Shown: one piece after another, positions 1-64,000 of the stretch | Layout of the letters: each line of letters starts with the position of its first letter | Position numbering within the stretch: position 1 is the stretch's first letter | From: an uncultured Caulobacterales bacterium | GTDB taxonomy: Bacteria; Pseudomonadota; Alphaproteobacteria; Caulobacterales; Maricaulaceae | DNA length: 64,000 bases | Assembly: GCA_937928165.1 (NCBI GenBank) | Contig: CALFVT010000002.1 | Location: 186,001 to 250,000 of the forward strand | Reading direction: 5' to 3' | Notes under the pieces: model-generated | The model's database searches: none | What the model was told of the DNA's origin: nothing | Seen by the model: only the letters and a program-made list of their open reading frames with translations | Made by a program: the position numbers and the translations under genes

Positions 1-653
1 TCGATAATATAAACTTCTGGTGGGGCAGGAAGGTTTAAAACATCGGGGGCGGCATTTAAGACGTCAAATATATAGCGCTGGGCATCCCGCAGATTTGCCT
101 CATAATCAACGGTAATATTGATGATCGCTTTGCGCGCGCCGTGGCGATTATAATTTTGGATGCGGTTAGACCAGATAATATTATTTGGCACATAAACCGC
201 AATGCCTTGTGCATCGCGCAAAGTGGTTGCAAATAACCCAATTTCTTCAATCGTTCCCGCGCTGATGGGTAGCTCGACATAATCACCGACTTGTAAAGAG
301 CGAATAAATAAAAGCATCACGCCGGCCGCAATATTGGCGAGCGTTTCTTTAAGCGCTAAAGCAATCGCGAGCCCCGCTGCGCCAAAGGCAGCGAGTAATG
401 TTGTCGGGGTTATGCCAATACGGACAAGGGCGGCATAAAATGCGGTTATGATAATAAAATAATAAACCGTGCTGGCAAGAATAGGTAGAAGCGTTGTGTT
501 AACTGTTTTTCTAATGAGTGTAGATTGGCGTATTTTATAGCGAAAAAACTTCGCAATTAGCCATCCAACAATGAGTATAATAATAGCGGTTATAAGATTA
601 ATAATCACAAGCGTTGTGGCCGATGATTCTGTTAATGAATTTAAAAAGTCCAT
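1..653 (-). CDS. MscS-family mechanosensitive channel (3' end cut by window edge)
   Basis: Small-conductance mechanosensitive channel of the inner membrane, which releases solutes on hypo-osmotic shock. Reading from the ATG at 653, 217 codons are visible. The N-terminus has transmembrane helices near residues 15-35 and 55-80. The pore helix follows, Gly/Ala-rich (AAFGAAGLAIALALKETLAN), then the start of the beta domain (LQVGDYVEL), the classic MscS TM3-to-beta junction. Next comes the conserved vestibule region (VPNNIIWSNRIQNY). The carboxyl end lies outside the window. It is 16 bp downstream of holA on the same strand, so it may be the last gene of the leuS-lptE-holA transcript. Family assignment is firm; the exact subtype and gating behaviour are not shown by sequence. 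Confidence 0.9.
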   Translation of the reverse strand, partial: MDFLNSLTESSATTLVIINLITAIIILIVGWLIAKFFRYKIRQSTLIRKTVNTTLLPILASTVYYFIIITAFYAALVRIGITPTTLLAAFGAAGLAIALALKETLANIAAGVMLLFIRSLQVGDYVELPISAGTIEEIGLFATTLRDAQGIAVYVPNNIIWSNRIQNYNRHGARKAIINITVDYEANLRDAQRYIFDVLNAAPDVLNLPAPPEVYII

Positions 654-669
654 GATACGCCTATATTGA

Positions 670-1725
670 TTATGAATTACGCTTTTGGGCATATTGGCCG
701 AGAGCCAGAAGTAGGCGGCCCACGAGAATATCTTGCGGTGCCCCTGCCGTTTTAACTTGGGTTTCTGTCTCAAGAGAACGGGTTAAAGCTGATTGGAGCG
801 CCCGAGTGGGCCAAATATGGAGCTGGCGTTTAAAAGCATTTTGATGAGCAAAAAAAACGGGGGGACGTAGGGCTTTTAGGGCTGATTCGGCACTATCCCC
901 ATTGGCCATAAAACTTTGTGCCTCTAAGAGGCGCGATATATGACGCTGTAAGGCTCGTAAAATAATGGCAGGGTTAATTTTCCCCATTATGGCCCGGCGG
1001 TAGGCGGCATCGCCGGCCGTTATTTTACCAAGGCATATATCAGAAATAATGTCATCAATGGATGTGCTCTGACCATCGGCGGCAATATGACGGATATCAC
1101 TTAGGTTAATCGGCGAAGTTTCAGTTTGGCCGTCGCCTTTATATAAAATCATTTTTTCAATCTCATTGCGCGCAATACTACGGTTGCCAATTAATAAAGG
1201 GATCCAGGCGTTTAGTGCGTCCGGCGATATGGATAAGCCTTTAGCCGATAGACTTGTGTGGATAAGATTCCCAAGATCGCGGGCATTATCAGGATAGCAT
1301 CCAATAGAGGCAAAATGGCCCGCCGCTTCAAAGGCTTTACGCACAGCGGAGCGTGCTGACATATCGCCGCCCTCAACAATTAACCGTGCTTCTGCTTTTT
1401 CGGGGTGAGTATCAAAATTTTTAATAATCTTTGCAATAGCTGCGCCCATGCGCTCATGATCAAGGCGAAACCGAACTAAACGCCGGCCTCCTAAAAATGA
1501 TAGAGCCGATAATTCATCTGCAAGCTTGGCCGGGTCCCCAGTCAGGTCATCGGCAGTTATAACCGTTGTGGAAAAGGGGTCATCGGGCGTGTCGCAAAAA
1601 TGTTGAACTATCATTTGGCTCCGCTCTTTTACGAGGCCGCCGTCTGGGCCGAAAAATAAAACCCCGATAATATCATCGGGAGGGCGGTTTAAAAAGGAAT
1701 TTACGCGGTTTCCGGTAAGCTTCAT
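670..1725 (-). CDS. holA: DNA polymerase III subunit delta
   Basis: Delta subunit of the clamp loader, which opens the beta sliding clamp during loading onto DNA. At 351 residues it has the usual length. The N-terminal region matches HolA (VLFFGPDGGLVKERSQ; FLGGRRLVRFR; ARLIVEGGD), and the C-terminal collar region ends with an Arg/Leu-rich segment including the LAxGQYAQKRNS tail. Its ATG overlaps the lptE stop by 4 bp, so translation is probably coupled. The order leuS, lptE, holA is common in alphaproteobacteria and supports the call. Confidence 0.93.
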   Translation of the reverse strand: MKLTGNRVNSFLNRPPDDIIGVLFFGPDGGLVKERSQMIVQHFCDTPDDPFSTTVITADDLTGDPAKLADELSALSFLGGRRLVRFRLDHERMGAAIAKIIKNFDTHPEKAEARLIVEGGDMSARSAVRKAFEAAGHFASIGCYPDNARDLGNLIHTSLSAKGLSISPDALNAWIPLLIGNRSIARNEIEKMILYKGDGQTETSPINLSDIRHIAADGQSTSIDDIISDICLGKITAGDAAYRRAIMGKINPAIILRALQRHISRLLEAQSFMANGDSAESALKALRPPVFFAHQNAFKRQLHIWPTRALQSALTRSLETETQVKTAGAPQDILVGRLLLALGQYAQKRNS

Positions 1726-2231
1726 GGCTCCTGAGTCGCATAATATTTTGATAAAACAAGAACAAGATCATCCGCAATATCGGCCGCAAGGCGCTGGGCG
1801 GCATTTTCTTCGGCAGAAACACGGCCAAAAGGATCAAGGGGCGAGCCAAAGCTTGATACAGATGTCAGCTGCCCGCTATCTAAGATGTCACCAGTTTTAC
1901 TGTCTATAAGTTTATATTCTGCGCGAAGCTGTATTTCAAAGCGCGACGCGACATCGTCTCCGCGAATACCAAGCCGTCTTTGATTAAGACGTGGATCGAT
2001 CTCAAGAATATGCACTCCGCTGCCTTGGCCAATACGGTCAATGATAGATTGTCTTATGTGAAACCCGGCTTCTTTATCATCAGGGTTTTTCCCGTCTAAG
2101 GATGTAATTTTTACATTGCTGTAAGATTGGACAGAAAACCTGCTGGCTTGTTTATGTACCGGCGTAAATCCGCAAGCGCTTAAAGATAGCGCCATTAAAC
2201 CGAGAAATGTGTAAGTTATGTTTTTCATCAT
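1722..2231 (-). CDS. lptE: LPS assembly lipoprotein LptE
   Basis: Outer-membrane lipoprotein that plugs the LptD barrel and helps place lipopolysaccharide in the outer leaflet. The 169-residue product begins with a signal peptide ending in a lipobox (LSLSAC, Cys about 20). The central region resembles LptE (GFTPVHK after the Cys; a long beta-rich body; DIADDLVLVLSKYYA near the end, where LptE proteins have an amphipathic helix). It overlaps leuS by 4 bp upstream and holA by 4 bp downstream. LptE is weakly conserved, so the name rests partly on its position between leuS and holA. Two adjacent ATG codons make the first one or two residues uncertain. Confidence 0.88.
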   Translation of the reverse strand: MMKNITYTFLGLMALSLSACGFTPVHKQASRFSVQSYSNVKITSLDGKNPDDKEAGFHIRQSIIDRIGQGSGVHILEIDPRLNQRRLGIRGDDVASRFEIQLRAEYKLIDSKTGDILDSGQLTSVSSFGSPLDPFGRVSAEENAAQRLAADIADDLVLVLSKYYATQEP

Positions 2232-4819
2232 GACGCTACTATATTGATAATCCGTCCGGGGACAATGATGACTTTTCGAATTGTTAGGTTTTCCAGGCTT
2301 CGCTGAACAGCGGGGTCGGCTATGGCGAGGATTTCGATTTCATCTTTTGCGGCGTCTTTAGGGGTTACCAGTTCAGAGCGGCGTTTGCCGTTAACCTGAA
2401 TAGGTAATGTTATAGTCTCATCAACAAGTAGGGCCGGGTCAGCTAGAGGCCAAGGCGCATCATAACATAATGTGGTTTCGCCTAAATGGGCCCAACATTC
2501 CTCGGCAAGATGCGGCATGAACGGCGCAATGGCACGTATAAGAATCCCCAGCGCCTCCATCTTGGCTGCGTCATTTAATTTATATTTTGCCAAAGCATTG
2601 GTCAGCTCATAAATTTGTGCAACTGAGGTATTAAAGCGAAAAGCATCAATCCCAGCCGTAATTTTATCAATGGCTTTATGGGCATGGCGGCGAAGCTCTA
2701 GGGCGGCGCCTTCTGCATTATGTGCAATGTCTAGCGGCCCGTGATTGGACTGAACACCGCTGACCAACGCCCAGACTTTATTGGCGAAACGCCATGCACC
2801 AATGACGCCGGATTCAGTCCATTCAACATCGCGTTCTGGCGGGCTGTCGGAGAGTACAAACCAGCGGGCGACATCGGCCCCGTAACCTTCGATAATATCA
2901 TTAGGGTCAACGACATTGGATTTAGACTTCGACATTTTAATTATGTCGCCTTTTTCAACGGTTTTACCTGTATCGATATGAATAAGCTTGCCGTCTTTTT
3001 CTGTCACGTCTGCCGGAAAGACATAGCGGGTTTTTTCGTTACTATCATTTGGATCAAAATAAACCGCGTGAGTGACCATGCCTTGGGTGAAGAGACCTTT
3101 AAACGGCTCCCCGCTTGGAAGATCTAAAAGGCCGCAATCCCGCAGTCCGCGTGTGAAAAACCGCGCGTAAAGTAAATGTAAAACCGCATGTTCAACCCCG
3201 CCGATATATTGATCAACAGGCAGCCATTGGCTAGCTTCGGCTTTATCAAAAGGAACATCATCAGGTTGGCCATTTCCTTGCCCGCCGGCAAAGCGGGCAA
3301 AATACCAAGAGGAATCCGCGAAAGTATCAAGGGTATCAGTTTCCCGCAGGGCGGGCTTTTGGCAGGACGGGCAATCAACATGCTTCCATGTTGGGTGGCG
3401 GCCCAATGGATTACTCGGCTCATCAAAATTAATATCATAGGGCAGGGCAACGGGTAGGTTTTGGGGTGGGACAGGAACCGCGCCGCAGTTCTCGCAATGG
3501 ATGACCGGAATCGGGCAGCCCCAATAACGCTGCCGCGAGACGCCCCAATCCCGAAGGCGGTATTGTGTTGTTCCCGCGCCAAGGCCAAGCTCTTCAATGC
3601 GGGCAATAGCAGCGGCAATGCCCGGCACTTTTTCAAGGCCGTTGAGAAAGTCGGAATTAAATAATTTACCCTCCCCCGTAAAGGCATCCATGTCTATGTT
3701 GTAATTGGCTTTATCTTCACCCTGCGGCAGCACAACAGGAATAACGGGCAGACTATATTTACGGGCGAAATCAAGATCGCGCTGGTCGTGGGCGGGGCAG
3801 GCAAAGATTGCTCCCGTGCCGTAACCCATCAAAACAAAATTTGCGATCCAAACAGGTAATGTTTTGCCTGTAAAGGGATGTTTAACTGTCAGCCCCGTAT
3901 CCATCCCAAGTTTTGGAGCTTTGGCGATGTCTTCTTCCGAGGTTCCAATCTTGGCGCAGTCGCTACGAAAAGCCTCAATCTCATGATTATGTTTTGCCAG
4001 CCTCTTTGTGAGGGGGTGGTCAGGGGATAAGCCAATAAAACTCGCTCCATAAAGAGTGTCGGGGCGGGTGGTATAAACCTCTATCTCGCTGTCATAATCT
4101 TTGGGCGCGGCGTCCCACTCAAAACGCATTTGCAGCCCTTCGGATTTTCCAATCCAATTCGCTTGCATGGTGCGGACTTTTTCCGGCCAATCTGTGAGGC
4201 TATCTAGGCCCTCTAATAACTCTTCGGCGTAATGGGTGATTTTAAAGAACCATTGATTAAGCTCTTTTTGCTCGACGAGCGCGCCGCTGCGCCATCCGCG
4301 CCCGTCAATTACCTGCTCATTGGCAAGCACTGTATTATCCACCGGGTCCCAATTGACCTTGGCGGATTTACGGTAAACCAAACCTTGGTCCCAGAATTTC
4401 AAGAAAATAGCCTGTTGCTGCTTGTAATAGGCTTCATCACATGTGGCAAATTCGCGGCTCCAATCCAGCGCAAAGCCGAGACGCTGTAGGGGGGCTTTCA
4501 TTTGTTTGATATTATTATAAGTCCAGTCTTTGGGGTGACCGCCGCTGGCCATGGCGGCATTTTCTGCGGGCATGCCAAAGGCGTCCCATCCCATCGGGTG
4601 AAGTACATTATATCCGCAAGCTTTTTTATAACGGGCTATAACATCGCCCATGGCGTAATTACGCACATGGCCCATGTGAATACGTCCGCTAGGGTAGGGG
4701 AACATTTCAAGGGCGTAAAATTGCGGCTTATCCGGGTCAGCTCCCGTACGGAAACTGTCTTTATCCGACCATGCTTTTTGCCATCGCGGTTCGACCTCAG
4801 CAGCGTTATAACGGGTCAT
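2228..4819 (-). CDS. leuS: Leucine-tRNA ligase
   Basis: Class I aminoacyl-tRNA synthetase that charges tRNA-Leu. It is 863 residues, normal for the bacterial enzyme. The HIGH signature appears as HMGH (residues 48-51) after FPYPSGRI, and KMSKS lies near residue 628. The editing (CP1) domain is recognisable from TTRPDTLYGA, and the zinc-binding segment carries paired Cys (HCENCGAVPVP). The C-terminal anticodon-binding region is complete. An AAGAGAG ribosome-binding site precedes the ATG. It is the first gene of the leuS-lptE-holA chain. Confidence 0.98.
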   Translation of the reverse strand: MTRYNAAEVEPRWQKAWSDKDSFRTGADPDKPQFYALEMFPYPSGRIHMGHVRNYAMGDVIARYKKACGYNVLHPMGWDAFGMPAENAAMASGGHPKDWTYNNIKQMKAPLQRLGFALDWSREFATCDEAYYKQQQAIFLKFWDQGLVYRKSAKVNWDPVDNTVLANEQVIDGRGWRSGALVEQKELNQWFFKITHYAEELLEGLDSLTDWPEKVRTMQANWIGKSEGLQMRFEWDAAPKDYDSEIEVYTTRPDTLYGASFIGLSPDHPLTKRLAKHNHEIEAFRSDCAKIGTSEEDIAKAPKLGMDTGLTVKHPFTGKTLPVWIANFVLMGYGTGAIFACPAHDQRDLDFARKYSLPVIPVVLPQGEDKANYNIDMDAFTGEGKLFNSDFLNGLEKVPGIAAAIARIEELGLGAGTTQYRLRDWGVSRQRYWGCPIPVIHCENCGAVPVPPQNLPVALPYDINFDEPSNPLGRHPTWKHVDCPSCQKPALRETDTLDTFADSSWYFARFAGGQGNGQPDDVPFDKAEASQWLPVDQYIGGVEHAVLHLLYARFFTRGLRDCGLLDLPSGEPFKGLFTQGMVTHAVYFDPNDSNEKTRYVFPADVTEKDGKLIHIDTGKTVEKGDIIKMSKSKSNVVDPNDIIEGYGADVARWFVLSDSPPERDVEWTESGVIGAWRFANKVWALVSGVQSNHGPLDIAHNAEGAALELRRHAHKAIDKITAGIDAFRFNTSVAQIYELTNALAKYKLNDAAKMEALGILIRAIAPFMPHLAEECWAHLGETTLCYDAPWPLADPALLVDETITLPIQVNGKRRSELVTPKDAAKDEIEILAIADPAVQRSLENLTIRKVIIVPGRIINIVAS

Positions 4820-4899
4820 AAAACTCTCTTAATTCGTAACTTATAGGGCTGTATAACAGGTTTCGCGGGGCTGCCTAGCGCTCTCTGGCGGATTAATTT

Positions 4900-5643
4900 T
4901 TAATTGCTACGTGGTTTAACCAAGCCTAAGTGAGCTGCGCGTACCATTAAAGACTGATTATCCGTCACATTCATTTTTTCCATAATATCATAAATGATAG
5001 TTTGGATGATTTTAGGCTTTTCTCCGAGGTTTTCTGCAATCGCTGCGATATTAATGCCGCGGGCCCATTGCTGTAAAATATCTCTATCTTGATCATTTAA
5101 AGATAATTCTTTTGGAAATTCTTTAAGGCGCATAATCGAATAAGACAGATGAAATTGAGCGCATATCCATTCAAAACATCGAAGGGTAGCACTATCCCAT
5201 TCGGCAATAGTAGCTGTATTGCCAAGGCCGAAGCAGGCGGTTTTGCCGCAAGGGCCAAAAGCCGGAATAGAGTAACCATCCCCTTTCATCCATTCTTTAA
5301 GTTCAAATATAACTTTTTTTTGTTGGGCTGAAAGCTGATCATCCTTTGCCATCTCTGACCATTTAATCGGGCGCAAGGTTTTATATGACATATTAAAAAT
5401 AGGGTCATATTTATGGAGTTTGTTTTGGCGATAATAATTAAGCCAAGCACGCGGGTAACCGTGGGATAAAACATCGACGCGGTGTTCATCAAGGCTGCCA
5501 AGCGGCGTAATGTGATGATAGCTTATTAAGTCGGCCCCTAATTGGGACATAAGCTCAATAAAATTATTCCATAAAGAATCATAATGCTGAGCTTGAGACA
5601 ATGTTATAAAAACATCATCAAGATCAAGTTGATTATTGCGCAT
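4900..5643 (-). CDS. LuxR-family regulator with autoinducer-binding domain (solo LuxR)
   Basis: Predicted quorum-sensing-type transcription factor of 247 residues. The N-terminal domain keeps the ligand-pocket pattern of the LuxR/TraR family: Trp67, Tyr71, Asp80, Pro81 and Trp95, spaced exactly like W57, Y61, D70, P71 and W85 of TraR. The C-terminal domain (about 180-243) is a GerE-type helix-turn-helix, but divergent: the usual Glu of the first HTH helix is Asp, and the recognition-helix region (GEKPKIIQTIIYDIMEKMNV) differs from the usual SxxTVKxH pattern. An AAGGGG ribosome-binding site precedes the ATG. No luxI-type synthase is visible within the window, so it is a candidate solo receptor. 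Ligand and targets are unknown. Confidence 0.85.
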   Translation of the reverse strand: MRNNQLDLDDVFITLSQAQHYDSLWNNFIELMSQLGADLISYHHITPLGSLDEHRVDVLSHGYPRAWLNYYRQNKLHKYDPIFNMSYKTLRPIKWSEMAKDDQLSAQQKKVIFELKEWMKGDGYSIPAFGPCGKTACFGLGNTATIAEWDSATLRCFEWICAQFHLSYSIMRLKEFPKELSLNDQDRDILQQWARGINIAAIAENLGEKPKIIQTIIYDIMEKMNVTDNQSLMVRAAHLGLVKPRSN

Positions 5644-5690
5644 GATAAACCCCTTTATCTATACGTAAGAAAGCTAGATTATATTATGGC

Positions 5691-6167
5691 CTAGTTATTA
5701 TCCACAGTCGCAATAAAAAGCTCACGGGCGCGGGTTAAAATTGCATTTTCAATTTGCCGCGATGTGTCCGTATCTGTTGGGGCGTCCGTCCAGTCATTTC
5801 CGTTACGGACTTGTTTGAAAATAGAGGTTTTAAGCGCGTCCGCCCGTAGGTTTGCGTCCAGAATATAGACATTGGCTTTAAACCGCTCATCGGGGGCTTC
5901 GGGGCTTGCATACCATTCAGTGACAATAACGCCGCCAAAAGGGTCAACTTGGGCCAAAGGCATAAATTCTAATGTTTCAAGGCTCGCGCGCCATAAAAAC
6001 GAGTTAACCCCCATGCGCGGCGCCGCCGTGAAGGCTTGGCTTTCAGAGGCCACAGTTGTGCTTTTTTTGCCGAAAAGACCTGATGTTGATCCGCAGGCCG
6101 ATAATGCGCTTGCTGCAAAAACAGATGTTATGACCAGCGCGGGTAGCTTGATTGAAATGGCGCGCAT
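5691..6167 (-). CDS. DUF3576 domain lipoprotein
   Basis: Predicted outer-membrane lipoprotein of 158 residues. The start at 6167 is preferred to an upstream ATG at 6185 because GGAG lies 7 bases before it and the signal peptide then begins directly (MRAISIKLPALV). The lipobox is LSAC. The body holds the DUF3576 signature (GVNSFLWRASLETLEFMPL, then VDPFGGVIVTEWY). This family is found near leuS in several alphaproteobacteria; here the solo luxR gene sits between them. The function is not known; family members are often called periplasmic or envelope proteins. It diverges from the porin gene across about 240 bp. Confidence 0.85.
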   Translation of the reverse strand: MRAISIKLPALVITSVFAASALSACGSTSGLFGKKSTTVASESQAFTAAPRMGVNSFLWRASLETLEFMPLAQVDPFGGVIVTEWYASPEAPDERFKANVYILDANLRADALKTSIFKQVRNGNDWTDAPTDTDTSRQIENAILTRARELFIATVDNN

Positions 6168-6411
6168 AGATTGCTCCGATAACATGATATTACGGCTTTA
6201 TGCCGTATTTTCTTTTAGCGCTTATAGCAGGTTCAATTCACAGGGCTAGTCTTTCCTGTGATTGTTATGCCTTACAAATTCCTCATGATTCGACATGGGA
6301 GTGTAAATTTAAAGGCTTTGTTAACCATTTCTTAGGGGCAAGCGGTAAAATATCAATTCTAACAGCTAAATGGGCGAATCACTTGTCTTTAAGCTGAAGG
6401 CGGGATGGGCC

Positions 6412-8280
6412 ATGAGCGCTAAAATATTTTGGACTATTCTTATTACGGGCGGCCTTGGCGGCGCTCTCGCAGCGCAGGCGCAAGTTGGCTCGCCTTTTGC
6501 TGTTAAAAAGAAAAAGCAAGCTTGGGAGGCCGAAGCTCCGGCGCCGCAAGCGCCCATACCACAAGTGTTAAAAGACACCCCTCAGGGAATAAAAGACCTA
6601 GGGCAGTCTGTAATAAATGCACCTAACCAAACATCAAACATAGATAGTGGGACCTATTCTTCTTCTCCGCAAAACCTAGCTCCTCGGTCTTGGACGCAAG
6701 GAGACGTTTCTGTACCTAATTCTGCGCCTAATTCTGCACCGCGCTATTACCAAGCGCCGCAAACATTAGGGTCTGTGAATCCGGCAACTGCACCACAGGG
6801 CGCGCCCCAGTCTCCGTTTGCGCCTAAAACCCCGCCGCGTTATGAAAATACGACCTCCAATAATCCGGTGGCTTCAGGTCAAGCGCCCTTTAGGCAAAAT
6901 TACCAAGGCCAAAACTATCAGGCCCAAACATACCAAAATCAGGCCTATCAAAACCAGGCCTATCAGGGCCAAAATTACCCAGGCCAGAACTTTCAAGGCC
7001 AGAACTTTCAAGGCCAAAATTCCAATCAAAGCTTAAACCATGCCAATCAAAATAGGTTGCAATCACCCCCAAAGCAGGGCTGGAAAGACAAGCTCGGCTT
7101 TGGTAATATTGCAACAAGCCTTAAAGGGTTTTTAAAACTTGGCGCGGCGGCTGTGCGGCGTGAAACTGATGGCCCCGATGGAGATGAGTGGGATGACGGC
7201 TATATTGCGGATGGGCAAATTCGCGCAGAGGTAAGCGCCATCACCCAAGGCGGCCTCGAATATGGCGTGGGCGGCCTTATTCGGGGGCAATATGATGAAT
7301 TTCGCCGAGGTTTTGGCGGCCGTGTTGGGGATTGCCCGCCAGATATAGCGGGCTGCGCGGGCGTTGATGTGGCCGGAACACCAACGGCTATTCGTGGACA
7401 TACATCTCGATTTTTCACAGCCGGACCCAGTGATGAGCGCAAGACAGATATTGCCCTTGAAGGGGCTTACCTCTTCCTGCGCTCGTCTTATGGGGATATT
7501 AGTATTGGCCGTGATGACGGTGCGGCATTTCTTTTCTCTCTTGGCGCGCCGGGACTTGTTGCGGTTAATGCATCCAATAGCCCTGTTGATTACACCGGGC
7601 TTGATAGTGTTAAAACGGTCAATGATGCCTCTGGTTTTGCTGAGAAAATCACCTATACATCGCCGCGCCTTTTGGGCGATAGAATTGGTGTTGGCATACA
7701 AATTGGGGCGTCATATTCCCCTAATGCACGGGCCTGCGGCGTTGATTATTGCGTGCGCCGTAACGGGGCTGATGGAACCGGTGTTCTGGCACCGGACTTA
7801 GACGATGTGGCAGAGTTTGGTATCTCTTTAGATCGAAACTTCGGCAATGGCTTCTCTGGGGAGGTCACGGCGACTTATGCCCGCGCCTCAGAGCAAAGTG
7901 ACCTTGCGGTATTTGATGATCTGGAAAGCTTCGGCTTTGGGGCAGAGCTTAAATATACGGATTTCACTCTTGGCGGTTCATGGCTGAGTAGTAATAATGG
8001 CCTTGAAAATGGTGATTATAAAGCTTGGGATATTGGCCTGTCTTGGAAGCCGGCGCAGTGGGGGTTGTCTTTGGCTTATGGCCATGCAGATGATGACAGC
8101 GTTAATTTAACATCAGACCAGATTACTCTTGGCGGTATTTATGACCTTAATGAGCGGTTTTCATTGGGGGCCGGAGTGCAATATATCGACCGGGATACGC
8201 CTTTTGTGACAAATAATATTATCACGGAACAAAATGAAAAAGCCTATGGTCTGTTTATTGAAGGCCGGGTAAATTTTTAA
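6412..8280 (+). CDS. Gram-negative porin with N-terminal Gln-rich pentapeptide repeats
   Basis: Outer-membrane channel protein of 622 residues. The start at 6412 gives an immediate signal peptide (MSAKIFWTILITGG...AAQA) and has a GGCGGG-like site upstream; the upstream ATG at 6370 lacks one. After the signal comes a 250-residue region rich in Pro, Gln and Asn with eight pentapeptide repeats of the form [NAT][YF]QxQ. The remaining part is a porin barrel: acidic loop-rich beta strands (SYGDISIGRDDGAAF; YTSPRLLGDRIGVGIQIGASY) and a C-terminal Phe as recognised by the BAM complex. The barrel part resembles the porin_4 group. The long disordered N-terminal extension is unusual for a porin and could cross the periplasm or bind peptidoglycan. 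The stop overlaps the convergent thiE-like gene by 4 bp. Confidence 0.88.
   Translation: MSAKIFWTILITGGLGGALAAQAQVGSPFAVKKKKQAWEAEAPAPQAPIPQVLKDTPQGIKDLGQSVINAPNQTSNIDSGTYSSSPQNLAPRSWTQGDVSVPNSAPNSAPRYYQAPQTLGSVNPATAPQGAPQSPFAPKTPPRYENTTSNNPVASGQAPFRQNYQGQNYQAQTYQNQAYQNQAYQGQNYPGQNFQGQNFQGQNSNQSLNHANQNRLQSPPKQGWKDKLGFGNIATSLKGFLKLGAAAVRRETDGPDGDEWDDGYIADGQIRAEVSAITQGGLEYGVGGLIRGQYDEFRRGFGGRVGDCPPDIAGCAGVDVAGTPTAIRGHTSRFFTAGPSDERKTDIALEGAYLFLRSSYGDISIGRDDGAAFLFSLGAPGLVAVNASNSPVDYTGLDSVKTVNDASGFAEKITYTSPRLLGDRIGVGIQIGASYSPNARACGVDYCVRRNGADGTGVLAPDLDDVAEFGISLDRNFGNGFSGEVTATYARASEQSDLAVFDDLESFGFGAELKYTDFTLGGSWLSSNNGLENGDYKAWDIGLSWKPAQWGLSLAYGHADDDSVNLTSDQITLGGIYDLNERFSLGAGVQYIDRDTPFVTNNIITEQNEKAYGLFIEGRVNF
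6898..7017 (+). repeat. Eight tandem 15-bp units encoding NYQGQ-like pentapeptides
   Basis: Eight in-frame units of 15 bp encode NYQGQ, NYQAQ, TYQNQ, AYQNQ, AYQGQ, NYPGQ, NFQGQ and NFQGQ, within the porin. The DNA units differ at third positions, so the array is not freshly duplicated except the last two, which are near identical. Copy number may vary between strains without breaking the frame. Confidence 0.9.
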
Positions 8281-8918
8281 CAGGTAAAGCCATTAATGGC
8301 GGCTATGCCGTAAACCCCAGAGCTTAAGAGTTGCGGAGCTGTTTTCGGCGTGACTCCGCCTAGTGCAAAAACAGGGACGCTATAATCACGGCAGGCTTGA
8401 CTGAGGGCTGCCGCGCCAATAGGCGGGCCTGCGCTAGGGCTTTGGCTCGGAAACACACTCGATATAAATAGCCCATCAAGACAAGATAAAGCGCTTTTAT
8501 AAGCCCCCGTCTTTAGGCCGGCCATGGTAATGATTTTATCGGGATGGGCGGCACGGTAAGCTCGGGGGCCGTATAAGTGGGTGTCCCGGCGAAAATGAAC
8601 GCCGTCCGCTTTAACTGCGCGGGCGAGCTCTATATCGCCGCCGCCGATTAAAAGCTGTAAGTTTTGTAAGCGCGTAAATTCCCGCAACAGCTTGGCGGTG
8701 ATATGTCGCTGCGGCTCACTGAAATGACGGTAAATAACGGCGCTGCCCTTTGGTAAAAAGGCTATTTGCGCCGCAGGGTCAGCAACGCGCTTTGGGTCTG
8801 TCATAAAGACAAGCGGGGATAGGCGGCTTTTATGCGGCGCTTTGGCGCTTAATTTAAGTGCAAATTTTCCAAGCGGGTGACTTTTCATCTCTTGAGATTG
8901 CGCGTAAAGCGGGGTCAT
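8277..8918 (-). CDS. ThiE/TenI-like thiamine phosphate synthase family protein
   Basis: A TIM-barrel protein of 213 residues from the ThiE/TenI family, which makes thiamine phosphate (ThiE) or processes thiazole (TenI). Seen: LLIGGGDIELARAVKADGVHFRR, matching the family's strand 5 region, then SVFPSQSPSAGPPIG and FALGGVTPKTAPQLLSSG, the phosphate-binding end. The usual ThiE substrate motif near the N-terminus (QLREK) is replaced by IYRHF, so synthase activity is uncertain; it is closer to the TenI-like domains fused to MutT in other bacteria. A second Met at 8888 follows an AAGAG-like site and may be the true start. It diverges from yggS with start codons sharing the sequence CATG. Confidence 0.75.
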   Translation of the reverse strand: MTPLYAQSQEMKSHPLGKFALKLSAKAPHKSRLSPLVFMTDPKRVADPAAQIAFLPKGSAVIYRHFSEPQRHITAKLLREFTRLQNLQLLIGGGDIELARAVKADGVHFRRDTHLYGPRAYRAAHPDKIITMAGLKTGAYKSALSCLDGLFISSVFPSQSPSAGPPIGAAALSQACRDYSVPVFALGGVTPKTAPQLLSSGVYGIAAINGFTC

Positions 8919-9627
8919 GACACAGGCCAGCTTATCTGAATTTGAAATTATAAGAGATAATCATCATGATATCTTATCGCGCATTGACTCGGCTGCCAAG
9001 GATGCGTCCATAAATAATGGGGGAAATTTAAACCCAAAGCCAAAACTGGTTGCGGTGTCAAAAGTGCAAAGCCTGCCGCGGGTTCAAGCGGCTTTGGATA
9101 TTGGTCAAAGTATTTTTGGGGAAAACCGCGTGCAAGAGGCACAGCAGCGCTGGGGCGTTGACTTTGTGGATCACCGCGCGTCAATAGAACTGCGGCTGAT
9201 TGGGCCGTTACAAAGTAATAAGGCCGAAGATGCGGTTGCGCTTTTTGACGTTATTGAAACCCTTGACCGAGAAAAACTATTTAAAGCCTTAGTTAAGGCG
9301 GCTGATAAAACGGGCCGCCGCCCACGTTTATATATACAGGTTAACACAGGCGAGGAACCACAAAAATCGGGACTTGCGCCCCATGAGCTTGCAGCATTTG
9401 TAACGAAAATGCGCAAGGAATATGAATGGGAACCTGAAGGCCTTATGTGTATTCCCCCGCAAGGGGAGGCGGCATCTGCGCATTTTTGGCTTTTGTCTAA
9501 TTTGGCGAAAGCGAACGGCATCAAGCAGCTATCTATGGGGATGAGCGCGGATTATGAAATAGCGGTTAAAATGGGTGCAAGTTCTGTGCGGATTGGCTCG
9601 GCCTTATTTGGCGTGCGGGGCAAATAA
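8917..9627 (+). CDS. YggS family pyridoxal-phosphate homeostasis protein (PLPBP)
   Basis: Pyridoxal-5'-phosphate-binding protein thought to buffer PLP and affect amino-acid metabolism. At 236 residues it has the normal length and one domain with the alanine-racemase-like barrel. The PLP lysine is Lys49 in KLVAVSKVQ. Other family blocks are FGENRVQEA, IGPLQSNK, LYIQVNTGEEPQKSG and the end motif SMGMSADYEIAVKMGA. Its start codon overlaps the divergent ThiE-like start. It converges on the L,D-transpeptidase 13 bp downstream. Confidence 0.95.
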   Translation: MTQASLSEFEIIRDNHHDILSRIDSAAKDASINNGGNLNPKPKLVAVSKVQSLPRVQAALDIGQSIFGENRVQEAQQRWGVDFVDHRASIELRLIGPLQSNKAEDAVALFDVIETLDREKLFKALVKAADKTGRRPRLYIQVNTGEEPQKSGLAPHELAAFVTKMRKEYEWEPEGLMCIPPQGEAASAHFWLLSNLAKANGIKQLSMGMSADYEIAVKMGASSVRIGSALFGVRGK

Positions 9628-9640
9628 CCCATTGGCCGCG

Positions 9641-10165
9641 CTAATTAGCCGTCAAATTAATCTCCATGCCGCGCTGAAGATGAGGTAAAACTGCGCAGAT
9701 ATGATCCGGCGTTAAGGCCACACAGCCTAAAGTTTGCCGATCATCGGGCTGCGCGATATGCAAAAAAATAGCGCTGCCAAGCCCGGGGGCAGGCGGGCTA
9801 TCATTATGGCTGATGACAATAATAATATCATAAGCCCCATCCTGCCGCCAAAGTGCTTCATGGCTGGCTGTAAATGGGCGTTTTATAAAGCGGTTATAGG
9901 CCGGGTTTTGCGAATCATCGCACCAAGCGTCATCCGGCCTTAAAGGGCGAAAACATAAGGGGTTGGCTTTATGCACAGGCGGCGGAGAGGGTAAGCGGTC
10001 AGCGCGGTACAGACCAAAGCGTAAGCGGTAACGGCCAAGTGGGGTTTTGTGATCGCCCTCGCGGCCTTTACTTTCATTAATAAACCCAGCTTTACCCGTA
10101 CGGACGGGAAAGTTGAGATTATTAATAGATAGAGTTTTATCACTTAATTTCACAAAAATAGTCAT
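9641..10165 (-). CDS. L,D-transpeptidase (YkuD domain) family protein
   Basis: Enzyme family that makes L,D (3-3) peptidoglycan cross-links or attaches proteins to peptidoglycan. The start at 10165 has GGGAAAGAG just upstream; longer readings extend into the divergent response-regulator gene and are not credible. The 174-residue protein holds the YkuD core: the catalytic His in IFLHIA and the nucleophile Cys in TLGCVAL, with GREGDHKTPLGRYRL near the N-terminus. No signal peptide is visible, as in the alphaproteobacterial group of this family. It is divergent from the OmpR-type regulator across 94 bp, an arrangement that suggests linked control. Confidence 0.88.
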   Translation of the reverse strand: MTIFVKLSDKTLSINNLNFPVRTGKAGFINESKGREGDHKTPLGRYRLRFGLYRADRLPSPPPVHKANPLCFRPLRPDDAWCDDSQNPAYNRFIKRPFTASHEALWRQDGAYDIIIVISHNDSPPAPGLGSAIFLHIAQPDDRQTLGCVALTPDHICAVLPHLQRGMEINLTAN

Positions 10166-10259
10166 TCTCTTTCCCAGTTTTGTGATATAAAACGATTTAT
10201 CATTAGCCATAGATATAGCTATGTGCCAGTCTATACAACGGAAACTATAGGGTAATAAC

Positions 10260-10967
10260 ATGGCCGTAAAAAAGAGATTATTACTGATCGATGACGATAA
10301 TGATCTTCGAGAAGAACTCGTTGAACAATTCAGTTTATATAATGAATTTGAAACCGTAGATGCAGCCACCGCCGGAGAGGGCATACGCCTTGCCAAAGAA
10401 ACAACTTATGATCTTATCCTTTTAGATGTTGACCTGCCGGATATGCTCGGCACAGAAGCTTGCGCTTTAATGCGCCAAGCGGGCGTGGCCTCGCCGATTG
10501 TTATGTTAACCGGTAATGATGGCGATATGAATGAGATTTTAGGCCTTAATTCTGGAGCCAATGATTATGTCACAAAGCCGTTTCGCTTTGCTGTTTTATT
10601 GGCACGGCTTCGGGCACATCTTCGCAGTTTTGAACAAAGCGAAGATGCGGTTTTCCAAATTGGCCCTTATGAGTTCAAGCCCGCATCAAAGCGGCTATCG
10701 CAAGCCAAAGAAGAAGGTAAGCCCGCCCCGCGTGATATTCGCCTGACGGAAAAAGAAACAAATATTTTAAAATATCTTTACCGCGCTGGCGGCAAGCCAG
10801 TTGGCCGCGATGAGCTTTTACACGAAGTCTGGGGCTATAACTCTGGGGTAACAACCCATACATTAGAAACCCATATCTACCGGCTGCGTCAAAAGATTGA
10901 GCCTGAAAAAGGCGTCACGCAAATCCTAATGACAGAGCCTGGGGGTTACCGTCTCGACTTGTCGTAA
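10260..10967 (+). CDS. OmpR-family response regulator (CenR-like)
   Basis: Two-component response regulator of 235 residues. The receiver domain (1-120) has the acidic pair Asp11/Asp12, the phospho-acceptor Asp56 (LILLDVDLP) and the Lys in VTKPF. The C-terminal winged helix (about 140-235) ends with the usual YRLRQKIEP...GGYRL signature. No sensor kinase is adjacent. Its location between an L,D-transpeptidase and xth-lolA, and the start MAxKKRLLLIDDDND...ATAGEG, recall the essential envelope regulator CenR of Caulobacter and Rhodobacter; that identification is inference from memory of the family, not proven by alignment. Confidence 0.9.
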   Translation: MAVKKRLLLIDDDNDLREELVEQFSLYNEFETVDAATAGEGIRLAKETTYDLILLDVDLPDMLGTEACALMRQAGVASPIVMLTGNDGDMNEILGLNSGANDYVTKPFRFAVLLARLRAHLRSFEQSEDAVFQIGPYEFKPASKRLSQAKEEGKPAPRDIRLTEKETNILKYLYRAGGKPVGRDELLHEVWGYNSGVTTHTLETHIYRLRQKIEPEKGVTQILMTEPGGYRLDLS

Positions 10968-10981
10968 GGGTAAAACCCGCG

Positions 10982-11818
10982 TTAAATTTTAGATAAATCA
11001 ATTAACTGAGTCATTGGAACATGATCCGATGGCTTGTCCCATATGCGGCACGGTACATGGATCGCATGTCCGTCTCGGCCCAATGTGTCAACGGCTCCGG
11101 CTAGGGCGGGGCTGACCCAAATATGATCGAGCCTACGCCCGCGGTTACTTTTCATCACATCCCGTGCCCGATATGACCACCAACTATAGAGTTTTTCCGC
11201 ATCGTCGATATGACGGCGAGAGCAATCAATAAAACCATATGTATTTTGTAGGCGGGCCAAAACCTCAACCTCTAGCGGGGTGTGGCTGACGACTTTTAGT
11301 AATTGCTTATGGCCCCAAACGTCATGCTCACCGGGGGCGATATTAAAATCACCGACAAGAACAAGCCGGTCATCTCCTTTGGCGGCGCGCTGGGTGAAAT
11401 AATTGGTCATGGCCGCAATAAAGTCGAGTTTATGTTGAAACTTATCATTGACCACAGGGTCAGCAACATCGCCCCCGGCTGGAATATAAAAATTATGAAA
11501 CTCGAAATTATGCTTATTTGCCGTAATCTGGGAGCTGACATGGCGGGCATGACCAAGCGGGCAAAAATCCGTATCCATGCGCGTCATCGGGAGTTTAGAT
11601 ACTGTCGCTGCGCCGTGATAGCCCTTTTGGCCTGCAACATGAATATGTTCATAGCCTAGGGCGTGAAAGGCCTCAAATGGGAATTGATCTTCTTGGCATT
11701 TGATCTCTTGAAGGCCTAAAACATCGGGGCTTTCTTCTTTGATAAAGCGCTCAATACTGGGCAGGCGTAAGCGGGCTGAATTTACATTCCAAGTGGCGAG
11801 TTTTATAATATTTGGCAT
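10982..11818 (-). CDS. xth: Exodeoxyribonuclease III
   Basis: Base-excision repair enzyme with apurinic/apyrimidinic endonuclease and 3' exonuclease activity. The 278 residues show the AP endonuclease family 1 blocks: LATWNVNSARLR at the start, LGLQEIKCQEDQFP with the metal-binding Glu, LVGDFNIAPGEHDVW with the active-site Asp and Asn, and the C-terminal SDHVPM with the catalytic His. It converges on the response regulator (14 bp) and lies 54 bp downstream of lolA on the same strand. Confidence 0.96.
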   Translation of the reverse strand: MPNIIKLATWNVNSARLRLPSIERFIKEESPDVLGLQEIKCQEDQFPFEAFHALGYEHIHVAGQKGYHGAATVSKLPMTRMDTDFCPLGHARHVSSQITANKHNFEFHNFYIPAGGDVADPVVNDKFQHKLDFIAAMTNYFTQRAAKGDDRLVLVGDFNIAPGEHDVWGHKQLLKVVSHTPLEVEVLARLQNTYGFIDCSRRHIDDAEKLYSWWSYRARDVMKSNRGRRLDHIWVSPALAGAVDTLGRDGHAIHVPCRIWDKPSDHVPMTQLIDLSKI

Positions 11819-11872
11819 AGGCTGTGTGTAGGGGCTTACGGTCTTGTTGAAAAGGCCTAATTCTTACAAAAC

Positions 11873-12547
11873 CTATCGCCGCCGGTCACGTCGCCGATCA
11901 TCACGGAGTGTAAAGAGGCGCGGATTAATGCGCTGATTATACCGAAGGTCGGATAAAACAACTCGGGTTCCGCCGCCAAAACTGGACCGTATAACCCATT
12001 CTTGAAGGGCTAATGTGCCGGCGTCAAAAACCATTGTAATTTCGCCGTCCATCTCCCCGGAGCCGTCCCGGGCTGTAACCGACCAGTGAAGCGGTGTTTT
12101 TGTCAGGCCAACCACTTCAGTATCCCGGGCGAGTTGTACATTTTCTTTCAGAAAGAAGTTAAGCGGCGTTGCGGATAAAGGGACGCGGTCTGTGGTTTTT
12201 AAGGCTTTATCATGCTCAGTTAAGGTCACGCCATCGGAGACGATGAGCAAGGTTTCAGGGGCGTCATATTCAAACCGTAACTTACCGGGGCGATTTAAAA
12301 AGATCTTCCCTTGGGAAAAACTACCATCCGCGCCATATTGGGCAAATCGGCCCTGAAAGCTAATTGTATTATTTAAAGCTTGATCAATACGGGCGAGGTC
12401 TTGAGGCACATTTGCGGGGTCTGTAAAACTTAGCACCCCTGCTACTTGTCCTTGGGGTTGTGCCTGAAACTGTGTGTCTTGAGCGAAGCTTGGCACGGTT
12501 GTTGCGGCGATGAAAAGAGCCGTAGATAGAGCAAAAATTTTACGCAT
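11873..12547 (-). CDS. lolA: Outer-membrane lipoprotein carrier protein LolA family
   Basis: Periplasmic chaperone that ferries lipoproteins from LolCDE to the outer membrane. The 224-residue protein has a signal peptide (MRKIFALSTALFIAATTVPSFA). The LolA core follows: SFQGRFAQYGADGSFSQGKI, then FLNRPGKLRFEYDAPE and LLIVSDGVTL. The C-terminus is Arg-rich (RDDRRRDRRR). The body and xth neighbourhood match alphaproteobacterial LolA loci. Upstream there is a perfect 15-bp palindrome (12623-12637) that could be an operator. Confidence 0.9.
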   Translation of the reverse strand: MRKIFALSTALFIAATTVPSFAQDTQFQAQPQGQVAGVLSFTDPANVPQDLARIDQALNNTISFQGRFAQYGADGSFSQGKIFLNRPGKLRFEYDAPETLLIVSDGVTLTEHDKALKTTDRVPLSATPLNFFLKENVQLARDTEVVGLTKTPLHWSVTARDGSGEMDGEITMVFDAGTLALQEWVIRSSFGGGTRVVLSDLRYNQRINPRLFTLRDDRRRDRRR

Positions 12548-12622
12548 AAGACAGTCTTCCGTAAATTATGAAACTAAGCTGTAGCAGACGGTTTCCGAAT
12601 AAAAGCTGAACAAAGTACTTAT

Positions 12623-12637
12623 CAAGATTAAATCTTG
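12623..12637. promoter_or_regulatory. Perfect 7-1-7 palindrome upstream of lolA
   Basis: The sequence CAAGATTAAATCTTG has 7-base arms around one base. It lies 76 bp upstream of the lolA start and between lolA and gloA. It might be an operator or a short hairpin. No regulator is known for it. Confidence 0.35.
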
Positions 12638-12674
12638 GTTAGGCATTATTTGGCTCGGCATTATGAATGTACTT

Positions 12675-13154
12675 TTACCATGTTCCAATATTTTTGGCGC
12701 TGGCCCAAGGCTCTTGTGACGGCAAAGGCGCGCCTTTTTGCAATAGCTCTACAGAAATGCCGTCTGGACTTTTGACAAAAGCCATGCGCCCATCGCGGGG
12801 TGGGCGGTGAATAATATAGCCCATATCTGACAAATGTGCACAGCGTGCGTAAATATTATCGGTGCGAAAGGCTAAATGGCCAAAGTTCCGCCCACCGCTA
12901 TAGGCTTCGGTTTTACCCTCTTCATCAGGCCAATTATAAGTCAGTTCGATCATGGGAATATGGGTCTCAAGCGGGCCTTTATCCTCGCTGGGACTTCGGC
13001 GCATAATATCAGCAGGAGCCGCCAGAAAGATAAGCGTAAACCGTCCGTCTTCATAATCGGAACGGCGATATTCACTTAGACCTAGTCCTTCGCAAAAAAA
13101 CTTTAAGGCCGCATCAATATCAGCCACGCGAATCATTGTATGAAGATATTCCAC
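12675..13154 (-). CDS. gloA: Lactoylglutathione lyase (glyoxalase I)
   Basis: Converts the methylglyoxal-glutathione adduct to S-lactoylglutathione. The 159 residues span the two-repeat VOC fold: LHTMIRVADIDAALKFF at the start with the metal His, the Glu in IELTYNW, the second His in FGHLAF and the Glu in SVELLQKG near the end. All four metal ligands of glyoxalase I are visible. It lies 4 bp downstream of the small membrane protein gene, as an operon. The glutathione supply could come from gshB at 42 kb. Confidence 0.93.
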   Translation of the reverse strand: MEYLHTMIRVADIDAALKFFCEGLGLSEYRRSDYEDGRFTLIFLAAPADIMRRSPSEDKGPLETHIPMIELTYNWPDEEGKTEAYSGGRNFGHLAFRTDNIYARCAHLSDMGYIIHRPPRDGRMAFVKSPDGISVELLQKGAPLPSQEPWASAKNIGTW

Positions 13155-13158
13155 AGGT

Positions 13159-13620
13159 TTATTCCATTTCCTTCAGCATTTCGTCGCGTAAAGAGACGGG
13201 GGCTTTGCGGTAATAGAGCCGTGCGTTAATAAAGAATATGAGGGCCCAAAATATAATAAGACCAATCATCATCATGAGGTTAAACACAAGAAAGTCTGGC
13301 TGTATATCATCGGGCTTGCCGCTGGCCTGCCATATTGTAATTAAAATAAAGCGAAGAACCCCAAGCATGGGCACGGTTAAAATGGCAACAGCGGCAAAAG
13401 ATAATGCCGTGAAAATATCACGCCTAGGAGCGTAAAACCGCATATAGGCCCGCTTATAGCCCGCTTCCGATAAGCGCGGATCAATCATGCTGCGGGCTTT
13501 TTTATAGGTGAAATCATCCTTGGCGTCACGGCTAACGCTCTTATATCCCATAAAGGCACGGCTTGCGAATATTAAGGCCAGCACAAGCGTTGCGGCGAGG
13601 AATAAGGTTAAACTTAACAT
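13159..13620 (-). CDS. Small membrane protein, unknown function
   Basis: I do not recognise this 153-residue protein. It has three predicted membrane helices: about residues 3-22, 70-96 and 112-132. Between the first two is a charged stretch (SRDAKDDFTYKKARSMIDPRLSEAGY). It precedes gloA by 4 bp on the same strand and is probably co-transcribed. Basic residues flank the helices (PRRDI, RLYYRKAP). It could be a conserved alphaproteobacterial membrane protein; no domain name is supported. Confidence 0.8.
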   Translation of the reverse strand: MLSLTLFLAATLVLALIFASRAFMGYKSVSRDAKDDFTYKKARSMIDPRLSEAGYKRAYMRFYAPRRDIFTALSFAAVAILTVPMLGVLRFILITIWQASGKPDDIQPDFLVFNLMMMIGLIIFWALIFFINARLYYRKAPVSLRDEMLKEME

Positions 13621-13795
13621 GGGCTACATATTGTATGTCCTGCGCCTGCTAACAAGAGAAAATTTCACTTTTTATATAGGCCTTTCTTCGCCTATATAAT
13701 CATTCGTAAGATGTAGATGCCGATTAGAAACCAAAGCCTTGCCCGTAACGTAAGCAAGCTTTAAGCTTTTATGCGGCACATAGTCAGGATATATT

Positions 13796-14350
13796 ATGAC
13801 ATCACCTATAATCGGGTTTATTTGCGGGTCTTTACGGGCCGGATCAATGAATAAATCTCTGACAAATGATCTCATGCGGCGCTTTGCTAATGCGGGTGCA
13901 CAGACACGCCGCCTTGACCTTGGGGATTATGACCTTCCCATATATCATGGAGATTTGCAGCAGCCTGCTGGCGTAAAGCGGCTAAGCGCAGATATGCGGG
14001 CATGCCGGGGTATTGTTATAATATCGCCGGAATATAACGGTAGCCTTCCAGCATTGCTAAAAAACGCTATAGACTGGGTTAGTACAGCGGGCCGTGATCC
14101 GTTCACCCAGCCTGCCTACGGCATTGCATCTTGCACCCCCGGCGCCCTTTGCGGTATTATGGTGCTAAGAGAGCTGAACTATATTCTAACCCGTATTGGT
14201 GCGGATGTGGTGCCAGTGCATGTCGGTGTTGGGTTTGGGGAAGACGCTTTTGATGAGCAGGGCGTTTTGACCTCCCAAGCCTCATCGGAACGGGCAGACT
14301 TAATGGTTAAAAGGCTTCTAAACCAGATCGAAATAACGGCAGATAGCTAG
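13796..14350 (+). CDS. NADPH-dependent FMN reductase family protein
   Basis: Flavodoxin-like NAD(P)H:flavin or quinone reductase of 184 residues. The flavin-phosphate loop is GSLRAGSMNKSL (about 11-22). The second signature is SPEYNGSLPALLKNAIDW, diagnostic for the FMN_red family. A third block, FGEDAFDEQGVL, sits near the C-terminus. It is 8 bp upstream of nth and likely in the same transcript. Natural substrates are unknown; members reduce quinones, azo dyes or free flavin. Confidence 0.9.
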   Translation: MTSPIIGFICGSLRAGSMNKSLTNDLMRRFANAGAQTRRLDLGDYDLPIYHGDLQQPAGVKRLSADMRACRGIVIISPEYNGSLPALLKNAIDWVSTAGRDPFTQPAYGIASCTPGALCGIMVLRELNYILTRIGADVVPVHVGVGFGEDAFDEQGVLTSQASSERADLMVKRLLNQIEITADS

Positions 14351-14358
14351 GGTTTATT

Positions 14359-15102
14359 ATGGCTACACCGAAAAACACACCTGATGTTAAAAGTAAAAAG
14401 CCGATTAAAAAGCTTCCTAAGAAAAAAACATCTAAGAAAAAACTGCCAAGGCCAAAACTCACCCGGGCGCAGATTGCTGATATTTACCGTCATCTTCAAA
14501 CCTTGGACCCTGCGCCGCGAACGGAGCTTCATTACTCGAACCCCTATACGCTTGTTGTTGCAGTTGCCCTCTCGGCGCAGGCGACGGATGTGGGGGTGAA
14601 TAAAGCAACAAAGGCTTTGTTTGAGGCGGCAGATACCCCGGAAAAAATGGTGGCTTTGGGTGAAGATAAAGTCAGAGATTATGTTAAAACTATTGGGCTT
14701 TTTCGTACCAAGGCAAAAAATGTTATCGCGCTCAGCCAGATGTTAATTGATGATTACGGCTCTGTTGTACCGGATAAGCGTGAAGACTTAATCCGCCTGC
14801 CTGGTGTTGGGCGTAAAACCGCTAATGTGGTGTTAAACGAAGCTTTTGGCCAACCGACTATGGCAGTTGATACGCATATCTTTCGGGTCTCGAACCGCAC
14901 AGGCATGGCCCCGGGTAAGGATGTGCTAGAGGTGGAGCATAATTTACTCCGGGTTACGCCGGATGAATTTGCCCTTCATGCCCACCATTGGCTCATTTTA
15001 CATGGACGCTATACTTGCGTGGCGCGGACGCCAAAATGCTATAATTGTGCCATTTCGCATATTTGTAAGTTTCGGCCAAAGACTCCCGGTGTAGATGAGT
15101 AG
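14359..15102 (+). CDS. nth: Endonuclease III
   Basis: DNA glycosylase/AP lyase for oxidised pyrimidines. The first 33 residues form a Lys-rich extension (KSKKPIKKLPKKKTSKKK) that could bind DNA. After it comes the helix-hairpin-helix core: LSAQATDVGVNKATKALF, the hairpin LPGVGRKTANVVL with the catalytic Lys, and the AVDTHIFRVSNR segment with the catalytic Asp. The C-terminus carries a 4Fe-4S site of the form C-x6-C-x2-C-x5-C. An AGGG site precedes the ATG. Confidence 0.97.
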   Translation: MATPKNTPDVKSKKPIKKLPKKKTSKKKLPRPKLTRAQIADIYRHLQTLDPAPRTELHYSNPYTLVVAVALSAQATDVGVNKATKALFEAADTPEKMVALGEDKVRDYVKTIGLFRTKAKNVIALSQMLIDDYGSVVPDKREDLIRLPGVGRKTANVVLNEAFGQPTMAVDTHIFRVSNRTGMAPGKDVLEVEHNLLRVTPDEFALHAHHWLILHGRYTCVARTPKCYNCAISHICKFRPKTPGVDE

Positions 15103-15136
15103 AAGCTTTGATAGATAAAGGCGTGAATTATATAGC

Positions 15137-16051
15137 CTAAGGCTTTGGGTTTAAACGCCGCTTGACGGCTTTTGCAAGTTTTTGCGCACCTTTATTATCT
15201 GCACCTTCGCCGCCAGAATGAGGCAGGTAAAGATAAGGCTCGATAAGTTCGAGTTCAATAAGTTTTAAATTACCATCCCGCCCCCGCAAAAGATCGATAC
15301 GGGCATAAACAGGGCTATAATCTAAAACATCTAAAATTCGGCGCGCGACAGATAACTGCGCTGCGGTCGGATTATAGCTTTCCTCTGTGCCGCCGAAAAA
15401 TGATTGAATGCGGTAATCTCCAGGCCTTGGCCGTTTAATCAGAGCATGAGAAAATTGCCCTCCAAAAAACAGTAAGGAATATTCCCCCTCATCAACAACG
15501 CTTTTTTGATAAGGCTGTATAAGGGCGGCGTCTGGCGGAAGCTCGGATAGTTTTGGAAAGGGCTCGCCCTTTTTAAAACTGGCTTGCCGCCATGCCGCTG
15601 CGCCGATACGCGGTTTTATGATTAAATGATCTGTTTTAAGTTTCTTAAAGGCACGATTCACCCCAGTTTCTGTAACGCGGTCAACAGATAGGGTTGAAAT
15701 TACCGGCGCGCCCTTTTTAGCTAAATCGTCCAAATAATTCTTATCGGAATTCCACTCTATAACCTCATAACTATTGAGTAGTTTCGTGTGCTGTGCTGCT
15801 TTGGCCATAGCATTGAGGAAGGGCCTTTTTTTACCGTGAACATAATCCCACACCATAAGCGGCATTATGGCGGCGTATTCATGGGCTTTTTCTGGCGCTT
15901 CCGTCCATAGTAAAGTTTCGAATAAAAGGCCTTCTTGTGCAAAGGCGGGGCCTAATTTGTTAACTTGTTCATCAAATTCAAAGGCATCTGCGCGGCGGCC
16001 ATCAATACCGGGCATTAGATCTTGAGATATTAACATAGCTATTTTTTTCAT
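15137..16051 (-). CDS. ATP-grasp domain protein (RimK/glutathione synthase-like)
   Basis: Predicted ATP-dependent carboxylate-amine ligase of 304 residues. The N-terminal third is a preATP-grasp-like domain; the ATP-grasp core has LIIKPRIGAAAWRQASF, ALIQPYQKSVVDEGEYSL, and the metal-binding end ARIDLLRGRDGNLKLIELELIEP with paired Glu. The first residues (MKKIAMLISQDLMPG) suggest no signal peptide. The fold is related to RimK and to DcsG of D-cycloserine synthesis, but the substrate cannot be read from the sequence. It stands alone, convergent with nth and divergent from the adenosine kinase gene. Confidence 0.8.
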   Translation of the reverse strand: MKKIAMLISQDLMPGIDGRRADAFEFDEQVNKLGPAFAQEGLLFETLLWTEAPEKAHEYAAIMPLMVWDYVHGKKRPFLNAMAKAAQHTKLLNSYEVIEWNSDKNYLDDLAKKGAPVISTLSVDRVTETGVNRAFKKLKTDHLIIKPRIGAAAWRQASFKKGEPFPKLSELPPDAALIQPYQKSVVDEGEYSLLFFGGQFSHALIKRPRPGDYRIQSFFGGTEESYNPTAAQLSVARRILDVLDYSPVYARIDLLRGRDGNLKLIELELIEPYLYLPHSGGEGADNKGAQKLAKAVKRRLNPKP

Positions 16052-16149
16052 GATCTTTTCAAGGGCCTTAAATTTTTACAGATTTGCTGCGTTGCATCTC
16101 CGCATTGAATGGGCTAACGGCCTAGCCGAAATATAGAAAAGGTCAAGAT

Positions 16150-17154
16150 ATGACAAAGACAATCGATGTATTAGGAATCGGCAATGCTATTATGGATGTT
16201 ATTGCCCCTATTAATGAAGAGTTTTTAGACCGCTATAATATTGAACGTAATGCTATGACCTTGATTGATGAAGCTCGCGCGCTTGAGTTAACCGGCGCGT
16301 TTCAATCCCATAGTACGCCGCAAGAAATAGCCGGCGGCTCTGCAGCGAATACGATTGCGGGCGTGGCTGAAATTGGCCTGAAAACAGGTTATCTTGGTAA
16401 AATTGCATCTGATGCGCTCGGCTTGCGGTTTAAAACAGCTATGAATGAGAGCGGCGTTATTTTTAACGGCATATCTTCGCAAGGATCGCCTGCGACAGCG
16501 CGGAGTATGATTGCTGTGACGCCAAATGGCGATCGGTCTATGAATACGTTTTTGGGCATATCCACAGAATTTGGCCGTGATGATTTGGATGAAGCCCTGA
16601 TTCAATCCTCAAAACTGGTTTATATGGAGGGTTATTTATTTGATAAAGAGCCAGCCAAAGCCGCCTATGTCCGCGCATCAGAACTTGCCAAAGCGGCGGG
16701 CTCTAAAGTCTCACTGACATTATCCGATAGCTTTTGTGTTGATCGCCACAGAGATAGTTTTCGCGGACTTGTTGAAAACCATATTGATATTTTATTTGCC
16801 AATGAAGATGAACTGCTAAGCCTTTATGAACGGACAGATTTTGATGCGGCATTATCTGATGCCGCAAAATTTGGCACGGCCGCATGTATTACTCGCGGTG
16901 AAAAAGGCTCTATCATTCTTGATGGTCACCAACGCTTTGATATTGCGGCAGACCCGGTTAAAGCGGTTATCGATACGACCGGCGCTGGGGATCAATATGC
17001 GGCGGGCGTATTAAGCGGCCATAGCCTTGGACTAGGCTGGGAGCAATGCGGGCAGCTTGGCAGTCTTTGTGCGGCTGAGGTGATTAGTCATTACGGCGCG
17101 CGGCCAGTTGTTTCTATTAAAGATTTGGCACAGGCAAAAGGTTTTAAGCTTTAA
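16150..17154 (+). CDS. Adenosine kinase-type PfkB family sugar kinase
   Basis: PfkB carbohydrate kinase of 334 residues. It begins with IDVLGIGNAIMDVIAPI and keeps the first signature region (GGSAANTIAGVAEIGL) and the second PfkB signature DTTGAGDQYAAGVLSG, with the anion-hole glycines and the catalytic Asp. The overall layout matches the alphaproteobacterial proteins annotated as adenosine kinase, but inosine or other nucleoside substrates remain possible. The 3' end overlaps the convergent dapB by 11 bp. Confidence 0.92.
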   Translation: MTKTIDVLGIGNAIMDVIAPINEEFLDRYNIERNAMTLIDEARALELTGAFQSHSTPQEIAGGSAANTIAGVAEIGLKTGYLGKIASDALGLRFKTAMNESGVIFNGISSQGSPATARSMIAVTPNGDRSMNTFLGISTEFGRDDLDEALIQSSKLVYMEGYLFDKEPAKAAYVRASELAKAAGSKVSLTLSDSFCVDRHRDSFRGLVENHIDILFANEDELLSLYERTDFDAALSDAAKFGTAACITRGEKGSIILDGHQRFDIAADPVKAVIDTTGAGDQYAAGVLSGHSLGLGWEQCGQLGSLCAAEVISHYGARPVVSIKDLAQAKGFKL

Positions 17155-17980
17155 GGCTTAAAACATCTTTCATATCATATAGCCCTGCCGGGCGTCCATA
17201 GGCCCATAGGGCGGCTATTACAGCGCCGCGGGCAAAAACTGATCTGTCAAAGGCGCTATGCTCAAGGCGGATTTGTTCCAGCTCGCTCGTTAGGCTCACC
17301 GCATGTTCACCAATAACGCCGCCGCCGCGTAGAGCCGCAAATCCGATATTTCCGGGCCGCCGAGCGGTGCTGCGGCCTTCACGAGATAAAACCTGCACAT
17401 CTTTTAAAATCGTGCCCCGCCCCTTTGCTGCGGCCTCGCCGAGCATAAGCGCTGTACCAGACGGGGCATCAGTTTTGCGGTTATGGTGCATGTCTAAAAT
17501 CTCAATATCCCAATCTTCAGCTCCAAGCCGGGCGGCGGCTAATTCAACAAGAGCTTCGAGCATATTCACGCCGAGTGAAAAATTACCAGAGCGCAAAAGA
17601 GTTATATGATTGGCGGCGCCTAAAAGGGCTGTATCTTCGGCGGCGCTATAGCCTGTTGTTCCTGTGATAAGAGCTCGGCAGCCTGTGTCCTTCATAGAAA
17701 GCGCTGCGTCAATAGCTGCTTTGGGGTGAGAAAAATCTATCAACACGTCGCATTGATTAAGGCCTGTATGAATGTCTGATGATAGCGGAATACCAAGTGG
17801 TTTTAATCCGGCCAGATCTCCCGCATCTTGTCCAAGCTGCGGTGAGTTTGGCGCGGTTAAAGCGGCGCTGAGACGAAGCCTTGGTTCATCAGCAAGCGCC
17901 TTTATAATCGCTGTTCCCATACGCCCATCGGCCCCCAAAAGGCCAATGTTTAAAATATTATCCATAAGGTCTGGTGTCAT
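17144..17980 (-). CDS. dapB: 4-hydroxy-tetrahydrodipicolinate reductase
   Basis: Second step of the diaminopimelate/lysine pathway from aspartate semialdehyde; supplies both lysine and the peptidoglycan cross-linker. The 278-residue protein has the NAD(P) loop LGADGRMGTAI near the start, the conserved TGTTGYSAAE motif, and the substrate/catalytic block EILDMHHNRKTDAPSGTAL with the catalytic His and Lys. A second Met at 17965 is an alternative start (MDNILNIGLLG). It is monocistronic as far as can be seen. Confidence 0.96.
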   Translation of the reverse strand: MTPDLMDNILNIGLLGADGRMGTAIIKALADEPRLRLSAALTAPNSPQLGQDAGDLAGLKPLGIPLSSDIHTGLNQCDVLIDFSHPKAAIDAALSMKDTGCRALITGTTGYSAAEDTALLGAANHITLLRSGNFSLGVNMLEALVELAAARLGAEDWDIEILDMHHNRKTDAPSGTALMLGEAAAKGRGTILKDVQVLSREGRSTARRPGNIGFAALRGGGVIGEHAVSLTSELEQIRLEHSAFDRSVFARGAVIAALWAYGRPAGLYDMKDVLSLKA

Positions 17981-18122
17981 AATGGGGGTTTAAGAGCCAG
18001 ATATCTGTCTGGCAATGAAAAGTTTTGACCCGTAAATGGTCGTTTTCATTTTTTTGCTAGATTCATATATCATTAGCCTATTGGCTCTATAATGGGATTA
18101 TACATATATAGTGGGGCTAATT

Positions 18123-18428
18123 ATGTTAAATAAATTATTTGAAATTGCGTATATAAGCCAAGCCGTTGGTAATGGCCATGATATGCTAGAAGGCATATTA
18201 AAAAAATCTCGGCAGAATAATTTACACCGTAACATAACGGGGTCATTGCTTTTTGACGGTATAAATTTCACGCAGTTTCTTGAAGGCCCTCTGCCGGAAA
18301 TTGAAGCTTTATTTGAAACTATAAAAAATGATTCGCGCCATATAAATGTTATTTTGCTTCATAAAATACCGGTAGCTCAGCGTAGATTTGGCGCGTGGCC
18401 CATGCAATATGGACATGAAGTGGTTTAG
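18123..18428 (+). CDS. Minimal BLUF-domain blue-light sensor
   Basis: Short flavin-binding photoreceptor of 101 residues. I choose the ATG at 18123, which has GTGGGG upstream, over a GTG at 18111. All residues of the BLUF photocycle are present: Tyr10 (IAYIS), Asn33 (NNLHRNITG), Gln51 (FTQFLEG), Trp92 and Met94 (WPMQ), aligning with Y21, N45, Q63, W104 and M106 of AppA. The protein stops right after the fifth strand and lacks the C-terminal cap helices present in stand-alone BLUF proteins of about 140 residues. A shortened or partner-dependent form is possible. It is 58 bp upstream of the NhaC-type antiporter. Confidence 0.88.
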   Translation: MLNKLFEIAYISQAVGNGHDMLEGILKKSRQNNLHRNITGSLLFDGINFTQFLEGPLPEIEALFETIKNDSRHINVILLHKIPVAQRRFGAWPMQYGHEVV

Positions 18429-18486
18429 GGGTAACCAACGGTGTAAGCTGTGTAGACAAGGGCCCATTCCCGCGCCATAAGCCTGT

Positions 18487-19947
18487 ATGAATATTACCGA
18501 TTTTGGCTCTTTATCTCTTTTGCCTCCCGTCATTGCGATTGCTCTCGCCCTTTGGACGCGGCAAGTTTTTATATCCCTTTTAATTGGCCTTTGGATTGGC
18601 TTTGTTATTTTAGCGGGTGGTAACCCTATAACGGGTCTGTGGGCGCTTATGGACGGCCTTGTTAAGGTGTTTGAAGATAGGGGTAATACGGCTATTGTTA
18701 TTTTTACGCTGATTATGGGGGCTTTGATTGCCCTGATGCAAAGATCGGGCGGGGTTCAGGGATTCATTAATTTCATGGTAGGGCGTCTTGAACGCGCAGA
18801 TGCCAAAGGCCAGCGCATGCGCGTTGAAATATTAGCCCTCATAACAGGGCTTTTGATATTTATTGAAAGTAATATTTCCATATTAACCGTGGGTACACTG
18901 TACCGCCCTATATTTGATAAGCTTAAAATCCCCCGTGAAAAATTGGCTTATATAGCAGATAGTACCTCGTCTCCCGCCTGTATTTTACTCCCCTTTAATG
19001 CGTGGGGGGCCTATATAACCGGCCTACTTATGGCGCAGGGAATTGAAAATGGGTTTGGCGCTTTACTTAAAGCGACCCTTTATAATTTTTATCCAATCTT
19101 TGTTATTCTTGGCGCGTTTTGGGTGGTAATATCTGGCCGTGATATGGGTGATATGGCGAAGGCAGAAGCGCGGCTGCGCCGTAGCGGAAATCTTCATAGG
19201 GACGGTGCGCAGCCGATGTTGGCGGACGGCACAGTGACCCTAGAGGCAAAAGACGGCAGCGCGGCGCGGGCGTGGAATATGCTCCTGCCGCTTATGACCC
19301 TTGTTATTGCCATGCCCTGTTTTCTGATTTGGACAGGCTGGAGCAGCGGCGGCGGTGATATATTGACGGCTCTGCAAAGCGGTTCTGGCTCGCGTTCTGT
19401 TCTTTACGCAACGACCTCAGCGGTGTTATTGGCGGTTATTTTAAACAAGGCCCAAGGCCTATTGGGCCTTCGGGAGATGGTTGATATCTCCCTTAAGGCG
19501 ATGGGCGGCATGGTGCCTTTGGCGATGTTAATGGTCTTTGCCTTTGCTTTGGGCGCCATGTGCCGAGAGTTAGGAACAGGCGCCTATGTTGCAGATGTGA
19601 CAAGCCAATTTCTAAGCCCTGCGTTAATACCGGCCCTTGTATTTTTAATTGCCTGTTTTATTGCCTTTTCAACGGGAACGAGTTGGGGGACTTTTGCGAT
19701 TATGATTGTGATTGCCGTGCCCCTTGCGCAGCAAATGAATTTAAATTTATCTCTTGTTATTGCTGCGGCTTTAGGGGGCGGTATTTTTGGTGACCATTGT
19801 TCTCCAACGTCGGATACATCGATAATATCATCAATGGCCAGCGGTACAGACCATATTGACCATATCCGCACCCAGCTTCCTTACGCGCTTATTGCGGGCG
19901 GGCTTACCTTTCTCATTTACTTGGGGCTCGGCGTAATATCCGCTTGA
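18487..19947 (+). CDS. Na+/H+ antiporter, NhaC family
   Basis: Inner-membrane antiporter of 486 residues with about 11-12 hydrophobic helices. The family signature is visible in LIFIESNISILTVGTLYRP and in GGGIFGDHCSPTSDTSIISSM, with polar residues inside a membrane segment, typical for NhaC-type transporters. It also fits the related short-chain metabolite antiporters of the same superfamily, so the transported ion is not certain. It follows the BLUF gene in the same direction, so light-linked expression is possible but untested. The stop overlaps the convergent membrane protein gene. Confidence 0.88.
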   Translation: MNITDFGSLSLLPPVIAIALALWTRQVFISLLIGLWIGFVILAGGNPITGLWALMDGLVKVFEDRGNTAIVIFTLIMGALIALMQRSGGVQGFINFMVGRLERADAKGQRMRVEILALITGLLIFIESNISILTVGTLYRPIFDKLKIPREKLAYIADSTSSPACILLPFNAWGAYITGLLMAQGIENGFGALLKATLYNFYPIFVILGAFWVVISGRDMGDMAKAEARLRRSGNLHRDGAQPMLADGTVTLEAKDGSAARAWNMLLPLMTLVIAMPCFLIWTGWSSGGGDILTALQSGSGSRSVLYATTSAVLLAVILNKAQGLLGLREMVDISLKAMGGMVPLAMLMVFAFALGAMCRELGTGAYVADVTSQFLSPALIPALVFLIACFIAFSTGTSWGTFAIMIVIAVPLAQQMNLNLSLVIAAALGGGIFGDHCSPTSDTSIISSMASGTDHIDHIRTQLPYALIAGGLTFLIYLGLGVISA

Positions 19948-20570
19948 TCATGGGATGTGAATAATAGTGATATTGTCCCGCCGATTAAATATGGAATGCC
20001 AAGGGTTAGAAAACTGCCGAAGATGAGCGTAGCTGCGGGGATAAAAGCCAGCATGTATAACCCTCCGCCAATCATTATAAAGAAGTTGAAACCCATATGC
20101 CTGAATAGGAAAAATAATAGAGCGATAATGATGAGGCTTATGCCGCTTGCGAAATAAAACCCGCTCCAGCGGCTATGATCAAAATAAATCCATAAGAGAG
20201 GGATGGCGATAAAAATAGCTAAGACGGTGAACCCCGCCAATATAAGGCCGAGACACCCTTGTTCACGCAGCATGCCCGCGAGAAATATCAAGGCAAACTC
20301 AACCCCGAGAATAAAAAAACTCAGAGCGACTGTCTTTATGCCTATAGAAAAACTATCACCCCACCACCGCTCTTGATCTTGCCATGCTAATAGCCCAGCA
20401 AGAAACGTGCTAAGAACTACGGCAGGGAGTAATGATATTGGGAATGAATAACCTAATAGACTCTCTGGGTCGAGTGTAAATGTAAGCGGTAAAGCGTTAC
20501 ATATAGATGCGGATATGGCTGCCGTCGCCGCATAGACCCAGCGGGTTTGATATTTATGCGGTAAGCGCAA
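19917..20570 (-). CDS. Polytopic membrane protein, unknown function
   Basis: I do not recognise this 217-residue protein. It has six likely membrane helices (roughly residues 12-30, 42-62, 78-97, 105-128, 138-158 and 165-200), and short loops with an acidic C-terminus (SHDQADITPSPK). It overlaps the convergent antiporter gene by 31 bp at its 3' end. The TPR-protein gene downstream of 21288 lies 25 bp upstream on the same strand, so the two may be co-transcribed. Confidence 0.75.
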   Translation of the reverse strand: MRLPHKYQTRWVYAATAAISASICNALPLTFTLDPESLLGYSFPISLLPAVVLSTFLAGLLAWQDQERWWGDSFSIGIKTVALSFFILGVEFALIFLAGMLREQGCLGLILAGFTVLAIFIAIPLLWIYFDHSRWSGFYFASGISLIIIALLFFLFRHMGFNFFIMIGGGLYMLAFIPAATLIFGSFLTLGIPYLIGGTISLLFTSHDQADITPSPK

Positions 20571-20595
20571 ATGTCTACCCCCTGCAGTAAAGCGT

Positions 20596-21288
20596 TTAGG
20601 CTTTTGATAGCGCCCATTCTAAGGTGCCGATGGAGGATTGTATATCTGACTTAACGTCACAGCGGTTATTACAGCGGCGAGATAATTGCTTGAGTTTTTC
20701 AAGCTGGCGGCGAGCTTCGTCTTTACGGCCATCTCGCAGCTCTAAAAGGCCAAGCCGAAGCCTTGCATCATGGAGACGAATATTTTTACTTAACCGAAGC
20801 GCGCTTTTAAAACTGGCTTTGGCGTCATCATATTTTTTTAGCTGAATTTGCGATAGGCCTTTCATATAAAGCTGCACCCCAAGGTCACGGCCGCTGGATA
20901 TGATATTTTCATCGTCCACATCTTTATGGCGTAATATCTCAATGTTAAGGGTATTGGTTGGGGTTAAGGTTTGGTCCACTGTTGTGCCGTCCAAGCTCGC
21001 TGCCTCAAGGCTTAGAGCATTTGTATTGGCAGCGCGAATATTACCGCGCGCCTGCAAAAAGGCATCATCTTTAATGCGCTGAATGCGGCGTATAGATTCA
21101 AAGTTCTTTTGAAACTCTATTTCTGCGGCGGCGTAATCCCCTCTTAAAAAGGCGTCCATCGCCGGGTCACTTCCGCGTAATTGTCCGCGGCTAATCACTT
21201 CATCTTCAATAGGGGCTTGGGATTGCGCGTGGGCCAGCGGTGCAAGGAGGAAAAATGTTAATAAATATGTAGAGAATAATTTTAACAT
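20596..21288 (-). CDS. Secreted tetratricopeptide-repeat protein
   Basis: Periplasmic or exported protein of 230 residues. It starts with a signal peptide (MLKLFSTYLLTFFLLAPLAHA). One TPR-like repeat is visible early (AFLRGDYAAAEIEFQKNFESI) and two more near residues 145-205 (QLYMKGLSQIQLKKYDDAKASFKSALRL as pattern; RLGLLELRDGRKDEARRQLEKL). TPRs bind partner proteins; which ones is unknown. A Cys pair near the C-terminus (CNNRC) could form a disulfide. Confidence 0.82.
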   Translation of the reverse strand: MLKLFSTYLLTFFLLAPLAHAQSQAPIEDEVISRGQLRGSDPAMDAFLRGDYAAAEIEFQKNFESIRRIQRIKDDAFLQARGNIRAANTNALSLEAASLDGTTVDQTLTPTNTLNIEILRHKDVDDENIISSGRDLGVQLYMKGLSQIQLKKYDDAKASFKSALRLSKNIRLHDARLRLGLLELRDGRKDEARRQLEKLKQLSRRCNNRCDVKSDIQSSIGTLEWALSKA

Positions 21289-21440
21289 TCGGGGCCCTGA
21301 TCTTTTACTTATTCATTCTATCATAAAACAGGCATAAATTAAATGAGATCTTGAGTATATTTTGTCACATATAACTTGGCTGTAATATCACATGTCTGTT
21401 TTAAATTTATAGTGCAGTAAAAATGATGAAAGATAGAGTT

Positions 21441-22388
21441 TTAAAACTGGGCGTAATAAACGCCGCGCATAAGGGCGCGGGCGGTGCAGCGCGCAGCGGC
21501 TGCGCCGAGCTTAGCAAGCGGCACAGGGCCGCTACATGTTTTATGTCCCGTTGACAGGGTAAAAACTGTATCCCCATCAAGCGGTGTATGGGCGGGCTGT
21601 ACGGACATAGCGAGGCCGTCTTGGGCCATGATGCTCAGGCGCTTGGCTTGTTTTTGCGATAAGCCCGCATCGGTGATGACCGCGCCAATGACTGTGGCTT
21701 GGCCTGCAGCTTTAATTTGGGAAAGCTTTGTATCATCTGCGGGGCTTAGGCTGTAATCGGCCGCTGGGCGTAATCCGCCAAACTCACCTTTGACTTCATA
21801 GGGCCATGCCCAAGGCACGCGGCTTGCGGGCATATAAGGGGAGCCGACAGGATTAGCGGCAATGACGGCGGTAACGGAAATGTCGCCGCATAATTCTGTA
21901 GCAATGCCTAAGCCGCCGTTATAAACACCTGCGGTTGCACCGTAGCCTGCGCCAATGGCCCCTTCTGTGCTGTCATAGCTTGCGGCGGCGCAGGCTTTAA
22001 GGCCAAGATCATAAAAAGGGGGCCGCTCGCCCCAATCTTTATTTCCGCCGTTCGCATTATCAAAAAGAATGGCGCTGGGGACAATGGGCGAGACCGGGAT
22101 TCCCGCCCGTGCTTTATATCCGCGCCCTCTTGCGCCAAGCCAATTTGCTGCGGCATCTGCGGCGGCAAGCCCGTAAACAGAGCCGCCGGAGAGGCTAATG
22201 GCGTGAACTTGCTCGATTAATCCGCCGTCTTGCAGGGCGGGTATTTCCCGCGTCCCGGGCCCGCCGCCGCGCACGTCAACGGCGCAAATAGCGGGCTTAT
22301 CAGGGATGAGCAGGGTGACGCCGGTTTTAACGCCGACGTCATGGGCATGGCCGATTTTAACGCCGTAATGATGAAATATATTATCCAT
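21441..22388 (-). CDS. P1 family (DmpA/NylC-like) N-terminal nucleophile peptidase
   Basis: Predicted self-cleaving hydrolase of the S58/P1 family, which includes beta-peptidyl aminopeptidases and nylon oligomer hydrolases. The 315 residues have the family landmarks: GVTLLIPDKPAICAVDVRGG near the start, SLSGGSVYGLAAADAA, GAGYGATAGVYNGGLG and DGDTVFTLSTG near the end. The nucleophile would be the Thr in GQATVIGAV; the residue before it is Ala where NylC has Asn, so cleavage specificity may differ. No signal peptide is visible, so it acts in the cytoplasm. Substrate unknown. Confidence 0.88.
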   Translation of the reverse strand: MDNIFHHYGVKIGHAHDVGVKTGVTLLIPDKPAICAVDVRGGGPGTREIPALQDGGLIEQVHAISLSGGSVYGLAAADAAANWLGARGRGYKARAGIPVSPIVPSAILFDNANGGNKDWGERPPFYDLGLKACAAASYDSTEGAIGAGYGATAGVYNGGLGIATELCGDISVTAVIAANPVGSPYMPASRVPWAWPYEVKGEFGGLRPAADYSLSPADDTKLSQIKAAGQATVIGAVITDAGLSQKQAKRLSIMAQDGLAMSVQPAHTPLDGDTVFTLSTGHKTCSGPVPLAKLGAAAARCTARALMRGVYYAQF

Positions 22389-22441
22389 AAACCCTATTTA
22401 GATGGATATATGAAAAATACTACAAAAAAGCCGCGCCGTCT

Positions 22442-23719
22442 TTAAGGCTGGATATTTAAGTCCCAATCATAATCATATTTATTGATTTTACTAGTTGCAT
22501 CCAAAGCGGCTTTTTTTGAACCTGAGGCATAGCGGCGAAGGTGGGCTAAGATGCCGTCTTCATTACCGCCGAAGTCTTTTTTATACCATTTAAAAATACT
22601 CGATGCGATAATCTTATTGTCTCGAACCTCAACACCCCGCTCGCTAGCAATAAAATCACGGGCAGCTTGGGTAAGATCTGCCTCAAGGCTTTCCGCCTCC
22701 CATGCAGTAGATTTAACATTTGGGCAACCAATAGAGGCGCAGTTAAAGGCATAGTGAACCCGGGGTTCATCATATTTACGCCGAACCGTATTATGTTCTA
22801 TATCATCAAGGCTCATTTTCTTACCATTGACCACAAGGCGCTTTTTCTTCCACGGATTACTAATTTTGCGAATAGACTTTATTGGATAGTTTTCGAGGAT
22901 AAGCTCTATGGTTTTAGCATTATAAAGATTAAACCATGTGGCCATTTCCGCATCGCGGGGCAGGGCTTCGATATCTATCTGTGACAAGCTGTTGATATAA
23001 CTTTGTAATGCCGCGCGGTCTTGAGCCGTGACCTTATCATAGGCAATGAGATGAATGCCGTTCTCATTTTTTACATATTTGGCTAAGAAGTTATTATAGG
23101 GTGTGTTTATTCCTGCGGGCTTAGGGGCGGGTTGTGGGGCCGGTTCAGGGGGCGTAGCAGCCTCAGTAATGGGCGGGGGCGTGTTGACCGCCGTGGTGAC
23201 GGGCGTTGTAATCTCGGGGGCGGGGGCCTCTTTTACGATCTGCGTAGCCTGGGCCTGTTCCACTTGAGCCTGTTCTATTTGATCCTGTTCTATTTGAGCC
23301 CGTTCTGCGCGGCGAGCTTGGGCATCTCTTTCGGCTTGTTGCGCAGCCTCTCTTGCAGCCTTGTCTTTTGCGTCTGCTTTGGCCTCTTGCTCCGCTTGGC
23401 GCTGCTGGTCTTCGCGTAGGATTTGAGCTTCGGCCTCGGCGCGGGCTAAATTGGCCGCGTCTTTAGCTTCGGCTTGTTTAATATCTGCATCTTTCGCGGC
23501 GGAGGCCTTGGCCTCGAGGCGGGCTTTTACGGCCGCCTCATCATTGGCTTTCGTTAATGCCTTGACCTGCGCTTGGGCGCGTGGAGTTTCATGGGCGGCT
23601 TCTACAGCGCTAGCGGGCGGTGATGTTTCACGCGTTGCGGCAGTTTCCTTACTGCCGGAGCAGGCGGTGAGGGCCGCCGATAAAACCGCAGTGGTTAAGA
23701 CGTATTTATAATATTTCAA
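22442..23719 (-). CDS. DUF547 domain lipoprotein with long Ala/Glu/Gln-rich coiled coil
   Basis: Predicted lipoprotein of 425 residues. The signal peptide ends in the lipobox LTAC. Residues about 30-160 form a highly charged Ala/Lys/Glu/Gln-rich stretch likely to be a coiled coil, followed by a Pro-rich linker (about 170-200). The C-terminal half is a DUF547 domain: PRDAEMATWFNLYNAKTIEL, IKSIRKISNPW and HYAFNCASIGCPNVKS. DUF547 function is not established; the coiled coil could span the periplasm between an anchored N-terminus and peptidoglycan. It stands alone, 53 bp upstream of the P1 peptidase on the same strand. Confidence 0.85.
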   Translation of the reverse strand: MKYYKYVLTTAVLSAALTACSGSKETAATRETSPPASAVEAAHETPRAQAQVKALTKANDEAAVKARLEAKASAAKDADIKQAEAKDAANLARAEAEAQILREDQQRQAEQEAKADAKDKAAREAAQQAERDAQARRAERAQIEQDQIEQAQVEQAQATQIVKEAPAPEITTPVTTAVNTPPPITEAATPPEPAPQPAPKPAGINTPYNNFLAKYVKNENGIHLIAYDKVTAQDRAALQSYINSLSQIDIEALPRDAEMATWFNLYNAKTIELILENYPIKSIRKISNPWKKKRLVVNGKKMSLDDIEHNTVRRKYDEPRVHYAFNCASIGCPNVKSTAWEAESLEADLTQAARDFIASERGVEVRDNKIIASSIFKWYKKDFGGNEDGILAHLRRYASGSKKAALDATSKINKYDYDWDLNIQP

Positions 23720-23810
23720 AATAGAACCCTTTCAAAGATGTGGCTGATCTTGATATTAGGGTTTTACTATATGAAGTATGAATGTTTATGATAGCCGGAT
23801 CACTTGCGCT

Positions 23811-24656
23811 TTAAAGCCAGGTTTTAATTTTCTCCTGCCAGCGCCGTCCAAAGGGAAGACTGAGGCTCCAGCTTAAAGAGCGCGGCCCTTCATCTTGATG
23901 CTCACTAAGCCCGATCGTCATATTATCATGGCCGTCTACGGGCTGGGCGGTATATGTCCGCCCAAGTCGGTCCCATATTGATAGAAAAAACCCGTAATTA
24001 GAATTAGTTTCTGTCTCAATAACGGAATGGTGCACGCGGTGCATATCCGGGGTAACAATGATAAGCCGCAACCATTTATCGAGCCATAAGGGCAAGCGCA
24101 TATTGGCATGATTAAACATGGCGCTACCGTTAAGGATGACTTCAAAAATAATAACCGCCGCTGCGGCTGGCCCTAAGATGATGACCCAAAACATCTTATA
24201 GGCCATAGAGAATAAAATCTCGGCGGGGTGAAACCGAAGCGCGCTGGTCACGTCAAGGTCGCGGTCTGTATGGTGAACTTTATGTAAGGCCCAAAGCGGG
24301 GGAAGGCGGTGGGATATAACGTGCTGGAGGTAAATCAGCCCGTCTAATAAAATAATGGCTAAGATAAATTCAAACCATAAGGGGCCGCTCCACATATTCA
24401 ACAAACCCCACCCCTTTTGCTGTGCCCATAGGGCGGCGCCAACCGCAATAATGGGAAAGACAAGCCGTAAGATAATACTATCGATGACGACAATCATGAT
24501 ATTTGTAAACCAACGGCGTAGACGGGCTTGGGTTCTTTTTTTGCGCGGAAATAGGCTTTCTAATATTATTAGGCCCATTAATAAGCCGGCAAAGACAGAC
24601 AGCCTTAAAGCTCCTTCATGGCCTGAGATCCAGTGGGTAAGATGTTCAATATTCAT
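23811..24656 (-). CDS. Sterol desaturase / fatty acid hydroxylase family membrane enzyme
   Basis: Di-iron membrane oxygenase of 281 residues with hydrophobic segments near residues 18-34, 55-77, 93-110 and 155-175. The histidine boxes are complete: H112-x3-H116, H125-x2-HH129 and H206-x2-HH210, matching the fatty acid hydroxylase superfamily. The substrate, perhaps a lipid or carotenoid-like compound, cannot be read off. It is divergent from the TonB receptor gene by 145 bp. Confidence 0.92.
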   Translation of the reverse strand: MNIEHLTHWISGHEGALRLSVFAGLLMGLIILESLFPRKKRTQARLRRWFTNIMIVVIDSIILRLVFPIIAVGAALWAQQKGWGLLNMWSGPLWFEFILAIILLDGLIYLQHVISHRLPPLWALHKVHHTDRDLDVTSALRFHPAEILFSMAYKMFWVIILGPAAAAVIIFEVILNGSAMFNHANMRLPLWLDKWLRLIIVTPDMHRVHHSVIETETNSNYGFFLSIWDRLGRTYTAQPVDGHDNMTIGLSEHQDEGPRSLSWSLSLPFGRRWQEKIKTWL

Positions 24657-24801
24657 AAAATGAGTTTATGGGGCCTGCCCGAGTTTGGCAATGGGACGAA
24701 TTGCCCATAGAGACGATAATAAATAACATGTTTAATAAGGCTATCATTTAACTTGGAAAGGAGATAAAGCGCAGAAAATTATATTCATATAAGTTTTTTG
24801 C

Positions 24802-26847
24802 ATGACCCACCGCGCTAAATATATATCGCCTCTATGTTTTGCGGCGCTGTCCTTAAGCGCCTTAGCCCATACTCAAGATCAGGATCAAACCCAAACGGTG
24901 CGTATTGATAAGGCTAATGCAAGTCTAACGTCTGTGATAATTGATGAAATTATTGCTTATGATGAACGCAGCCCGCGCGCCGCAGATCTGGCTCTGTCGG
25001 TTTCCGCCCTAAGCGGTGATGACTTAACCGTAATTGCGGCTGTGCACCCTGCCGAGGCGCTGAATAGCTTAGCCGGCGTGAATATTCAGCGCGGTAGCGG
25101 GCAAGAGCATTTAACCGCTATTCGCTCTCCGGTTTTAACGGGCGGCGCGGGCGCGGGGAGCTTTCTTTATCTTGAAGACGGCGTGCCTCTGCGGGCGGCA
25201 GGATTTGCGAATGTGAACGGCTTGTTTGAGGGCCTTAGCGAAACGGCGGCGGGGCTTGAGGTGGTTAAGGGGCCGGGGCCTGTGCTTTACGGCTCAAACG
25301 CGGTGCACGGCCTTGTGAATATTATAAACCCGCAAGCCGCTGGGCCGAATCAATTTCAGCTCCTTGGTAGTGATGACGGCCTTGCGGCGCTGCGGCTCAG
25401 TGCAGGCCTTGGGCCTTTGCGGGCCGTGTTAAGCATTACGCATGATAATGGATTTCGTGAAGCCTCGGGCTTTGATCAGCAAAAACTTGGCCTACGCTAT
25501 GAAGGCGGCTGGGGGGCTTGGGATTTAACGGCCCAGCTTAGTGTGCAAAACCTCAACCAAGAAACTGCCGGATTTGTCCAAGGGGAGGCGGCCTTTGAAA
25601 ATGATGATCTGGCTTTTGGTAATGCTTTCCCAGAAGCTTTTCGGGATAGCTCAACCTATAGGGCCTATGCCCGGTTTGATCGTGATTTCAGCACGGGCCG
25701 CTTGTCGATCACCCCTTATGCGCGCTCTGTTGATTTACGCTTTTTACGCCATTTTGTGCCGGGTCAGGCCCTAGAAGAAAATAGCCATAGATCAGCGGGG
25801 GTTTTAACGTCTTATTATGGGGATGATTTTAACATTGGGTTTGACGCGGAATATACACAAGGGGAGTTATTTGAGTTTCAAGAGAACCCGACGCGCTTTT
25901 CATTTATTCAAGGACTGCATTTTGACTATGAGATCGAAAGCCTTGTTCTTGCGGGCTATGCGGAAAAAGATGTTCAGTTCACAGACCGCATTTTATTTAA
26001 TATTGGCGTGCGCGGAGAATATACGCGCTATAATTATGATAACCGCGCCGATAGCGGGCAATTTGGCCGTTTTATTCGCCTTGATGACCGTAAAGATGAC
26101 TATTTCACCCTAACGCCCAAAGCGTCTTTGACCTTCAAAGCCTCTGATAATTTAAATGTCTATCTCAGAGCCGCGCGTTCATCCCGCGCTCCGCAGACAA
26201 GTGATCTCTATTCTCTCCAGCAAAATCAAGTTCCCGGTGAGGCTGACGTGGAGACGCTGGATAGTCTTGAGGCGGGAGTTAAGGCGCGGCTGGGTGCTAT
26301 CCGCTTTGACGCGGCAGCTTTTACGCAGTGGAAGGATAATTTCTTTTTTCGTAATGCTAATGGCTTTAATGTCAGTAACGGACAGACCCGCCATAAAGGC
26401 ATTGAAGTGGGTGTTTTTGTACCGATTAATGACTATATCGCCTTTCGCGGCTCTGGCACATTGGCTGAGCATACATATGATTTTACCGAAATAGTCGGCA
26501 GCGCCGCGAATAATATTATTTCTGGCGGCCGTATTGATACGGCGCCGGATACCCTTGGACACTTCACGGCGATTATCACGCCGAATGAGCGGTTATCAGC
26601 GGAATTTGAATGGCGGCATGTGGGATCATATTTTACCAATCCCGGAAACACAAACCGTTATGATGGCCATGATCTTTTTATATTACGCGGCGAGGCGGTT
26701 GTGAGTAACAGCCTGTCTATATTTGGGCGTATAGATAATTTATTTAATATTAACTATGCAGACCGTGCAGATTTTGCTTTTGGTAATGAGCGGTTTTTCC
26801 CGGGCCGTTCTCGGACTTTGTTTTTTGGCCTTAAAGGCGAGTTTTAA
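24802..26847 (+). CDS. TonB-dependent outer-membrane receptor
   Basis: Active transporter of 681 residues powered by TonB. A signal peptide (about 1-22) is followed by a plug domain: the segment EALNSLAGVNIQRGSGQEHLT, LEDGVPLRAAGF, VVKGPGPVLYGSNAVHGLVNII. The barrel fills the rest and ends with FFGLKGEF, the C-terminal Phe. No obvious Fur-like box is visible upstream. An AAAGGAGA motif at 24758-24765 lies 37 bases before the ATG, too far for this start, and no other start codon follows it at proper spacing. The in-frame stop at 24790 excludes a longer start. The ligand is unknown (siderophore, cobalamin or nickel receptors share this layout). Confidence 0.93.
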   Translation: MTHRAKYISPLCFAALSLSALAHTQDQDQTQTVRIDKANASLTSVIIDEIIAYDERSPRAADLALSVSALSGDDLTVIAAVHPAEALNSLAGVNIQRGSGQEHLTAIRSPVLTGGAGAGSFLYLEDGVPLRAAGFANVNGLFEGLSETAAGLEVVKGPGPVLYGSNAVHGLVNIINPQAAGPNQFQLLGSDDGLAALRLSAGLGPLRAVLSITHDNGFREASGFDQQKLGLRYEGGWGAWDLTAQLSVQNLNQETAGFVQGEAAFENDDLAFGNAFPEAFRDSSTYRAYARFDRDFSTGRLSITPYARSVDLRFLRHFVPGQALEENSHRSAGVLTSYYGDDFNIGFDAEYTQGELFEFQENPTRFSFIQGLHFDYEIESLVLAGYAEKDVQFTDRILFNIGVRGEYTRYNYDNRADSGQFGRFIRLDDRKDDYFTLTPKASLTFKASDNLNVYLRAARSSRAPQTSDLYSLQQNQVPGEADVETLDSLEAGVKARLGAIRFDAAAFTQWKDNFFFRNANGFNVSNGQTRHKGIEVGVFVPINDYIAFRGSGTLAEHTYDFTEIVGSAANNIISGGRIDTAPDTLGHFTAIITPNERLSAEFEWRHVGSYFTNPGNTNRYDGHDLFILRGEAVVSNSLSIFGRIDNLFNINYADRADFAFGNERFFPGRSRTLFFGLKGEF

Positions 26848-26863
26848 TGAAAAGGTATCCGTT

Positions 26864-27604
26864 GTGATTTGGTTTGTTCTTGCACTGTGTTTGCTCGTGA
26901 TAGCAGCGATTATTTTGTGGCCTTTTTTGCGGGCTGAACCTACGCAGGCCCGCGCGGATATAGATGACTGGGACCGAGCTAGCCTCAAGGCAGCTTTAGC
27001 GGCGATCGATAAAGATGAAGCTCGGGGAATTTTAAAGGCGGAGGCCGCCGATGCTCAGCGTGCAGATATTGCCAAAAAAGCACAAAACTATAATCCTGAT
27101 AGCAAAGCCGCAGCGGGTGAAAAACCAAAACAGTTTGGGTTTATAATGGCTGCGGCAATGTTATTAATTGCCCCCTGTCTCTTATTTGGCGGCTATATAA
27201 TGCTAGGTACGACAAACCCTAAAGCCAGCCAAGAAGCCGCTTTAGCTCAACAAATTGCGCGCCAACCTCATAGTTTAGAAGATGCGATAATTTCTGTTGA
27301 AAAACGTATAGAAGCGGCACCGGATAATGGTAACCTTTGGGCGCTGCTTGGAGATTTGAAAATTCGAAATGAAGATTTAACGGGCGCTGAAGCAGCGCTT
27401 GAAAAGGCGGTAAAGCTACCGGCGTCAAATGATGCTGAAAAAGCACGGCTATGGCTTATTTTGGCGATGACTCGCCGCTCCCAAGGTTTGCCGCTCTCAG
27501 ATGCGTCTGTGAAAGAACCGCTTGAAAAATCCCTTGAACTTGACGCTAATTCGCCGGCTGCTATTTTGCTAAAGCGCGCAAACCCTGAGCCGCCGCAGCC
27601 ATAA
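26864..27604 (+). CDS. CcmI-like cytochrome c biogenesis protein
   Basis: Inner-membrane protein of 246 residues resembling CcmI/CycH, which helps present apocytochrome c to the haem ligase. A GTG start at 26864, 8 bases after AAAGG, sits 16 bp past the TonB receptor stop; longer readings overlap that gene and are not credible. Helix 1 is VIWFVLALCLLVIAAIILWPF; the CcmI-like charged segment follows (DWDRASLKAALAAIDKDEARGIL). A second helix at about 95-115 and TPR-like repeats near 145-200 complete the layout. No other ccm gene is in this window, so it may be an orphan or a general TPR-anchored protein. Confidence 0.75.
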   Translation: MIWFVLALCLLVIAAIILWPFLRAEPTQARADIDDWDRASLKAALAAIDKDEARGILKAEAADAQRADIAKKAQNYNPDSKAAAGEKPKQFGFIMAAAMLLIAPCLLFGGYIMLGTTNPKASQEAALAQQIARQPHSLEDAIISVEKRIEAAPDNGNLWALLGDLKIRNEDLTGAEAALEKAVKLPASNDAEKARLWLILAMTRRSQGLPLSDASVKEPLEKSLELDANSPAAILLKRANPEPPQP

Positions 27605-27709
27605 TGCGGCGGGAGTATAATCATATTAGCTCTTACGAGAGTTCCAAAACTCATATAAGATAACAAAAATAAGCGGCGCTTTACAAAAATTTCTGAAAGG
27701 TAACTACGC

Positions 27710-28633
27710 ATGAAAACTGCGCGTTTAGGCGAGACAGATATTGAAATTGGGCGCTTGGCCTTTGGCTGCTGGCGCTTTGCTGATGCGGCTGAGACGACAC
27801 CCCATGAGCGTATTGAAACCGCCATAAGCCTCGGTATGAACCTAATTGATACGGCGGATATATATGGCTTTACTACGCCGGTTCCAGGCAGCGATAGTGA
27901 TGGGTTTGGCGGGGCCGAAGTCATGTTGGGCCGAGTTATCAAAGACGTACCGCATTTGCGCAGTAAAATGATATTGGCGACAAAGGGCGGCATACGCCCG
28001 CCTATGCCTTATAATTCTTCCCTTGAATATTTAACTGAGGCCTTAGAGGCGAGCCTGCGCCGCCTTAAAACGGATTATATTGACCTGTACCAAATCCACA
28101 GACCCGATCTTTTGACATCTTTCGAAGAGCTCGCCCGTAGTTTGGGCTATATGGTCGAAAGCGGTAAAGTGCGCCATGTGGGGGTGTCTAATTTTACTAA
28201 TGATCAATTTCGGGCGCTCTCGAAATATATGGACGTGCCTCTTGTTAGCCGCCAGCCCCAAGCCTCCCTGTGGTTTCACAACCCTATCATGGACGGCACG
28301 CTTGATCTGTGCCAAGAGTTTAAAGCGGTGCCTTTGGCGTGGTCGCCTTTGGCACGGGGTCAAATAGCAACAGGCCATGCCGTTAATTCTGAAGACCAAT
28401 TAAAACTTAACGCCGTGATCTCTGCGATTGATGAACTGGCCCAAACCCATTCGGCCACGCGCACGCAAATTGCTCTCGCTTTTTTACTGCATCATCCGGC
28501 GGGGATTGTCCCAATTATTGGGACGCAAAAACCTAAGCGCCTTACGGAGGCTGCCGGAGCGCTGGACATTCAGCTCTCCGCCCGGGAATGGTATAGCCTA
28601 TTAGAAGCGCGGCTTGGCCAAAGAATGCCTTAA
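27710..28633 (+). CDS. Aldo/keto reductase family oxidoreductase
   Basis: NADPH-linked oxidoreductase of 307 residues with the aldo/keto reductase barrel. The catalytic tetrad is visible: Asp47 and Tyr52 (IDTADIYG), Lys92 (LATKGG) and His130 (YQIHRPD). The C-terminal NADPH-binding strand reads PIIGTQKPKRLTEA. An AAAGG site precedes the ATG. The gene converges on dnaJ (17-bp gap). The substrate is not known. Confidence 0.95.
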   Translation: MKTARLGETDIEIGRLAFGCWRFADAAETTPHERIETAISLGMNLIDTADIYGFTTPVPGSDSDGFGGAEVMLGRVIKDVPHLRSKMILATKGGIRPPMPYNSSLEYLTEALEASLRRLKTDYIDLYQIHRPDLLTSFEELARSLGYMVESGKVRHVGVSNFTNDQFRALSKYMDVPLVSRQPQASLWFHNPIMDGTLDLCQEFKAVPLAWSPLARGQIATGHAVNSEDQLKLNAVISAIDELAQTHSATRTQIALAFLLHHPAGIVPIIGTQKPKRLTEAAGALDIQLSAREWYSLLEARLGQRMP

Positions 28634-28650
28634 GAGAAGATCTTAAGGCT

Positions 28651-29784
28651 TTAATCGACCAAATCATCCCAGAATTTTTTGGCTTTATCCAAAAAGCCTT
28701 GAGATTCCGGGTTGATATTATCACCGCCTTCTTCTGCAAATTGCTTAAGGAGCTCTTTTTGCCGCGTGTTGAGATTTTTCGGTGTTTCCACCGCCAACTC
28801 TACATACATGTCCCCGCGTCCTTGTTGGCGCAATACGCTCATGCCTTTACCGCGCAAGCGCATCCGCCGCCCGGATTGTGACCCATCCGGAATTTTTATC
28901 TTACTGCGCCCGCCGTCAATGGTCGGAATTTCAACTTCGCCGCCAAGAGCGGCTACGCTCATGGGTACAGGGGCGCGGCAAAATAGGTTCGGCCCTTCGC
29001 GTTCAAAAATATCATGGGGTTTGACGGAAACAAAAATATAAAGATCGCCCCGCTGCCCGCCCCCTTGGCGTTTGGGTGCAGCATCCCCTTGGCCGGATAA
29101 TCTTATGCGGGTGCCGTCTTCAACGCCGGCTGGAATATTAACGGATAATTCTGTATTTACGCGGTTTTGCCCTTGGCCGTCACATATGCGGCAAGGCTGA
29201 GAGACATAATCCCCTTGTCCGCCGCATGTGGGACATGTGCGCTCCATAGTGAAAAACCCTTGCTGGGTTCTGACCGCCCCCGCCCCGCCGCAAGTGCCGC
29301 AGGTTTCAAGCTTGGCACCGGGCTCTGCGCCAATGCCCTCGCAGCGTTCACAATCCTCCGCAATAGGCACATTGATTTCGCTATCTTTGCCGCGAAACGC
29401 ATCTTCAAGGCTGATTTCCATTTCAAATCGCAAGTCAGAGCCGCGCGCTTGCTGCCGCCGCCCGCCGCCGGCCGCCGCGCCGCCAAAGCCGCCGAAGATT
29501 TGCGAGAATATATCACCGAAGTCTTGGAACCCGCCTGCACCGCCGCCCATGCCGCCTTGCTCAAAGGCGCGGTGGCCCATACGGTCATAAGCGGCGCGTT
29601 TATCATCATCAGATAAAATACCATAAGCTTCATTCAGTTCTTTAAACCGCGCTTCCGCTTCTGGGTCATCTGGGTGACGATCCGGATGGCATTCCATGGC
29701 CTTTTTGCGAAAGGCGCTTTTCATGGTCTTTGCATCGGCGGATTTATTAACGCCTAAAATATCATAATAATCACGTTTTGCCAT
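28651..29784 (-). CDS. dnaJ: Chaperone protein DnaJ
   Basis: Hsp40 co-chaperone that stimulates DnaK and delivers unfolded proteins. The 377 residues have the J domain with HPD (CHPDRHPDD), a Gly/Phe-rich linker (GGMGGGAGGFQDFGDIF), and four CxxCxGxG zinc motifs (CERCEGIG, CGTCGGAG, CPTCGGQG, CRICDGQG), then the C-terminal substrate domain. It begins 3 bp after the stop of the FkbM methyltransferase gene, so the two are translated in tandem. In most bacteria dnaJ follows dnaK directly; here fkbM lies between. Confidence 0.98.
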   Translation of the reverse strand: MAKRDYYDILGVNKSADAKTMKSAFRKKAMECHPDRHPDDPEAEARFKELNEAYGILSDDDKRAAYDRMGHRAFEQGGMGGGAGGFQDFGDIFSQIFGGFGGAAAGGGRRQQARGSDLRFEMEISLEDAFRGKDSEINVPIAEDCERCEGIGAEPGAKLETCGTCGGAGAVRTQQGFFTMERTCPTCGGQGDYVSQPCRICDGQGQNRVNTELSVNIPAGVEDGTRIRLSGQGDAAPKRQGGGQRGDLYIFVSVKPHDIFEREGPNLFCRAPVPMSVAALGGEVEIPTIDGGRSKIKIPDGSQSGRRMRLRGKGMSVLRQQGRGDMYVELAVETPKNLNTRQKELLKQFAEEGGDNINPESQGFLDKAKKFWDDLVD

Positions 29785-29787
29785 AGC

Positions 29788-30654
29788 TTATATGTCTCGT
29801 TCCAGCATAATATTAAGTCGGCCGCGCCCTTTGACCACATAACCCTGATTATAGCAAAGGGTCATAAGAGCCAAATCATCGGGCGTGCCCGTTTCAAGTA
29901 TAAGTTTCTTTGGATATAGGGCGTCATCGCAATTTTCAAAGAGGTGCGCCAGTGCGCGAAGATCGTGCCCTTCAATATCCAGTTTTAAAAGATCAATCTG
30001 CGTTAAAGCGCTTTGCGTTATAATGTCCGCCAAAGTGGTGATACTTACGGCCTCGCCGCTTTCGGGGGTGTCACCTGCAATAGAGAGTTTGATCTCCCCG
30101 CGGTTATTATCATGAAGCGTTAAGTGCATCTGCCCGCTTTGATCTGAAACGGCGGCGGGCCAGAGCGTGATATGATAGCCATTAGCGGCGATATTATCAC
30201 ATAGCCGCCGCGCATTTTCACGGTCAGGCTCTACGGCATGAATATGAATGTCCTTGCCCGCTTCTACGGCGTAAAAAGCCGCGTAAAGGCTATAAAGACC
30301 AATATTCGCGCCGATATCTAAGAATGTAAACGGGGCTTTTGCCGATGTAATTGCATCTTTTAAAAAGGCTCTTTCTTCTGCATCCCAAATTTGAATCCCG
30401 GCTATGGCTCGTTTCTCGCAGCGATTGCCTTGCGGATAGAGCCGCGCTTTTAGGCCGGGTTCAATCTCAACGTCAAAGGGCGGGATAAGGCCGTTAAGCG
30501 CCCGTTTGCGGTAGAAGGAAATTCCCCAGCGGCCTAATTTATGACCGCGAAACCGCCGTGCCTTTTGCCGAATCCGCTCGCGTTTAGGCGCAAGGGCATG
30601 GTGGCCAAAAAGCGGGGTGAGCGCAAAAGGGATTATGTGTTGGGGCGTCGTCAT
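29788..30654 (-). CDS. FkbM family SAM-dependent methyltransferase
   Basis: Predicted O-methyltransferase of 288 residues. The SAM-binding motif I is FTFLDIGANIGLYSLYA, followed by the acidic end of strand 2 (HAVEPDRENARRL) and LLKLDIEGHDLRAL, the FkbM-family block. The N-terminal 80 residues are basic. It is sandwiched between dnaK (a terminator at 30662-30699 lies between) and dnaJ (3 bp gap). FkbM enzymes often methylate sugars or polysaccharide; a link to protein folding is not expected, so the position is probably by chance insertion or a shared envelope-stress role. Substrate unknown. Confidence 0.9.
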   Translation of the reverse strand: MTTPQHIIPFALTPLFGHHALAPKRERIRQKARRFRGHKLGRWGISFYRKRALNGLIPPFDVEIEPGLKARLYPQGNRCEKRAIAGIQIWDAEERAFLKDAITSAKAPFTFLDIGANIGLYSLYAAFYAVEAGKDIHIHAVEPDRENARRLCDNIAANGYHITLWPAAVSDQSGQMHLTLHDNNRGEIKLSIAGDTPESGEAVSITTLADIITQSALTQIDLLKLDIEGHDLRALAHLFENCDDALYPKKLILETGTPDDLALMTLCYNQGYVVKGRGRLNIMLERDI

Positions 30655-30661
30655 GAGATAT

Positions 30662-30699
30662 AAAAAACCCCTAAGCGCAAAGTGAACCGCGCTTAGGGG
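30662..30699 (-). terminator. Rho-independent terminator after dnaK
   Basis: On the minus strand an 11-bp perfect stem (CCCCTAAGCGC and GCGCTTAGGGG; arms at 30689-30699 and 30668-30678, 10-base loop) is followed by six T (30662-30667). It lies between the dnaK stop and the fkbM start, so it ends or attenuates dnaK transcripts before fkbM-dnaJ. Confidence 0.93.
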
Positions 30700-30729
30700 T
30701 GTGATATTTATAAAAGCCGCATGGGCCGG

Positions 30730-32634
30730 CTAGGCGTTTCCGTTATCGTCAACGTCTTCAAATTCGGCGTCGACAATATCGTCATCATCATCACTGCCCG
30801 CATCCGCAGGGGCCGCGTCCGCCTCATCGCTGGCATTGGCATAAATGGCTTCGCCCATTTTCATAAGCGCCGCAGACAGAACATTGGTCTTATCTTCAAT
30901 ATTGGCTGTATCATCGGAGTCCTTAAGCTCTTTTAGCTCAGAGACCGCGCCGTCGATTTCTGTCTTCAGGTCATCATCGACTTTGTCTTCATGTTCTTTC
31001 AAAGAGGTTTCAGCCTGATGAATGGCAGCCTCGGCTTTATTGCGGGCTTCGGCGAGCTCACGGCGGGCTTTATCTTCATCCGCATTGGCTTCTGCGTCGC
31101 GCACCATGGCTTCGATATCATCATCGGACAAACCGCCACTGGCTTGGATACGGATTTGCTGCTCCTTACCTGTGGCGTTATCTTTGGCCGAGACATTTAC
31201 AATGCCGTTAGCGTCAATATCAAAGGTGACTTCAATTTGCGGCATGCCGCGCGGCGCGGGCGGAATACCGACCAAATCAAATTGGCCAAGAAGCTTGTTA
31301 TCTGCTGCCATTTCGCGCTCCCCTTGGGAGACGCGAATGGTCACAGCTGATTGGTTATCTGCCGCCGTTGAATAGACTTGTGACTTTTTCGTTGGGATGG
31401 TTGTATTGCGGTCGATCATGCGGGTAAACACGCCGCCTTCCGTTTCAATTCCAAGGGATAATGGCGTTACGTCCAAGAGAAGAACGTCTTTCACGTCTCC
31501 TTGCAAGACCCCCGCTTGAATGGCCGCGCCCATGGCGACCACTTCGTCCGGGTTTACGCCTTTGTGGGGCTCTTTGCCGAAGAACTTTGTGACCGCCGCT
31601 TGAACCGCCGGCATGCGGGTCATGCCGCCAACCAAGACAACTTCGTCAATATCGGCCGCTTTAAGGCCGGCATCGGCAATGGCTTTTTTACACGGCGCAA
31701 TCGTGCGCTTGATGAGATCTTCAACCAAGGTTTCAAGCTTAGCGCGGGTGAGCTTCATGTTGAGATGTTTTGGGCCAGAGGCGTCCGCCGTAATAAAGGG
31801 CAAATTAACTTCGAAAGAGGTCGCGGTGGACAGCTCTTTCTTGGCTTTTTCCGCTTCTTCGCGCAGGCGCTGCAAGGCGAGCTTATCGGACTTCAAATCA
31901 ATACCAGTATCTTTTTTGAACTCGTCATTGAAATATTCAACAATGCGCATGTCGAAGTCTTCACCGCCAAGGAAGGTATCGCCATTTGTCGCTTTAACTT
32001 CGAAAACGCCGTCACCAATTTCCAGTACGGAGACGTCAAAGGTTCCGCCGCCAAGGTCGTAAACCGCGATGGTTTTACCGTCTTCTTTATTCATACCGTA
32101 AGCGAGCGCCGCCGCTGTTGGTTCATTGATAATCCGCAGAACTTCAAGACCGGCAATTTTACCGGCGTCTTTGGTCGCTTGGCGCTGGGCGTCATTAAAA
32201 TAGGCAGGAACCGTAATCACGGCTTGGGACACGCTGGAGCCCAGAAAGTCTTCTGCTGTTTCTTTCATTTTGGTCAAGATCATGGCCGAAATTTCAGATG
32301 GTGAGAGTACTTTCTCGCGGCCCTGCACATAGGCATCACCGCCTTTACCCTTGACGATTTTATAGGGCACAAGTTTTGAGTCTTTTTTCACAGCCGGATC
32401 GGTCATCGGGCGGCCAATAAGGCGTTTTACGGCGTAATAAGTATGGTCCGGATTTGTCACCGCTTGGCGGCGGGCGGTTTGGCCGATGAGGCGCTCATTA
32501 TCTTCGGTAAAGGCCACAACAGAGGGGGTTGTGCGCTGGCCTTCGGCATTTTCGATCACCCGGGGCTTATTGCCGTCCATAACAGCAACACATGAGTTTG
32601 TTGTCCCGAGATCAATTCCAATCACTTTTGACAT
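30730..32634 (-). CDS. dnaK: Chaperone protein DnaK (Hsp70)
   Basis: ATP-driven protein-folding chaperone, 634 residues. The N-terminal ATPase starts with [18 protein letters not shown]. Further signatures are [18 protein letters not shown] and [17 protein letters not shown]. The peptide-binding domain and acidic C-terminal tail ([19 protein letters not shown]) are complete. A sigma-32-like promoter lies 94-123 bp upstream and a strong terminator follows the stop. Confidence 0.99.
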
Positions 32635-32727
32635 GTTTGGCTCCGTTTATCTTGTAAGCGAGGCGGCATAGGTCCCTTCCATATGCCGTCCGGTGTTAAA
32701 TTCAGGCTATTTTGCCCGTCTGATGCG

Positions 32728-32757
32728 ATATGGGGAGCTATCTCTAAGCTGCAAGGG
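32728..32757 (-). promoter_or_regulatory. Heat-shock (sigma-32/RpoH-like) promoter of dnaK
   Basis: On the minus strand CCCTTGCA, then 14 bases, then CCCCATAT. This matches the RpoH consensus CCCTTGAA-N13-17-CCCCATnT with one change in the -35 box. It sits about 94 bp upstream of the dnaK ATG in the intergenic space shared with alkB. Confidence 0.85.
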
Positions 32758-32851
32758 TTCAGTGCGAAGAAATTTCACATTTTATGCGGCATAAGACCTA
32801 ATGGGCAAAAAATGACTTGGCGGCGGATTAGAATATAAATAGACAGAAATT

Positions 32852-33484
32852 ATGCCTGCATGTCCTCAAGATCTCCGACAAGGTTTTGCCCATTATCCGG
32901 GTTATTTCTCGCTGCAAGAGCAGCAGAGCCTTATCGCCGCTGTACGGGCAGGGGTGCAGCACGCGCCGTTTTTTATCCCGCGCATGCCCGGAACAGGCGC
33001 TCCGCTCTCTGTGGTCATGAGTAATTTTGGCCCATTAGGCTGGGTGGCGGATAAGGAAAAGGGCTACCGCTATCAGGGGGCTCATCCGAAAACGAAACAA
33101 GATTGGCCCGCTATGCCGCAGCGGCTTTTGGATATGTGGGACGCGCTAACGGCTTATCCCTGCCCACCTGAAGCCTGCCTGATTAATTGGTATCGGGAGG
33201 GGAATAAGATGGGTGCTCATATTGATAATGATGAACAAGATGCCCGTGCACCCGTGGTGTCTGTATCATTAGGCGACCCGGCCATGTTTCGTCTCGGCGG
33301 GCCGAAACGGGGCGGGCCAACGCAAGGGATTAAATTATTTTCCGGCGATGTTGTGGTAATGGGTGGGGAGAGCCGCTTTTGCTATCACAGCGTTTCGCGT
33401 ATCTTTTACGGAGAAAGCACGCTTGTACCGCGCGGCGGGCGGATAAATTTAACTTTGCGGCGGGTTAATTTGTGTCAAGCTTAG
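32852..33484 (+). CDS. alkB: Alpha-ketoglutarate-dependent dioxygenase AlkB
   Basis: Fe(II)/2-oxoglutarate enzyme that reverses 1-methyladenine and 3-methylcytosine damage in DNA. The 210-residue protein has the iron ligands HxD (MGAHIDNDE) and a distal His (FCYHSVSR), and the 2-oxoglutarate Arg in RINLTLRRV. Other blocks are SVSLGDPAMFRLGG and LFSGDVVVMGG. It is divergent from dnaK and converges with the small HTH gene. Confidence 0.95.
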   Translation: MPACPQDLRQGFAHYPGYFSLQEQQSLIAAVRAGVQHAPFFIPRMPGTGAPLSVVMSNFGPLGWVADKEKGYRYQGAHPKTKQDWPAMPQRLLDMWDALTAYPCPPEACLINWYREGNKMGAHIDNDEQDARAPVVSVSLGDPAMFRLGGPKRGGPTQGIKLFSGDVVVMGGESRFCYHSVSRIFYGESTLVPRGGRINLTLRRVNLCQA

Positions 33485-33499
33485 CCATGCCAGCTTAAG

Positions 33500-33730
33500 T
33501 TATTCAGCGGCGATCTTTTCTTCCGCCTCAGGCTCATAAACCAAGATGTCAGCGGGTTGACACTCAAGCTCTCGGCAGAGGGCAGAGAGGGTTGAAAACC
33601 GAACGGCGCGGGCTTTACCCGTTTTCAAAATAGATAAATTTGCCAAAGTAATACCAACGCGCTGGGCGAGTTCAGTGAGCGAAATGCGCCGATCAACTAA
33701 GACTTTATCGAGATTAACACGTATAGCCAT
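33500..33730 (-). CDS. YozG-like small helix-turn-helix regulator
   Basis: Cro/C1-type transcription factor of 76 residues. The start at 33730 overlaps the stop of the membrane partner as TAATG; the longer reading has no ribosome-binding site. The HTH is about 15-60 (ISLTELAQRVGITLANLSILKTGK; DIL end). Such small HTH proteins often pair with DUF2975 membrane proteins, as here, and the coupled translation supports a two-part regulatory unit. The signal and targets are unknown. Confidence 0.88.
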   Translation of the reverse strand: MAIRVNLDKVLVDRRISLTELAQRVGITLANLSILKTGKARAVRFSTLSALCRELECQPADILVYEPEAEEKIAAE

Positions 33731-34284
33731 TAGATTGTTAACTTCTGCTCTTGGCGCAGAGCCGCCCCGTAGCGGAAAACTTCCGCGACTGTGGCAATGA
33801 CAAATACAAGGAACCAACTGGTAAAGCGGATATCCAAATCAAAATTCATCGTATCAGACGGGTCCATAACTGCTATCATTGGCCTGGCCACCATACGGAA
33901 AGCTTCGGTGAGTGCAAGTATGATCCAGATTTTTCGCAGTCGGTCAATGTTTTCCGGAACAAAAGGGTCTCCATCCAATAAGGTTTTAAGCAGGTTTTTC
34001 AAAAGCCGTGCGATAAAGAAAAAAGCGGCTGCGATAATTGCGCTCGTAAAAGCGGATAACATAAGTGTTTGGCGGCTAATCCCTGACCCTGCTGCCTTGC
34101 TTAAATCATCGACTTCAAGGTTTTGAAAGACCCAATCATAAAACTCACCAGAGACCATAAGCCCAAGCCCAAGGAGAAGTGCAATAATGCCGATGATGGC
34201 CATGAAAACCATTAAGCAAGTTAGAAATATATTAAAAATACGCGGCGCTGTTTGCACAATCGCAGACGAGTTAAGATCATCCAT
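33730..34284 (-). CDS. DUF2975 membrane protein
   Basis: Membrane protein of 184 residues with four helices (about 17-40, 72-98, 118-135 and 148-170). The start at 34284 has GAGG 8 bases upstream, better than the ATG at 34296. The loop before the third helix has the DUF2975 signature (LLDGDPFVPENIDRLRKI). Its stop codon overlaps the HTH start by one base (TAATG). It is presumed to control or sense for the HTH partner. Confidence 0.88.
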   Translation of the reverse strand: MDDLNSSAIVQTAPRIFNIFLTCLMVFMAIIGIIALLLGLGLMVSGEFYDWVFQNLEVDDLSKAAGSGISRQTLMLSAFTSAIIAAAFFFIARLLKNLLKTLLDGDPFVPENIDRLRKIWIILALTEAFRMVARPMIAVMDPSDTMNFDLDIRFTSWFLVFVIATVAEVFRYGAALRQEQKLTI

Positions 34285-34440
34285 ATAAAGCCTCATTTAC
34301 CAAATTATCGATAAACAATAATATATGTAATTGCAAGTAAAATTTTTAGGCCCGCTGTATCGCCCGGAATATATGTTTTCTTTATTTAATAATATAAGGT
34401 GTCATGATAGCCTGTGCCTTGTAGCTATTTTGGATTTTTC

Positions 34441-35064
34441 ATGACTTTATCACCGCCGTTTAAACGTCTTGTTGTTGCGTCCCATAATGAGGGTAAGGTC
34501 AGAGAGATTCGCGATCTTCTTACGCCTTTTGGGGTTGAAACCCTAAGTGCGGCGGAGCTTAATTTACCCGAACCCGATGAGACCGAAGATAGTTTTTCGG
34601 GCAATGCTCGCCTGAAAGCTTTGGCTGCTGCAAAAGCGTCCGGCCTGCCGGCGTTATCTGATGATAGCGGCCTTGCGGTGGACGCCCTTGGGGGCGCGCC
34701 GGGAATATATGCGGCCCGCTGGGCGGAACTGCCAAAGCGCGAAGGGAGCGGACGTGATTTTAATATGGCCATGTGGCATGTGCATGACCAAATGCAGCAA
34801 AAAGGTGGGCCAAAAACGGCGCGGTTTATTTGCGCACTTTGTATGGGGTTTCCGAATGGAGATAACCGCATTTATGAAGGCAAGGTTGAGGGCGAGATTA
34901 TTTGGCCCCCGCGCGGGGATAAAGGCTTTGGCTATGACCCGGTATTTCAGGCCCTTGGCGATCGATATACATTTGCAGAAATAGACCCAGCCACGAAACA
35001 TGCTAAAAGCCACCGGGCGGATGCGTTTGCAAAATTTATCGCCGCCGAATTTCAACCGTCTTAA
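34441..35064 (+). CDS. rdgB: XTP/dITP diphosphatase (RdgB/HAM1)
   Basis: Removes non-canonical purine nucleotides (XTP, dITP) from the pool. The start at 34441 gives MTLSPPFKRLVVASHNEGK; the longer GTG reading adds nine uncertain residues. The 207 residues show VVASHNEGKVREI, SFSGNARLKALAAAKASGLPALSDDSGL and GFGYDPVF, the HAM1 signatures. It is 4 bp upstream of hemW. Confidence 0.96.
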   Translation: MTLSPPFKRLVVASHNEGKVREIRDLLTPFGVETLSAAELNLPEPDETEDSFSGNARLKALAAAKASGLPALSDDSGLAVDALGGAPGIYAARWAELPKREGSGRDFNMAMWHVHDQMQQKGGPKTARFICALCMGFPNGDNRIYEGKVEGEIIWPPRGDKGFGYDPVFQALGDRYTFAEIDPATKHAKSHRADAFAKFIAAEFQPS

Positions 35065-35068
35065 AATT

Positions 35069-36229
35069 ATGATGAATGGCAAAATAAAAGGCCACAAGCC
35101 ACCTCTCGCGGTTTATATTCATTGGCCTTACTGCGCGCGAATTTGCCCTTATTGTGATTTTAATGTCTATAAGCAGCGCGTAGATAAAGGGCTGGTTTCT
35201 GCGATCATGGATGATTTATCGCAGTGGCGCGCGTGGAGTGGGGCGCGTAATGTTAGCTCTGTTCATTTTGGCGGCGGCACGCCATCCCTTTTGCGCGGTG
35301 AAGATATTGGCGCAATTTTGGATCATGTTGATAAGCTTTGGGGATTAAGCGCTGATGCGGAATGTGGTTTGGAGGCAAACCCTAATAATGCGGCGATTGA
35401 AAAGCTTACGGCCTTTAAATTTGCGGGGCTTAACCGCTTGTCTTTTGGCATTCAAAGCTTTCATGATGCTGCCCTTCAGCAATTAGGCCGCGATCATGAT
35501 AGCCGCGTAGCTAAGGCGGCGCTTGAAGCTGCTACAGTTTTGTTTGATTCGGTCTCAGCAGATCTTATCTTTGGCTGGCATGGACAAACCCAAGACATAT
35601 TGGCCCATGACCTGACCTTAGCTTTAAATGCGGGGGCTTGTCATGTCTCTGCCTATCAGCTCACGATTGAAGATGGTACAGCCTTTGCCAAGGCCGAAGC
35701 CCGCGGGGCGCGGCGAGCTGTTGATAATGATCTAAGCGCGGATTTATATGACCATGTCCAAACCCAGCTTTTGGCCGCAGGGTTTACCCATTATGAAGTG
35801 TCTAATTTTGCTAAGCCAGGCCATGAGTCTGCTCATAATCTGGCTTATTGGCGGGGCCATGATTATGTCGGCGTTGGGCCGGGGGCCCATGGGCGTATGA
35901 CGGTTAAAGGGCAGAAATATGCAACGATTGCGGAAATGCGCCCCGATGCATATCGGGCCTGCGTTCAAAAAACAAAGCGGGGTTTTGTCCAGGCAGAGGT
36001 TTTAACCGCCGAAGCTGCCCGAGATGAATATGTGCTTATGGGACTACGTATTAGCTGCGGTTTGTCTTTAACGCGAGTCAATGAGATCTACCCCGACCCA
36101 AAATTTGATAGGGCTATGGCCGTACTTATTGACGCGGGTTATTTACAGCGTGAAAATGAGCGCCTTTTTGCCGCCCCAAAGGGACGGATGATTTTAAACC
36201 ATGTTACTGAAAAGCTATTGGCAGGATAA
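35069..36229 (+). CDS. hemW: Radical SAM family haem chaperone HemW
   Basis: Coproporphyrinogen-oxidase-like protein that handles haem rather than making it. The 386 residues have the radical SAM cysteine motif C-x3-C-x2-C (YCARICPYCDFN). Next come FGGGTPSLL and the SAM-binding segments LEANPNN and RLSFGIQSFHDAAL. The final C-terminal domain matches HemW. Two adjacent ATGs (35069, 35072) are both possible starts; longer readings overlap rdgB. It converges with the LpoA-like gene (5-bp gap). Confidence 0.93.
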   Translation: MMNGKIKGHKPPLAVYIHWPYCARICPYCDFNVYKQRVDKGLVSAIMDDLSQWRAWSGARNVSSVHFGGGTPSLLRGEDIGAILDHVDKLWGLSADAECGLEANPNNAAIEKLTAFKFAGLNRLSFGIQSFHDAALQQLGRDHDSRVAKAALEAATVLFDSVSADLIFGWHGQTQDILAHDLTLALNAGACHVSAYQLTIEDGTAFAKAEARGARRAVDNDLSADLYDHVQTQLLAAGFTHYEVSNFAKPGHESAHNLAYWRGHDYVGVGPGAHGRMTVKGQKYATIAEMRPDAYRACVQKTKRGFVQAEVLTAEAARDEYVLMGLRISCGLSLTRVNEIYPDPKFDRAMAVLIDAGYLQRENERLFAAPKGRMILNHVTEKLLAG

Positions 36230-36234
36230 TGCGT

Positions 36235-37581
36235 TTATGATGCGCCGTCTACCCCGCGCGGCGCGGGTTCAATTACGCGGATACGGCCATTGCGAATTTC
36301 ATAAACCGCGAGGCCCCGTTCCGGTGTGCCATTGCTGCGAAATCTAACAAGGCCGTCAACACCGTAAAACCCGGCTTGATCTTCAAGCCGCTCATAACGA
36401 GTCTTAGGGTCTCCATCGGCCACATATTGGGCAATATTAACCGCGTCATAAGCAAGGCTCGCCAGTCGACCGGGCTCGGCCCCATAGGTTTGGTCATAAT
36501 TAGCCTGAAAGCGTTGACGCTCTTCAATATCGGGGCCGGCAAATACGCCGCCGTTAAGGGCTGGCTCACGGGCTGTATCTTGATCTTGCCATTGCCCTGT
36601 CCCCAAAAGCTGCACTTTGCGTAGGTCATCTTCGTAAAATGTCAAAAGTGGTGCAAGAGTGCGAAGGGCAATTCCGCTTTCGGGAAGAATTATCGCCTCA
36701 AAGGCGAGCGGGTCGGTTTCGCTGCGCGTTTCCTCTGCAAGAGCAAAGGCTTTTGCAAGTTTTTGTGCCGGACCTTGCATGGCAGAAATATCACGCCCTT
36801 TATAGGTCTCAGAAGCCGTAATTTCGCCGCCGCTTTGGGTGACGGCGCGGCTGTAGGCTTGGCGAACTCGGCGGCCATAGGCATTATCGGGCCCAAGAAA
36901 GGCAAACCGGCTAATGCCGCTGTCTCTGGCATGGGAGACAATGCGGTCAATTTCGGCTTCGGGCGGAAAGCTTAATAAATAGGCCCCTTGACCCGCGGCT
37001 CTTTGGTCGGTTGAAAACCCAATAACGGGGATATTGGCGCGGGCGGCGCTTTCTCGCGCTTGTTGCACGGAGGCGGATAAAATCGGCCCAATAATCACAT
37101 CGGCTCCGGCCTTTATGGCCTTGTCTACGGCAAGGCGCGTGCCGTCCTGTGTGCCTTTTGTATCGAAAGGGATTAAAAGGCTTTCCGCGTTATCTTGGTT
37201 AAAGATTGCCATTTCTGCTGCCTTTAAAAGGCTGTCGGATTCCTTTCTAAGCTGGCTATTTTGCGATGAGAACGGCAGGATTATAGCCATGCGCCGAATA
37301 TTACGTCCGTTCATATGAGGAGGAGTCAGACCGTCCCTCGGGGCGTTTGCGGCGGTTTGGGTATTAGCCGTATCAGGGGCCTCCTCTGGTGTTTCTGTCT
37401 CGCTGACCGGTCCAGTATCAGGGGCCTGCTGGGGCTGCTGGGCGATAGGTCTTTGCTGCGCCGTGGGGCTTTGCTGCGGCGTAGTCGTGCAGGCAGATAA
37501 GAGCGTAAGTCCCGCACATATGGCGGCAGCTTTCATATAGCTTGCGGAAAGCCATTGATTCCAAGGGCGGAAACGGGCCAT
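36235..37581 (-). CDS. Penicillin-binding protein activator (LpoA-like) lipoprotein
   Basis: Outer-membrane lipoprotein predicted to activate a class A penicillin-binding protein, with a periplasmic-binding-protein type 1 fold. The start at 37581 has AGAGG 9 bases upstream. The signal ends in the lipobox LLSAC; then a Gln/Pro-rich linker (about 35-85) and the PBP1-like core: MAIILPFSSQNSQLRKES, DVIIGPILSASVQQARE, ARANIPVIGFSTD. E. coli LpoA also has an N-terminal TPR domain, missing here, as in alphaproteobacterial forms. It is divergent from rsmI, the usual neighbour in this locus. Confidence 0.88.
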   Translation of the reverse strand: MARFRPWNQWLSASYMKAAAICAGLTLLSACTTTPQQSPTAQQRPIAQQPQQAPDTGPVSETETPEEAPDTANTQTAANAPRDGLTPPHMNGRNIRRMAIILPFSSQNSQLRKESDSLLKAAEMAIFNQDNAESLLIPFDTKGTQDGTRLAVDKAIKAGADVIIGPILSASVQQARESAARANIPVIGFSTDQRAAGQGAYLLSFPPEAEIDRIVSHARDSGISRFAFLGPDNAYGRRVRQAYSRAVTQSGGEITASETYKGRDISAMQGPAQKLAKAFALAEETRSETDPLAFEAIILPESGIALRTLAPLLTFYEDDLRKVQLLGTGQWQDQDTAREPALNGGVFAGPDIEERQRFQANYDQTYGAEPGRLASLAYDAVNIAQYVADGDPKTRYERLEDQAGFYGVDGLVRFRSNGTPERGLAVYEIRNGRIRVIEPAPRGVDGAS

Positions 37582-37616
37582 AAATAAAACCTCTTTTTTG
37601 CACATGGCATAATTCT

Positions 37617-38540
37617 ATGACATTACCCTACACTATAAGCCCATCGGCGTCGGCGCAATTCCAAAGTGAAGGTGAAAAGCCATTGATTACAGCCTCATCT
37701 CTAGTTTTGCCGGGACTTTACATTGTTTCAACGCCTATTGGTAATTTACGCGATATGACCTTGCGGGCCCTTGATGTGTTAAACCAAGCCGATCATGTGC
37801 TAGCCGAGGACACGCGGCAAACAGGAAAGCTGCTGAGCCATTATAATATTAAGGCCAATCTATCCGCTTATCATGACCATAATGCGGCGAAACGTGTCCC
37901 AAATATTGTTAAGCGTCTCTTAGGCGGTGAAACCATAGCCCTTGTCAGCGATGCCGGCACGCCTTTGGTTTCTGATCCCGGCTATAAATTAACATCGGCA
38001 GCGATAGCGGCAGGCGCCCGTGTTGTTCCGGTGCCGGGGGCGTCCTCCGTTTTGGCTGCTTTAACAATGTCAGGCCTGCCAAGTGACCGCTTTAGTTTTG
38101 GCGGATTTTTACCGCCTAAAACGACAGCCCGAAAAGCTCACCTCAAAGATTATGCGGGAGTGAAAGGCTCATTGATATTTTTCGAAACCGCCCCACGTTT
38201 AGCCGCAAGCCTGAAAGACATTATCACCGTTTTGGGGGACCGGCCTATGGCTTTAACCCGGGAGCTGACCAAGCGCTATGAAGAGGCGCGCTACGGCACA
38301 GTTAGCCATGTTATTGAGACTTTATCTGAAAACCCGCCGCGCGGCGAGATTGTACTTTGTATTGGCCCGTCTTTAATGCCTGATATCTGGGATGTCTGCG
38401 CTGTTGAAGCCGCCTTGAGGCCCGCCATAGTAAATCACGGGGTAAAACAAGCGGCGAATATGACAGCGGCGGCCTCAGGCTGGACGCGGCGGGATGTTTA
38501 TCAATTAGCCCTTCGGTTAAAAGAGGATAGGAGTGGCTAA
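37617..38540 (+). CDS. rsmI: 16S rRNA (cytidine(1402)-2'-O)-methyltransferase
   Basis: Methylates cytidine 1402 in the ribosomal P site. The 307-residue protein starts with a variable tail, then GLYIVSTPIGNLRDMTLRAL, the AEDTRQTGKLLSHY block, ALVSDAGTPLVSDPG and VPVPGASSVLAALTMSGLP, all hallmark tetrapyrrole-methylase-fold motifs. It overlaps yraN by 8 bp and is divergent from the LpoA-like gene across 35 bp. Confidence 0.96.
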   Translation: MTLPYTISPSASAQFQSEGEKPLITASSLVLPGLYIVSTPIGNLRDMTLRALDVLNQADHVLAEDTRQTGKLLSHYNIKANLSAYHDHNAAKRVPNIVKRLLGGETIALVSDAGTPLVSDPGYKLTSAAIAAGARVVPVPGASSVLAALTMSGLPSDRFSFGGFLPPKTTARKAHLKDYAGVKGSLIFFETAPRLAASLKDIITVLGDRPMALTRELTKRYEEARYGTVSHVIETLSENPPRGEIVLCIGPSLMPDIWDVCAVEAALRPAIVNHGVKQAANMTAAASGWTRRDVYQLALRLKEDRSG

Positions 38541-38910
38541 CCCCCGTAAACAGGCTGAGCGCTACGGGCAATGGGCGGAGCATTACGCTGCGTTTATTTT
38601 GCGGCTGAAAGGCTATCATATCATTACGCGCCGCCATGTTACGCCCTTTGGCGAGATTGACTTAATTGCGGTAAAAGGTGAGTGGCTTATTTTTATCGAA
38701 GTCAAATATCGGCGCGATAAACAAAAGCTCACCCAAAGCCTGACCCTAAAGGGGCAAAGCCGCATTATTAAAGCGGCCAATTATTACCTGGGGCGCGCGC
38801 CAAGATATAAAGCTTTAGGACAAAGATTTGACCTAATTTTAACTGCGCCGTTTGGGATTTTACCACTGGGCTATCTGCGGCATATAAAGGATGCATGGCG
38901 AAGCTATTAA
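38533..38910 (+). CDS. yraN: YraN family endonuclease-like protein (UPF0102)
   Basis: Restriction-endonuclease-like-fold protein of 125 residues; function unresolved, usually next to rsmI. Signatures seen: GQWAEHYAAFILRLKGYHII and GEIDLIAVKGEWLIFIEVKYR, carrying the catalytic-looking Asp and Glu-x-Lys. The start is GTG at 38533 with AGGATAGGA upstream, inside the end of rsmI. The last codons are duplicated in a 15-bp tandem repeat around the stop. Confidence 0.93.
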   Translation: MANPRKQAERYGQWAEHYAAFILRLKGYHIITRRHVTPFGEIDLIAVKGEWLIFIEVKYRRDKQKLTQSLTLKGQSRIIKAANYYLGRAPRYKALGQRFDLILTAPFGILPLGYLRHIKDAWRSY

Positions 38911-38926
38911 GGGCGAAGCTATTAAG
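38897..38926. repeat. 15-bp tandem duplication across yraN stop
   Basis: GGCGAAGCTATTAAG occurs twice in a row (38897-38911 and 38912-38926). The first copy contains the yraN stop (38908-38910). A recent slippage or duplication is the simplest reading. Confidence 0.9.
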
Positions 38927-38986
38927 AATGATTAAGAATTTCATTTTATTAAGATAGCGCTAACTATTTGCGGCCATTATAGGCTT

Positions 38987-40033
38987 ATGAAAAAATTAAC
39001 TATAATTTCGGCTTTGTCCTTATCTATTTTCTTATCAGCCTGCGCTGTGACCTCTGCGGGGGTAAAGCGCGGCGATGAGCGTAATTTTAGCCGATCCCTT
39101 AATGATGTGAATATTGAGCGTGTGCTTAAAGCGCGGCTTAACCGTGCTGAGAGTGAGAGCTTTAAGAAGGTTGATGTGGAAGTTGCTGAAGGGATTGTCG
39201 TTTTGACAGGCTATGTAGACAGTCAAGATGCCCGAGTTGAGGCGGAACGCATTGCTTGGTCGGCTTCTCATGTTGTGGATGTTGGGAATGAAATCTCTGT
39301 TGGGGTTCAAGATAAGCGGGCGTTACGCGGTACAAAAGATAATCTCCTTGGGAGTTCAGTTCGCGCCCGACTTATTGCGGATAAGAGTGTTAAATCCCGT
39401 AACGTCAATATCGAAGCGCAAAATGGTACGATTTATTTACTTGGCGTGGCCCGTACTCCGGAGGAACTAGAGCGCGCAGCCTATATTGCGAGCACCACAA
39501 AGGGAGTGAAAGAAGTTGTCTCCTATATGACAGTGCATAATAGCGCGCGCCCGCAGACGACCCATAACACGGCCCCAGCTTACGCCCCAGACTATAATTC
39601 AGCCCCAACTTACTCGGCGCCTAGTTATGAGGCCCCGACTTACTCGACCCCCACATATGAAGCTCCTACATATGAAGTTTCTGGCGAGACCAATGTTCCG
39701 GGCTTTTTAACGCAAACGCCAAATGGCGCGGGCTTATCAGCCCCCACAGCATTGACTGACCCTTATTACCGCGATCCATTAACCGGGGAGCGTGTAGAGC
39801 TTGACCCTCATACAGGTACGATTCCGTTTCGCTCTGGTGCGCAGGCCGCTATAGACAATAGCGCCGCGAAAGTTACGCCGCTTTTACAGCGTCCAACCGA
39901 GTTCCCTACTGACGAGGCATTAGGCCGTTTTAGAACAGGCGTGCCGGGTGAGGCTGTCTCTATTATTGAAAGTGCACCTTATTATATTGACCCAGATACG
40001 GGCAAAGAAATTCCGGTTAATTTTATAAAATAA
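38987..40033 (+). CDS. BON-domain lipoprotein (DolP/YraP-like) with Pro-Tyr repeats
   Basis: Outer-membrane lipoprotein of 348 residues. Signal peptide with the lipobox LSAC. Two BON domains follow (about 40-110 and 115-180), as in DolP of E. coli, the outer-membrane integrity factor also encoded near rsmI. A low-complexity tail of five pentapeptides (SAPTY, SAPSY, EAPTY, STPTY, EAPTY) begins near residue 205; the C-terminus has two similar segments, DPLTGERVELDPHTG and YYIDPDTGKEIPV. That extension is not in E. coli DolP. Confidence 0.9.
   Translation: MKKLTIISALSLSIFLSACAVTSAGVKRGDERNFSRSLNDVNIERVLKARLNRAESESFKKVDVEVAEGIVVLTGYVDSQDARVEAERIAWSASHVVDVGNEISVGVQDKRALRGTKDNLLGSSVRARLIADKSVKSRNVNIEAQNGTIYLLGVARTPEELERAAYIASTTKGVKEVVSYMTVHNSARPQTTHNTAPAYAPDYNSAPTYSAPSYEAPTYSTPTYEAPTYEVSGETNVPGFLTQTPNGAGLSAPTALTDPYYRDPLTGERVELDPHTGTIPFRSGAQAAIDNSAAKVTPLLQRPTEFPTDEALGRFRTGVPGEAVSIIESAPYYIDPDTGKEIPVNFIK
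39599..39673 (+). repeat. Five 15-bp units encoding (S/E)APTY pentapeptides
   Basis: In-frame units SAPTY, SAPSY, EAPTY, STPTY and EAPTY inside the BON lipoprotein. It is a protein-level low-complexity repeat; the DNA copies are diverged. Confidence 0.85.
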
Positions 40034-40047
40034 GCCAAACTTTGCGG

Positions 40048-40386
40048 TTATAAATGCCGCTCAATATCTGCTTTTGCTGTACCGAGCGTCAGGCCCGCGG
40101 GCCCGTCAATGACCGGGCGTTTCATAAGCGCCGGATAGCTTTGTAGCAAGCTTAAGGCATTATCGCCTGCTGATGATTTTTCATCCTCACTTAATCCGCG
40201 CCATGTCGTAGAACGGCGGTTAATTAAAGTCTCCCACCCAAAGTTATCCAAAAAGCGGGATAGGATATCTACGCTAAGGGGCGTCTCCCGCACATCAATC
40301 GCCGCATAATCGGCCCCTGCGGCTTTAAAAACCTTAAGAACTTTTCGGCAGCTATCGCAAGATTTTAAATGGTATATTTTTATCAT
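40048..40386 (-). CDS. ArsC/Spx-family protein (YffB-like)
   Basis: Thioredoxin-fold protein of 112 residues related to arsenate reductase and Spx. The N-terminal CxxC is Cys10-Cys13 (HLKSCDSCRKVLK). The conserved body (INRRSTTWRGLSEDEK; MKRPVIDGPAGLTLG) matches the YffB group. YffB-type proteins are called glutathione-dependent reductases, but function is not established. It is alone, between the BON gene and the lipase gene. Confidence 0.88.
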   Translation of the reverse strand: MIKIYHLKSCDSCRKVLKVFKAAGADYAAIDVRETPLSVDILSRFLDNFGWETLINRRSTTWRGLSEDEKSSAGDNALSLLQSYPALMKRPVIDGPAGLTLGTAKADIERHL

Positions 40387-40426
40387 TGAATTTATCTTTA
40401 TTTTAGCCGTGTTTTAGGGCGAGGGT

Positions 40427-41284
40427 TTAAGTGAGGCCGCGAGCCTTAATCTGCGCCGTAATAAAGGCAATCATATCATTATAAACTTGATCGCGGCAAA
40501 AATCATTGTGAATTTCGTGGAAAGCATGTTCATATGTGCGCAAGGTGACATTGTCTCCGGCGGCGGCTTTAAATTGAATAGAGGCTTGGCAATCCGTGAC
40601 TTTGTCTGCTTCTCCATGGAGTAATAAAAGTGGCCCGCGCCAGTCTTTGGCGGCTGCAAGCGCGATCTCCCCGTAATCAATCATATCCAAAGCAAGGGCC
40701 GGTGATAATTGCCCGTGAACAAGCGGATCATCCTCATAGGCTTTAACCTCAACGGGCTGGGTTGAGATATCTTTGCCATTTACCTTTTGACTAAAAGCAA
40801 ATTGCGGCGCGAGCTTGCGTAATAATATCATGAGCGGACGTAATATTTCCGGCGCTGGTTTTGTAAGCTGCAACAGTGGCGCGGTAATAATATAACCTAT
40901 AATTTGCGGTAAATCTCGCGTTTGGCGGTAATTAAATAAAATACCGCCGCCCATAGAATGACCCATAAGAACATGAGGTACATCTGGAAATCTTCGGCGT
41001 GTTTCCTCTGTGAGGGCGTCAATATCACCGTAAAAATCAGAAAATTTAGTGATAATGCCGCGCTTACCGCCTGAGAGGCCGTGGCCGCGAAGGTCAACCG
41101 TCATCAGTGCAATCCCCGCATTATTTAGCACTTGTCCCATATGGGCATAGCGTCCGCCATGTTCGGAAAAGCCGTGAATAAGGCTTATAACGGCGCGGCA
41201 ATCTTGCGGTTTACAATCTGGTGCAAATAAATGACCATGTAAAGCGAGACCGTCAGTTTGACTGCTGAGTGTGAAATTTTCCAT
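40427..41284 (-). CDS. Alpha/beta hydrolase (monoacylglycerol lipase/lysophospholipase-like)
   Basis: Esterase/lipase of 285 residues. The nucleophile elbow is GHSMGGG with the Ser near residue 109. The oxyanion part is LIHGFSEHGGRYAHM, the acid is in LLHGEADKVTD and the His in YEHAFHEIHND, giving the complete triad of the serine-aminopeptidase S33/Hydrolase_4 group. No signal peptide is seen. It is 7 bp downstream of the YbjQ genes on the same strand. Confidence 0.9.
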   Translation of the reverse strand: MENFTLSSQTDGLALHGHLFAPDCKPQDCRAVISLIHGFSEHGGRYAHMGQVLNNAGIALMTVDLRGHGLSGGKRGIITKFSDFYGDIDALTEETRRRFPDVPHVLMGHSMGGGILFNYRQTRDLPQIIGYIITAPLLQLTKPAPEILRPLMILLRKLAPQFAFSQKVNGKDISTQPVEVKAYEDDPLVHGQLSPALALDMIDYGEIALAAAKDWRGPLLLLHGEADKVTDCQASIQFKAAAGDNVTLRTYEHAFHEIHNDFCRDQVYNDMIAFITAQIKARGLT

Positions 41285-41291
41285 ATGTATC

Positions 41292-41750
41292 TTATAAGGG
41301 TTTTACAGCGGTGCCGTAAGCTAAAATTTCAATGCCGCGGCTTGCGCCAATCGAGGCAGATTGTATTTTTATATTATAAACATCTTGCGCCCCAAGCCTA
41401 TGGGCATGGGCTTTCAGTTGCAATAGGGCATCGCGCCGCCCCCGCTCAAGAAGCTCGCTATAATTATTAACTTCCCCCCCTAGCATTTGCATAAAAGATG
41501 CAATGAGGCGGCGAAAAACATCAATGGATAAAACCAACGAGCCTGTGACTAAATGGGTCTCGGCGGGTCGGGCGGCTTTGTCCATCGGCGGGATATATTT
41601 TATGTTATGAAGACGAATATCTTTAAAAGCGTCCTCTTGGACCTCCAGCCGGTTTTGATGACGGCTTATAATGCTGCGCCCTATGCCCCAACCTAACCCT
41701 AAGAGGATAAAGGGCCATAGAAAAGATATGACGGATATAGCGAGGTTCAT
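41292..41750 (-). CDS. Membrane-anchored YbjQ family protein
   Basis: 152-residue protein with an N-terminal hydrophobic helix (AISVISFLWPFILLGLGWGI) and a YbjQ (UPF0145) domain from about 60. The HNIKYIPP segment and GGEVNNYSELLERGRRDALLQL block are related to the second copy just upstream, sharing SGxxxxVGGExxxYTEL-type residues. Heavy-metal or ligand binding is proposed for the family but not shown. It overlaps the next gene by 4 bp. Confidence 0.82.
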   Translation of the reverse strand: MNLAISVISFLWPFILLGLGWGIGRSIISRHQNRLEVQEDAFKDIRLHNIKYIPPMDKAARPAETHLVTGSLVLSIDVFRRLIASFMQMLGGEVNNYSELLERGRRDALLQLKAHAHRLGAQDVYNIKIQSASIGASRGIEILAYGTAVKPL

Positions 41751-42070
41751 TCGATAATCACCGCTGTGCCGTAGACATAAAGCTCTGATGCGCCGGCGGC
41801 GACGGAGGATGTTGAAAAGCGAATATTCACAACCGCATTCGCGCCCATGGATCGGGCTGTTTCCGTCATGCGGTCGACCGCTTGCTGGCGTGAATCGGTT
41901 AATAGCTCCGTATAAGCATGGAGCTCCCCGCCGACGATATTTTTAAGGCCAGAGGCAATATCGCGGCCAATATGTTTGGCTCTGACTGTATTGCCTTGAA
42001 CCAGCCCAAGATGTTTTATGATATCGCGGCCTGGAACCTTCTCAAGATTTGTTAAAATAATATCATTCAT
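41747..42070 (-). CDS. YbjQ family protein (UPF0145)
   Basis: 107-residue soluble protein with the full YbjQ signature: RDIASGLKNIVGGELHAYTE, MGANAVVNIRFSTSSVAAGA and the YVYGTAV ending. Such proteins form pentameric rings; function unknown. It precedes the membrane-bound paralog with a 4-bp overlap, so the pair is probably translated together. Confidence 0.92.
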   Translation of the reverse strand: MNDIILTNLEKVPGRDIIKHLGLVQGNTVRAKHIGRDIASGLKNIVGGELHAYTELLTDSRQQAVDRMTETARSMGANAVVNIRFSTSSVAAGASELYVYGTAVIIE

Positions 42071-42221
42071 AATTTACCGCTTGCTTGTCTTACCCTTATC
42101 ATATCTTAAAGGGGACATTAAATATAGGCTCTAATGTTATCATATTTTCATCATAGGTGAATCTATGTTGAAAAAAATATAAATCTGCGGCATGGGGAGC
42201 CATAGATTTTAGGAGACCACC

Positions 42222-43166
42222 ATGAGCCTGCGTGTTGCCTTTCAAATGGACCCGATGGAAAGCGTTGATATTCACGGCGACACTAGTTTTGCTTTGGCCG
42301 AAGCCGCGATGCAGCGAGGCATGAGCCTCTTTGAATATGGCCCGCAGCATTTAATCTATGACCGCGGCCGTATTCAAGCCCTTGCTCGCCCCATGACAGT
42401 GACGCGCAAATTGGGCAATCATGCCGCGTTTCAAGACCGCCGCCTTATTGATCTGGAGGCGGATATTGATGTGGTCTGGATGCGCCAAGACCCGCCCTTT
42501 GATATGGCCTATATTACGGCGGCTCATATGCTGGAGCGCCTTAAAGGGAAAACCCTTGTAGTCAATGACCCTGAATGGGTGCGATCTTGCCCTGAAAAAA
42601 TCCTCCCGCTTGATTACCCAGAATTGATGCCTGAGACATTAATCAGCCGCGATAAAGGCGCGATTGATGCCTTTCGCGCGGAGTATAAAGACATTATCTT
42701 AAAGCCGCTATTTGGTAACGGCGGGGCGGGGGTGTTTCGCGTCAAGGCCGATGATAGTAATTATGCCTCTATTCTTGAGATGTTTTTTGAAAGCTCCCGC
42801 GAACCTATTATCGCGCAGGCCTTTCTGAAAGATGTTGCGAAAGGGGATAAGCGTGTCTTGATTATTGACGGCGAAGCGGTGGGCGCGATTAACCGTGTGC
42901 CGCAAAAGGGCGAAACCCGTTCGAATATGCATGTGGGCGGTAAGGCGGTTCCCTCGGAATTGACCGAAGATGATCTTAAAATCTGCCGCGCCATTGGCCC
43001 CATGCTGAAGGCACGCGGGCAAATCCTTGTGGGAATTGATGTCATCGGTGATAAAATGACCGAGATTAATATTACCTCCCCTACGGGCGTGCAGGAACTT
43101 AAACGCTTTAGCGGTATTGATGCGGCCAGCCTGTCTTGGGACGCCATTGAAAAGCGGCTTGGTTAA
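42222..43166 (+). CDS. gshB: Glutathione synthase
   Basis: ATP-grasp ligase joining gamma-glutamylcysteine and glycine. The 314 residues show the N-terminal FQMDPMESVDIHGDTSFALA, then ILKPLFGNGGAGVFRV, AINRVPQKGETRSNMHVGG and the C-terminal EINITSPTGVQEL, all hallmark sites of GshB. An AGGAG site precedes the ATG. The partner gshA is not in the window. It supplies the thiol used by glyoxalase I. Confidence 0.97.
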   Translation: MSLRVAFQMDPMESVDIHGDTSFALAEAAMQRGMSLFEYGPQHLIYDRGRIQALARPMTVTRKLGNHAAFQDRRLIDLEADIDVVWMRQDPPFDMAYITAAHMLERLKGKTLVVNDPEWVRSCPEKILPLDYPELMPETLISRDKGAIDAFRAEYKDIILKPLFGNGGAGVFRVKADDSNYASILEMFFESSREPIIAQAFLKDVAKGDKRVLIIDGEAVGAINRVPQKGETRSNMHVGGKAVPSELTEDDLKICRAIGPMLKARGQILVGIDVIGDKMTEINITSPTGVQELKRFSGIDAASLSWDAIEKRLG

Positions 43167-43174
43167 GGTCATAT

Positions 43175-44572
43175 TTAAAACCGCTTAAATAATTGCCGCA
43201 GCCGCAGGCTCAGCAATATCGACGCGCATAAGAGCCCGCTTAAAAGGCCGTACCAGACGCCTTTTGCGCCAAGGCTGCTGTGGAGCCCAAGGTAATAAGC
43301 CACGGCAAAGCCAATGCCCCAATAGCTAATACAGGTTAAAATCATCGGCCAGCGCACGTCTTTCATGCCGCGTAATATTTGATTGGCTGACACTTGTACG
43401 GCGTCAAAGAGCATGAATCCGGCGGCAATCGGCAGGAATGTAACGACCATGGCCAAGACGCCGGCGGCGTCTTCGGCGCTGTCTTGCATATAAAGACCAG
43501 CTACCGCTTCGGGGAACAGCCAAATAGGAATCCCAATCAGACTAATAGAGGCGATAGCCCATATTACTGTCGCCCATGTCACCCGGCCAAGAGCGGGCTT
43601 TGAGCCGGCGCCCACCGCAAGTCCCGCTCGCGCCGCCCCGCCCATAGCAAAGCCCCAGGGCAGCATATAGGCCAAAGAGGTGACATTTAGCGCTATCTGA
43701 TAGGCGGCGACTTCGAGCGTGCCAATGCGGCCTATAATTAAAACGCAGGCATTAAATAACATGCCTTCAAAAAATGTTGTCAAGCTAATTGGCCAGCCCA
43801 GTTGAAACACCTCTTTTAGCCGGGCGGGATCAAGGCGGTGGAAATTTGTGAAAATATCAAATTCCCGAGAGTCTTTGTCCCAATACACATAGGCCATAAA
43901 CATGATAAAGGAGATAAAGGCCGCAAGGGCGGAGGCGATTCCGGCCCCAACAAGCCCAAGCTGCGGTGCGCCGAGAGCGCCAAAAATAAGCAGCCAATTT
44001 AAAAATGCATTTATGCCAATGGTTATCAGCACAATCCATAGCGGCACAGTAGTTTTCCCCAGCACGGCGAGGTAATTCCGCAGCACCATGATCCCAAGGG
44101 CGAAAGGCCAGCCAAACATCACCATTTTAACATAGCTTCCCGCTTTTTGTGATAATATCGGGTCTTGCCCAAGAGCGGTTAAAGCGGCTTCGGCGTTCCA
44201 TGTAATTACCATAACAATCGGTGTGAAGAAAATAATGAGCCATAGCGCCGCGCGCACAGAGCGGCGCACATCTTTGCGGTTAGTTTTATCCGCCCCAAGG
44301 GCTTGGCTGACCATAGGGGTGACGGCCATGGCAGGGCCAAAACCTAACATCCAAAGAGCAAAATAAATCACAAGGCCGAGGGAGGAGGCGGCGAGGTCTT
44401 CGGGGCCAAGGCGGCCAATCATAATCACGTCAATGGTTAAAACGGACATTTGCGCCAGCTGGGCAATGGCCATGGGCCAGCCGAGCTTAAAGCTTGCCCA
44501 AAGCTCGCTACGAAACCGGGTGATGTCTTCAGGCGGCGTTTGCGCGCTGGATATTGGAACTATTTCAGTCAT
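43175..44572 (-). CDS. MATE family multidrug efflux transporter
   Basis: Inner-membrane drug/cation antiporter of 465 residues with about 12 helices in two halves. Signatures: LAQMSVLTIDVIMIGRLGPE in the first half and LGWPISLTTFFEGMLFNACV in the second, typical of the NorM group. Substrates are not readable. It is convergent with gshB (8-bp gap). It is the last protein-coding gene before the structured gene-free region. Confidence 0.95.
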   Translation of the reverse strand: MTEIVPISSAQTPPEDITRFRSELWASFKLGWPMAIAQLAQMSVLTIDVIMIGRLGPEDLAASSLGLVIYFALWMLGFGPAMAVTPMVSQALGADKTNRKDVRRSVRAALWLIIFFTPIVMVITWNAEAALTALGQDPILSQKAGSYVKMVMFGWPFALGIMVLRNYLAVLGKTTVPLWIVLITIGINAFLNWLLIFGALGAPQLGLVGAGIASALAAFISFIMFMAYVYWDKDSREFDIFTNFHRLDPARLKEVFQLGWPISLTTFFEGMLFNACVLIIGRIGTLEVAAYQIALNVTSLAYMLPWGFAMGGAARAGLAVGAGSKPALGRVTWATVIWAIASISLIGIPIWLFPEAVAGLYMQDSAEDAAGVLAMVVTFLPIAAGFMLFDAVQVSANQILRGMKDVRWPMILTCISYWGIGFAVAYYLGLHSSLGAKGVWYGLLSGLLCASILLSLRLRQLFKRF

Positions 44573-44712
44573 GGAGAATCTTTTTTAATGAGAGGCCAAT
44601 CGGCCAAAATACAAGTAGAATACAAGGCGGTGGTTTAGAGATAACATCCCAGCGATAATGTATTCATTTGAGCCTCCAAGCCGTCCATATCCTGCGCGGC
44701 TATCATTAAAAG

Positions 44713-44762
44713 ATAAGTGCCTTTAGACTCTCGCCGTTCATCTGTCAAAAGAAAACACTTAT
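44713..44762. other. Inverted repeat, possible RNA hairpin
   Basis: Arms ATAAGTG and CACTTAT enclose CTTTAGAC and GTCAAAAG (7 of 8 paired) around a 15-base loop. Total about 14 paired bases with small internal loops. Confidence 0.6.
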
Positions 44763-44796
44763 GGTTGATAGGGGTGAGTTATGAATGTGCCAGCAC

Positions 44797-44823
44797 AAAA
44801 CCCCCCGCGCCCCTCAGCGCGGG
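44797..44823 (-). terminator. Possible terminator hairpin on the minus strand
   Basis: On the minus strand CCCGCGC, six loop bases, GCGCGGG, then GGG and TTTT. The T run is short, so this is a weaker terminator candidate. It would end a transcript reading from about 45.0 kb down through the 20-bp hairpin. Confidence 0.45.
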
Positions 44824-44838
44824 TTGATAAAACGGACT

Positions 44839-44904
44839 GCCTATGAAGCGAAAGCTTGACGGGAGACCTAAAATATATGTTTCGCAAGCTTTCGCTTCGT
44901 AGGC
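44839..44904. other. Long inverted repeat, 20-bp arms
   Basis: Arms 44839-44858 (GCCTATGAAGCGAAAGCTTG) and 44885-44904 (CAAGCTTTCGCTTCGTAGGC) pair with a single mismatch (a G-U pair in one RNA sense). The loop is 26 bases. A further GGACT/AGTCC pair lies outside (44834-44838 and 44920-44924), with a 15-base bulge on one side. The most stable local structure in the window that I could see. Confidence 0.8.
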
Positions 44905-44972
44905 GGCATATTTTTGCGCAGTCCAGGACCGGAATGGATCTATCCGCTGCAACCAAAGTACGGCGATACAGC

Positions 44973-44992
44973 CAGCGAAGGTTAATTCGCTG
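44973..44992. other. Short hairpin CAGCGAA/TTCGCTG
   Basis: Perfect 7-bp arms around a 6-base loop (GGTTAA), flanked by a looser CGGC/GCCG outer pairing (44961-44964 and 45006-45009). Part of the structured gene-free region. Confidence 0.55.
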
Positions 44993-45182
44993 CGTTTACC
45001 GCTATGCCGGCACCTTTACGGAAAGCCAACCTACGCTTGCCTGTCCCAAAAGGTGATAAGCCTAAGATAACCCCGCCGGCTCGCCCGTGGATATATTTAT
45101 GACGTTTTATCGGGCCGCTCTCTTAAGAGGCATCCGAAAAAGTGATTTTACATTTTTCAAATAAACCTACATTGTGGCTGTC

Positions 45183-45692
45183 ATGCGCGGCCTTGCTGTT
45201 AAATATGTTATCCTTATTCCTGCCTTATTGGCCGGGTGTACTCAAATGGAGCCGCCTATTTGCCTTGCGGTATCATCATCAGATTATAGCTGCGAGACAT
45301 TTGAAGCTCCGGCGGCGTTTAATCTTAAAGTTAAAGGCACGGGTGAGATTATCTCTTTAATGCGAAAGGGTGAGTGTAAACCGAACCCGCCTGCATCGGC
45401 TTTAATGCTAGACGGGTATAATAATAAAATGTCGCCCCATGAAAGTTACACATCTATCATCTCATATAAACTTAAAGACCAAGGCCAAAGTTTACAGGCC
45501 TATGACATAAGATTAGAATTAGGGTCTGATAAATTTGAATATTTTAACTGTGCCCATATTGCCGCAATTTCCGCTTATGGATATCTTCCGGATTTACCTA
45601 AAGCCTATAAATCTTCGAGATTTGTCGAAACGGCAAAAATATCACTTAAGACCCTGACATGTGATGATGAGGGCTGTGAGCGCAGGCATTAA
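45183..45692 (+). CDS. Small Cys-containing lipoprotein, unknown function
   Basis: I do not recognise this 169-residue protein. It has a short signal peptide with a lipobox (LLAGC, Cys about 19). Further Cys residues in the mature part (CLAVS, CETF, CKPN, CAHI, CDDEGC) suggest disulfides in the periplasm. I use the ATG at 45183; a GTG at 45174 is the alternative. It sits alone after the structured region. The two end cysteines (TCDDEGCERRH) are close to a metal- or disulfide-type pair. Confidence 0.7.
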   Translation: MRGLAVKYVILIPALLAGCTQMEPPICLAVSSSDYSCETFEAPAAFNLKVKGTGEIISLMRKGECKPNPPASALMLDGYNNKMSPHESYTSIISYKLKDQGQSLQAYDIRLELGSDKFEYFNCAHIAAISAYGYLPDLPKAYKSSRFVETAKISLKTLTCDDEGCERRH

Positions 45693-45797
45693 ATAATTTC
45701 CCCTGAGCCGCTTTAATTTCGCTCAGATAGATTAGACTTAGATCCGCGTAATATGTGTCAAAGCTTAGCTTTCCCCAATAAGCTTATCCTAGCTATC

Positions 45798-46355
45798 TTA
45801 TCGCGGCGCGCGTTTTGCGAGAATACGTTGCAGGGTACGGCGGTGCATATTCAGGCGGCGGGCGGTTTCAGAGACATTTTTCCCGCAAAGCTCATAGACC
45901 CGCTGGATATGCTCCCAGCGCACCCGGTCTGCTGACATCGGGTTTTCCGGCGGGGCGGGGGCCATATCCCGCGGCGCGAGCAAAGCTTTGCACACATCAT
46001 CGGCGTCGGCGGGCTTGGCGAGGTAATCTACGGCCCCGCGTTTAATTGCAGACACAGCAGTGGCGAGATTGCCGTAACCCGTGAGCATAATAATCTTACA
46101 ATCTTCGCGGGCCGCATGTAGGGCGTCCACCACATCAAGGCCGTTGCCGTCTTCAAGGCGCATATCCACAACCGCAAAGGCTGGAGGATTATTCCGCGCA
46201 ATCAGCCGGGCTTCAGTCACCGTCTCGGCGGTGGTGACGTCAAATCCGCGCTGGGTGAGGGCGCGGCCGAGGCGGGTGCGTAGCGGGCCGTCATCGTCTA
46301 AGATCATGAGGCTGCAATCATTGGGAAGTTTATAGTCAGCGGGTAAAGAGCTCAT
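45798..46355 (-). CDS. regA: Global redox response regulator RegA/PrrA/ActR
   Basis: Response regulator of 185 residues. The receiver has Asp64 as phospho-acceptor (VVDMRLEDG) and the Lys in YLAKP. A Pro-rich linker (PAPPENP) and a Fis-type HTH (SADRVRWEHIQRVYELC; SETARRLNMHRRTLQRILA) follow, nearly identical in all RegA family members. It controls respiration, photosynthesis, carbon and nitrogen fixation genes in response to oxygen and redox state in relatives. It lies 86 bp from the RegB gene on the same strand, with SenC beyond. Confidence 0.97.
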   Translation of the reverse strand: MSSLPADYKLPNDCSLMILDDDGPLRTRLGRALTQRGFDVTTAETVTEARLIARNNPPAFAVVDMRLEDGNGLDVVDALHAAREDCKIIMLTGYGNLATAVSAIKRGAVDYLAKPADADDVCKALLAPRDMAPAPPENPMSADRVRWEHIQRVYELCGKNVSETARRLNMHRRTLQRILAKRAPR

Positions 46356-46377
46356 AAGGGTCTGCCTTTCTATATTA

Positions 46378-46387
46378 CCTACGTAGG
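46378..46387. promoter_or_regulatory. Perfect 10-bp palindrome upstream of regA
   Basis: CCTACGTAGG lies 23 bp upstream of the regA start, between regB and regA. It may be an operator or part of a promoter. No matched regulator is known to me. Confidence 0.3.
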
Positions 46388-46441
46388 AAGCTGCGCTATG
46401 AGATCAATATGACAGGACAGAATGCCGCATTTTCTGTTTGC

Positions 46442-47848
46442 CTATGGAGGCAAGGCTTCATGAGTCTGGCTTATATCTAACCGCTTACGGGGCCAGTTTA
46501 AGATAATCACTGCCCCGCCAATGGATTTATCACGGCCAAATGTAACCCGTCCACCTGTCCGTTCAATCAGGGTTTTCGCAATAAAAACGCCGAGGCCAAG
46601 CCCACCGGCTTTACTGTCTTTGAGGCGTCCGGATATATAAGGCTCGCCAAGGCGGTCGCGCACACGCGGATCAAAGCCGGGGCCGTCATCGGATATGATG
46701 ATTTTAATTTGATCACTATCCCATGTCGTCTCAATTTTAACCATTGAATGCGCAAAATCCATGGCATTTTCGATGAAGTTTTTAAGGCTAAAAATAAGCT
46801 CTGCTTGGCGGGCAAGGCGCGGCGACGGTTCATGGCCGTCAATATGGATGTCAATTTTAACAGGGCCAGACTCTGAGAAATAAGGTGAGGCGGCCTCGCT
46901 GATAAGATCTTCAAATGATAGGCTATTGTGAACGGGGTCTTTTTCGTCCCCGCGTGAGGAAAGCTGGTGCAATATATCTCGGCATCTTTCTGCTTGGGAA
47001 TGAAGCAGGGCTGCATCCTCCGCTAGCGGGCTTTTGGGGGGAATTTCTCGGAGCATTTCTTTGGCGGTAATCTGTATAGTCGCCAACGGCGTGCCCAGCT
47101 CATGGGCAGCGGCAGCGGCGAGGCTGCCCAGAGCGGCGAGTTTTTGCTCATCGGCTAATACCGCCTGTGTGGAGGCGAGGGCTTCGGACATGCGCCGGGT
47201 CTCAAGGGCGGCCCCCCATGTATAAAGTGAGCTAAAGCCAATGCCGACCATAAGAGCAATCCAGCCGCCAAAAGTGTAAATCTCCGGCAAATCAAACCCA
47301 CTTTCTATATGCCACGGCAAAGGGCGGTGATAAAATAATAGCGCTAGTGAGGCCGCAATGGTCAGGCCGGATAAGGTCGTAAAGACTTTCCAGTTTAACG
47401 TAGTGGCGGCGGTCACAACAGGGGCGAGAAATAATAAGGCAAAGGGGTTCACCATGCCCCCCGTTAACCAGAGCAAAACCGAGAGATGAATCACGTCATA
47501 GCCAAGTTGGCAAACCGCCTCGGCATCGCTGACGCGGCGGTCAAGAGGCAGGCTCAAGGTGAGGGCAATATTTAAGATAACGCTAAGGCTAATAACGCCT
47601 AATCCGAACCAAACCGGTAAATCATAACCAAGCCCCCATTTAATTAAAATAAAGGATAGGGCTTGCCCCATAACCGCCGTCCAGCGCAAAGTAATTAAAG
47701 TTGATCGCCGTAGCCGCCCTGATGTGTGGGGTGAAATGCGAAATAAATGTGTATTATCCGGCGGCGCGCCTGTGCCGAGGGGTAAAGCTTTAAAGCGAGA
47801 AAACAGCCGGTCCATATTCTTAAAGGGTGTATTGAAGCGGTGAGCCAT
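46442..47848 (-). CDS. regB: Redox-sensing histidine kinase RegB/PrrB/ActS
   Basis: Membrane sensor kinase of 468 residues from the ATG at 47848 (AGGCG-like site upstream). Six helices lie in the first 220 residues. The quinone-sensing loop GGMVNPF is at about 130-136, the H-box His is 249 (AAAAHELGTPLATI), and the redox Cys is 289 (AERCRDIL), equal to Cys265 of R. capsulatus RegB. The ATPase domain has ENAMDFA, DDGPGFD and GGLGLGVFI. It is divergent from senC. The whole trio is the classic redox-control locus of alphaproteobacteria. Confidence 0.96.
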   Translation of the reverse strand: MAHRFNTPFKNMDRLFSRFKALPLGTGAPPDNTHLFRISPHTSGRLRRSTLITLRWTAVMGQALSFILIKWGLGYDLPVWFGLGVISLSVILNIALTLSLPLDRRVSDAEAVCQLGYDVIHLSVLLWLTGGMVNPFALLFLAPVVTAATTLNWKVFTTLSGLTIAASLALLFYHRPLPWHIESGFDLPEIYTFGGWIALMVGIGFSSLYTWGAALETRRMSEALASTQAVLADEQKLAALGSLAAAAAHELGTPLATIQITAKEMLREIPPKSPLAEDAALLHSQAERCRDILHQLSSRGDEKDPVHNSLSFEDLISEAASPYFSESGPVKIDIHIDGHEPSPRLARQAELIFSLKNFIENAMDFAHSMVKIETTWDSDQIKIIISDDGPGFDPRVRDRLGEPYISGRLKDSKAGGLGLGVFIAKTLIERTGGRVTFGRDKSIGGAVIILNWPRKRLDISQTHEALPP

Positions 47849-47966
47849 GGTTTCGCCTAATATAACGAGCGGGCTGTGACAATAGATGTCTTTTAATTTG
47901 GCCAATTTGCCGCTAGGTAAGGCTGCGATTACATGGCATAATTATGCAGATATATAAAGGCGGCTC

Positions 47967-48578
47967 ATGACCCTTAAATCTTTTATCCTACCGGCCATGA
48001 TGGCGTTTGGCCTTTGCGCTTGCCAAGGAGACGTGCCCGCCGCCAGAAGTGGGCCGAATGTCGTGGTGAGCGGCGCCGCTGATATTGGCGGGCCTTTTAC
48101 ATTGGTTAATCAAGACGGCGAGGTGGTGACGGAAAAGACTCTTTTGGGCCGTCCAGTCATTACATATTTCGGCTTTACCTATTGCCCGGATATTTGCCCA
48201 ACGGCTCTGCAATCACTCGGTGCGGCTATGGCCAGTGTTGATCCAAAGGGGGAGTATTTCCAGACCGTCTTATTCTCTGTTGATCCGGAACGTGATACGC
48301 CCGGCGCCCTAAAACAATATATATCTGCGCCTATATTCCCCAAAGGCTTGCAAGGCTTTACGGGTACGCTGGAGCAAGTTGAGGCGGCGAAAACGGCCTA
48401 TAAAATCTACGCGGTTAAAGCCCAAGATGTGGCCGCGAGTGATTACACCGTTGACCATGTCAGCCTGATTTACCTGTTTGATAAAGACGGCGGTTTTGTC
48501 GATGTGTTTACCCACGGTACATCGACGGGGGAGTTAATGCGGGCGCTTGACCGTTATAAACGCGCTAATCCGCTATAG
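47967..48578 (+). CDS. senC: SCO1/SenC/PrrC copper-binding lipoprotein
   Basis: Thioredoxin-fold copper chaperone for cytochrome oxidase assembly, 203 residues. The lipobox gives Cys19. The copper ligands are Cys73 and Cys77 (TYCPDICPT) and His164 (VDHVSL), all present. In RegB-RegA systems SenC/PrrC is encoded beside the kinase and links oxidase function to redox signalling. It is divergent from regB over 118 bp. Confidence 0.96.
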   Translation: MTLKSFILPAMMAFGLCACQGDVPAARSGPNVVVSGAADIGGPFTLVNQDGEVVTEKTLLGRPVITYFGFTYCPDICPTALQSLGAAMASVDPKGEYFQTVLFSVDPERDTPGALKQYISAPIFPKGLQGFTGTLEQVEAAKTAYKIYAVKAQDVAASDYTVDHVSLIYLFDKDGGFVDVFTHGTSTGELMRALDRYKRANPL

Positions 48579-48593
48579 CTATTGCCTTGTTAA

Positions 48594-50195
48594 CTATTGC
48601 TTGACGGCAGAAGAGACTCCAAGACGCTTGAGGTCGGGTTTTTCACCGCCTTGCAGGGCTTCAAGCTCTTTGAGCGTTATTGGTTCTTGCGGGGCGAGCT
48701 GTACGGTCATTATGCCGCCGTCTTGCAAAAACCGGCTAAAATTACGTGTAAGTTCGCTATAAATTGCGCCGTCTTTTTGAGTCAAGGCGGCGAGGCTACC
48801 AATCGCCAGAAGCCCGTTGGCTTGGCGGCGCAGGTCTTTGGGGCTCTGCTCCATCAATAGGCCCGCAAGATTAAACCCGCGCTCAATAATGGATTTATCT
48901 TCAAGGCTCATGGTAAAGCCGTGAAGTTTAAAATTCTCTTGTAAGGCTTGATAAGCATCTGGGCCGCTCTCATTATTTAAATCTTGTATATATTTAAACC
49001 CTGAAAATTGGCCTTTATAATTTAAATCAAACCCGTCCTTCAGATTAAAACTGGCCCCTTCAAGGGTGAGCATATCGGTTTCTTTATTCATTTCTGCCGC
49101 GCTTTGAGAGGAGAAAATAAATTTCTCAAACCCAAGGCTGTTTATGATTTCAAAAAACGGGAGCATATCGGCCGGGATATTATCCCCTTGCCCAAATTTT
49201 AAACTTAAGGCTGGCATGTTTGAATTAATCAGGGTGGTATTGCCCTTTTGGTCGGTGCTTTGCTCAACTATGGGTAAATCTATTGTTATAATATCCGAAG
49301 TTAAATTAAAATCTTTAATGATAACATCGCCCATTTGCGGGTTATTGATAAAGAGCTCTAAAGGCCCGCGGCTATCTTGGGTATCTGGCTTGATGTCAAT
49401 GGGATTAAGCCCGCGCATTTTGGCAGATTTAAGGCTTAGGCTCATGGCGTCATCTGCGCTTGAACGTATGAGAACATCTTCGGCGGCAAAGCGAATATGT
49501 AAATCTTTGGGGTCTTGGCCCCAGCCTAATGTGTCAATTTCAAAGACGGCCTGATCCGCTGTGCCGCTAACGCCTTTAAAAACGGCGGCCTGCGGCCCCC
49601 CTAAGTGGACGTCGTCACGGCTTTCAGACTCATCGCCTGCAGGCTGAGCGCGGCTAAAATCAAGAAGGTCATCAATCTTTTCAATGGCTCCAAGATTTTG
49701 TGCTAGCGGCAGATAAGTCAGTCCTAAATGATCTATTTTAAGGGAAGCAGTGTTATTGTTAATTTTAAGCTTAGACATATCCACAAGATCAGCTTTAGCC
49801 ACGCCGCCGTCCATATGTAGCCCGCCGAGATTAACGGTATTGGCTGTGACGCTGCGGCCATTCTCTGCGGTGATTTTAACGTTTTTAAAGCTATATTGCC
49901 CGCCGCTGCCTAGGCGTTCATCCCATGATATACGCGCGCTGCTCTCCCAAAGCCCGGCCGCTTTTAGGGCCGCTTCGGCGTCTTGGGCTTTGACGCTTCG
50001 TGGGTTGATTCTCAACACATCTCCAATATCGCCGTAATCTGCGCTGTTAATTGTGATATTGACATCACTTACAGCCTCTGTATCGCCTGTCTTCGATTTG
50101 CACCCGCCTATAATCATGATAGAGCTTAGGGTGAGAAGTGAAACAATAGGCCGAATCGATAGGCGCTTATGTGATGGTATTTGGATATAGGACAT
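48594..50195 (-). CDS. Large lipoprotein, unknown function
   Basis: I do not recognise this 533-residue protein. A signal peptide (about 15-31) ends in a lipobox (IIGGC, Cys 32). The rest is mostly predicted beta-rich with repeated short patterns such as TLEGASFNLKDGFDLNYKG and MRGLNPIDIKP, and reads like a periplasmic beta-solenoid or DUF945-like envelope protein. It lies tail to tail with senC (15-bp gap) and its start codon overlaps that of the YgjP-type protease as CATG. Confidence 0.7.
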   Translation of the reverse strand: MSYIQIPSHKRLSIRPIVSLLTLSSIMIIGGCKSKTGDTEAVSDVNITINSADYGDIGDVLRINPRSVKAQDAEAALKAAGLWESSARISWDERLGSGGQYSFKNVKITAENGRSVTANTVNLGGLHMDGGVAKADLVDMSKLKINNNTASLKIDHLGLTYLPLAQNLGAIEKIDDLLDFSRAQPAGDESESRDDVHLGGPQAAVFKGVSGTADQAVFEIDTLGWGQDPKDLHIRFAAEDVLIRSSADDAMSLSLKSAKMRGLNPIDIKPDTQDSRGPLELFINNPQMGDVIIKDFNLTSDIITIDLPIVEQSTDQKGNTTLINSNMPALSLKFGQGDNIPADMLPFFEIINSLGFEKFIFSSQSAAEMNKETDMLTLEGASFNLKDGFDLNYKGQFSGFKYIQDLNNESGPDAYQALQENFKLHGFTMSLEDKSIIERGFNLAGLLMEQSPKDLRRQANGLLAIGSLAALTQKDGAIYSELTRNFSRFLQDGGIMTVQLAPQEPITLKELEALQGGEKPDLKRLGVSSAVKQ

Positions 50196-50991
50196 GACAG
50201 GTCTACTCCCCTTTTGGCGTCAAGGCTCATCTTTAAAGACTGGCCAGTCGCAGTCCAATGAAAAATTGGCCAGATTACGGCAAAGCGCAGTTGACTTTTT
50301 TGACCCGGAAGATTCGCGCATATTTTATAAGTTCTCCGCGCGGGCGCGGCGCATTTCTTTACGGGTCAACCCGTCTGACCGCCAAGTCACCGTTATTGTC
50401 CCTGGCAAAAAGGCTCTGCCTAAGGCGCGTAAATTTGTGCAAGAGAAAATGGACTGGATTAATGTCCAGCTCGAAGGCCTGCCGCAGCCGCAGCCCTTTA
50501 TGAATGGCTGCCCCATATTATTTGAAGGGGAGCTTTATGATATTATTGTTCCGGGGCCGCGCGGACAGGCGAAGATTAACCGCGATCGCCGCCAAATCAT
50601 CATCCCCGCAAACGCAGAGACCTTGCCGGGCCGGGGCCACCGCTTGTTAAAACGCGAAGCCCGCGCCGCGCTAGAGCGCTCTACCCAAGTCTATGCTGAT
50701 AAGCTCGGAAAGCCTGTTGCTAAGATTTCAATTCGCGATAGCCGTACGCGCTGGGGCTCTTGTATCTCCCGCCAAGGGGAGGGCTATATCTCCTATTCTT
50801 GGCGGCTGATTTGCGCTCCGCCTTTTGTGCTAGATTATGTCTGCGCCCATGAATGTGCCCATATGGTACATGCGGATCACAGCGCAAATTTCTGGGCGTT
50901 AACCGAAGAGATTTTCCCGCGCACGAAAGCGGCGAAGGCATGGCTTAAGATCAACGGTGCGCAGCTTCATGCGGTTGGAGCTGTTAACTAA
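50194..50991 (+). CDS. YgjP-like zinc metallopeptidase (DUF45)
   Basis: SprT-like or M48-related metal-dependent protein of 265 residues. Signatures are SRTRWGSCISRQGEGYISYS and YVCAHECAHMVHADHSANFW, with HExxH and a third His (HADH), matching the YgjP/DUF45 family. The N-terminal 80 residues form the less conserved strand-rich part (ARRISLRVNPSDRQ). Substrate and pathway unknown. Its start shares CATG with the divergent lipoprotein gene. It is 24 bp upstream of the formylglutamate gene. Confidence 0.9.
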   Translation: MTGLLPFWRQGSSLKTGQSQSNEKLARLRQSAVDFFDPEDSRIFYKFSARARRISLRVNPSDRQVTVIVPGKKALPKARKFVQEKMDWINVQLEGLPQPQPFMNGCPILFEGELYDIIVPGPRGQAKINRDRRQIIIPANAETLPGRGHRLLKREARAALERSTQVYADKLGKPVAKISIRDSRTRWGSCISRQGEGYISYSWRLICAPPFVLDYVCAHECAHMVHADHSANFWALTEEIFPRTKAAKAWLKINGAQLHAVGAVN

Positions 50992-51015
50992 TGTGTATGT
51001 TTTTACGGCGCGCCT

Positions 51016-51768
51016 ATGCCTAAGGCCTTTGAACATATTCCTGCGAGCGGGAATGAGCAGCTCTTTATTTTTGGCGATCACGCCTCGCGCTTTATTCCTA
51101 AAGCCTATGATAATCTGGGCCTAAGCGGGGATGACCTTACCCGCCACATCGCTTGGGATATTGGTACAGAGTCGATTTTACGCAATCTATGTGCCTATTT
51201 TAAATGCGCCGGACAACTCGCGTCTGTCTCCCGGCTTGTGATTGATCTGAACCGGGATTTAGACGTAGCCGGTCTTATTGCGACAAGCAGTGATGAAACC
51301 ACTATTCCGGGTAATTTAAACTTAACCCCCGCTCAGCGCCAAGCGCGGATAGAGCAGTTTTACGCGCCTTATCATAATGAGCTCGCGCGCCAATTATCTG
51401 CGCCGCTGCGTCGTTTTGCGGTCTCCCTACATAGTTTCACCCCCAAACCGCGCGGCGGAGCGCGCCGCCTAACGCAGATTGGGCTTTTGGCGAAACATGA
51501 CATGCTAAGTGCGGAGCAGTTTAAGCGGGAGATCGGCGCGCTTGGGCTGAATGCTGCGATTAATAAACCTTATTCGGCCTATGATTTGAACCATAGTGTT
51601 GATGCGCATATTGCCCCGCGCGGCCTTGCTCATCTGGTGATTGAAATCCGCCAAGACCTTATTGATAACCCCGCCGGGATTGCCCGGTTGTCAAACCTTT
51701 TGATCAAAGGGCTTGAATCGATTGTTAAAGATGTCAGTGAAAGGGATAGCCGTGATGCTGCAGGTTGA
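51016..51768 (+). CDS. N-formylglutamate amidohydrolase family protein
   Basis: Hydrolase of 250 residues that frees glutamate from N-formylglutamate, last step of one histidine-degradation route, or a related amide. Landmarks: LFIFGDHASRFIPKAYDNLG, HIAWDIGTES and RLVIDLNRDLD near the start; ERFAVSLHSFTP-type region (FAVSLHSFTPKPRG) in the middle. No hut genes are nearby, so the substrate is uncertain. It follows the YgjP gene closely. Confidence 0.9.
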   Translation: MPKAFEHIPASGNEQLFIFGDHASRFIPKAYDNLGLSGDDLTRHIAWDIGTESILRNLCAYFKCAGQLASVSRLVIDLNRDLDVAGLIATSSDETTIPGNLNLTPAQRQARIEQFYAPYHNELARQLSAPLRRFAVSLHSFTPKPRGGARRLTQIGLLAKHDMLSAEQFKREIGALGLNAAINKPYSAYDLNHSVDAHIAPRGLAHLVIEIRQDLIDNPAGIARLSNLLIKGLESIVKDVSERDSRDAAG

Positions 51769-51874
51769 TAATATTTACGTGATTGGCTGCGGCTGATTTA
51801 TGCCGTAATTTTTATAAATTTTACTTTAAAAACGGCTACAGCTTTCTTAAGCTTCTATAATATGGGGAATTTAT

Positions 51875-52969
51875 ATGAAAATTGATAATACGGTTCGGTT
51901 TAGCCTTTTAACCTTGGCCTTTATTGCGGCCACATGGTCGCTTTATGTGACGCGGGATATTTTAACCCCGATTGCACTGGCGATATTCATTTGGTTGATT
52001 ATTGACGGTTTTGCACGCTGGCTTGATAATTTATCCCCAAAGCTGCCTTATTGGCTGGCCTTAATCATTGCGGTTTTAAGCGTAATTTTAGGCATTGTCG
52101 GGATTATTGTGATTATCGCCGATACAGCCAATGATATTATCCGCGAATCTGGCCGTTATAATAGCCGCATTCAAGACCTTTTACATTTAATCGGCGGGTT
52201 TTTTGGCCAGCCTGATTTGGATTATGGCGATATTGACAAGCAATTAGGCATTAGCAAAAATTTAAATAAGGGATTGAGCGTTTTTGCCGGCTCTATTCAG
52301 GGGGTTTTATCCAATTTTTCATTGATTGCGCTTTATGTGATTTTCTTATTTGCCGCCCAATCTAGTTTTCCGAAAAAAATGGATGACCTTTTCCCAGATA
52401 GGGATAAGCGCAGCGCCGCCAGCAAAGTGGGCGCGCGTATTCGCGGCTCGATTGAAACCTATTTGGGCGTTCAAACGGTGATTAGCCTTATGCAGACGGT
52501 CTTAAGCTTCGCAGTCATGCAGGCAATGGGGCTTGAAAATGCGCTATTCTGGGCGCTTGTGATTTTTATCTTTAATTACATTCCGGTGATTGGCGGCCTT
52601 GCGGCGGCGGTTCTCCCGGCCTTATTTGCCTTGGTGCAATTTGATGGGTTTTTCCAAGTTTTGATTTTATTCGGGGCTTTAAACCTGATCCAAATTGTTA
52701 TCTCCAATACCATACAGCCTAAAATGATGGGTGATAGTATGAACCTCTCTGCCCTTGTTGTTGTCCTGTCATTGACCCTTTGGGCGTCGCTTTGGGGCGG
52801 GGTCGGGGCGTTTTTATCGGCGCCTTTAACGGTCATTATTATGATTATCTTTGCGCAGTTTGACACAACGCGCCCGATTGCCATTTTGCTCTCTGCGGAT
52901 GGACGACCTGACAGTGACCCAAAATCGGATGTTAAAGCTAAGGCCAAAACTATCGTGCCAAGCCTATAA
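51875..52969 (+). CDS. AI-2E family transporter
   Basis: Polytopic membrane protein of 364 residues with about seven helices. The AI-2E signature near the end is NTIQPKMMGDSMNLSALVVV, followed by LSLTLWASLWGGVGAFL. Family members export autoinducer-2, other solutes or sodium; in this organism the cargo is unknown. It ends with a charged tail (KAKAKT). It is monocistronic as far as seen. Confidence 0.93.
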   Translation: MKIDNTVRFSLLTLAFIAATWSLYVTRDILTPIALAIFIWLIIDGFARWLDNLSPKLPYWLALIIAVLSVILGIVGIIVIIADTANDIIRESGRYNSRIQDLLHLIGGFFGQPDLDYGDIDKQLGISKNLNKGLSVFAGSIQGVLSNFSLIALYVIFLFAAQSSFPKKMDDLFPDRDKRSAASKVGARIRGSIETYLGVQTVISLMQTVLSFAVMQAMGLENALFWALVIFIFNYIPVIGGLAAAVLPALFALVQFDGFFQVLILFGALNLIQIVISNTIQPKMMGDSMNLSALVVVLSLTLWASLWGGVGAFLSAPLTVIIMIIFAQFDTTRPIAILLSADGRPDSDPKSDVKAKAKTIVPSL

Positions 52970-53047
52970 GACGGCTCCGTAGACTCTCACGTAGCTGTGA
53001 TAGATACTTGTATAGAAATCGTAGGATTCTTCTATATATGAATAAGC

Positions 53048-53806
53048 ATGAAAGTCCTACTAACATCTTCTATGGCTGCGATTATTATTGGCGCCGGCAT
53101 GTTGTTTGTCCCCGCCCCTGCAACAGGACAGGGCGTCAACCCAGCAAATGCGGCGCAATATAATCAAGTGTCAAAAGCGGCGAATTTATATCCAACAGAA
53201 CTCGTTGAGCTATTTACATCCCAAGGCTGCTCATCTTGTCCGCCTGCGGATAAGTTTATTGCCAGCCTCGCCGATTCGCCGTCGACTCTCGCTTTATCTT
53301 TCAATGTGACTTATTGGGATTATTTGGGCTGGAAAGACCGGTTTGGCCAAAAGGTTTTTACCAAGCGCCAGAAACAATATGCCAGATCATTAGGCATCGG
53401 CAATGTTTACACACCGCAAATGGTTGTTAACGGTGTGGCGCATAGTAACCGCTTTACCCGCAAGCAAATTATGTCAGCCTCGCTCTCTGATGACCGCCCT
53501 ATGTTTGAATTAACGCCCTCCGGCTCTGTTTTGCGCGTAAGCTCTGCAAATGATGCAGATTTGTCTGATTGTAAGCTCACCCTTGTTGCGTATAAGCCGG
53601 GTCTTCAAAAGACGCCGGTGTTGCGGGGTGAAAACCGCCGTCGAACTTTGGAAAATTATAATGTTGTTAAGGGCGTTTATGAAATCAACGCGGATACGCA
53701 ATATAGTCTTGACCGCAGTGAACATGAAGACGGCCTTGCTTACGTGCTTTTGGCCTCTGACGTCAGGACAGCTGAAATTGTATCGATGACGCAAATGCTG
53801 CCCTAA
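53048..53806 (+). CDS. DUF1223 secreted thioredoxin-fold protein
   Basis: Exported protein of 252 residues with signal peptide (MKVLLTSSMAAIIIGAGM). The thioredoxin-like CxxC is in TSQGCSSCPPADKF, and YTPQMVVNGVAHSNRF is the family's second block. Function not established; a periplasmic redox role is likely by fold. A strong terminator follows (53834-53857). Confidence 0.9.
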   Translation: MKVLLTSSMAAIIIGAGMLFVPAPATGQGVNPANAAQYNQVSKAANLYPTELVELFTSQGCSSCPPADKFIASLADSPSTLALSFNVTYWDYLGWKDRFGQKVFTKRQKQYARSLGIGNVYTPQMVVNGVAHSNRFTRKQIMSASLSDDRPMFELTPSGSVLRVSSANDADLSDCKLTLVAYKPGLQKTPVLRGENRRRTLENYNVVKGVYEINADTQYSLDRSEHEDGLAYVLLASDVRTAEIVSMTQMLP

Positions 53807-54104
53807 GCGTGAGCTTAATCGCTTTATTGATTTAATGGCCCGATAGGGCCATTTTTTATGAGCGGCGCAATTATAAACCCGCCAAGGTGGGAAGCCTGGC
53901 GGGTTATATAGGGTTCGGCCGGAGCCGGGATGGGAATAAGCGTCAACTTATGAGGGAAACCCGGGGGCTGGGGGGCTGAAAAACCGCGCCTCTCGCATCA
54001 GCTGACATTGCCTTTATGACGATGAGTTGCGGCAGGATCGGGACTGAAATGTGGCCAAAATAAGGCTTTTTCACTTATTTGCATCTTTTTTGCGATTATT
54101 TGCA
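53807..54104. other. Structured intergenic region between convergent genes
   Basis: Beyond the terminator there is a second strong hairpin (AACCCGCCA at 53876-53884 and TGGCGGGTT at 53897-53905). Then comes a GC-rich stretch with CGGCCGGAGCCG, ATAAG/CTTAT and GGGTT/AACCC pairings (53911-53975). No coding gene is seen. Either stacked terminators or a short RNA. Confidence 0.5.
53834..53857 (+). terminator. Rho-independent terminator after the DUF1223 gene
   Basis: Arms AATGGCCC and GGGCCATT around GATA, followed by a T run (52-57 of this block). Perfect 8-bp stem with T tail, 27 bp after the stop. Confidence 0.93.
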
Positions 54105-55052
54105 TTAATTTTGGCTCAATGTCTCCATATCATTATATATATCCGCGCTAAGCAATAAAAGCCGGTGGAGTTGCGGATGTAATTGTCCATAGAGCGCCGG
54201 AGGGCGTTTGGGCGCTTTAAAGGGCCGCCCGCGCAGGCTTTGATATTGCGCGTCATAAATCTGCCATGTGGTGCGGCTTTTATCTTTTAGGCTAGGAAGG
54301 CGCACATTGCGTGATGTACTAACCCCGCCGTGGAATTGATGAAAACTAGCTTCAGACATGAGCAAAATATAATCGCGCGCTTCATCAGATATGGCGCGGG
54401 TGAAAAAATCAAGATTAACAAGTCCGCCGCCGGGAATGTCAAAGGCCTCATCATAGCCGCCAAGGGACTGATAGGTGGTTTTGCGCATGAATAACACATT
54501 GCTTTCAGAAATTGGTTTTAACCACGCTCCGCCGGCTGATTTTCCAAGGCAGGAGATATCAAATAACTTATAGCCGTCTTGCGGCCAATTTATGGACTCT
54601 AATAAAGCATCTTCAGCGGTTTGATTATAACCATGGGCCATATTGTCTTGTTGGGGTTTATCGCCCAAATGCCAGCCCAATGTGGCGATAACTGGATCCT
54701 CATGAATGTTCATAAGCTTTTTTGCGTTATGTAAAAGACCCGGGCTGACCATTCTTGCCCCGTCTATCACTGGGCAGACCCAGTCTCCCATTGATAGCTC
54801 GGCTCCAAGGTTTAAGGCCTTAGCCGGAGACGGGGCTGGATGCGGAACGGGAACATAGCGGACATTATCGGGCCATGATTTAACGATATGCGGCGCAATC
54901 GGCGCAGATGAGCCGTTTTCCATCACCAATATTTCAATATCTTTGGGGTTTATCTGGGTTTGATAGGGCGGCAGAAAGCTCTGAACCGTGCGCGGGATTT
55001 CGCGGGCCATATTATATGAGATGATAATAATACTGATTAAGGGCGATGTCAT
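54105..55052 (-). CDS. GT2 family glycosyltransferase
   Basis: Family 2 glycosyltransferase of 315 residues. The N-terminal nucleotide-binding strand is ISIIIISYNMAREIPRTVQSF; the acidic region is EILVMENGSSA and GDWVCPVIDGARMVSPGLL. The middle has FDIPGGGLVNLDFFTRA, the usual acceptor-site segment. Divergent from the large sulfotransferase gene by about 110 bp. Donor and acceptor unknown; cell-surface glycan likely. Confidence 0.85.
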   Translation of the reverse strand: MTSPLISIIIISYNMAREIPRTVQSFLPPYQTQINPKDIEILVMENGSSAPIAPHIVKSWPDNVRYVPVPHPAPSPAKALNLGAELSMGDWVCPVIDGARMVSPGLLHNAKKLMNIHEDPVIATLGWHLGDKPQQDNMAHGYNQTAEDALLESINWPQDGYKLFDISCLGKSAGGAWLKPISESNVLFMRKTTYQSLGGYDEAFDIPGGGLVNLDFFTRAISDEARDYILLMSEASFHQFHGGVSTSRNVRLPSLKDKSRTTWQIYDAQYQSLRGRPFKAPKRPPALYGQLHPQLHRLLLLSADIYNDMETLSQN

Positions 55053-55161
55053 AGCAATAAGGCTTTGTTATTCACGGGGATATTATGCAATAGGCGGTGA
55101 CAGTAAAGAAAAATATGCCAACATGTCTACACATTCACCGCGTAATGCTCTAAGGGGTGAG

Positions 55162-57606
55162 ATGGATGCAGCTCTGTTTAAGCAGCGGAATTTTATGACG
55201 ACAAATAAAAAAGCGGTCACGACAAAGCGCCAAGGCAAAACAAAGCCTGAAGCCTTATTTATATTGGGCATGCACCGCGCTGGAACTTCGGCCCTCACCC
55301 GCTGTATGAGCCTTATGGGCTATCAACTCCCTAAAACACTTATGGGGGCGAATACAAGCAATCAAAAAGGCCATTGGGAATCCACGCGGCTTGCCCGGCT
55401 TAACGACCGTATTTTAAGCTATTTTGGGGCGGACTGGCAAAGCTGGCTGCCGCTGGATATGTCCCGCCTGCCGGCTGAGACAGGGTCACAATTCATCAAT
55501 GAAATTATTGCTGTGCTGGGCGGAGAATATGATGACGGCCAATCAATCGTTATAAAGGACCCGCGTATTTCGCGGCTTTTACCGCTTTATGAACGCGCCA
55601 CCCAAAAAGCAGGTTATGAAGCTAAATTTATCCTTGCAAGCCGTAATCCCCTAGAAGTCGCCAGCTCCCTCAACGCGCGTAATGATATGGGCGCAACCGA
55701 GAGCCAAATGCTCTGGCTGCGTTATAATCTGGACGCAGAAATTGCCACGCGCAAGGCGGCGCGGGCCTTTATTGATTTTGGGTTTTTATTAAGCGCCCCC
55801 CATGATTATTTGGCGGCTGCGATTAAATTTGCCAAACTCTCTCCGCCTTATGCTTTAAGTGATGTGCGCCGCTCTATTGATAATTTTCTGGATAAGACGC
55901 ACCGCCATGATAGCCGCTCCCTTGAGGAAGTTATGCTCGATCATGAACATAGAGACTGGAGCGGTCAGGCCTATCAGGCATGGTTGGTTTTATGTGAAAA
56001 CCCCGCGTCTAAGCCGTCTTTAAAGACGTTTGATAAAATTCGTAGTGAATTTAATGTGGCCGCCCCGCAGCTTTTGCGGCAATTAACGGCTTTTCGCACA
56101 GATGCGGATGAAACCGCGCGCCTGCACCGTAAAAGCCATGATAAGATGAGCTCTGATATTGCGGCGCTGCGGGAGAATATTTCTGATCTTAAAGCGTCCG
56201 TGCAGAAAAAAGACGCCGAGTTTGCTGCCATATCGCGCGAAAACCGGCAGCAGCAAAAGGAGCTTAATAAAGCTTTTGAGGACATTCAAATCCTTAAGCA
56301 GCAGTTAAGCGATCGTTCAGATGTAAAAAAGGCGCTGAAGGAGACAAGTTTAAAATTAAGCGGACTTGCCGCAGAGGCGAAGACTTTACGCTCTGAAAAG
56401 CGGCAGCTTAACCGCGAGAAATGGGCCCTGCAAGACCGCGCCCGTTTTGCTAGCGATATGGTGAGCGCCCTACAGCAATCCACATCTTGGAAAGTAACGA
56501 AGCCGTTAAGATTTGTAAAACGCCTTATAAATCCGCAAGCGGTGTCAATGACGCCGTCCCGGCACTCACCTACGCCTCCCCCCTCAGGACTTGAACGTCA
56601 AGATGGCTCCTCGCCGGAACATGTCTTAAGCCCGCCGCAGGCCCTTGATATAAAGCCCTCAAAACCTGTCACCCCAAACCAGATGGCAAAAGTTGAATCC
56701 AGCGACCTGTTTGATCCGGTATTTTATGTCAGTAGCTATCCGGATGTGCAATCCCAAGACCTAGAGCCTTTGGCGCATTATCTGGCCATAGGTTGGCAGA
56801 AGGGTTATAACCCGAGTGAAAAATTTAATACGGACGCCTATTTGGCCGCCTATCCTGAGCTTAAGGCGAAGGGGGATAATCCGCTGCTACATTATCTAAC
56901 GTCTAATCATGGCCAAAAAATCAAAGCCTCTGACCGCAAAGCTGTTGGCCGCATTGCCGTCTTTATGGCCGTCGCCGGAGATTATGATAGTATTAAAGAC
57001 CCAGAGATTGTTTCGGATAAGGCCGATTATTTTATTTTCACAGACCAAGAATTACCGCCAAACTCCATTTGGCAAAAACGTGATTTTGAATATTTTGATG
57101 CGGACCCAACCCGTATGGCTCGCTTTATAAAAACCCATCCACATCTTTATTTTGGTGATTATGATTGGGCCCTGTGGATGGATGCCAATCTTCAAATAAA
57201 TGTCCCCCCAGAGGATATAATCGCCCCCTTTGCCGCAACCCATGTTTTGGCTACATGGACACACCCTCTGCGTCGTTGTATTTTTGATGAAGCAAAAGAA
57301 TGTGAAAAGCGCAGTAAAGATGACGGGCAGGTTATGAGCGCGCAAATGGAGCGTTATAAATCGGCCGGATTTACGGCAGGGGCCGGCCTGTTTGAAACCA
57401 GCGTCATGGCGAGTAAAATGAATGAGCCGTCGATTACGGCAGTGATGAATAAATGGTGGGCCGAGATTGAACAAGGTAGCCGCCGCGATCAATTATCACT
57501 CCCCTTTGCTTTGCGCGGTTTGAATATAGAGGTCGCAGCTCTCGCGCCCAAAGGCATTTGCATGCGCTCTGACCCGCGGTTTAATTATTACCGCCACCAG
57601 AAATAG
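55162..57606 (+). CDS. Multidomain sulfotransferase / coiled coil / DUF616 glycosyltransferase-like protein
   Basis: Protein of 814 residues from the ATG at 55162 (AAGGGG upstream); longer readings overlap the divergent GT gene. Four parts: a sulfotransferase domain (about 28-215) with the PAPS loop FILGMHRAGTSALTR and VIKDPRISRLLPLY; a coiled coil (about 322-430) ending in STSWKVTKPLRFVKRL; a repeat region (about 515-582, DPVFYVSSYPDVQS, HYLAIGWQKGYNPS, FNTDAYLAAYPEL) common beside glycosyltransferases; and a DUF616 domain (about 596-810) with WALWMDANL as the acidic site. This suggests one polypeptide that both sulfates and glycosylates a surface polymer; activity is inferred. No signal peptide is visible. 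Confidence 0.85.
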   Translation: MDAALFKQRNFMTTNKKAVTTKRQGKTKPEALFILGMHRAGTSALTRCMSLMGYQLPKTLMGANTSNQKGHWESTRLARLNDRILSYFGADWQSWLPLDMSRLPAETGSQFINEIIAVLGGEYDDGQSIVIKDPRISRLLPLYERATQKAGYEAKFILASRNPLEVASSLNARNDMGATESQMLWLRYNLDAEIATRKAARAFIDFGFLLSAPHDYLAAAIKFAKLSPPYALSDVRRSIDNFLDKTHRHDSRSLEEVMLDHEHRDWSGQAYQAWLVLCENPASKPSLKTFDKIRSEFNVAAPQLLRQLTAFRTDADETARLHRKSHDKMSSDIAALRENISDLKASVQKKDAEFAAISRENRQQQKELNKAFEDIQILKQQLSDRSDVKKALKETSLKLSGLAAEAKTLRSEKRQLNREKWALQDRARFASDMVSALQQSTSWKVTKPLRFVKRLINPQAVSMTPSRHSPTPPPSGLERQDGSSPEHVLSPPQALDIKPSKPVTPNQMAKVESSDLFDPVFYVSSYPDVQSQDLEPLAHYLAIGWQKGYNPSEKFNTDAYLAAYPELKAKGDNPLLHYLTSNHGQKIKASDRKAVGRIAVFMAVAGDYDSIKDPEIVSDKADYFIFTDQELPPNSIWQKRDFEYFDADPTRMARFIKTHPHLYFGDYDWALWMDANLQINVPPEDIIAPFAATHVLATWTHPLRRCIFDEAKECEKRSKDDGQVMSAQMERYKSAGFTAGAGLFETSVMASKMNEPSITAVMNKWWAEIEQGSRRDQLSLPFALRGLNIEVAALAPKGICMRSDPRFNYYRHQK

Positions 57607-57613
57607 GCCCCTT

Positions 57614-58474
57614 ATGCCGGTAACAGTTGATGTCATTATTTGTATTCATAATGCGCTGGATGATGTGAAAGCCTGTGTTGAATCCGTGCTGCGAAGTGAT
57701 TTTAAATCCGGAGAGTTTAAGTTGATTCTCGTGGATGACGGCTCTGATACGGCGGCTGCGGATTATGTGAAAGATATGGCGGCGCGTCATGAAACTATTA
57801 CGGCGATTCGGCGCGGTAAGGCCGGCGGTTATACGATTGCAGCCAATACAGGGCTGCGGGCGTCACAAGCTGATTTTTGCGCCTTGCTTAATTCTGATAC
57901 GATTGTTCCAAAAACATGGCTTGATAAATTCACGGCAATTTTTGATGTAAAGCCAGATGTCGGTATCATTGGCCCGCTCTCAAATGCGGCGAGCTGGCAA
58001 TCGGTTCCGGATTTATCCGCCCCCGAAGGGGGCTGGGCAGTGAATAGCTTGCCCGAAGGCTGGAGCGTTGATGACATGGACGCCGCCGTTGAACGCGCCG
58101 CGCAAGGCATAGCCGTCCTGCCGCGCGTGCCTTTGCTTAATGGGTTTTGCTATATGATCCGCCGCTCTATTTTAGATGTGGTCGGCCTTATGGATGAGGC
58201 GGGCTTTCCGCGCGGCTTTGGGGAAGAAGATGATTTTTGCCTGCGCACAGCGGTGGCGGGTTTTGGTATTATGATCGCGCTTAATACTTATGTGTATCAT
58301 GCTAAATCAAAAAGCTATGGCTCTAAGGCCCGTAATAGCCTGAGCCAGAAGGGCCAAGTCATGCTTAAAAAGAAACATGGCGAAATACGCTTGGCCCGTG
58401 CCGTGGCCTCTATGCGTTTTAACCCTTATCTCGCAGATATGCGCATGGGCGTTGCGGCGCTTATGCCCCAATAG
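57614..58474 (+). CDS. GT2 family glycosyltransferase
   Basis: Family 2 glycosyltransferase of 286 residues, 8 bp after the sulfotransferase-DUF616 gene. Strand 1 is DVIICIHNALDDVKACVESV; the donor loop LILVDDGSDTAAADYV and LLNSDTIVPKTWLDKF (DxD-type Asp) are seen. A further acidic block GFGEEDDFCLRTAVAGF matches the acceptor-side motif of the GT2 group. It probably works with its neighbour on the same polysaccharide. Confidence 0.92.
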   Translation: MPVTVDVIICIHNALDDVKACVESVLRSDFKSGEFKLILVDDGSDTAAADYVKDMAARHETITAIRRGKAGGYTIAANTGLRASQADFCALLNSDTIVPKTWLDKFTAIFDVKPDVGIIGPLSNAASWQSVPDLSAPEGGWAVNSLPEGWSVDDMDAAVERAAQGIAVLPRVPLLNGFCYMIRRSILDVVGLMDEAGFPRGFGEEDDFCLRTAVAGFGIMIALNTYVYHAKSKSYGSKARNSLSQKGQVMLKKKHGEIRLARAVASMRFNPYLADMRMGVAALMPQ

Positions 58475-58513
58475 GCCTTTACCTTTGCGGGTGATGAGGG
58501 ATAGAGTTTAAAT

Positions 58514-58864
58514 ATGAACAGCTCCGTTATTTCGCTCCATAGCCGCAAACGATCCAATACCCCGTCTCAGACCGCCTTTAACCGCCAAGAGCTTAATCTT
58601 ATTTTGTCGATTTATGGGCAAATGGTCGCCAAAGGTGAGTGGAAAGATTACGCTATTGACTTTCTCAAAGATAAAGCCGTGTTTTCCGTCTTTAGGCGCG
58701 CCACAGAACATCCACTTTACCGGATTGAAAAAACGCCGGCCCTGCGGCAAAAACAAGGGCAATTTGCGGTGATTGCACCAGGCGGGCTTATTTTAAAACG
58801 CGGCCATGACCTTAAAACCGTGCTTAAAATATTTGACCGACTTCGGTTTAAAGTCGAGCGATAA
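58514..58864 (+). CDS. DUF2794 family protein
   Basis: Small protein of 116 residues with the DUF2794 signatures FNRQELNLILSIYGQMVAKG, WKDYAIDFLKDKAVFSVFRR and APGGLILKRGHDLKTVLKIF. The family is restricted to alphaproteobacteria and has no known function. It stands 40 bp after the glycosyltransferase gene, in the same direction. Confidence 0.92.
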   Translation: MNSSVISLHSRKRSNTPSQTAFNRQELNLILSIYGQMVAKGEWKDYAIDFLKDKAVFSVFRRATEHPLYRIEKTPALRQKQGQFAVIAPGGLILKRGHDLKTVLKIFDRLRFKVER

Positions 58865-59039
58865 TCTGTAAACCCTGATTTCATTATAATGATAGGCGGC
58901 CTGTGTGGTTTATACGCATCATGGCCATGTAATGTTATATAACGCCCGCGCAAAACCCTTGCTTATTTTCATGATCTTACGGCATAAGGGCGCTGAGAAT
59001 TTAAGGTGGCCAAAGCCGCCAATTTATATGAGGCGAGGC

Positions 59040-61406
59040 ATGACAGGGACGACTCCAATTTATTCGAATATAAAGGCGGCCCTTTTGGGCGCGTCTTTTT
59101 TGGTCATAGGGGCCTGTGATAACGCGCAGCCCTCACCAGATGGCCCCGCAAAATCTCCGCTTGATACCGCGGTTGAGGCCACCCAGCCCAAGGCCCAAAG
59201 TTATCTGACCCGTCGCCCCGGTGAGGGCGTTTTAACGCCGGAACGGATTAATTCCGGCCCGAGCCTGAGCGGGCGGGCTGGTCTTCGAAATGCGGTTATC
59301 TCCCCCGATGGCTCAATGGTTACATTTTTGCGGCCCACCCCCGATAGTCCCAGCCAACTCGGATTATGGGCCTATGATATTGAAAGCGGTGAAGATCGGG
59401 TTCTTGTTAGCGCCTCTGATCTTATTTCCGGGCCCGAAGTGCTTTCGGAAGAGGAAAAAAACCGCCGTGAACGGGCGCGTGAATATGGCTCGGGTATTAT
59501 TTCCTATCAATTTGTTACCGATAGGCTTTTGATGTTTCCTTTGGGGGGCGATATTTATCTTTACGATCTGGACGCCGAAGAAAGCCGCCAAGTAACAGCC
59601 ACACTTGGCTTTGAATCTGATCCTAAAGTTGCTGCGGGCGGGCAATATGTTGCCTATGTGCGCAGTAATGAGCTTTATGTCACCGATATAAAAACAGGGC
59701 TTGAGCGCCAACTCACCAATAGTGCCACGGATGTTATTCGTAACGCGACGGCCAGTTTCGTTGTCCAAGAAGAACTTGACCGTTCCACCGGCTATTGGTG
59801 GTCACCCGATGCGGAGCGCCTTGCCTATACACAAATTGATGAAAGCCCAATCGCGATTGAAAGCCGCCTGGATTTCGGCCCAGACGGTATTTCAACCGTC
59901 AGCCAGCGCTATCCCTTTGCGGGCACTGATAATGCACGGGTTAAATTGGGCGTTGTTCCCCGTAAAGGTGGCCAAACAACATGGGTTGATCTTGGCGAAG
60001 ATGAAGATATCTATCTGACCCGCGTCACATGGAGCGCAGACGGCCAAAGCCTTTATGCAGGGGTGTTAAAGCGCGACCATAAAACTCATATTATCTATGA
60101 CATTAATCCTAAGACCGGGGCGTCTAAAGTTTTAAATACGGAAAGCTCGCCGACATGGCTGAATATCCGCTCAAGCTACCGCGCCCTTGAAAACGGCCAT
60201 CTTATTTACACCGCCGAGCGTAATGATAAGCGCCAAGTCTTTACCCTCTCGCCGGATGGTGTTGAGACAGCGGTAACGCCGGATAGCCTATTGGTTAATT
60301 CGCTAAATTGCCTGAATGAAGACAGCGGCGAGATTTATGTGTCCGGCTGGCAAGATACGCCGCTAGAGCGCCATATTTTCAAAATTAATATGGACGGTAG
60401 CGGGCTGACCCAGCTCTCAGACGGGGCGGGGCGACATTTCGCAAGCTTTGCGGCAAATTGTTCGCGCTATATCGGCGGGTTTTCAAGCCCGTCTACCCCG
60501 CCGCAAAGCCGCGTCTTTGATAATCAAGGTGCGCCGTTATTATGGCTGCGGGAAAATACGCTCTCTGCGGAGGCTGACCATCCTTACATGGAATTTCTTG
60601 GCGCTCATGTCACCCCTGAATTTGGCCAAGTTCCGGCCGATGATGGGACGTTGATGGATTATATGCTGTTTAAGCCTAAAGACTTGGCGCCAGGTGAAAA
60701 ACGTCCTGCGATTACGCTTGTTTACGGCGGGCCGGGCGTACAGCGTGTGAGCCGCACATGGGGTAATATGTTGGCGCAAATGCTCGCGGGCCACGGCTTT
60801 GTCGTGTTCCAGCTTGATAACCGCGGCGCGACGAACCGCGGCAAAGCTTTCGAAGATGTGCTTTACCGCAGCATGGGTAAGGCCGAGGTCATCGACCAGT
60901 CAACCGGCGCAGAGTGGCTGAAATCACAGCCCTTTGTGGATAGCGAAAAAATGGGAATATATGGCTGGTCTTACGGCGGCTATATGACCTTGCATATGCT
61001 CGCGCAGACGGATCATTATGCCTCCGGTGTATCGGGCGCGCCTGTGACCGATTGGGCGCTTTATGACACCGCCTATACAGAGCGTTATTTGGGCGATCCG
61101 CGTCCAGACCACCCAAATTATACCGCCGGAGCCTATGAGAATAATTCCGTTTTTGCCCATATTGACGGATTAACTGAGGATTTACTGCTTATTCACGGCA
61201 TGGCCGATGATAATGTTGTGTTTCGCCATTCTGTCAAGCTGATGGACGCCATGCAAAAGTCGGGGCAGCATAATATGCGGATTATGACCTATCCCGGCGA
61301 AAAGCACGGCTTTCGAAATGGCGCGAACCGTACCCATAGAGATCGGCAGTTACTTGACTTTTTCCTTGAGACCTTAGGCCCTGTCAAAGAAGACCTTCCC
61401 CAATAA
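59040..61406 (+). CDS. Dipeptidyl-peptidase IV-like S9 serine peptidase, lipoprotein
   Basis: S9 family peptidase of 788 residues that removes dipeptides from exported peptides. The ATG at 59040 has GAGGCGAGG upstream. The signal ends in the lipobox VIGAC, so the enzyme is membrane anchored. The N-terminal beta propeller covers about 90-520; the hydrolase domain has GYxMTLHM after the nucleophile GWSYGGYM, the Asp in LIHGMADDNV and the His in GEKHGFR. Family DPP IV layout is clear (VYGGPGVQRVSRTWGN; WSPDAERLAYTQIDES). Confidence 0.95.
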   Translation: MTGTTPIYSNIKAALLGASFLVIGACDNAQPSPDGPAKSPLDTAVEATQPKAQSYLTRRPGEGVLTPERINSGPSLSGRAGLRNAVISPDGSMVTFLRPTPDSPSQLGLWAYDIESGEDRVLVSASDLISGPEVLSEEEKNRRERAREYGSGIISYQFVTDRLLMFPLGGDIYLYDLDAEESRQVTATLGFESDPKVAAGGQYVAYVRSNELYVTDIKTGLERQLTNSATDVIRNATASFVVQEELDRSTGYWWSPDAERLAYTQIDESPIAIESRLDFGPDGISTVSQRYPFAGTDNARVKLGVVPRKGGQTTWVDLGEDEDIYLTRVTWSADGQSLYAGVLKRDHKTHIIYDINPKTGASKVLNTESSPTWLNIRSSYRALENGHLIYTAERNDKRQVFTLSPDGVETAVTPDSLLVNSLNCLNEDSGEIYVSGWQDTPLERHIFKINMDGSGLTQLSDGAGRHFASFAANCSRYIGGFSSPSTPPQSRVFDNQGAPLLWLRENTLSAEADHPYMEFLGAHVTPEFGQVPADDGTLMDYMLFKPKDLAPGEKRPAITLVYGGPGVQRVSRTWGNMLAQMLAGHGFVVFQLDNRGATNRGKAFEDVLYRSMGKAEVIDQSTGAEWLKSQPFVDSEKMGIYGWSYGGYMTLHMLAQTDHYASGVSGAPVTDWALYDTAYTERYLGDPRPDHPNYTAGAYENNSVFAHIDGLTEDLLLIHGMADDNVVFRHSVKLMDAMQKSGQHNMRIMTYPGEKHGFRNGANRTHRDRQLLDFFLETLGPVKEDLPQ

Positions 61407-61426
61407 TAAAGGCGCGCTGAGGGGCT

Positions 61427-62275
61427 TTATGTCTTATCCGTCTTTGATCGTGGTTCATTGGCGAAGGGCGGAATAATCAGCCTGTCACTTTCATCGGTTT
61501 CCGGTCTTTTTAGGGCCGGAATATCAAGGGTGTCTTCAATATCTTTACGTTCTGCTTTACGGGTGGCCTCACGGATATCCCCGCGCAGTAGGGCGGTTTC
61601 AACTTGGCTGTCGTCGAGGGCAAAAGATTTTTCAATATCTCGGCTTGCGGCCTCATAATCTTCTTGTTTCAGATTTAAATCTGCACGGTAGCGGTAAGCT
61701 TCTGCTTTTTGCGGCGCAAGTATGAGGGCTTTATTTAAATCATTTTTAGCCGATGTATAATCTTTAAGCCCCGCAGAGGCACGGGCGCGGGTAATTAAAA
61801 GGTCAACATGTTCAGGCCTAATCTCTAGCCCTGCACCGGCGGCGGCGCGGGCTTTTTTATGATCTTCCGCAATAATCCAAAACCCGGCGGCTTCGAAATA
61901 ATAATCTGCTTTTTGGCTGTCAGTTATGCTATGGGGAAAGCGGGCTAGGCGTTCCATGCGGTGCGCGGCCAATTCTGTGCGCCCAAGCCCAAAAAGCGCC
62001 ATAGCGATGCAGTGCTGCGCGCGAAACCCGCCCCCTTCATTTTGCCATGTTAAGGCCGCTTCATAGGCGTTCTCTGGATTGTCCGATATTTTATCAAGGC
62101 AGGCTTCATGGCGAAGATCAAAGGCGGTGGGTAGATTATCTGCTGCATTATTTGGCGCGCTGTTAGGCGGGGCGGCCTCTTGCGCCCTTATAGCAGAGGC
62201 GTAAAAAATCATTAGGCCTGCGCTGATTATACAGGCTGGCCGTAGACAGGCGGCGTAAGATAGCTTTAAACTCAT
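61427..62275 (-). CDS. Exported tetratricopeptide-repeat protein
   Basis: Protein of 282 residues; the start at 62275 gives a signal-like N-terminus (MSLKLSYAACLRPACII...SAIRAQEA). Six or so TPR units fill residues about 45-250 (AALTWQNEGGGFRAQHCIAMALFGLG, ARAAAGAGLEIRPEHVDLL, AKNDLNKALILAPQKAEAY, ASRDIEKSFALDDSQVE as patterns). Function: scaffold for a protein complex, partners unknown. The longer reading from 62320 adds 15 doubtful residues over the start of the next gene. Confidence 0.82.
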   Translation of the reverse strand: MSLKLSYAACLRPACIISAGLMIFYASAIRAQEAAPPNSAPNNAADNLPTAFDLRHEACLDKISDNPENAYEAALTWQNEGGGFRAQHCIAMALFGLGRTELAAHRMERLARFPHSITDSQKADYYFEAAGFWIIAEDHKKARAAAGAGLEIRPEHVDLLITRARASAGLKDYTSAKNDLNKALILAPQKAEAYRYRADLNLKQEDYEAASRDIEKSFALDDSQVETALLRGDIREATRKAERKDIEDTLDIPALKRPETDESDRLIIPPFANEPRSKTDKT

Positions 62276-62341
62276 AAGGCCGTGTAACCAGAGAGCTGCG
62301 CCTTGACAATCACCAACCACATTAAAACTCAGTTAGGCGAT

Positions 62342-63523
62342 ATGACGCCGCTTCCGAAGAACTGGTTATTTTTGGGGGTGGGTTATTGCGCCAAAGCCCT
62401 TATCCACCACCTACCAGACGGTCTAAACCTAGCCGGCACCAGCCGTAATCCCGATGAATGGCCTCAAAGCCTGAAAGCGCGGGTGAAGGGCCTTACCTTT
62501 GATGGGGGCAAACCAAAGGGAATATCTCATGATTTGAAACATGCTCTCAGTGAGGCGGAGGTTTTAATTATGTCCCAGCCGCCATCTGCGGCGGGTGATC
62601 CCTTTCTCACGGCTATTCATAGTGATATTAAAGATCTCATGCCGCGCGTTAAATGGGCGGGATATTTATCTGCGACCAGTCTATATGGTGAGCGCGCAGG
62701 CGGCTGGGCCTATGAGCATGATGGCCCGCGTCCAAAATCGCAGCGAGGGCGGTACCGCGCAGAAGCGGAACTGGCGTGGCTTGAAACCGGCCTGCCTGTT
62801 CATATTTTCCGCCTTGCCGGGATTTACGGCGGGGCTTATTTTGGCCAAAGCCGCAGCCCATTTGAACGGATAAGAACGGGGCAGGCCCGCGCCGTAGTTA
62901 AGCCCGGCCATGTTGTCAACCGTATCCACGTTGATGATATTGTAAGCGCAGTTTTATCCTCCATTGCGGCTCCGGCCCCTTTGCAAATCTATAACGTCTC
63001 GGACGGGAACCCCGCGCCGCCGCAAGACGTCCTTTGTTTTGCTGCTCGGCTCTGCGGCGCGGACCTGCCGCCGAAGGTGAATGTGGATAGCTCGGAAATC
63101 TCTGAAATGTCCCGTAGTTTTTATGCAGAGACCAAACGTGTCTCGATTGATAAACTTAAAGAACGGCTTGACTGGCGGCCCCAATTTTCTGCCTATCAAA
63201 GCGGTCTTATATCCATTTATAAATCTGAAATGAATTGGCCCGACGTAGTTATATTTGCCGGCCATGTTGACGTACCAAAGGCGCGGCGGCACATCATTGC
63301 GCAGGCTCTCCCGCGCCATATTGAATTATCCCGCCAAGAGCCTGGATGTTTGCGCTTTGATATAGAGGCTGATGAACAGATTGCCGGCCGTTATCATATT
63401 CATGAGGTGTTTAAAACGCCCGCTGATTTTAAGGCGCACCAAAACCGCTGCGATACAAGCCCTTGGGCGGCGGCCATAAAGGGCCTTGACGGATGTTACC
63501 TTATCTTCATGGACGGCGTTTAA
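62342..63523 (+). CDS. Fused NAD-dependent epimerase/dehydratase-like and antibiotic-biosynthesis-monooxygenase-like protein
   Basis: 393-residue protein. The N-terminal 290 residues form an SDR of the YeeZ/extended type: the Rossmann start LFLGVGYCAKALIHHL, YLSATSLYGERAG (Ser-Tyr), HIFRLAGIYGG and the NRIHVDDIVSAVLS block. The active-site Lys position has weak match. From about 302 to 393 an ABM (antibiotic biosynthesis monooxygenase) domain follows: VIFAGHVDVPKARRHI, SRQEPGCLRFDIEAD, YHIHEVFKTPADFKAHQ. The ATG at 62342 with AGG nearby is better than a TTG at 62303. Fusion of these two is unusual. Confidence 0.82.
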   Translation: MTPLPKNWLFLGVGYCAKALIHHLPDGLNLAGTSRNPDEWPQSLKARVKGLTFDGGKPKGISHDLKHALSEAEVLIMSQPPSAAGDPFLTAIHSDIKDLMPRVKWAGYLSATSLYGERAGGWAYEHDGPRPKSQRGRYRAEAELAWLETGLPVHIFRLAGIYGGAYFGQSRSPFERIRTGQARAVVKPGHVVNRIHVDDIVSAVLSSIAAPAPLQIYNVSDGNPAPPQDVLCFAARLCGADLPPKVNVDSSEISEMSRSFYAETKRVSIDKLKERLDWRPQFSAYQSGLISIYKSEMNWPDVVIFAGHVDVPKARRHIIAQALPRHIELSRQEPGCLRFDIEADEQIAGRYHIHEVFKTPADFKAHQNRCDTSPWAAAIKGLDGCYLIFMDGV

Positions 63524-63615
63524 ATAAGGCGCTATAAATAGGCCCAGTAACTCTGCTCTAGCTCTGTGAAAGGATGCGACATGATTTCCCCGCCAAAACC
63601 ATCCATAATCTTGTG

Positions 63616-64000
63616 ATGCGAACAGCGCCTAAAAATTCCTGTCCCAGCTTAAGCGTTATTATCCCGGTTTTTCGCGATGATACGGCTTTGGCAGATTTGC
63701 TCTCCCGCCTTGGTACATTCGGGATTGAGCGGATTTATGTTGTTGACGGTGAAGGCCGTCTATCGCCGCCGCAAAATATCTTGCGGCTTTTAAGCGAGTA
63801 CCCCTGCGCCCATTGGAGCCAAGCGCCGCGTGGGCGCGGCCCGCAGATTGCGCATGGCATTGGGCAAGCCTTAGAACATGGATGTGAAACCCTTTGGGTG
63901 CTCCACGCAGATGCCGTGCCGCATGCTTTTGCCCCCATAGAAATCATGCGAGTTTTGGCGCGCCCCACAACGGCTTTGGGCATGTTCCGGCTTAGCTTTG
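63616..64000 (+). CDS. TIGR04283-type glycosyltransferase (5' part; cut by window end)
   Basis: Partial gene read from the ATG at 63616. 128 residues visible: LSVIIPVFRDDTALADLLSRL, then IYVVDGEG, and PRGRGPQIAHGIGQALEHG followed by LWVLHADAVP, which matches the RGRxxQxNxG...LHxDxxP signature of the TIGR04283 GT2 group, often in arsenosugar or related loci. The end is outside the window. Substrate unknown. Confidence 0.85.
   Translation, partial: MRTAPKNSCPSLSVIIPVFRDDTALADLLSRLGTFGIERIYVVDGEGRLSPPQNILRLLSEYPCAHWSQAPRGRGPQIAHGIGQALEHGCETLWVLHADAVPHAFAPIEIMRVLARPTTALGMFRLSF

Follow-up and report, generated by a model that had tools for sequence, protein, structure and literature searches.

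What task falls to a protein in which a sulfotransferase head, a coiled coil, a repeat region and a glycosyltransferase-like DUF616 domain follow one another on one chain? The question is raised by a gene at 55162..57606 (+ strand) of the window, which is the whole 64-kb stretch of DNA analysed here.

Gene and protein architecture

The fusion gene is an uninterrupted frame encoding 814 aa from the ATG at 55162, and the layout that an earlier note had read in it, namely sulfotransferase (ST), coiled coil, STSWK segment, HYL repeats and DUF616, was confirmed. The same frame is open further 5' to a GTG at 54988 (872 aa); the ATG is preferred because AAGGGGTGAG directly precedes it, as read by eye. 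An AlphaFold model of the protein built from three sequences has a mean pLDDT of 53.6, with values of about 70-90 over most of the ST and below 50 from residue 439 onward. A chance frame or a mis-called fusion was considered and rejected, because L046/L098 has the full order again, in a protein 37% identical from end to end.

The ST domain covers residues 30-298 (55249..56055, + strand), as delimited by our own HMM, by the invariant columns of 35 sequences and by the fold of tyrosylprotein sulfotransferase (TPST). Its motifs are the loop GMHRAGTSAL, GHWE, KDPR and R161-x7-S169. Pfam Sulfotransfer_3 stays below threshold, with E 0.34 in the whole protein and 0.011 for the domain alone (16.5 bits against a cut-off of 27); some homologues pass this cut-off, e.g. 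L046 with 28.0 bits and L044 with 36.9 bits. The assignment is made because 34 homologous domains share the invariant loop and the predicted structure matches TPST1. In the alignment of 35 domains (the window and 34 homologues), H38, R39, G41, S43, G53, N67, G70, E73, W92, K132, P134, R135, R161, P163, S169, L170, R173 and W185 are invariant in all 35. The H38/R39/G41/S43 loop is the 5' loop, and R161-x7-S169 the 3'-phosphate site, of PAPS sulfotransferases. The predicted structure superimposes on TPST1 with Z 16.2 over 213 residues (rmsd 3.6); model residues 28-276 give Z 15-16 and rmsd of about 3.6-3.8 against TPST1/2, and the Foldseek match of the ST model has E 9e-5. By its sequence and modelled fold the N-terminal domain is a PAPS-type sulfotransferase, sulfate transfer itself being predicted. 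An APS kinase gene is present in the genome to which the window belongs, so PAPS can probably be made.

The coiled coil follows at residues about 299-439 (56056..56478, + strand). It is marked by a Pfam GAS coiled-coil match (residues 332-425, E 5.5e-8), by long helices in the AlphaFold model (residues 284-380 and 386-441) and by a heptad score of z = 5.7 against shuffles. The coiled coil proposed earlier thus stands, at a length of about 140 residues instead of the 110 given for it. The rod ends in the STSWKVTKPLRFVKRLI segment, residues 440-456 (56479..56529, + strand), a putative amphipathic membrane-surface helix recognised from the motif in plasmid STs; it is conserved and its hydrophobic moment is 0.90, a figure without a control. 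In 5/5 examined plasmid STs an STSW(R/K)-type motif lies near the C-terminus; among the 34 chromosomal ST proteins a pattern search detected it in 10 and gave no match in the remaining 24. Sixteen proteins have 140-423 residues between ST and motif, and heptad z ranges from 0.5 to 7.4 across ST proteins, being weak in some (0.5, 1.5, 2.0).

Two HYL repeats, found with our own HMM, occupy residues about 516-580 (56707..56901, + strand), a segment that matched no Pfam family at E 1. The repeat unit is of about 38 residues with the pattern F-D-x2-Y-Y-L ... P-L-x-H-Y-L-x2-G-W, and 98 such stretches were aligned from the loci collected; the segments scanned gave no Pfam family. Plasmid proteins with HYL repeats are annotated as GT2, GT61, GH99-like, M10 peptidase or methyltransferase. 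Two peptide patterns retrieved no viral relatives of the HYL-DUF616 part.

The C-terminal domain, residues 597-812 (56950..57597, + strand), is identified by our own HMM and by PF04765 (formerly DUF616, now TOD1_MUCI70) as DUF616 and glycosyltransferase-like. The Pfam match covers residues 648-788 at E 5.4e-13 and lies above the cut-off (49.4 bits against 21.4), which removes one of the two grounds on which the earlier note would have been abandoned; on the C-terminal part alone E is 1.4e-14. The 'WMDA' site is W672-M-D674-A-N. Ten residues are invariant among 9 alphaproteobacterial copies (A1 numbering): D45, W54, K74, D91, H118, R121, E127, L160, E162 and D193. An AlphaFold2 model of DUF616 from two sequences reached pLDDT 35, too poor for a reading of the fold, and the DUF616 part had no PDB sequence match at E 1. 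The plant member MUCI70 (= RGGAT1, Arabidopsis) is reported in an excerpt of PMC10576798 as a rhamnogalacturonan galacturonosyltransferase, and for this reason a uronic acid is guessed, by analogy, as the donor of DUF616. No description of the sugar specificity of bacterial DUF616 was found in the open-licence literature.

Flanking genes and insertion site

Two GT2 glycosyltransferase genes adjoin the fusion gene: GT2up (54105..55052, - strand, 315 aa, PF00535 E 4.8e-9), which is divergent from it, and GT2dn (57614..58474, + strand, 286 aa, PF00535 E 2.5e-19), whose ATG lies 8 bp past its stop. Further out, the three genes are bordered by DUF1223 and an AI-2E-type transporter at one end and by DUF2794 at the other. 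Across the frames of the window no other glycan or polysaccharide locus was seen by eye, apart from the frame at 63574. This glycosyltransferase-2-like frame (63574-64000, by eye) is truncated where the window ends.

DUF1223 homologues are present in 26/31 genomes, and besides the window's own place nine were taken as short loci (L158-L166). DUF1223 and DUF2794 lie about 290-390 bp apart in four of the nine (L158, L161, L162, L164) against 4.7 kb in the window; the remaining five, with flanks of at most 1.5 kb, gave no DUF2794 match. Because the two genes are this close in four relatives, the three-gene cassette is a 4.4-kb islet, and the site that it occupies (window 53806-58514) is empty in those four. 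Its G+C content does not stand out.

Homologues of GT2dn keep company with DUF616: they adjoin it in the window, G080 (52.7%), G251 (42%) and G202 (33%), and are fused with it in G172 (44%) and at two places of G755 (44%, 27%), in total 7 of the 20 PF04765 places from the searches of order and class. Two further places (L045, L115) have weaker matches nearby, and the other 11 of the 20 had none within the stretches searched. On a Hoeflea plasmid HYL, DUF616 and GT2dn form one CDS; cysD and cysN follow some 4.5 kb downstream of it, past three transposase genes. GT2up homologues are found near STs in G344 (L084, 59%), G080 (L046, 41%) and G036 (L019, 41%). The co-occurrence of the flanking GT2 genes, which the earlier note wished to see checked, is supported, for GT2dn with DUF616 and for GT2up with ST.

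Recurrence of the fusion and split homologues

The same domain order was found in one other alphaproteobacterial genome, a Parvularculaceae MAG (G080:C17 = JANQSJ010000010.1), so that the homologues are not split everywhere, although splits are commoner. Its protein of 799 aa has ST, HYL and DUF616 in the same order and is 37% identical to the window protein over the full length. Directly after it comes the GT2dn homologue, and two frames past that a 986-aa protein with the GT2up homologue at its end; an opposite-strand frame lies between these two. By eye, this cassette (L046:17218-19371) is a few genes from flgI- and flgJ-like frames, and two further sulfotransferase-like frames (1436-2386 and 14479-15216) are near it in L046. 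In a scan of contigs with peptide patterns it was the only fused case, next to one ST-only case; the scan used two narrow patterns, so the number of fusions is not bounded by it.

PF04765 occurs in 7/398 genomes of the order (9 places) and in 11/385 genomes of the class (12 places, the window's own included and one below the family cut-off), 20 places in total over both searches. ST is in the same frame at two of these (window, G080), in a neighbouring gene at three (G080:C2, G044, G172), and absent at 15, of which 11 were seen over 10-20 kb and 4 over about 3.5 kb. Four of the seven PF04765-positive order genomes have ST, compared with 73/391 of the others (p 0.029); the three order searches gave equal genome numbers and the draw was taken as identical. 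Within the family, 25/137 genomes matched at E 1e-20, and the genome of the window alone matched past model position 466 of 835, into the HYL-DUF616 half.

Among plasmids 122 records matched. Coverage reached 80% or more of the query in two, both from Cereibacter and both as two adjacent genes. Five Rhodobacterales plasmid STs, picked from the top of the match list, were examined: all end 8-11 residues past the motif, HYL-containing glycosyltransferase genes adjoin four of them, and three lie in a locus with an ABC permease, an ABC ATPase and a 'sugar transporter'. In Cereibacter azotoformans (NZ_CP090023.1) the ST gene comes directly after an HYL-RgpF-GT2-DUF616 gene. Plasmid pA of Cereibacter sphaeroides 2.4.1 also carries a stand-alone ST (WP_011836244.1). 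Since the plasmid STs end just past the motif and HYL genes adjoin them, the fusions look as if the two genes had been united just there. In the tree the window DUF616 is sister to the Parvularculaceae copy (support 99/96) and the ST halves of both fall within an unresolved open fork of nine rows; one fusion event or two are therefore both possible.

The wider ST family

ST was found in 77/398 genomes of the order. Chromosomal domains above 150 bits number 34, L091 being left out of the alignment and motif counts. Many of the 34 head large proteins with GT2, GT4, WbsX or RgpF, one heads a protein with an alginate-lyase module, and others stand alone. ST heads joined or adjacent to varied glycosyltransferases are thus common in the order, and what had been proposed as a small undescribed glycan-tailoring system is not a separate one: the ST-DUF616 fusion is a rare variant (2/20 PF04765 places) of a common architecture. 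No described function for this ST-headed architecture was found in the open-licence literature.

Several members were observed in other settings. A protein of 2,775 residues (L044:112-8439) has an ST head, HYL repeats, GT2, GT4 and a C-terminal alginate lyase domain. L047 and L030, from two genera of family f5, carry HYL, DUF616, GT8 and RgpF in one protein, directly after an ST-headed gene. In the genome of the window a small sulfotransferase (L131:9505-10224, C2 about 123.7 kb) has gspF-like and further gsp-like frames beside it, by eye; in G344 (L084:3051-4692) a small ST is likewise beside gsp-like frames, with the GT2up homologue between, and these two STs are of 233-239 aa. In G036 an ST of 244 aa is followed by the GT2up homologue.

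Exporter genes

Wzm/Wzt-like proteins are present in 24/34 ST loci and in 0/20 control stretches (Fisher p 9.7e-8). They were counted with phmmer at E 1e-10, a threshold that lets in other ABC ATPases too and was the same for the controls; the queries came from L084, which thus counts itself, and leaving it out gives p 2.2e-7. The ST loci span 4-20 kb and the controls are 20-kb stretches of ST-positive genomes. L091 (G313), with an ST frame of 312 bits and no Wzm/Wzt in its 20 kb, is counted among the 34, and the fused Parvularculaceae cassette is one of the ten loci that have no Wzm/Wzt-like protein. No exporter was seen in the 64-kb window; the genome has two Wzm/Wzt pairs on the contig of the cassette, more than 100 kb away from it. 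The earlier proposal that the protein sulfates and glycosylates an exported polymer is plausible.

Proposed function

It is likely that the ST sulfates the glycan that its partner modules build, and we give an even chance to the fuller reading that this is a membrane-associated enzyme which sulfates a glycan made by its own DUF616 and the adjacent GT2, the cap ending growth. A lipid-linked glycan at the cytoplasmic side of the inner membrane would be extended by the DUF616 module and GT2dn, perhaps with GT2up. The STSWKVTKPLRFVKRLI segment would rest on this membrane, while the coiled coil, about 20 nm long, would keep the N-terminal PAPS-dependent sulfotransferase off it; the sulfotransferase may then act on the far part of the same chain. 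The sulfate would most likely be a cap that stops growth once the chain is long enough to reach the ST, a role modelled on the kinase, methyltransferase and Kdo-transferase heads of WbdD/WbbB. Capping at a measured chain length is possible, and what speaks most against it is the missing C-terminal carbohydrate-binding domain of Wzt (Wzt_C), which had 0 matches in the genome of the window, a 96% complete assembly. Further points against the fuller reading are the distance of the exporters from the cassette, the detection of the motif in only 10 of the chromosomal STs, the low heptad scores of some of them and the absence of a link between Wzt_C and ST across the order. In its favour are the ST fold with its invariant sites, the recurring domain order, the split plasmid genes, the variable gap from ST to motif and the Wzm/Wzt-like proteins of 24/34 ST loci.

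Alternatively, the ST may decorate repeat units inside the polymer while the coiled coil oligomerises or tethers the enzyme and no length is measured, a tenable reading that we judge somewhat improbable. It is favoured by the finding that ST and the cap-reading Wzt_C do not track together: over the 398 order genomes Wzt_C is in 13/77 with ST and 62/321 others (p 0.75), and only 5 of the 13 genomes having both show them at a distance of about 23 kb or less. Further sulfotransferases in the same ST loci (L046, by eye; L155, as annotated) point the same way. However, the order of head, rod, membrane helix and polymerase is that of published terminators, and the gap from ST to motif varies widely in length, both of which count against decoration within the chain.

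The acceptor could also be non-polymeric, for instance a glycolipid or a protein that is secreted or displayed on the surface, and not an exported polysaccharide; this is quite unlikely. The window shows no polysaccharide locus by eye, the Parvularculaceae cassette is near the flgI- and flgJ-like frames, and GT2up homologues stand beside the small STs of G344 and G036, with gsp-like genes adjoining in G344, all of which would suit such an acceptor. Against these stand the Wzm/Wzt-like proteins of 24/34 ST loci and the ABC permease, ABC ATPase and 'sugar transporter' in the loci of three of five plasmid relatives. That chance shuffling of modules in a recent islet produced the fusion, with halves that have different acceptors or are inactive, is highly improbable. 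For it speak the 4.4-kb insertion, with its site empty in four relatives, and the lack of a match past the ST-coiled-coil half in the other 136 family genomes. Against it, this fusion also occurs in another family, at 37% identity and with the same GT2s beside it, and both the ST residues (loop, K132/R135, R161/S169) and the DUF616 invariants are intact.

The broadest form of the capping reading is rather doubtful. It holds that ST-coiled-coil proteins are widespread undescribed chain terminators, that a ruler-placed sulfate cap sets the length of ABC-exported glycans in Alphaproteobacteria, and that the window protein is a compact version with terminator, ruler and DUF616 polymerase module in one polypeptide. 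If true, bacteria would end and measure surface glycans by sulfation as well as by phosphorylation, methylation and Kdo addition, a domain present in about a fifth of the sampled order genomes would gain a testable function, and bacterial DUF616 would be linked with sulfated glycans and with a partner GT2. Under the modest reading alone the gene is still a clear case of module fusion in glycan assembly. The parts and the general layout are already known; searches of the open-licence literature gave no description of a sulfotransferase head in this layout or of the ST-DUF616 fusion. No paper on a sulfotransferase chain terminator was found there either, although absence is weak evidence in that literature, and the word sulfotransferase does not occur in PMC11231755. 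Group 3 capsule clusters of E. coli contain coiled-coil methyltransferase genes and a putative sulfotransferase, KfiB, according to an excerpt of PMC13171606.

Comparison with known systems

TPST1/2 and the sulfotransferase domain of a cyanobacterial olefin synthase (PDB 5wri, 3ap3, 4gox) have the same fold as the window ST (Z 14-16) and a sequence of the same PAPS-loop type, with 12-16% identity; the acceptor of the window ST is presumably a glycan, whereas that of TPST1/2 is tyrosine. TOD1/MUCI70 match PF04765, as the window protein does above the cut-off. They are plant proteins, whereas the window DUF616 is bacterial and fused to ST and repeats, and other bacterial copies are, unlike TOD1/MUCI70, fused to GT2, GT8 or RgpF. 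The Rhodobacterales plasmid genes annotated 'sulfotransferase family protein' have ST, coiled coil and motif in common with the window protein; they form two separate genes with their partners where the window has one, and three of five lie in exporter-containing loci, in contrast to the window cassette, which has no adjacent exporter.

The terminators WbdD (Escherichia coli O9a / Klebsiella O3) and WbbB (Klebsiella O12) also belong with the closest known systems. In the excerpts of PMC11231755, the coiled-coil ruler of published terminators bears the catalytic head at its far end, an amphipathic helix lies at the membrane, the polymerase is fused or separate, and the systems of these terminators have a Wzt carbohydrate-binding domain that reads the caps; the head-ruler-helix layout of WbdD is also given in an excerpt of PMC3482155. 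The window protein likewise has an N-terminal catalytic head, an extended coiled coil and a candidate amphipathic segment. The polymerase modules are C-terminal in WbbB and a separate protein in WbdD; in the window DUF616 is fused and GT2dn adjacent, their role as polymerase being putative. Wzm/Wzt-like genes accompany WbdD/WbbB as they do the window protein's relatives in 24/34 loci, yet, unlike the WbdD/WbbB systems, the genome of the window has no ABC exporter with a Wzt carbohydrate-binding domain and its exporters are unlinked to the cassette. The likeness is one of layout, and membership of the terminator class is not claimed. The heads also differ in kind, being a kinase, methyltransferase or Kdo transferase in WbdD/WbbB and a PAPS-type sulfotransferase, as predicted, in the window protein.
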